A stretch of 33,802 bases of DNA from a bacterium (GTDB lineage Bacteria; Planctomycetota; UBA1135; GCA-002686595), in assembly GCA_030428965.1 (NCBI GenBank), contig JAUIEE010000005.1:1-33802 (forward strand), read 5' to 3'. Under the pieces are notes generated by a model. That model worked only from the letters and a program-made list of their open reading frames with translations. It had not been told where the DNA came from and did not search any database. The translations under genes were made by a program, and so were the position numbers. Below are positions 1-33,802 of this stretch, piece by piece (the first letter of the stretch is position 1; each line of letters starts with the position of its first letter).

Positions 1-9014
<9,014 letters not shown>

Positions 9015-9349
9015 GAATCCCTACTTCGACGTGGGGACAGAGGTTCCGCCCCACACTCTCCCTCCGAGGGTGTGGGTACGCGGTGGCAGGGGCCCGACAC
9101 TATAGCGCGTCTCCCCCATCCTCGATGGCCCTGACGACAGGGGAATTGCGAAGGAAGTCCCGCCCTCAGGAGCCCGGCGTCATGAACGTGGCCTCATGGC
9201 CTCGACCGGCCCCCCGTCCGTTCCCTTCGGCGTCCCATCGGCCAGGGAAGTGGACCGGACCTCCGTCCGGAGCCTGCGAGCGGAGCGCGGTCGGCCGTTG
9301 CGACCTCGAGCCCTCGGGTGAGGAGGGCCTGGCCGTCGGTTCGTAGCGA

Positions 9350-10702
9350 TCAGATCGCCGCGCGGCTGCCGACGGGGAACTTCCCCAGCAGACGTTCCAG
9401 CTCCTCCATCTTGATGGGCTTGGAGAGGTAGTCGTTCATGCCGGCCTCGAGGCATCGCTCCCGGTCCCCGGCCATGGCGTAGGCCGTGAGGGCCACGATG
9501 GGGATCTCGGCGTAGGCAGAGCCCAGGGACCGAATGGCCCGGGTTGCCTGGTAGCCGTCCATCACGGGCATGCTGCAGTCCATGAGGACCAGATCGAAGT
9601 GGCGGGCCTGGACCGCCTGGAGGGCTTCCCGACCCTGGGTCGCGGTCTGCACCTTGCACCCGATGCGCTCCAGCATCTTGCACGTGATCACGAGGTTGAG
9701 TCGCGTGTCGTCCACGAGCAGAACCTCGTGCTCATGCACGACTTCGGGAACCAGGGGCACCTGCTCGGTTTCGACGCACTCGGTCGCCGACCGGTCTTCG
9801 GGCAAGAGCACCTCGAAAGAGAAGGTCGAGCCCCTGCCAACCTCGCTCTCCAGCTCGAACACGCCTTGCATGAGCTCGACCAGGGACTTGCAGATGGCCA
9901 GGCCGAGACCCGTTCCGCCAAAGCGCCGGGTCGTGCCGTCCTCGGCCTGGGTGAAGGGACAGAAGATGCGCTCCTGGGCTTCCGGGGAGATGCCGATCCC
10001 CGTATCCGCGACGGAGAACCTCAAGGAGTCGGAGCGCTGCCCGAGACGGACGGAAAGCCGGATCGAGCCCTCGGTCGTGAACTTGATCGCGTTGCTGACG
10101 AGGTTGGTCAGGATCTGCCTCAGCCGGAAGGAGTCCCCCAGCACGAAGGTCGGGACGTCCGCATCCACATCCAGCTTGAGCTCGAGCTTCTTTCCCCGTG
10201 CAAGCGCGGACTCCTGGCCGACGACCCCCTCGAGGCAGTCCATCAGGCTGAAGGACGCATGCTCCAGAACAAGCTTGTTGGACTCGATCTTGGCGCTGTC
10301 GAGGATGTCGTTGATCAGGGTCAGGAGCGCCGCCGAGGAGCCGTGCATCAGGCCGGCCAGGTGATCCTGCTCGGGATTCAGTCCCGACCGGCTCAGGAGA
10401 TCGAGACTTCCGATGATCCCGTTGAGCGGAGTGCGGATCTCGTGGCTCATCGTGGCCAGGAACCGACTCTTGGCTTCGTTGGCTCGCTCCGCCTCTTGCT
10501 TGGCCTGCCGCAGGCTCTCCGCGGTCTGCTCGAGTTCCCGCACGGCCGCCTCGAGCTTCTGCTGCGTGCGCAGGGCAGCCCGTTTGCTCTGGGCGCTGAG
10601 CTCCTCGGAGGTCTGAGCCACCCGCCGAATCTGGGCCAGTTCCCGGCGCAGCCGGAGGATCCTTCGCTCGGCGTCCTCCGTTCTGCCGGATCCTGCGCTC
10701 AT
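9350..10702 (-). CDS. Cytoplasmic hybrid histidine kinase (coiled coil - HisKA - HATPase_c - receiver)
   Basis: [25 protein letters not shown] (H box), [20 protein letters not shown] and [14 protein letters not shown] (ATPase), [11 protein letters not shown]...[14 protein letters not shown]...KPIKMEEL (REC). ATG at 10702 overlaps the upstream stop (ATGA); no transmembrane segment seen. Confidence 0.93.
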
Positions 10703-11859
10703 CGTCCGAGCACGAGCGAGACGCACGTCTCGTTGTGGAACGTGCTCAACAGCCCGTCGCTGTAGGGCGAGATCTCACCAAAGCAGTACAGCCCGGCGAT
10801 CTGCAGCCCGGAGAAGTCCTTCGAATCCGCGCAGGCGATCAGCCTGTCGATCTCTTGCTGTGCCTGCGTTCCGAGCACCCACTTGCGGGCCGCACAGCTG
10901 AAGACCATGGCCAGCTCGGGCGAGTCTCCCGGATAGTTCTCCAGGGCCGAGGCCAGGGAGGTTGTCGAGCCTGCCAGGATTCCCTCGGGAAGCACCTCGG
11001 TGAAACGAACGGAGGAACCTTCGAGCACCTCGCCGGCGAAGCGCAGCGATCCCTCCTCCGCGTTGGAATCCAGGATCGCCCGCAGGGTCCATCGCTCGGA
11101 GTCCTCCGGATCTCCGTAGACCGCCAGGGGATACTCCCCGAGGCTTCCGCCAGGAATGGCGCCGTAGTGTCCCTGGTAGGCATCGATGGCCGGCTTGCCG
11201 TCGATCTCGTAGACCATGTGTCCGTCGGAGCGTGTGACGACGTGCTGCTCACCGCGAGGGAACCAGCCGGAACCGACTCCCCAACTGCACTCGAGGTCGC
11301 CGGACAGGAACAGGAGCGGCAGCGAGTCGGTCAGGACCTCACGTCCGCTGAACTCCTTCATCTTCGAGAAGCTCTCGCGGTGATCTCCGCTCAGGCCGCC
11401 GAGGATGGGGCAACCTTGCCCGAGCCTGCGATTGAGGGCGCGTACGACCTCCGATCCGTTGGAGGAGGGGGCCAGAACGCTGATGCACAGCTTCGGATCC
11501 TCCACGTTGGCTTCGGCCATCGCCTCGTCGACGGCGGACTCGATGCTCTGGCTGATCGATCTCCCGACCCCGACCCGGGCCGTGACACCCTCGCCGACCA
11601 GGAGCGTCAGCAGCACGGAGTCGTGACAGAACCCCAGGGACGTCGAGATCTCTCCATCGGAGCTCCCCCCGACCAGCGGAAGGCCCGGCCAGGCCTCGGC
11701 GATCCCCTCGAGAATGACCTCGTGGCTGTAGTCATTGCTGGCGAAGAGAATGCCCGCTACAGGCTGTTCCCCCTGCAGTTGGTGCTGGCACTGGGCGACG
11801 AGGTCCGCCACGGCGTCCTCGGAAGAAACCTCGTCTGAATGACCTAGGATGCAGCGCAT
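10699..11859 (-). CDS. FIST N / FIST C domain sensory protein
   Basis: [13 protein letters not shown], ...[64 protein letters not shown]...[13 protein letters not shown]; typical FIST architecture, coupled to a histidine kinase gene. Confidence 0.9.
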
Positions 11860-12043
11860 CGGGCTGACCTCTGGGGCTCGTGTCTGTGGACTCGTCCGCG
11901 GGGGGGCGCGCGGGACCTATCGGTCCCGCCAACATGGCCCCTTGAGTCCGAAGCGCCGCTGCAGGGGCCCTCGGGCAGATTCTTTGCGCTCCCCCTCCCC
12001 GGATCGCACCGGCCCTCGGGCAGGAGCGGGCCCCTCGCCAGCC

Positions 12044-13168
12044 TCAGGCCGGAGTCGGGTTGCGCATGGCACTGCGCAGGGTCAGGAACGACTGCAACCC
12101 CTCCCGTGTGAGCAGCCCCACCAGCTGCGGACCCTCCATCACGACCAAGGCCTGGTCCGAGCTTCCGAAGAGGCGCGGAAGGACCTTGTCCAGGGCGTCG
12201 CCGGGGCCGAGGGTGTCGAAGCGCGTGACCATCACCTCCCCAACGGTCTGGAGTGGATTCGTCTGCAGGCTCCGGACCAGATCTTCGCGGGCGAGCATCC
12301 CGACGACGTCACCGCCGACGAGAACGGGGAAGTGCTGCTCGTTGCCGAGGATGGCCAGGGCAGCGGCCCGCTCCAGGGAATCGTGGGGCTGGAGCACGGT
12401 GAACTGGGTGCGCATGGCTTGCCGCACCGAAGCTCCGGCCAGCCCGCGGGCCGCCTTGAGCATCAGGAGCTCCTGGGCTCCGCCGAACCAGACGAAGACC
12501 GCGATCAAGACGAGCATCGGGTTGACGAAGAAGCCCAGGATCGCGAGCCCAACGGCCATGAAGCGCCCGACGCCGGCCGCGATGCGCGTGGCGTCCAGGG
12601 AGTTCATGCGCATGGCGAGGGCCGCCCGCAGGACTCGACCTCCGTCCATGGGGAATGCGGGCAGGAGATTGAACACGCACAGGGCCACGTTGATCGTGAC
12701 GAAGAAGGCCAGGGCCTGGCCCGCGGGAACACCGAGGGGCTCGAACCCCGAACCGAGAAGAAGCAACGCCGGTGTAGCCATGAGGGCCAGGACCGCGTTG
12801 ACCGCGGGACCTGCCAGGGCCACCAGCAGCTCCTGGGTCGGCTTCTCGGGCATGCGCTCGAGCTGGGCCACCCCTCCGATCGGCAGCAGGGTGATGCGAC
12901 GGGTCCGAACGCCGTAGTGACGCGCGGTCAGGGCGTGGCCGTATTCATGCAGCAGGACACAACCGAAGACGAGGGCCAGCCCCAGCACCGCCGTGGAAGC
13001 CTGGGCCAGGTCGCCGGTGGTGTACCAACGCGTCAGGCCGAGGACGGCGAGCAGGGCCAGGAAGGTGCCGTGCAGGTAGACGTCGATTCCGAAGAAGCGA
13101 CCTAGAAGAAACGACCAGGAGCCTTCCCTGGCCCTGGGGCGTGACGAGTTCGTGGGGGGTGCCGACAT
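12044..13168 (-). CDS. M50-family site-2 protease-like zinc metalloprotease with C-terminal CBS domains
   Basis: VLLHEYGHALTARHYG (HExxH), NLLPAFPMDGGRVLRA (second catalytic motif), then two CBS-like repeats (LVGGDVVGMLAREDLV, EGPQLVGLLTREGLQ). Confidence 0.92.
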   Translation of the reverse strand: MSAPPTNSSRPRAREGSWSFLLGRFFGIDVYLHGTFLALLAVLGLTRWYTTGDLAQASTAVLGLALVFGCVLLHEYGHALTARHYGVRTRRITLLPIGGVAQLERMPEKPTQELLVALAGPAVNAVLALMATPALLLLGSGFEPLGVPAGQALAFFVTINVALCVFNLLPAFPMDGGRVLRAALAMRMNSLDATRIAAGVGRFMAVGLAILGFFVNPMLVLIAVFVWFGGAQELLMLKAARGLAGASVRQAMRTQFTVLQPHDSLERAAALAILGNEQHFPVLVGGDVVGMLAREDLVRSLQTNPLQTVGEVMVTRFDTLGPGDALDKVLPRLFGSSDQALVVMEGPQLVGLLTREGLQSFLTLRSAMRNPTPA

Positions 13169-13454
13169 GGATGGGTGCTGGGGCGTGGAGGCCCACGGCT
13201 TTATAAGCTGCGAGGGGGCCGCCTTCGATGGGCGACGGGGAGGTTGCGTACGATCTCGCCTCTCCCCCTCGGGCCGCCCGGGCGGTGGGGCGAGGCCTTT
13301 TCGGTCAAAGGTGCGTCCGATTCCGGGTGTCTCTCGAAGAAATGCCCGTCGGGGGCAGACGGAGCGGCCGACCTACTCCCTACCCATCCTTGAACGTGGG
13401 CCGAACGTCTCCCCCGACCGACCTCCTTACCCGCCTCCCTCGGGGGCTCGCCTG

Positions 13455-14261
13455 ATGGCCGTGGTGCTGGGCATCGACGCGGCCTGGGGACAGCGAGCCT
13501 GCTCGGGCTTCGCCCTCGTCCAGGGATCCCCCGGCGCCTGGCGCTGTCTCGGCTGCGCGCCGAGCTTCGGGAGCTGGAGAGCTCTGGTCGAAGGAGTCGA
13601 GATCGACTGGTCGCGTCGTCCGGTTCCCGCTCCCCTCTCGGTTGCAGGGATGCTGCAGGTGTGCCGAGCTAGGGTCGGATGCGCCCCCGACGTGGTGGCC
13701 GTGGACATGCCCCTCGGACGGGGACCTGTGGTGGGACGTCGTCGGGCCGAGAACGAGGTCAACCGACGGTACGGTGCGGCCGGCTGCAGCACCCATTCTC
13801 CCCTACCCGATCGCCCCGGCCCTCGATCGGAGAGCCTGCGCAAGGCATGGCAAGCCGAGGGGATCCCCCTGAGAACGAAGGCCGACGCCAGCGGTTCGGT
13901 GCCGGCCTTGCTCGAGGTCTATCCCCATGTCGCCCTGCTCGAGCTGTGTGGGGTCGAGCGGCGCCTTCCCTACAAGGTCTCTCGTTCCTTGCGCTACTGG
14001 CCCGGTACGTCGGTACATCAGCGAGTCCGGCATCTGCTCACCGTCTGGGCCTCGATCCTGAGCGCCCTGAAAAACGTCTTCGGCGACGTCGGTCTACAGC
14101 TGCCCGCCTGCGACGAGGTGCCGTCCCTGGCCGCGCTGAAGGCCCACGAAGACAGCCTCGATGCGCTCGTCTGCGCCTGGATGGGAACCCGCTTCCTCCA
14201 GGGAGAAGCCGAACCTCTGGGGGACGACGAGGGAGCCATCTGGGTGCCCAGGACCCCCTAG
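13455..14261 (+). CDS. DUF429-family protein (predicted RNase H-like fold)
   Basis: VLGIDAAWG, VVAVDMPLG, EVYPHVALLELCG, HEDSLDALVCAWMG pattern. Start placed at the internal ATG (MAVVLGID) because the upstream extension looks non-coding. Confidence 0.8.
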   Translation: MAVVLGIDAAWGQRACSGFALVQGSPGAWRCLGCAPSFGSWRALVEGVEIDWSRRPVPAPLSVAGMLQVCRARVGCAPDVVAVDMPLGRGPVVGRRRAENEVNRRYGAAGCSTHSPLPDRPGPRSESLRKAWQAEGIPLRTKADASGSVPALLEVYPHVALLELCGVERRLPYKVSRSLRYWPGTSVHQRVRHLLTVWASILSALKNVFGDVGLQLPACDEVPSLAALKAHEDSLDALVCAWMGTRFLQGEAEPLGDDEGAIWVPRTP

Positions 14262-14402
14262 CCCACGAATCGAGGGAACCCCGGGGATGCCAGGACCGCC
14301 GGGGCTTCCCCGATACGGGAAGCGGGCCTGGGGAGAAGGCTTCCACGCGCAGGCTCGGGGAACCAAGAGGCCGAAGAAGCGGGGACCTCGAGTCCAGGCC
14401 CC

Positions 14403-15431
14403 ATGAGCCCCTCTCCTTCCCTTCACGCTCTGAACGAACGACCGCTCGCCCGGGAAGCCCTCGATCTCCTGCGGAAGGGAGAGTGCCCGCCCGTCCCCAT
14501 GGACCTGAGCCGCCTGCAGCTGAGGGGCGCGGACCTTCGCGGTCTCGATCTCACGGCGGCCGACCTGAGCGAGAGCGATCTGTCCGGCGCCGACCTGGGA
14601 GGAACGAACCTGTTCGGTGCCAAGCTGGTCGGAGCGAACCTGTTCGAGGCCAAGCTGCGGAATGCGGAGCTGACCGGCGCGGACCTGAGCCGGGTGCGCG
14701 CCGAGCGGGCCGACTTCGCGCACGCCGGGCTGGGCAGAACCCAGCTGCGCGAGGCTCACCTGCGCATGGCCGACCTCTCCGGAGCCACCCTGAGCGGGAG
14801 CCAGGCCCAGGGGGTGGACCTCCGCGCCAGTCGGCTGCGGGGTCTGCGCGCCCTCGAAGCCAACCTGGAGGGAGCCGACCTTTCCAACGCGGACCTGCGC
14901 GAAGCGGACCTGCGTCAAGCCCGCATCGCAGGTGCCGAATTCCGGGCAGCGGACCTGCGCGGCTCACAGCTGGGGGGCCTCGTGGGCTACACCAAGGCCG
15001 GCTGGATCGACGTCGACATCCGCAACGTCGACTTCACCGGAGCCCACCTCTGCCGCAAGTACGTGCTGGACGAGAACTATATCCAGGAGTTTCGCACCCA
15101 ATCCGGTTGGAACTGCGTCGTCTACCACATCTGGAACCTGACGAGCGACTGCGGTCGCAGCATCCTGCGATGGTCGCTCTGGACGGCAGGACTCGCGCTT
15201 CTTTTCGCCTGGGTCTACAGCCAGGTAGGCATTGACTACGGGGAGCACGCCACGGCGATCTCTCCCCTCTATTTCAGCGTCATCACCCTGACGACGCTCG
15301 GTTACGGAGATGCGATTCCCACGACCCCGATGGGTCAGGTCGCCTGTATGGCCCAGGTCGTTCTGGGCTACGTCATGCTCGGAGGCTTGTTGAGCCTCTT
15401 CAGCAACAAGATGGGTACGAGGTCGGATTGA
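14403..15431 (+). CDS. Pentapeptide-repeat protein fused to a two-TM potassium-channel pore domain
   Basis: Long run of A(D/N)LXX repeats (LRGADLRGLDLTAADLSESDLSGADLGG...), then TM1, pore TLTTLGYGDAIPTT (selectivity filter) and TM2. Confidence 0.9.
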   Translation: MSPSPSLHALNERPLAREALDLLRKGECPPVPMDLSRLQLRGADLRGLDLTAADLSESDLSGADLGGTNLFGAKLVGANLFEAKLRNAELTGADLSRVRAERADFAHAGLGRTQLREAHLRMADLSGATLSGSQAQGVDLRASRLRGLRALEANLEGADLSNADLREADLRQARIAGAEFRAADLRGSQLGGLVGYTKAGWIDVDIRNVDFTGAHLCRKYVLDENYIQEFRTQSGWNCVVYHIWNLTSDCGRSILRWSLWTAGLALLFAWVYSQVGIDYGEHATAISPLYFSVITLTTLGYGDAIPTTPMGQVACMAQVVLGYVMLGGLLSLFSNKMGTRSD

Positions 15432-16300
15432 TGCTAGATCGATACAGGAAGAAGAAAGCGAAGAAGAAGCTCGCCGAAGCCCTGAAGGGAGAGGCAATTC
15501 CCAGCTTCCGCCAGGGAACCCTGAAGTTGCTGCAGATCCTGCGGCAGGAAGACACGACCCTGGAGCAGGTGGGCGAAGCGGTGCACTGGGATCCGGGGTT
15601 GTTCCTGCGCGTCCTGCAGGTGGTCAACAGCGCCGCCTTCGGCCTCGCCCGCAGGGTCGATGACGTTCGGCACGCCGTGCACATGATGGGTCGCTCGAAG
15701 CTCGAGCAGCTCGTCTTGGCCATGGCCGTCCAGGACAGCCTGCCGATGCCCCCGACCTCGGGCTTCGACCCGGGTCGCTTCTGGGAGGCCGCCTTCTTTC
15801 GGGCGACCGCCTCGCGCAACATCGCCCAGGAACTTCATCCGGCGGACGCGGAGCGCAGCTTCACCGCCGGCCTGCTCCAAGACATGGCCGTCCCGCTCCT
15901 GGTCCGGGCTCGCCCCGAGGCCTACGGAGAAATCCTCGAAGCCTGGCACGGCTCTTCGGAGGCGCGTCTGTTCGAGCTCGAGCGGGAGGCCCTGGGCTGG
16001 AGCCACGACGAGCTCGGGGAGCACCTCGCGGTCGAATGGAACCTGCCTCCGGAGCTCGTCGAGGCCATCGGTCTCCACCATTCACCGGACGCGCCGGACG
16101 AGAGCCTGTCGCCTGCCCTGAAACTGGTGGCCTTGCACCAGGAGAAGGAGCTGGACGACAGCCAGCAGGCCATCATCGAATCGGGGCGCTCCGATTACGG
16201 TCTCGCCCCGGACTGGATGGTGGACACCCTGAGGGTGAGCCGGGAACAGGCCCTGGAGCTCGTCGGCGCCCTGGACTTGCCGCGCCGCAAGGCTTCCTAG
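15431..16300 (+). CDS. HDOD domain protein
   Basis: IPSFRQGTLKLLQILR...VGEAVHWDPGLFLRVLQVVNSAAFGLARRVDDVRHAVHMMGRSKLEQLVLAMAV...FTAGLLQDMAVPLL. Overlaps the upstream stop (TTGATG; TTG at 15428 is an alternative start). Confidence 0.9.
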   Translation: MLDRYRKKKAKKKLAEALKGEAIPSFRQGTLKLLQILRQEDTTLEQVGEAVHWDPGLFLRVLQVVNSAAFGLARRVDDVRHAVHMMGRSKLEQLVLAMAVQDSLPMPPTSGFDPGRFWEAAFFRATASRNIAQELHPADAERSFTAGLLQDMAVPLLVRARPEAYGEILEAWHGSSEARLFELEREALGWSHDELGEHLAVEWNLPPELVEAIGLHHSPDAPDESLSPALKLVALHQEKELDDSQQAIIESGRSDYGLAPDWMVDTLRVSREQALELVGALDLPRRKAS

Positions 16301-16479
16301 GCCTTCCGGAACCCGGAGCAAAGAATTCGAACATTCATGGACAATCCGAGCTGCCTTTGTCGTTCATGACTGTAGGGCGGTCGCCGTGGCTTGCTGAAGC
16401 TCCTTCAGGCCAGCCTCTCAGGGTTCTTGTCGAGCATGACTCGGTGGATACCCCGAGAATGACGGCAGCCGAACCGAAC

Positions 16480-16507
16480 CGGTCCCGAGGGGGAACCGTT
16501 TCTTTTT
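16480..16507 (+). terminator. Rho-independent-like terminator
   Basis: CGGTCCC-GAG-GGG(GA)ACCG stem with a small bulge, followed by TTTCTTTTT. Confidence 0.6.
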
Positions 16508-16601
16508 GGGAGATTGGGTACGCCTGGGCTTCCCGCCGGGCGTGCCCTACCCCCGCGGCCCCTGGAGATCGCCAGGACCGGCCCCCGGGTCTCAGCGCGG
16601 A

Positions 16602-17216
16602 CTAGCTGCTGGAGGTGAGCCGCCGACCTCGCTCGGAGAAGTCGACCAGCTTGCGGCGCGTGACCTGACCGGTATCCGGGCAGTAGACGTTGCACTCCCC
16701 GTAGGGCGTGGCGTAGAGGTGCAGGGAACAGGCGCGTGCGGCTCCCCCCGCCGGCCGGACCCGGTGCAAGCCCATCTCGTCCCGAATGAAGGCGACGTTG
16801 CCGGCTCGAAACGTCTTGGACTCGAAGGGCTCGAGCGGGCCTGACTGGCCGGCTTCGGGGAAGTGGAAGCGCTGCTCCTCGAGCTCCCCGTCCAGAACGG
16901 CCATCCAGCAGTCCTGGCCCTCGTGGTTGTGGATGGGACTCTCCTGCCCCGGACCCCAGCAGAGCAGGAGCAGCTCGAACTCTTCCTGGCGGAAGACGCA
17001 GTTGCGGGTGTACCCCTCCTGGCTGAACATCGCGTAGCGCCGCCACTCGTCGTGCTCCTTGGCGTAGCCCGAGAGCAGATCGGCGATCTTCCTGCCCCGT
17101 CCCTGCCCCTGGGGGGTCTCCTCGAAGGCCCGCTGCAGGCGGTCATTGAGCCGATCCAGGGACGGACATCCGAGGACGGGCCGGGCGGGAAAGTGCGGAC
17201 ATGGATCGTGGGTCAT
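16602..17216 (-). CDS. Cysteine dioxygenase type I family protein
   Basis: LLLLCWGPGQESPIHNHEGQDCWMAVLDGELEEQRF ... GLHRVRP ... CSLHLYATPYGECNVYCPDTGQ matches the CDO cupin motifs. Confidence 0.9.
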   Translation of the reverse strand: MTHDPCPHFPARPVLGCPSLDRLNDRLQRAFEETPQGQGRGRKIADLLSGYAKEHDEWRRYAMFSQEGYTRNCVFRQEEFELLLLCWGPGQESPIHNHEGQDCWMAVLDGELEEQRFHFPEAGQSGPLEPFESKTFRAGNVAFIRDEMGLHRVRPAGGAARACSLHLYATPYGECNVYCPDTGQVTRRKLVDFSERGRRLTSSS

Positions 17217-17248
17217 GGGTCGGCCTCGCGACCGGTCATCATAGGGGG

Positions 17249-17644
17249 TCAGCTGCGGCCCAGCAGTTCGATTCCCCCTGGAACGTGTGCGTAGAGGATG
17301 CAGGCCGGGTTGCTGCCGTCGATCGGGCGCTCGGGATCCCCCAGGGCCCGCGGAGCGTGGGCACTGCCGGGCGGGTAGTGAACGTGCTGACCCTGGTGGT
17401 AGCTCCCCTCACCGTCCCGGTACCCCCCCTGCAGCACGAGCACGTCCTCGCTCCCCAGATGACGGTGAGCAGCGTAGGCACACCCGGGCTCCATGCGAAT
17501 CAGCACGGTGGCCCCTCCCCGACGCCCGGGCTCGTCGGGCTTCGGGTCGAGATGGAGGGGGATCCAGCTGACCCCCTGGTCCCGGGTGGGGCGCCAGGGC
17601 CAGTCCTCGGCCTGTGGCCCCAGGCTCAGACCCGTAAGGAACAC
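17249..17644 (-). CDS. ChrR-like cupin domain protein
   Basis: WIPLHLDPKPDEPGRRGGATVLIRMEPGCAYAAHRHLGSEDVLVLQGGYRDGEGSYHQGQHVHYPPGSAHAPRA. GTG start at 17644 is inferred; the listed 451-aa ORF upstream is mostly antisense to the next gene. Confidence 0.75.
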   Translation of the reverse strand: MFLTGLSLGPQAEDWPWRPTRDQGVSWIPLHLDPKPDEPGRRGGATVLIRMEPGCAYAAHRHLGSEDVLVLQGGYRDGEGSYHQGQHVHYPPGSAHAPRALGDPERPIDGSNPACILYAHVPGGIELLGRS

Positions 17645-17743
17645 GTTTCCCAGAATAGCACTCCCCCCCCGGTTTCGGAGGTTTGAGGTGCCCTGACCCG
17701 GACCCGCGGGCCGATAAGGCTCCCAGGAGAGACTTCTGACCCG

Positions 17744-18259
17744 ATGGAACTCGAGACACCAGGCATCCAAAGCCTGCCGGAAATCGTAGGGGCCCTGCTC
17801 GAGGCTCGCCCCCAGCGCTCGCGCTTTCGAATCCTGTTCGACGCGGTGCACCGCAGCGAGCTGGGATCCGCCCTGGCGCTCTGGCGCCTCTCCCAGGGGC
17901 GCTGGATGCCCCTCCTCGAGCGCGGTCCCGAGGATGCCCTCCCCCCCAGCAGCCTGATCCAGGCCGTACTGGCCGGGGAAGTCGCGATGGAACTTCCGGG
18001 GCGAACGAGCCTCCTCAAGACGGACGAGGTCGACGGAGACCAGGTCGCCCTGATCCTGGGCGAGGTCAGCTGTTCCCGCGAGACCCTGAACCTCGTGGAC
18101 GGCCTGCTCACGATGGCGGGGCTGATGGAGAGGGAAGCGGAACCCCTCGCTGAAATCTTCGAGCCCCCGCTGAGCTCGGCCCGCCCCTCGGACCTCCCTC
18201 TCCGCTGGACGCCGTCGCTGGGACAAGAACCCCACATCGATCAGCCCCCGCCCGCGTAA
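17744..18259 (+). CDS. Hypothetical protein, possibly a degenerate GAF-like domain
   Basis: MELETPGIQSLPEIVGALLEARPQRSRFRILFDAV...; AGGAGAG RBS upstream of ATG; natural amino-acid composition compared with the antisense frame. Confidence 0.65.
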   Translation: MELETPGIQSLPEIVGALLEARPQRSRFRILFDAVHRSELGSALALWRLSQGRWMPLLERGPEDALPPSSLIQAVLAGEVAMELPGRTSLLKTDEVDGDQVALILGEVSCSRETLNLVDGLLTMAGLMEREAEPLAEIFEPPLSSARPSDLPLRWTPSLGQEPHIDQPPPA

Positions 18260-18309
18260 GGCAAACGCATTTATTGGGAGTTGGGCCTCGCCGCGGGCGA
18301 GTGCAGGTT

Positions 18310-18315
18310 TATACT
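18310..18315 (+). promoter_or_regulatory. Candidate -10 element (TATACT)
   Basis: TATACT 7 nt upstream of a perfect UUCG hairpin; no good -35 hexamer at 17 nt spacing. Confidence 0.4.
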
Positions 18316-18321
18316 CGGATC

Positions 18322-18458
18322 CGTAGGGGTTCGCCCCTACAAGAGATTCTGTTGGGAGGTGTGCGCACTTTGCGAGCAGTGCCAGCACCCGGGAAGCCCG
18401 ACAGAACCTCCTCTCTCCCTCGGGCCGGTGGTTGGCAAGGATCACCGGCCCCCTTTTT
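18322..18458 (+). ncRNA. Candidate structured small RNA of about 137 nt, family unknown
   Basis: No convincing ORF. Hairpin 1 GTAGGGG-TTCG-CCCCTAC (18323-18340); long irregular hairpin 18342-18416 (TTCTGTTGGG/CCCGACAGAA, AGAGA/TCTCT, inner GGTG/CACC and GCACT/AGTGC); 3' terminator hairpin. Confidence 0.55.
18422..18458 (+). terminator. Rho-independent terminator
   Basis: Perfect 9-bp stem GGGCCGGTG (18422-18430) / CACCGGCCC (18443-18451), then CC and TTTTTATTT. Confidence 0.82.
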
Positions 18459-18497
18459 ATTTGGGGCCAGAAAAAAGGCGGCCCGAAGGCTCGTCGC

Positions 18498-19382
18498 TCA
18501 GATGGCCCGGCTGGCGAAAGCGCCGAAGCACTGCCCTTCGATCGTGAAGACCTGGACACGGTCCCCATCCCGATCCAGGACCGCCAGGCGCGTGCTGCGG
18601 TCATCTTGCCCGGGCTCGACGACCACGTCGCTCGGCTCCATCACGCAGCCTTCCTCGTCACCGCCCTGGGCCAGCTGACGCAGCAGGCGCCCCGCGGAAT
18701 CGAACAGGAGCAACGAGCTGGCTTCGCCTCCCGCGCACACGATGATGCGCCCGTCCTCGAGAGGTGCGACGGCCGTCGGCCAGAACCTCTGGGGCGACCG
18801 GCTCACGGGCGCGAACTGGAAGTGGAAGTCCCCGTCGCGGAAGACCTGCACCTGTCCCCCACCTCCCTCGGCCACGTACACGAAGCGCCCCGCCAGGGAG
18901 ATGCCTTGTACCCGATCGAACTGGCGATCGGCGTGGCCGCGCGGCCGCAGGGAACGGATCAGAGTTCCTTCCCCGTCGAACACCTGCACGGCGTGCCGCC
19001 GGAGCCCACCGCTGGCGACGAACAGCTGCCGACCATCGGTGTCCCCGCGCACCTCGACGTCCACGGGCGCGCGCACGAGTCCGGCCGTGTCGACGGCGGC
19101 AAGCCCCTCCAGGGACTCGGACAGGCCCGCCCCGAGTCCTCCGACCTCCTGGCCGAAAACGGTGAAGGTCCTCACCCGGGACGAGGGCGTATCCGCGATC
19201 CAGAGCAGCCGATCGTCGTCCACGGCGATCCCCGCGACAACCGAACGATGCACACGCTCGTCCCGGAACGAGAAGCCTTCCGAGAGTTCGCGGCCGTCGA
19301 GGTCGTAGGCGCGCACGTGCGCGGTCTTCTCGTGGGATCCCACGTAGAGGATCCCGCGGTGGAGGGTCAGGCTGCCTTGCAT
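18498..19382 (-). CDS. NHL-type beta-propeller protein
   Basis: Repeated blades such as HAVQVFDGEGTLIRSLRPRGHADRQFDRVQGISLAGRFVYVAEGGGGQVQVF and LAVLDRDGDRVQVFTIEGQCFGAF. Confidence 0.75.
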   Translation of the reverse strand: MQGSLTLHRGILYVGSHEKTAHVRAYDLDGRELSEGFSFRDERVHRSVVAGIAVDDDRLLWIADTPSSRVRTFTVFGQEVGGLGAGLSESLEGLAAVDTAGLVRAPVDVEVRGDTDGRQLFVASGGLRRHAVQVFDGEGTLIRSLRPRGHADRQFDRVQGISLAGRFVYVAEGGGGQVQVFRDGDFHFQFAPVSRSPQRFWPTAVAPLEDGRIIVCAGGEASSLLLFDSAGRLLRQLAQGGDEEGCVMEPSDVVVEPGQDDRSTRLAVLDRDGDRVQVFTIEGQCFGAFASRAI

Positions 19383-19427
19383 GGGCGGAAGCTGCGCATC
19401 CTAACCGCTCCGAAGATCCGAACGACT

Positions 19428-20246
19428 CTAAGGCCCCTGGGCCAGGTCGCGCAGACCGAGCTGGATCCCCTCGCCTGCGACGATGTCGCGCTCCCCGCGG
19501 GAGTTGCCCCAGCGCAGGGCGCCCTCCTCGCAATCGATCTGCACGCCCTCCCTCCCGACGCGAATCCTGCCCCGGGCCTCCCGGGCCTGAACGACGCCGA
19601 GCTGCAAGACCACGCGCCAGTCCCCCTCGAACTCCACTTCGCCGCTCTGCAGGCGCACCGCCCCGCCTTCGGCCTCCTCGAGGAACAGCTGCGTGTTCGC
19701 GCCGAGCCAAAGACGACCTTGGCTCGCGTCCAGACGGGCGCGGCCCGGCCCGAGGGTCTGGCACCACTGCCCGGCGACGATCTCGGCCGTCTCCTCTTCC
19801 AGACGGTCGCCCGCCACGAGCACCGCCGCCCGGCCCTCGAGGGCCACGACTTCCAAGGCGGTCGGCCCCCGATCGAACTGGGTCCACACGAAGGCGACCA
19901 GGGCGGGGAGAAGCGCAAGACGAAGTCCGAACAGACGTGAACGGGGTCCACGAACGCCGGCCTGCAGGGCCGCCTTGCGCTGGTCGTGGCGTCGTCGCTC
20001 GCGCGCCTCTTCCTCCCGGGCATCGCGCAGCGCGCGTCCGAGGCGAGCGGCCGAGGCCAGGGTCTCGCGATAGACGTCGCGGCAGGTCGGGCACCGGGTC
20101 AAGTGCTGGCGGAAACGGCGGTCGGCTGAGCGCTTCATGCCCCCGTGCACGAACTGGGAGAGCAAGACCCGCGCCTCCTCGCAGTCGCGCCCCGTGGGCG
20201 CATCCTGGGAAGTGGCGGGGAGTTCCTTGGACGGGCGCTCTTCCAT
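19428..20246 (-). CDS. Anti-sigma-factor-like zinc-finger (zf-HC2) protein with FecR-like domain
   Basis: CEEARVLLSQFVHGGM...RFRQHLTRCPTCRDVY (HxxxCxxC), one TM segment (LALLPALVAFVW), then a FecR-like region (LEGRAAVLVAGDRLEEETAEIVAGQWCQTLGPGRARL). Confidence 0.75.
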   Translation of the reverse strand: MEERPSKELPATSQDAPTGRDCEEARVLLSQFVHGGMKRSADRRFRQHLTRCPTCRDVYRETLASAARLGRALRDAREEEARERRRHDQRKAALQAGVRGPRSRLFGLRLALLPALVAFVWTQFDRGPTALEVVALEGRAAVLVAGDRLEEETAEIVAGQWCQTLGPGRARLDASQGRLWLGANTQLFLEEAEGGAVRLQSGEVEFEGDWRVVLQLGVVQAREARGRIRVGREGVQIDCEEGALRWGNSRGERDIVAGEGIQLGLRDLAQGP

Positions 20247-20299
20247 CGCCCCAAGGATCGACCTCCGGACCCGATCTCCTTGAGCCCCCGGGGCCGGCC

Positions 20300-21772
20300 C
20301 TAGGCCAGGCGCTCGGCGGCGGCCTGAAGGCGCTTTCGCACGGCCTGGGGTCCCAGGAGTTCCATCACGTCGAACAGGTCCGGACCTCCGGCGGCCCCCG
20401 TCAGGGCACAGCGCAGGGGCTGGAAGAGCTGGGGGAACTTCAGTCCACGCTCGCCGACCCAGTCGCGGGTCCGCGCACGCACCTCCTCCGCCGGGGAACC
20501 GGCCTGGAGGTGGGGCTCGAGCCAGGCGAGGTAGTCCTTCAGGGTGTCCAGGCGGTCGGCATGCTTCCTGGCGTTCTTCTCGGCCTGGGGGTCGTACACG
20601 ACCTCGCCGTCACGCGCGAACAGGTAGGCGATGCGTGCGGGCAGATCCGCGTAGAGGCGGATGCGCTCCTGCTCCGTTGCGACGGCTCGCTCGAACCAGT
20701 CCCGGCGCTCTCGGAGGTCGGCTTCGGTCGCCAGACCGGCGGCGACCACGTAGGGCAGACAGCGCTCGGCCAGGTCCCCGACCTCGGAGGCCCGCACGTA
20801 CTCGCCGGCCAGCCACAGGAACTTCTCGGGGTCGAAGATCGAGCCCCCCTTGCTCACGTCCGCCGGATCGAAATGCCCGATCAAGTCCTGCACCGAGAAG
20901 ATCTCGGTCTTGTCGTCCAAGGCCCACCCCTGCAGGCAGAGGAAGTTCAGGACGGCCTCGGGCGGATAGCCTTTCTCCCGATAGGACTGCACCGCGGTGT
21001 CGCCGGTACGCTTGGAGAGCTTCTTCTTGTCCTTGCCGAGGATGAGCGGAAAATGCCCGAAGCTCGGAGGTTCCAGCCCCAGGGCCTCGTAGAGCAGCAC
21101 CTGCTTGGGCGTGTTCGTCAGGTGCTCCTCGCCGCGCATGACGTGGCTGATCTCCATCGAGGTGTCGTCGCACACCACGACGAAGTTGTAGGTGGGCGTG
21201 CCGTCCGAGCGCACCATGACCCAGTCGTCCACCTCGCCGTTGTCGAAGGAGACCTCGCCGCGGATCATGTCCGTGAAACGCGTCGTACCTTCGGGCACGC
21301 GAAAGCGGAGCACGAAAGGATCGCTCTCGGCGCGGCGCGCGCTCTCCTCGGGATCCAGGTCGCGCCCCTGGTAGACCGGCTTCTGTCCCGAATGCATCCA
21401 GGTCTCGCGCATGGCCTGGATCTCCTCGGTGGAATCGAAGGCACGATAGGCCGTACCGTCGGCCACCATGCGCTCGGCCAGCTCCGCATAGGAATCGAAG
21501 CGCTCGGTCTGACGGTACGGCCCGAAGTCGCCCCCCACGTCCGGCCCTTCGTCCCAGTCGATGCCGAGCCAGCGCATGCCTTCCAGCACCGCGGCCTCGT
21601 GCTCGGGGGTGGATCGCTCGCGATCGGTGTCTTCGATGCGCAGGATGAACCGGCCGCCGTGGCGACGCGCGTAGGCCCAGTTGAAGAGAGCCGTACGGGC
21701 TCCACCTATGTGGAGGCTGCCCGTGGGGCTCGGCGCGAATCGCAGGCGGACCTTTCTGTTCGACGAAGTCAA
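20300..21772 (-). CDS. gltX: Glutamyl-tRNA synthetase
   Basis: VRLRFAPSPTGSLHIGGARTALFNW (HIGH-type), RIEDTDRER, GKDKKKLSKRTG (KLSKR). TTG start inferred at 21772; full length with C-terminal anticodon-binding region. Confidence 0.96.
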   Translation of the reverse strand: MTSSNRKVRLRFAPSPTGSLHIGGARTALFNWAYARRHGGRFILRIEDTDRERSTPEHEAAVLEGMRWLGIDWDEGPDVGGDFGPYRQTERFDSYAELAERMVADGTAYRAFDSTEEIQAMRETWMHSGQKPVYQGRDLDPEESARRAESDPFVLRFRVPEGTTRFTDMIRGEVSFDNGEVDDWVMVRSDGTPTYNFVVVCDDTSMEISHVMRGEEHLTNTPKQVLLYEALGLEPPSFGHFPLILGKDKKKLSKRTGDTAVQSYREKGYPPEAVLNFLCLQGWALDDKTEIFSVQDLIGHFDPADVSKGGSIFDPEKFLWLAGEYVRASEVGDLAERCLPYVVAAGLATEADLRERRDWFERAVATEQERIRLYADLPARIAYLFARDGEVVYDPQAEKNARKHADRLDTLKDYLAWLEPHLQAGSPAEEVRARTRDWVGERGLKFPQLFQPLRCALTGAAGGPDLFDVMELLGPQAVRKRLQAAAERLA

Positions 21773-21890
21773 GGGAAGCGATGCTCCTGGTAGGGATCCG
21801 GGGGACGGCGCAGGATACGCTCGAGCTCGACCAACGGGAACCCCGGCGGAGCGCCTTGGAATCGGCGGGGCGGGCCGTAGAGTTCTCCCC

Positions 21891-23036
21891 ATGGACCCCA
21901 AGCTCCAGAGCACCGTGGCCAAGCCCGACCGAGAGTTGATCCAGAGGCTTCCGAAGGTGGCCCTGCACGAACACCTGGACGGTTGCCTGCGACCGACCAC
22001 CGTCCTGGAGCTGGCGCAGGAGAGCGGTTACGGCGACTTGCCGCGCGACGAGCCGAGTGCCCTCGGGGACTGGTTCTTCGAGGGGGCCAACCGCGGCAGC
22101 CTGCCCCTGTACCTGGAGGGCTTCACCCACACGATCGCGGTCCTGCAGGAGGCCGGCGCCCTGGAGCGGGCCGCCTACGAGTACGTCGAGGACCTGCACC
22201 GGGACGGAGTCGTCTACGGCGAGGTGCGCTTCGCTCCGCACTTCCACACGGCCCATGGGCTGGGCCTGGACGGCGTGATGCTGGCCGTGCTGAAGGGGCT
22301 GAGGCGCGGCAAGGAAGAGTTCGGCGTGGAGTTCGGGCTGATCGTTTGCGCCCTGCGCAACGAGGATCCCGACCTCTCCACGAAGCTGGTGGAGCTGGCC
22401 CTCAGCTTCCGGGGCCAGGGCTGCGTGGGCTTCGACCTGGCCGGGGAAGAGGCCGGACATCCGGCCAAGGAACACCTGCGCGCCTTCCAGCTGGCGAAGC
22501 GCAAGAACTTCTCGATCACGATCCACGCCGGGGAGAGCTTCGGACCGGAGAGCATCTGGCAAGCCCTCCAGTACTGCGGCGCCCATCGCATCGGGCACGG
22601 TACGCGCCTGATCGAGGACCTGGTGATCTACGACGGCAAGGTGATCAAGATCGGCTCCTTGGCCCAGTACGTGCTCGACCATCGAATTCCCCTCGAGATC
22701 TGCTTGTCGAGCAACGTCCACACCGGAGCGACCGCCTCCCTGGGCGAACACCCCTTCCCCGTTCTTCAGGAGCTGGGCTTTCGAGTGACCCTGAACACGG
22801 ACAACCGCCTGATGAGCCGCACGACCATGAGCGAGGAATACGCCCTCGCCGTCGAGCACTTCGGGTGCAGCCTGGACGACCTGGAGACGCTCTCGGTGAA
22901 CGGCATGAAGTCCGCCTTCGCCCACTACGACGAACGTTGTCGGCTGATCTTCGATCGCGTCAAGAGCGGCTACAGCGCCCTCCGGCGGGAGCTCGGACTG
23001 CCCCAGCGCCAACGCTACCCTTCCCCCGAAGCATGA
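21891..23036 (+). CDS. add: Adenosine deaminase
   Basis: PKVALHEHLDGCLRP, ITIHAGES, HRIGHGTRL, LEICLSSNVHTGA, VTLNTDNRLMS. Confidence 0.93.
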   Translation: MDPKLQSTVAKPDRELIQRLPKVALHEHLDGCLRPTTVLELAQESGYGDLPRDEPSALGDWFFEGANRGSLPLYLEGFTHTIAVLQEAGALERAAYEYVEDLHRDGVVYGEVRFAPHFHTAHGLGLDGVMLAVLKGLRRGKEEFGVEFGLIVCALRNEDPDLSTKLVELALSFRGQGCVGFDLAGEEAGHPAKEHLRAFQLAKRKNFSITIHAGESFGPESIWQALQYCGAHRIGHGTRLIEDLVIYDGKVIKIGSLAQYVLDHRIPLEICLSSNVHTGATASLGEHPFPVLQELGFRVTLNTDNRLMSRTTMSEEYALAVEHFGCSLDDLETLSVNGMKSAFAHYDERCRLIFDRVKSGYSALRRELGLPQRQRYPSPEA

Positions 23037-24061
23037 ACCCGCGCGCGCACGCCCCCGAGGACTTCCAGGGTCGAGTCGAGATTCGCACCTTCGAGAGCAC
23101 GCTCCTGAAGCACAACCGGCTGGGAGATCGCGCCACCCGTGAGGTGCCGGTGTACCTGCCCCCCGGATGGGATCGCGGAGAGTGGCCGGTACTCTTCTGC
23201 CTGGCGGGCTTCACGGGCCGAGGTCAGAGCATGCTCGAGACCCATCCCTGGAGACGTGGCCTGGTCTGGCACTTCGATCAGGCCGTGGCCCGGGGTGAAA
23301 GCCCCGGCGCCATCCTGGTGCTGCCCGATTGCTTCACGCGCCTGGGTGGCAGCCAGTACGTGAACTCCGCAACGGTCGGCCCCTACGGCGACCACGTGGC
23401 CCGGGAGCTGACCGCCTTCGTGGACGAGCACTACCCGACGCGCACGAACGGCCGCGGCGTGATCGGCAAGTCCTCCGGCGGCTTTGGTGCCTTGCACCTG
23501 TGCATGCACTATCCCGGGACCTTCGACGCCTGCGCCTCCATCAGCGGAGACGCCGGTTTCGAGGCCATGTTCGCCGGCGAGCTCCTGGCCTGCCTGCGGG
23601 GCCTGGTGTCCTACGACATGGACCCCGGCCGATTCCTGGAAGCGTTCGCGGAGAACCCGGACCTCTCCGGCGACGGCCACGCCGTCATCAACGTGCTGGC
23701 CATGTCCGCCTGCTACTCCCCCAATCCCGCCAGCCCCCTCGGCTTCGACCTGCCGATGGACCTGGAGACGGGCCAGCGCCGGGAAGACGTGTGGAACAGG
23801 TGGCTGGCCTTCGACCCGGTGCAGGCCGTCGAACGGCACGCCGAGCCCCTGCGAGCCCTGCGCCTCTTGCACCTCGAGTGCGGCTTGCGCGATGAGTTCC
23901 ACATCCAGTGGGGCGTGCGCAGCCTATCCCGCCGCCTGTACGAGCTTTCCGTGCCCCACACCCACGAGGAGCACGGGCGCGGCCATCGGGGTCTCGACGA
24001 TCGCTACGGACCGCTGCTCGCACGCATGGCCGCCGCGCTGGATTCGGAGCCTCAGGGGTAG
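23033..24061 (+). CDS. Esterase (alpha/beta hydrolase, esterase-D/feruloyl-esterase-like family)
   Basis: [25 protein letters not shown], nucleophile elbow [14 protein letters not shown]-terminal [13 protein letters not shown] overlap with the adenosine deaminase gene. Confidence 0.88.
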
Positions 24062-24402
24062 CAGGCCCTGACGACGGTGTGGATGCCCCCCCGCACCTGG
24101 AAGTCGGCCTCGATCGTCATCCGTCGCGGAGTGAGGAGGGCGACCAGGTCGTCGAGGAGCAGGTTCGTGACCGCCTCGTGGTAATGGCCCTCCTCCCGGA
24201 ACGACCAGAGGTAGAGCTTGAGGCTCTTGAGTTCCACACACAGCTCGTCGGCCACGTACTCGATGCGAATCGTGGCGAAGTCGGGCTGCCCCGTCTTGGG
24301 ACAGACGCAGGTGAACTCGGGCGTCTCGAAGTGAATCGTGTAGTCCCGCTCGGGCTTGGGGTTGGGGAAGGTCTCGAGCGCCTTGGAGGGCTGGGTCGAC
24401 AT
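24052..24402 (-). CDS. queF: NADPH-dependent 7-cyano-7-deazaguanine reductase QueF (preQ1 synthase)
   Basis: [60 protein letters not shown]: short QueF with catalytic Cys and ELKSLKLY motif. Confidence 0.95.
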
Positions 24403-24407
24403 GGGGA

Positions 24408-26588
24408 TCAATCGGGGGAAGAAGACTCCGAGCGCGTCACCCTGCGCCCGCGGGTACGGGCCACGGCGTGGCCGTCGATTCGATAGTCCAAGGTCCAGGC
24501 CACAGGTCCGCCGGAGGTCCGGAAGGCCTCGGCCACCTGACGTGCCGCACCGGGCACGCGCAGCCACCCCCCGGCTTCCGTGATGGCCCCGATCTCCTCG
24601 TAGCTCGTGTCGGCCAGATCGAAGAGACCGACGACGAACCTTCCTCCGGCACGAGGTGTGTGAAAGGGAGGGGCCAGGAACCAGTCCGCCCCGCGCACCT
24701 CGGGCGAACCTGCCTCCAGGGCCGGCAGGACCGGTTCCAACCCGGCCTCCGCCACCCGCAGGATCGCTCCCTCCAGGAACAAGAGCCGCACTCGTCCCCC
24801 CAGGCGCCAGGCGAGCGAGGATCCCAGATGGAACAGGGCGCTCGGCTCGTCGGCGTCATCCAACCAGCGGCCTTCGAGCGTTCCTTGACGAGCTTCGTTG
24901 GCGCGGGCCGACCAGCTCACCCTGGGCGGCTCGTCCGTCGAGGTTCCGCGCGTGGCCCGCACGCGCAGCACGGAGAAGGCGAGCGGATCGATGTCCAGGG
25001 AAGGCGAGCGCGCCTCGCCGCGCCACGAGCGCAGCCCGGTGCTCTCGATCGATGGTGCGAGCGACACGGCTCGCCGCCCGGCGCTGGGCTCTCCGTTGGC
25101 TCCGGCCTCGGCGGGCAGCAACAGCACCGTGGAGTCCCGCCGAAGTTGTTCCAGCTCGGGTTCGCCGCACAGGGCCAGGAAGGCCTCGCTCGCCATCGCC
25201 ACCACCCGGGTCGGGCCGTGATCGGAATCTTCCCCGGCTCGATCGAGGCCCGGGTCGAGCAGGCGATCGACCGCACGACCGAGGGGATCGACCCCGGCCA
25301 AGGGAGAGGGAGGGTCCAGGATGGCCACCGTCGCCTCGGCTCCGTGCAACTCGCGGACGGCGAGCAGTTCCCGGCGCAGGTCCTGGGCCGCCAAGGCAGC
25401 CTTGTTCCAGGGCAACGCGTTCCCGTGGGCCAAGATGGCGTACCCCAAGACGACCAGGGCCGGAATCAGGGTCCGACGCACCCCGGAGAGAGCCGTGGTG
25501 CACAAGCCGAGCCCCATGGACATGATGGCGGCGGAAGGAAGCAGGCTGCTGGCCAGAAAGAGCTCACCGGGGGTGGCGTGCAGGTCGAGGCGCAGCAGGG
25601 TTGAACCGACCAGGGCCGCGAGCCAGCCGAAGAGGATCCAGCCCCACAGCTTGGGGGCCGAGCGGGCCGCGCCGAGGACCGGATGGAGGGCGCACAGGAA
25701 CAGGGCTCCCGCCGCGATCACCCCGGCCAGCTTCAGAACCTGGGGGTTGGCCGGCAAGACCAGGAGCCCCAGCTGCTCGACCACTCCGACCACGTGCCGC
25801 GCCAGGTCCTGGCCCGAGTCGACCTCCAGCAGGGCGCGCAGGCCTGCGGGCATGGAGGAGGGACCGAAGCGCATCCAGGACAAGAAGAGGTCCAGGGAGG
25901 CGGCCGCGAGGAAGACCGCCAGGGTCGTGAAGGCCGTGCGCAGGCGAACCCGGAGAGGACGATAGCGGTGGGACGAGACCAGCTCGCTCACGGACAGCAG
26001 GATCGGCAGCCCCAGCACGAGGGGATGGGCGAAGGCGGCCAGGGCACACAAGAGGGCGCTGGTGGCGGTGAGCGAGAACTGGCGGTCCTGTCTTCCCTTG
26101 AGGAACAGGGCAGCGGACCAGGCGCCCAGGGCGGTAGCGAGCAGCTCTCCCCGGGCACCGACCTCGGCCACGGCCGGAACGGCGAGCGGATGAAGGCTCT
26201 GGATCGCAGCGCATGCCATGGCCGCGCTGGCCGCGTGCTCGCTGCCGGTCCACGGCAGGAGCAGGCGCCTCAGGTAGAACCCCAGCCCCACTCCCCCGAG
26301 GAGGAGCAGGATGAGGTTTTCCGCCCGAACCGCGAACGCATGAAAGGGCTCTTCGGCGGCATCGGAGCGATGCAGGCTACGGGAGAGCTCGAGCGAGAGC
26401 CGGGTCAGAGGTGGATCGACGTCGATGAACTCCGGCGCTCGGCCCGACTGGGCGGCCACCGAAGGCTGGGCCCGCGCGTCGAGCAGGGCGGCGTAGTCCT
26501 CGGCCAAGAGCCCCGCGCGCAGGAGCGGCGAGAAGGCGAAGGCCCCCAGGAGCAGGAAGGCGAACAGGAGCAGCGCGCGGAGGGCCAT
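24408..26588 (-). CDS. Polytopic membrane protein, GT-C/TMTC-like
   Basis: Multiple hydrophobic segments; [36 protein letters not shown] resembles the TMTC-type HPxxxxxVAxxxxRxxLL segment; early ...[10 protein letters not shown]. Confidence 0.7.
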
Positions 26589-26659
26589 GGACGTCCCATC
26601 CTACGGCGAGTCCAGGCCCAAGACCCAGCGAAGTCTGGGGGCCCGCAGGTCGAGTCGAC

Positions 26660-27505
26660 TCAGCTCTCCGGGTCCTCACCCTCGCCGCGGTGCTCTTCGG
26701 TGGCGTTCTCCCAGCCATCGAGCAACCAGGGCGGCAACTGCTCCCAGCGCTCCACGACGGCTCGCGCCGGCGAGTAGGCCACATGGGGCTCCAGCAGGGT
26801 ACGGACGATGAGTCTCTTGTCGTGAACGGCGATCGGAGCGACCGCGTCGGGCGCCAGGGTCAAGTCTTCCCGGCTCTCCAGGAAGACCGGCACGAAGTAG
26901 CCACGGCCGCCGCCATGGATCTGTCGCACCTCGAGCTGCCGCCACAGGGACCACTGTACGGCCCCGGCGACAGCCGCCGCCTGGGCCACGGGCGAGACGT
27001 TCATCAGACCGGGGATGCGCACCCGGCGCTCTTCGGTCCCGACGTCGAAGGCGATCACGACTTCGCTGCCGAGGGACAGTTCCGGCCACTGCCCCAGGTC
27101 CGGAGGCTGGGGAAGCTCGGAGCAACTCGGCCGCTCACCGACCCAGTTGAGGACCCAGGGGTTCTCGTTGGGCGTGCTGTTCTCGACCAGGCCGATGTAG
27201 ATGGGCGCTCCGAGGGAGGTCTGGAGCCGCCCGGCGGTCAGGACGATCTGGTCCCCGTTCCAGACGTAACGCCCCTGCTCGATCGCCAGGCGTACGTGGA
27301 CGGCGAGGTACTTGAGCAACACGAAGTTGTTGGTCCCCCACTCCTCCTCCAGCGTCAGCTCCTTGAGCAGCTGCAGGCGCCCCCCCGGAACGAAACAGAA
27401 CTGGAACAGAGACTGAATCGAGAGGTAGTCGTCCCCGAAATCCGAGAGGAGCTCGGCCTGGGTGGACTTGCGGTGATTTTCGGGATCGGCGGTTTCGGCC
27501 GGCAT
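26660..27505 (-). CDS. DUF3825-like protein of unknown function
   Basis: FGDDYLSIQSLFQFCFVPGGRLQLLKELTLEEEWG...NFVLLKYLAVHVRLAIEQGRYVWNGDQIVLTAGRLQTSLGAPIYIGLVEN...PWVLNWVG resembles the DUF3825 pattern. Confidence 0.6.
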   Translation of the reverse strand: MPAETADPENHRKSTQAELLSDFGDDYLSIQSLFQFCFVPGGRLQLLKELTLEEEWGTNNFVLLKYLAVHVRLAIEQGRYVWNGDQIVLTAGRLQTSLGAPIYIGLVENSTPNENPWVLNWVGERPSCSELPQPPDLGQWPELSLGSEVVIAFDVGTEERRVRIPGLMNVSPVAQAAAVAGAVQWSLWRQLEVRQIHGGGRGYFVPVFLESREDLTLAPDAVAPIAVHDKRLIVRTLLEPHVAYSPARAVVERWEQLPPWLLDGWENATEEHRGEGEDPES

Positions 27506-27664
27506 AGATGACGAACCGCGAGCTCGACGTACCGATGCGGGAAGCACCGCTCGGGCCCGGCGCTTGTCTTCCAGGCCCCCCGGGGGAGTATAGTGCGCTC
27601 CGTGCGCAGGTCCACGGCCTTCGTGCCCCTAGCGCGGCTCCCCTCCTCATCTCGCTCCAGAATC

Positions 27665-28117
27665 ATGATCGATCTTTTCCGACCGCTCCTCGAGGCGGCC
27701 CAGGGCCTCGACCTCGAGGACCCCTCCCGGGCCGAAGCTGCGCTCAACGAGCGCTTCGATCCCGGCGGCAAGGCGGCCGCGGCGCTGAACGCCGAGCTGC
27801 TCGCCCTCCTCGAGCAGGGCAAGATCGCCGAGCGTGGCGAGATGCCCGTGCGCTGGGGTCGGGTTGCCAAGGCCAGCGAGGAGACGCTCGGGTTCTCGAT
27901 CGACGTGGTCCACATGAACGGAGCCGGCCCCAGGCATCGCCACCCCCGCGGCGAGATCGACTACTGCGTCGCCATGGACGGATCTCCGACCTTCGACGGG
28001 CGTGAGCCTGGGTGGGTCGTCTTCCCCAACGATTCGATCCACGTACCGACCGTGGCCGGGGGCACGATGCTGATCGTGTACCTCTTGCCCAAGGGGGAGA
28101 TGGACTTCCTCGAGTAG
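27665..28117 (+). CDS. DUF4863-family cupin-like protein
   Basis: MIDLFRPLLEAAQGLDL...MNGAGPRHRHPRGEIDYCVAMDGSPTFDGREPGWVVFPNDSIHVPTVAGGTMLIVYLLPKGEMDFLE. Confidence 0.65.
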   Translation: MIDLFRPLLEAAQGLDLEDPSRAEAALNERFDPGGKAAAALNAELLALLEQGKIAERGEMPVRWGRVAKASEETLGFSIDVVHMNGAGPRHRHPRGEIDYCVAMDGSPTFDGREPGWVVFPNDSIHVPTVAGGTMLIVYLLPKGEMDFLE

Positions 28118-28153
28118 CCCGGCGTAGGATTCGTTGCGGGGGGAGAGCACGAC

Positions 28154-29167
28154 GTGCCCAGACCCGTTTCCAATCCCCCCAATCCCTGGGAGTCCACCCA
28201 CGTCGAGTGGCTGGAGGATCCGCCCCAGGCGCGCCTGGAGGTCTTCGAGGAGCAGGCCAAGAGCATGCTCTCGGAGAATCACAGCCCCGACGTTCCCTTT
28301 CGCTGGGGTGTGAACCCCTACCGCGGCTGCCAGCACGCCTGCGCCTACTGCTACGCGCGCCCGAGTCACCAGTGGCTGTCCTTCGGGGCCGGGACGGATT
28401 TCGATCGCAAGATCGTGGTCAAGAAGAACGCACACGAGTGCCTGCGCCGCCAGCTCACGCGCCGCGGATGGAAGCGCGAGGTCCTGGCCTTCTCCGGCAT
28501 CACCGACTGCTACCAACCGCTCGAGGCCTGCTACCGACTGACCCAGCGCTGCCTGCGGGTCTGCCTGGACACCCGCACCCCCGTCGCCGTCATCACCAAG
28601 GCCGCCCTGGTTCAGCGGGACCGTGAGCTCCTGGCCGAGATCCACCGGCGCGCGGGGGCCGTGGTCCACGTCAGCATCCCGTTCCTGGATGCGGAGCTGG
28701 CCCGCAAGATCGAACCCGGAGTCTCGTCCCCCGCCCGTCGCTTCGAGACCCTGGCACGACTCTCGGAAGCTGGAGTTCCCACCGGGATCGCCATCGCGCC
28801 GCTCATCCCGGGCCTCAACGAGAGCGACATTCCGGGCCTGTTGTCCCGGGCCAGGGCTGCCGGGGCGACCCACGCCTTCCTGACCCTGCTGCGCTTGCCC
28901 AGGGAGGTCTTGCCCGTCTTCGTCGAGCGTCTGCAAGAGGCCGTCCCCGAGCGCGCCCAGCGGGTCCTGTCCGGGCTGCGCGACATGCGGGGTGGAAGCC
29001 TGCGGGACTCCCGTTTCGGCCACAGGATGGAGGGGCAGGGTGCTCGCTTCGAGACGGCCCGCCGCCAGTTCGAGATCCACTGCCGCCGACTCGGGTTGGC
29101 CTGGAAGGAGGTCTCCGTCCTCCGCCCCGCCCTTCCCCGGGCCCGCGGCTTGTTCGACTCCCCCTAG
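28154..29167 (+). CDS. PA0069/SplB-like radical SAM protein
   Basis: RWGVNPYRGCQHACAYCYARPSHQWL (Cx3Cx2C), ITDCYQPLEACYRLTQRCLRV, GVPTGIAIAPLIPGLNESDIP. GTG start at 28154. Confidence 0.9.
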   Translation: MPRPVSNPPNPWESTHVEWLEDPPQARLEVFEEQAKSMLSENHSPDVPFRWGVNPYRGCQHACAYCYARPSHQWLSFGAGTDFDRKIVVKKNAHECLRRQLTRRGWKREVLAFSGITDCYQPLEACYRLTQRCLRVCLDTRTPVAVITKAALVQRDRELLAEIHRRAGAVVHVSIPFLDAELARKIEPGVSSPARRFETLARLSEAGVPTGIAIAPLIPGLNESDIPGLLSRARAAGATHAFLTLLRLPREVLPVFVERLQEAVPERAQRVLSGLRDMRGGSLRDSRFGHRMEGQGARFETARRQFEIHCRRLGLAWKEVSVLRPALPRARGLFDSP

Positions 29168-29204
29168 AATTCCGTCCTCGTTCGCCGCCGCTACACTGCC
29201 CCAG

Positions 29205-30362
29205 ATGGCTCCTTCCGAACGCCAGAGCGTGCTCCAGATCGCCCTGCTCGAACCCTACGCAGCCCGCTCGCACCGGTCCTTCGCCCGTGGACTGGGCGCC
29301 CACTCGCGCCATCGACTGGAGACCTTGAGCCTGCCGGCCCGCGCCTGGAAGTGGCGCATGCGCACCGCCGCGATCCACTACGCGCGCGAGCTCACCCGGC
29401 GGCCGCCGTTCGACGTTGTCCTCGTGTCGGACTACGTCAACCTGGCCGAGCTGCTCGCCCTGCTTCCCTCGTCCCATCGTCGCCCCGCGTTCCTCGGCTA
29501 CTTCCACGAGAACCAGCTGACCTACCCTCTCCAGGAAGGGGAGGCACGCGACCACCACTTCGCCCTGACCCACCTCTACTCGCTCCTGTCGGCCGAGTTC
29601 TCGTGGTTCAACTCCTGCTACCACCGCGACACTTTCCTGGAGGCCCTGGCCAACCTCCTGACCCACGTGCCGGACGTGGAGGTACGCGCGAGCCTGGAGG
29701 ACGTGCGCCGCCGTTCCGCCGTTCTGCCCCTGGGCACCGACGTGCGCAAGGGAAGGCTTCGCCAGAGCGAGGTCCCGACCATCCTCTGGAACCACCGCTG
29801 GGAGTACGACAAGGATCCGGGCACCTTCGTACGCACCCTGGAAGAGCTCGCCCCGGTGGAGGACTTTCGCGTGCTCCTGCTCGGGGAACGCTTCCGCGAG
29901 ATTCCCCCCGAGCTCGATCGACTCAGGCAGAAGCTCGGGGACCGCGTCGAGACCAACGCCTTCGTGGAGGACGAGGCCGCCTACCGCGCGCTCCTGGCTC
30001 GGGCCCACATCACCGTATCCACGGCGCGCCACGAGTTCTTCGGCCTGGGCACGCTGGAAGCCCTGCGCTCGGGAGCCCTCCCGGTCTTGCCCGCGGACCT
30101 GGCCTACCCTGAGCTCCTGCCCGACGACGAGGCCTTGAGGCGCTCCTACCTCTACCCCCGCAAAGAAGGCCCCGCGGCCTGCCTCCGACGCGCGCTGGCC
30201 CAGGTCCGCGGCCACGGCGATCTCGTGGCCAGGCAGCGCATCCTCGACGGCACGGACGCGTTCACCTGGGATGAGGTCGCCGCGCGCTTCGACGCCGCCT
30301 TCGAGGCGTTCGCCGAACGCTCCAGGCGAACGCCCGGTGCCCGAAGGGAGGAAGTTTCTTGA
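29205..30362 (+). CDS. DUF3524-containing glycosyltransferase, homologous to tRNA-queuosine alpha-mannosyltransferase (GTDC1/QTMAN)
   Basis: LEPYAARSHRSF, LPARAWKWRMRTAAIHYA, YFHENQLTYPLQ, WNHRWEYDKDPGTF, STARHEFFGLGTLEALRSGALPVLPADLAYPELLP match GTDC1/QTMAN motifs along the whole length. Confidence 0.9.
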   Translation: MAPSERQSVLQIALLEPYAARSHRSFARGLGAHSRHRLETLSLPARAWKWRMRTAAIHYARELTRRPPFDVVLVSDYVNLAELLALLPSSHRRPAFLGYFHENQLTYPLQEGEARDHHFALTHLYSLLSAEFSWFNSCYHRDTFLEALANLLTHVPDVEVRASLEDVRRRSAVLPLGTDVRKGRLRQSEVPTILWNHRWEYDKDPGTFVRTLEELAPVEDFRVLLLGERFREIPPELDRLRQKLGDRVETNAFVEDEAAYRALLARAHITVSTARHEFFGLGTLEALRSGALPVLPADLAYPELLPDDEALRRSYLYPRKEGPAACLRRALAQVRGHGDLVARQRILDGTDAFTWDEVAARFDAAFEAFAERSRRTPGARREEVS

Positions 30363-31105
30363 AGAGCACGACCCAGCCTGCGGTGCGCCTGGTCACCTAC
30401 AACATCCACAAGGGCATCGGCGGCGTGGATCGCAAGTACCGCCCCGAGCGCATCGTCGAGGTCCTGGCCCCCTGCCGAGCCGACTTCATCTTCCTCCAGG
30501 AAGTCGACGACGGAGTTCCGCGCTCCCGCGCTCATCGCCAGGTCGAGCTGTTCTCCGAGGCCCTGGACATGCCCCACCATGCCTGGGGCCCCAACGTCCG
30601 CCTGCGCAAGGGATGCTACGGGAACGCGATCCTGAGTCGTCATCCGTTCGATCACAGCGAGAACATCGACCTGACCATTCGACCGAAGAAGGCCCGCGGA
30701 GCCCTGCACGCGCGACTGAACCTGCCCCTGGAGGACGGAGAGCACCGTCGTCTGTGGCTCTTCAATGCGCACCTGGGCCTGAGCGGACAGGAACGGCGGG
30801 CTCAGCTGCGGCATCTGTTGACCTGGCTGCGCCACCACCGTGTCTCCCGGGACACGGGCGTGGTCCTGGGGGGAGACCTCAACGACGTCTTCGGGCGGCT
30901 CGGCCCCGTGGTGCTCCAGCCGGAGGGATTCCGCGGAGTCGCGCGACCTGCGGCCACCTTCCCGGCCGCGCGCCCCCTTCGGGCGCTGGACCGTGTCTTC
31001 GTGCGCGGGCCCCTGGCCCTTCATCGCTGCTACCCCAGTCGCCTGGAGCTCGCTCGTCAGGCGTCGGACCACCTGCCGCTGATCTCCATCCTGCGGCTGA
31101 CCTAG
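30359..31105 (+). CDS. Endonuclease/exonuclease/phosphatase (EEP) family protein
   Basis: VRLVTYNIHKGIGG, DFIFLQEVDDG, GNAILSRHP, GVVLGGDLND, LDRVFVRG, SDHLPL. TTG start overlaps the upstream stop. Confidence 0.9.
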   Translation: MKSTTQPAVRLVTYNIHKGIGGVDRKYRPERIVEVLAPCRADFIFLQEVDDGVPRSRAHRQVELFSEALDMPHHAWGPNVRLRKGCYGNAILSRHPFDHSENIDLTIRPKKARGALHARLNLPLEDGEHRRLWLFNAHLGLSGQERRAQLRHLLTWLRHHRVSRDTGVVLGGDLNDVFGRLGPVVLQPEGFRGVARPAATFPAARPLRALDRVFVRGPLALHRCYPSRLELARQASDHLPLISILRLT

Positions 31106-31153
31106 TCGAGGGAGGCGGGTGAATCCTGGTGTGGGTTCATCCATCCCCCGCCA

Positions 31154-32023
31154 CTAGGCGGACGGCCTGCGACGGAGGCGCGCAACGAGCAGCGAGGTCA
31201 GGACCGCCGCCCCGAAGAGCCAGAGCCCCGGGCGCGGATCGATCACGACCAGGCCTCCCAGTTTTCGGAACACGACGAAGAAGGCCAGGGCGAACACATC
31301 CGCCATCAACCACGGCTCCAGAGCATGGGTCAAGGCCTGAGCCCGCCCCACCGCTCCCCGACGGCCGGCTCCCCAGGCAACGAGAACGGCCAGGAGCCAG
31401 AGAACGGGCGTCAGGATCACGAAGGCGACTACCACGAGAGCCAGCAGGATCTCGCCCTCGATCAACAACTCCCCGACGCCCCCGAGGATCGAGTAGTCCC
31501 GATCCCAGAAGACCCACTTCTCGACCTTCATGAGCGGCAGGTAGAGCCCACCCCCCAGGAGCACCAGGGCCACCGCACCCACGACGGGGACGATGGGCGA
31601 CGATGCTCCGGTCTCCTTCTCTTCCGAGGGAGCCTCGCACAGGGCACGAATCGAAAGATGGGTGGTCACCATGGAAAGAAGGATCGCGGCCGCGAACACG
31701 TAGATGCCGGGCCGCGCCGAAGCTCCTGACGGGAGTCCCAGATTGAGGGTCCCGACCAGGAGGACGACGACGAAGACGTCGAGCATCGACCACCTGCCGA
31801 GGGCCTCGAGCTGCCGCAGGAGGCGATCGGTAGCCCGGTTCGTCATGTCGCGCCCCCACACGAGGACCAGGGCGACAAGCTTGGCGACCGGGAACAGGAT
31901 CGAGAAGACCAGGATGAGCAGGGCCAGCCCGGGATGCCCGTGGCGGGCGAGATCGACGATCCCTCCGACCACGGAGTAGGTGTCCTCGTAGACGCCCAGC
32001 TGCTTCGTATCGATCACGGGCAA
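31154..32023 (-). CDS. PqiA-like inner-membrane protein; true start possibly further upstream
   Basis: YSVVGGIVDLARHGHPGLALLILVFSILFPVAKLVALVLVW...GRWSMLDVFVVVLLVGTL...HALEPWLMADVFALAFFVVF; two PqiA-type repeats. The frame stays open upstream (IYSRPLAPALIAITFGLLVIGLFLPVID). Confidence 0.82.
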   Translation of the reverse strand: MPVIDTKQLGVYEDTYSVVGGIVDLARHGHPGLALLILVFSILFPVAKLVALVLVWGRDMTNRATDRLLRQLEALGRWSMLDVFVVVLLVGTLNLGLPSGASARPGIYVFAAAILLSMVTTHLSIRALCEAPSEEKETGASSPIVPVVGAVALVLLGGGLYLPLMKVEKWVFWDRDYSILGGVGELLIEGEILLALVVVAFVILTPVLWLLAVLVAWGAGRRGAVGRAQALTHALEPWLMADVFALAFFVVFRKLGGLVVIDPRPGLWLFGAAVLTSLLVARLRRRPSA

Positions 32024-32100
32024 GAAGAGCCCGATGACCAGGAGACCGAAGGTGATGGCGATCAGGGCCGGCGCCAGGGGCCGGCTGTAGATTTCGCCCC

Positions 32101-33420
32101 TCAGGGTTCCACGCGCAGGGAGTGCAGGACCGTGCCGTCGTGTCCGGAGAAGACCTGGGCATGGACCGCGGCGTGGGGCCCGGACCCGACGACGACGTCG
32201 CCGAAGCCATCCTGGTTGACGTCCCCCGCGGAAGAAACGGAAACGCCGAAGCAGTCGTCTTTCTCGGAGCCTTCGAGCGAGAAGAGCACGTCGCCCCCGT
32301 TGCCCGAGACCACGATCGCCCGACCGGGACGTGCCATGGGCTCACGCACCTTCTGGAAGCGCTCCCCCAGGGGCAGACCGTCGGCTCCGAAGAGCCAGGG
32401 AAAGCCCGGGTCTCCGATGATCATGTCCGCGAAGCCGTCGCCGTTCACGTCGCCGGCGCCATCGACCGCTCCACCGAAGCACCATCCATCTTCGCCGGCC
32501 GCATCCCCGTCGAACTGGAAGATCTTGTCTCCACTCTTCGAGTCGACCACCCAGACGCATTCCTTCTCGGCCCAGGGCATGCCGACGATGACGTTGCTCA
32601 TGCCGCTCTGGTTCACGTCCCCCGCCGTGCGCACGACCCATCCGAAACGGCCGCCCTCTTCCTCGGGACGCAGGGTGGCGATTTCACTCCCCTTGCGTCC
32701 CGAGAAGACCCGTGCGTAGTTGCCGCCCCAGGCTCCGACGACCACATCGGAGGAACCGTCTCCCAGGGTGCTTCCGGCGGAATCGACCGAGAAACCGAAC
32801 AGGTCCCCGTGCTCGTCGCCGAAGAACTCGTGGATGGCCTTGCCCTTCTTCCCGTCGAAGACTCGCGCCCGGCCGACCACGTCCTCCTTCTTCTTGCGCT
32901 TGGCGTAGGGCGCCCCGACGATGAAGTCCTGGGCGGCGTTCTGGTCGACGTCGCCGGCCGTGTTCACCGACCAGCCGAAGCGCTCGCCCTCCTCGTCCCC
33001 GCCGATCTCGTGCATCAGCTTGCCGGTGCGCCCGGAGTACACGTAGACCACGCCGGTACGCTTCTTCTTGTAGACGCCCAGCGGAGCGCCCACGATGAAG
33101 TCCGCGGCCCCGTCCGCATCCGCGTCCCCGGCACCGGCCGCCGAGAGTCCGAAGAGAGCCCCCTCTTCCTCGCCGCGAACGGTGTAGAGCACGCTGCCGT
33201 CCTTGCCGGAAAAGACCGTCGCGCTGCCGAACTTCTCGTCGGCCGTGTCCCACCAGGCCCCGACGATGATGTCGGTGAAGCCATCGAGGTTCACGTCTCC
33301 GGCGGAATTGACGCAGGCTCCGTTTTGACTCGGATCGAGCCCGGGGGCCTGGGCCGAAAGAACGGGGAATCCCGTTCCGGCGAGGACGAAGAGCAGGGTT
33401 GAATACTTGGCGAATCCCAT
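32101..33420 (-). CDS. Secreted FG-GAP/integrin-alpha-type beta-propeller protein
   Basis: Signal peptide MGFAKYSTLLFVLAGTGFPVLSA, then repeated SAGDVNLDGFTDIIVGA / TAGDVDQNAAQDFIVGAP / SAGDVNQDGFGDVVVGS blades. Confidence 0.93.
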   Translation of the reverse strand: MGFAKYSTLLFVLAGTGFPVLSAQAPGLDPSQNGACVNSAGDVNLDGFTDIIVGAWWDTADEKFGSATVFSGKDGSVLYTVRGEEEGALFGLSAAGAGDADADGAADFIVGAPLGVYKKKRTGVVYVYSGRTGKLMHEIGGDEEGERFGWSVNTAGDVDQNAAQDFIVGAPYAKRKKKEDVVGRARVFDGKKGKAIHEFFGDEHGDLFGFSVDSAGSTLGDGSSDVVVGAWGGNYARVFSGRKGSEIATLRPEEEGGRFGWVVRTAGDVNQSGMSNVIVGMPWAEKECVWVVDSKSGDKIFQFDGDAAGEDGWCFGGAVDGAGDVNGDGFADMIIGDPGFPWLFGADGLPLGERFQKVREPMARPGRAIVVSGNGGDVLFSLEGSEKDDCFGVSVSSAGDVNQDGFGDVVVGSGPHAAVHAQVFSGHDGTVLHSLRVEP

Positions 33421-33529
33421 GGGGGTGCCTCCTGGGTTGAGGAAGGGACCCCCAACCTCGCATTCGGCTTCTTGGGGCGCAAGCCCGGGACAAGCCGAGT
33501 CAGGACTCCGCTCCCTACCTTCCCAGCCG

Positions 33530-33802
33530 ATGCCCCTCCCCCTTCCGAACGCCGCCACCCGACCCGAGGCCCCCTCGGATCGCTTGATCCACACCCTGAT
33601 GGCGCTGCTTTGCCTGATCTGGGGCAGCACCTACCTCGTCATCCGCCAGGGTCTGGGGGATCTGCCCCCCTTCAAGGCGGCGGGCTACCGCTTTTTTTGC
33701 GCCTTCCTGATGTTCTCGGTGCTGGCTCCGTTGCTCTCGAAGCGCGAGGGCGGAGAGACCCCACGGGGCGGACTGGTCCTCGGCATGGGTCTTTTGACAA
33801 CC
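33530..33802 (+). CDS. EamA/DMT-family transporter, N-terminal fragment (runs off right edge)
   Basis: DRLIHTLMALLCLIWGSTYLVIRQGLGDLPPFKAAGYRFFCAFLMFSVLAPLL, typical EamA N terminus; open to the end of the window. Confidence 0.85.
   Translation, partial: MPLPLPNAATRPEAPSDRLIHTLMALLCLIWGSTYLVIRQGLGDLPPFKAAGYRFFCAFLMFSVLAPLLSKREGGETPRGGLVLGMGLLTT

Follow-up and report, generated by a model that had tools for sequence, protein, structure and literature searches.

A previously undescribed structured RNA family with conserved unpaired elements, confined to one family of Planctomycetota

The analysed window of 33,802 nucleotides (contig JAUIEE010000005.1 of assembly GCA_030428965.1, from a bacterium of the Planctomycetota) contains a compact plus-strand unit at 18310–18462, in which a -10 box is followed by a 5' hairpin with a UUCG loop, a hairpin shaped like a rod and an intrinsic terminator. 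It is flanked on the left by a gene for a 171-aa protein (17744–18259, plus strand) and on the right by a gene for an NHL-repeat protein (18498–19382, minus strand), both with their 3' end towards the unit. The 171-aa protein gave no match in a Pfam search and is related to the start of histidine-kinase-like proteins encoded at homologous loci. The predicted promoter is represented by the -10 element TATACT (18310–18315) and is followed, at the predicted transcription start, by the 5' hairpin with a 7-bp stem (GTAGGGG-TTCG-CCCCTAC, 18323–18340). The long rod (18343–18410), supported by the predicted fold and by covariation, is built from an outer helix (18343–18356 with 18397–18410, including TTCTGTTGGG at 18347–18356 that pairs with CCCGACAGAA at 18397–18406) and an inner helix (18358–18368 with 18379–18389). 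At its tip it carries an apical loop with the invariant core UGCGAGC (18371–18377), and between the two helices an asymmetric 3' bulge CGGGAAG (18390–18396) faces the A at 18357. A CU-rich linker, CUCUCUCCCUC (18411–18421), is single-stranded in the minimum free energy structure and is our proposed seed. The intrinsic terminator (18422–18462) has a T-rich tail, with CCTTTTTATTT following the stem, and the predicted RNA has a length of about 138 nt. An initial annotation, made from the sequence alone, had placed the -10 element, the 5' hairpin, the rod pairing with its inner stems and the terminator with its T-tract exactly where we find them, except that the terminator stem, given there as 9 bp, comprises 12 bp (18422–18451).

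The predicted RNA was compared with shuffled sequences and proved much more stable, with a z of -3.06 for 18317–18470 and of -4.77 for 18323–18460, where none of 200 shuffles was equally stable. Neither a sigma-70 promoter pair of strict consensus at the unit nor a good -35 element in the window could be found. Among the 33 homologues having a 5' hairpin, however, 27 possess a TANNNT motif 3–8 nt upstream of it, and the motif is almost absent elsewhere within 60 nt, showing that the proposed -10 element and its spacing are a conserved feature and not a chance occurrence. The hairpin at this position is of different sequence in most homologues, and T makes up 54% of the 10 nt after their terminator stem. 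The unit had been described as free of open reading frames. Since the indels between homologues do not come in threes and no frame is open throughout all of them, it is indeed non-coding.

A search with the 4227 families of Rfam 15 at gathering score matched nothing in the window and nothing at the position of the RNA in 11 homologous loci, and relaxed thresholds yielded nothing real (best sub-threshold E 0.68). A match to the suhB/mmgR sRNA (RF00519) at 18389–18466 is at chance level, having 13.4 bits and an E of 2.5 with a gathering score of 41. SRP RNA and 6S RNA, both doubted from the start, can be set aside as well: the SRP RNA of this genome (RF00169) matches at a separate locus (G000:C77:35190–35287), and for 6S RNA (RF00013) there is no match in this genome, the 6S-like candidates of relatives are located at other loci and the fold shows no central bubble. 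The 6S-like RNAs of the family (L072–L075 and other loci) reach scores near the Rfam cut-off or lower, and it may be that current models miss a divergent 6S RNA in this lineage. A TPP riboswitch is located near one of the homologous loci (L151, 747–844, minus strand, 64 bits).

By BLAST against relatives, the RNA was recovered from most genomes of the host's family, each representing a different genus. When 85,462 species were scanned with a pattern, 34 records matched; most are titled Planctomycetota, among them the completely sequenced chromosome of strain Pla86 (CP036296), where the RNA is placed at about 3,700,120–3,700,290, and two are MAGs titled only 'bacterium'. Using a covariance model, we identified carriers in 63 of 81 genomes and 36 of 42 genera of the host's Planctomycetota family, and in 27 of its 29 good-quality genomes. 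When 393 genomes sampled evenly across the phylum were searched, matches were confined to this family, and a broader model (R2) together with a linker pattern allowing two mismatches gave nothing convincing in other families and non-carrier genera. The weak matches outside the carriers (≤30 bits) that we inspected (L170, L171, L184 and L249) looked like chance, several of them lying apparently in protein-coding DNA, and the single pattern match in IMG/VR, which could have pointed to a viral copy, is likewise chance with 11.9 bits. Pla86 shows a weak second match (L142, 4888–4973, minus strand, 31.7 bits) that lacks the loop sequence and is probably no real copy. Up to 7 copies occur per genome, several genomes having 4–7, and some copies are arranged in tandem. 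One locus (L123, G018:C7) has divergent copies at 5608, 8921 and 12638, which are 3–4 kb apart with genes between them and keep loop and bulge next to a shortened linker. Two genera harbour a larger variant of about 220 nt (L028, 1330–1560, G036; L029, 1300–1523, G013) in which each of three hairpins bears a UGCGAGC loop, followed by the same linker and terminator; its fold has a z of about -7.5.

A presence in 27 of 29 good-quality family genomes and a partly conserved gene neighbourhood would also be expected for the RNA of a housekeeping ribonucleoprotein, for instance a counterpart, specific to this lineage, of a known housekeeping RNA. We regard this as improbable, as SRP RNA is encoded elsewhere in this genome and was found in 39 of the 41 genomes searched, the 6S-like candidates of relatives lie at other loci, and the absence of the RNA from several genera of the family together with up to 7 diverged copies is unlike a core component.

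The RNA mostly sits by itself in an intergenic region, and its neighbours differ from homologue to homologue, so it is not the leader of one gene. Within this varied context one neighbourhood, with a histidine-kinase-like gene upstream and an esterase-like gene downstream, recurs, and this combination points to a vertically inherited stand-alone gene rather than to a leader or a mobile element. That the RNA ends in a terminator and, here as in many homologues, has convergent genes on its two sides could suggest a mere cis element, either a 3'UTR structure or a bidirectional terminator. This is very improbable, because the unit has its own conserved -10 element, neither flanking gene is constant among the homologues, some of which lack the convergent arrangement, and a terminator alone would not conserve loop, bulge and linker.

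Strong evidence for the structure comes from covariation. Two-sided changes were found in 27 of 35 pairs in a plain sequence alignment of 29 sequences, and in 33 of 35 pairs among 73 distinct sequences, whose alignment leans towards the structure because it was fitted to it. For the latter, controls with shuffled and slid pairings were calculated: the covariation score was 0.634 compared to 0.218 for shuffles, two-sided cells numbered 579 compared to 142, and 93% of the cells were paired compared to 71% in shuffles and at most 47% when slid. For both alignments, none of 500 shuffles reached the observed values in any of the five covariation measures. The support extends over rod and terminator, with 13 of 13 pairs in the outer helix, 11 of 11 in the inner helix and 9 of 11 in the terminator. 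G-U and U-G cells (232) are far more frequent than A-C and C-A cells (43), showing that the plus strand is the RNA. The locus is thus almost certainly an RNA gene, and the RNA constitutes a real, previously undescribed, lineage-specific structured RNA family. The massive compensatory change and the lack of a confident match to a known family also support the interpretation of the initial annotation as an undescribed stand-alone sRNA. The invariant unpaired elements, the CU-rich linker, the multiple copies and three-loop variants and the restriction to one family are new compared to it.

Conservation of the primary sequence follows the opposite pattern. While the helix positions mostly carry 0.1–1 bit of information, the UGCGAGC loop shows mostly 1.9–2.0 bits per position, in primary and divergent copies alike. 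The GGGAAG bulge has 2.0 bits in primary homologues and 1.0–1.75 in divergent copies and is missing from a few variants, and the linker (18412–18421) has 2.0 and 1.0–2.0 bits, respectively; both values are inflated, as some homologues were found by a pattern containing GGGAAGC and the linker. The same elements are present in the BLAST and model matches found without this pattern, and the loop lies outside of it, so its conservation does not result from ascertainment. Drifting helices combined with a loop, bulge and linker held near 2 bits are what one expects of a scaffold that presents recognition sequences. We also considered a GGGA-UCCC pseudoknot between bulge and linker, which is unsupported because some copies have lost one of the two but not the other: GGGAAG is absent and the linker kept in L026 and L158, and GGGAAG is kept and UCCC lost in the L123 copies.

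These elements might be read by a protein. CsrB titrates or guides CsrA, and in the same way the UGCGAGC loop and the GGGAAG bulge could be recognised by an RNA-binding protein that the RNA titrates or guides. We regard this explanation as the main alternative, possible but less probable than our preferred reading. The loop is the most constant element even when divergent copies are included, the variant of two genera displays it on three hairpins and several copies are found per genome, but most copies have only a single such loop, the linker is near-invariant too although it lies outside of the loop and bulge site, a search of 37 genomes of the lineage yielded no CsrA, and there is no known candidate protein. 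Even more speculative, and in our opinion rather doubtful, is the idea that an RNA-binding regulator, so far unrecognised, docks at loop and bulge and serves Planctomycetota lacking Hfq, ProQ and CsrA.

Our preferred reading, to which we assign a probability of about one half, is that of a stand-alone trans-acting sRNA whose linker, perhaps together with the loop, would pair with purine-rich mRNA leaders. We infer transcription, action in trans and pairing to mRNA as follows. RNA polymerase would start at the 5' hairpin, about 7 nt past the -10 box, and would stop at the terminator to release the RNA of about 138 nt, whose 5' end is probably protected by this hairpin. The rod might serve as a scaffold that shows the invariant loop and bulge and keeps the linker unpaired beside the terminator. 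The UCUCCC core of the linker could then pair in trans with G/A-rich stretches of mRNA leaders, and this pairing would block or alter translation without Hfq, ProQ or CsrA; loop and bulge might provide a second contact or the site for a protein partner.

Several observations bear on this model. The RNA exposes a UCCC motif, as UCUCUCCCUC, the CU-rich linker ahead of the terminator, is unpaired in the predicted fold and near-invariant. Hfq was found in 0 of 37 genomes of the lineage (family and order mates; controls gave a signal in 5), CsrA in 0 of the same 37 (controls gave a signal in 3), and ProQ was not detected in any of them with its positive controls giving a signal; a partnership depending on Hfq, ProQ or CsrA was therefore rejected. 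LhrC from Listeria monocytogenes has 111–114 nt and five copies, carries CU-rich UCCC motifs in loops and in a single-stranded stretch that pair with SD regions, and requires Hfq neither for its stability nor for the control of lapB; UCCC-type motifs of LhrC, RsaE and FsrA all pair with SD regions (PMC4132741). The similar linker, the Hfq-independence of LhrC and the missing detection of Hfq, ProQ and CsrA favour trans pairing via the linker, and the up to 7 copies per genome, as in LhrC, were also counted for it. Against the linker, some divergent copies have a shortened one and have lost UCCC but retain the UGCGAGC loop and GGGAAG, which favours loop and bulge as the core contact, and one loop occurring thrice in a single RNA also fits protein binding. 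A k-mer search for targets upstream of genes showed no enrichment, but with the crude gene starts used the SD itself was likewise not enriched, which leaves this search without power.

To our knowledge, few regulatory RNAs have been described for Planctomycetota. An RNA that is widespread, present in several copies and sharply conserved in its unpaired elements offers a concrete handle on post-transcriptional regulation in such bacteria, and as Pla86, a relative with a complete genome, carries the RNA, the question is directly testable. If the idea of a docking site were true, the RNA would be one half, and the first to become visible, of a new global system acting after transcription. The alignment and the model suffice for proposing an Rfam family.

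Compared to known systems, the RNA resembles SRP and 6S RNA in being rod-like and G+C-rich with one main copy per genome, but it has neither the SRP tetraloop nor the open bubble of 6S RNA. With the suhB/mmgR sRNA it shares a CU-rich stretch directly upstream of the terminator, whereas rod hairpin, loop and bulge have no counterpart there. The repeated loop motif within one RNA in two genera and the multiple copies recall the CsrB/RsmZ sponges, from which it differs by the loop sequence (UGCGAGC instead of GGA), by the one such loop in most copies and by a lineage in which CsrA was not detected. The likeness to LhrC lies in the multiple copies and the exposed UCCC motif, but LhrC belongs to a different phylum, has three CU motifs instead of one CU linker with a UGCGAGC loop and a GGGAAG bulge, and has no demonstrated sequence or structural homology to this RNA. 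LhrC/RsaE-type describes a way of working and not one homologous family, and the RNA described here is not related to them.
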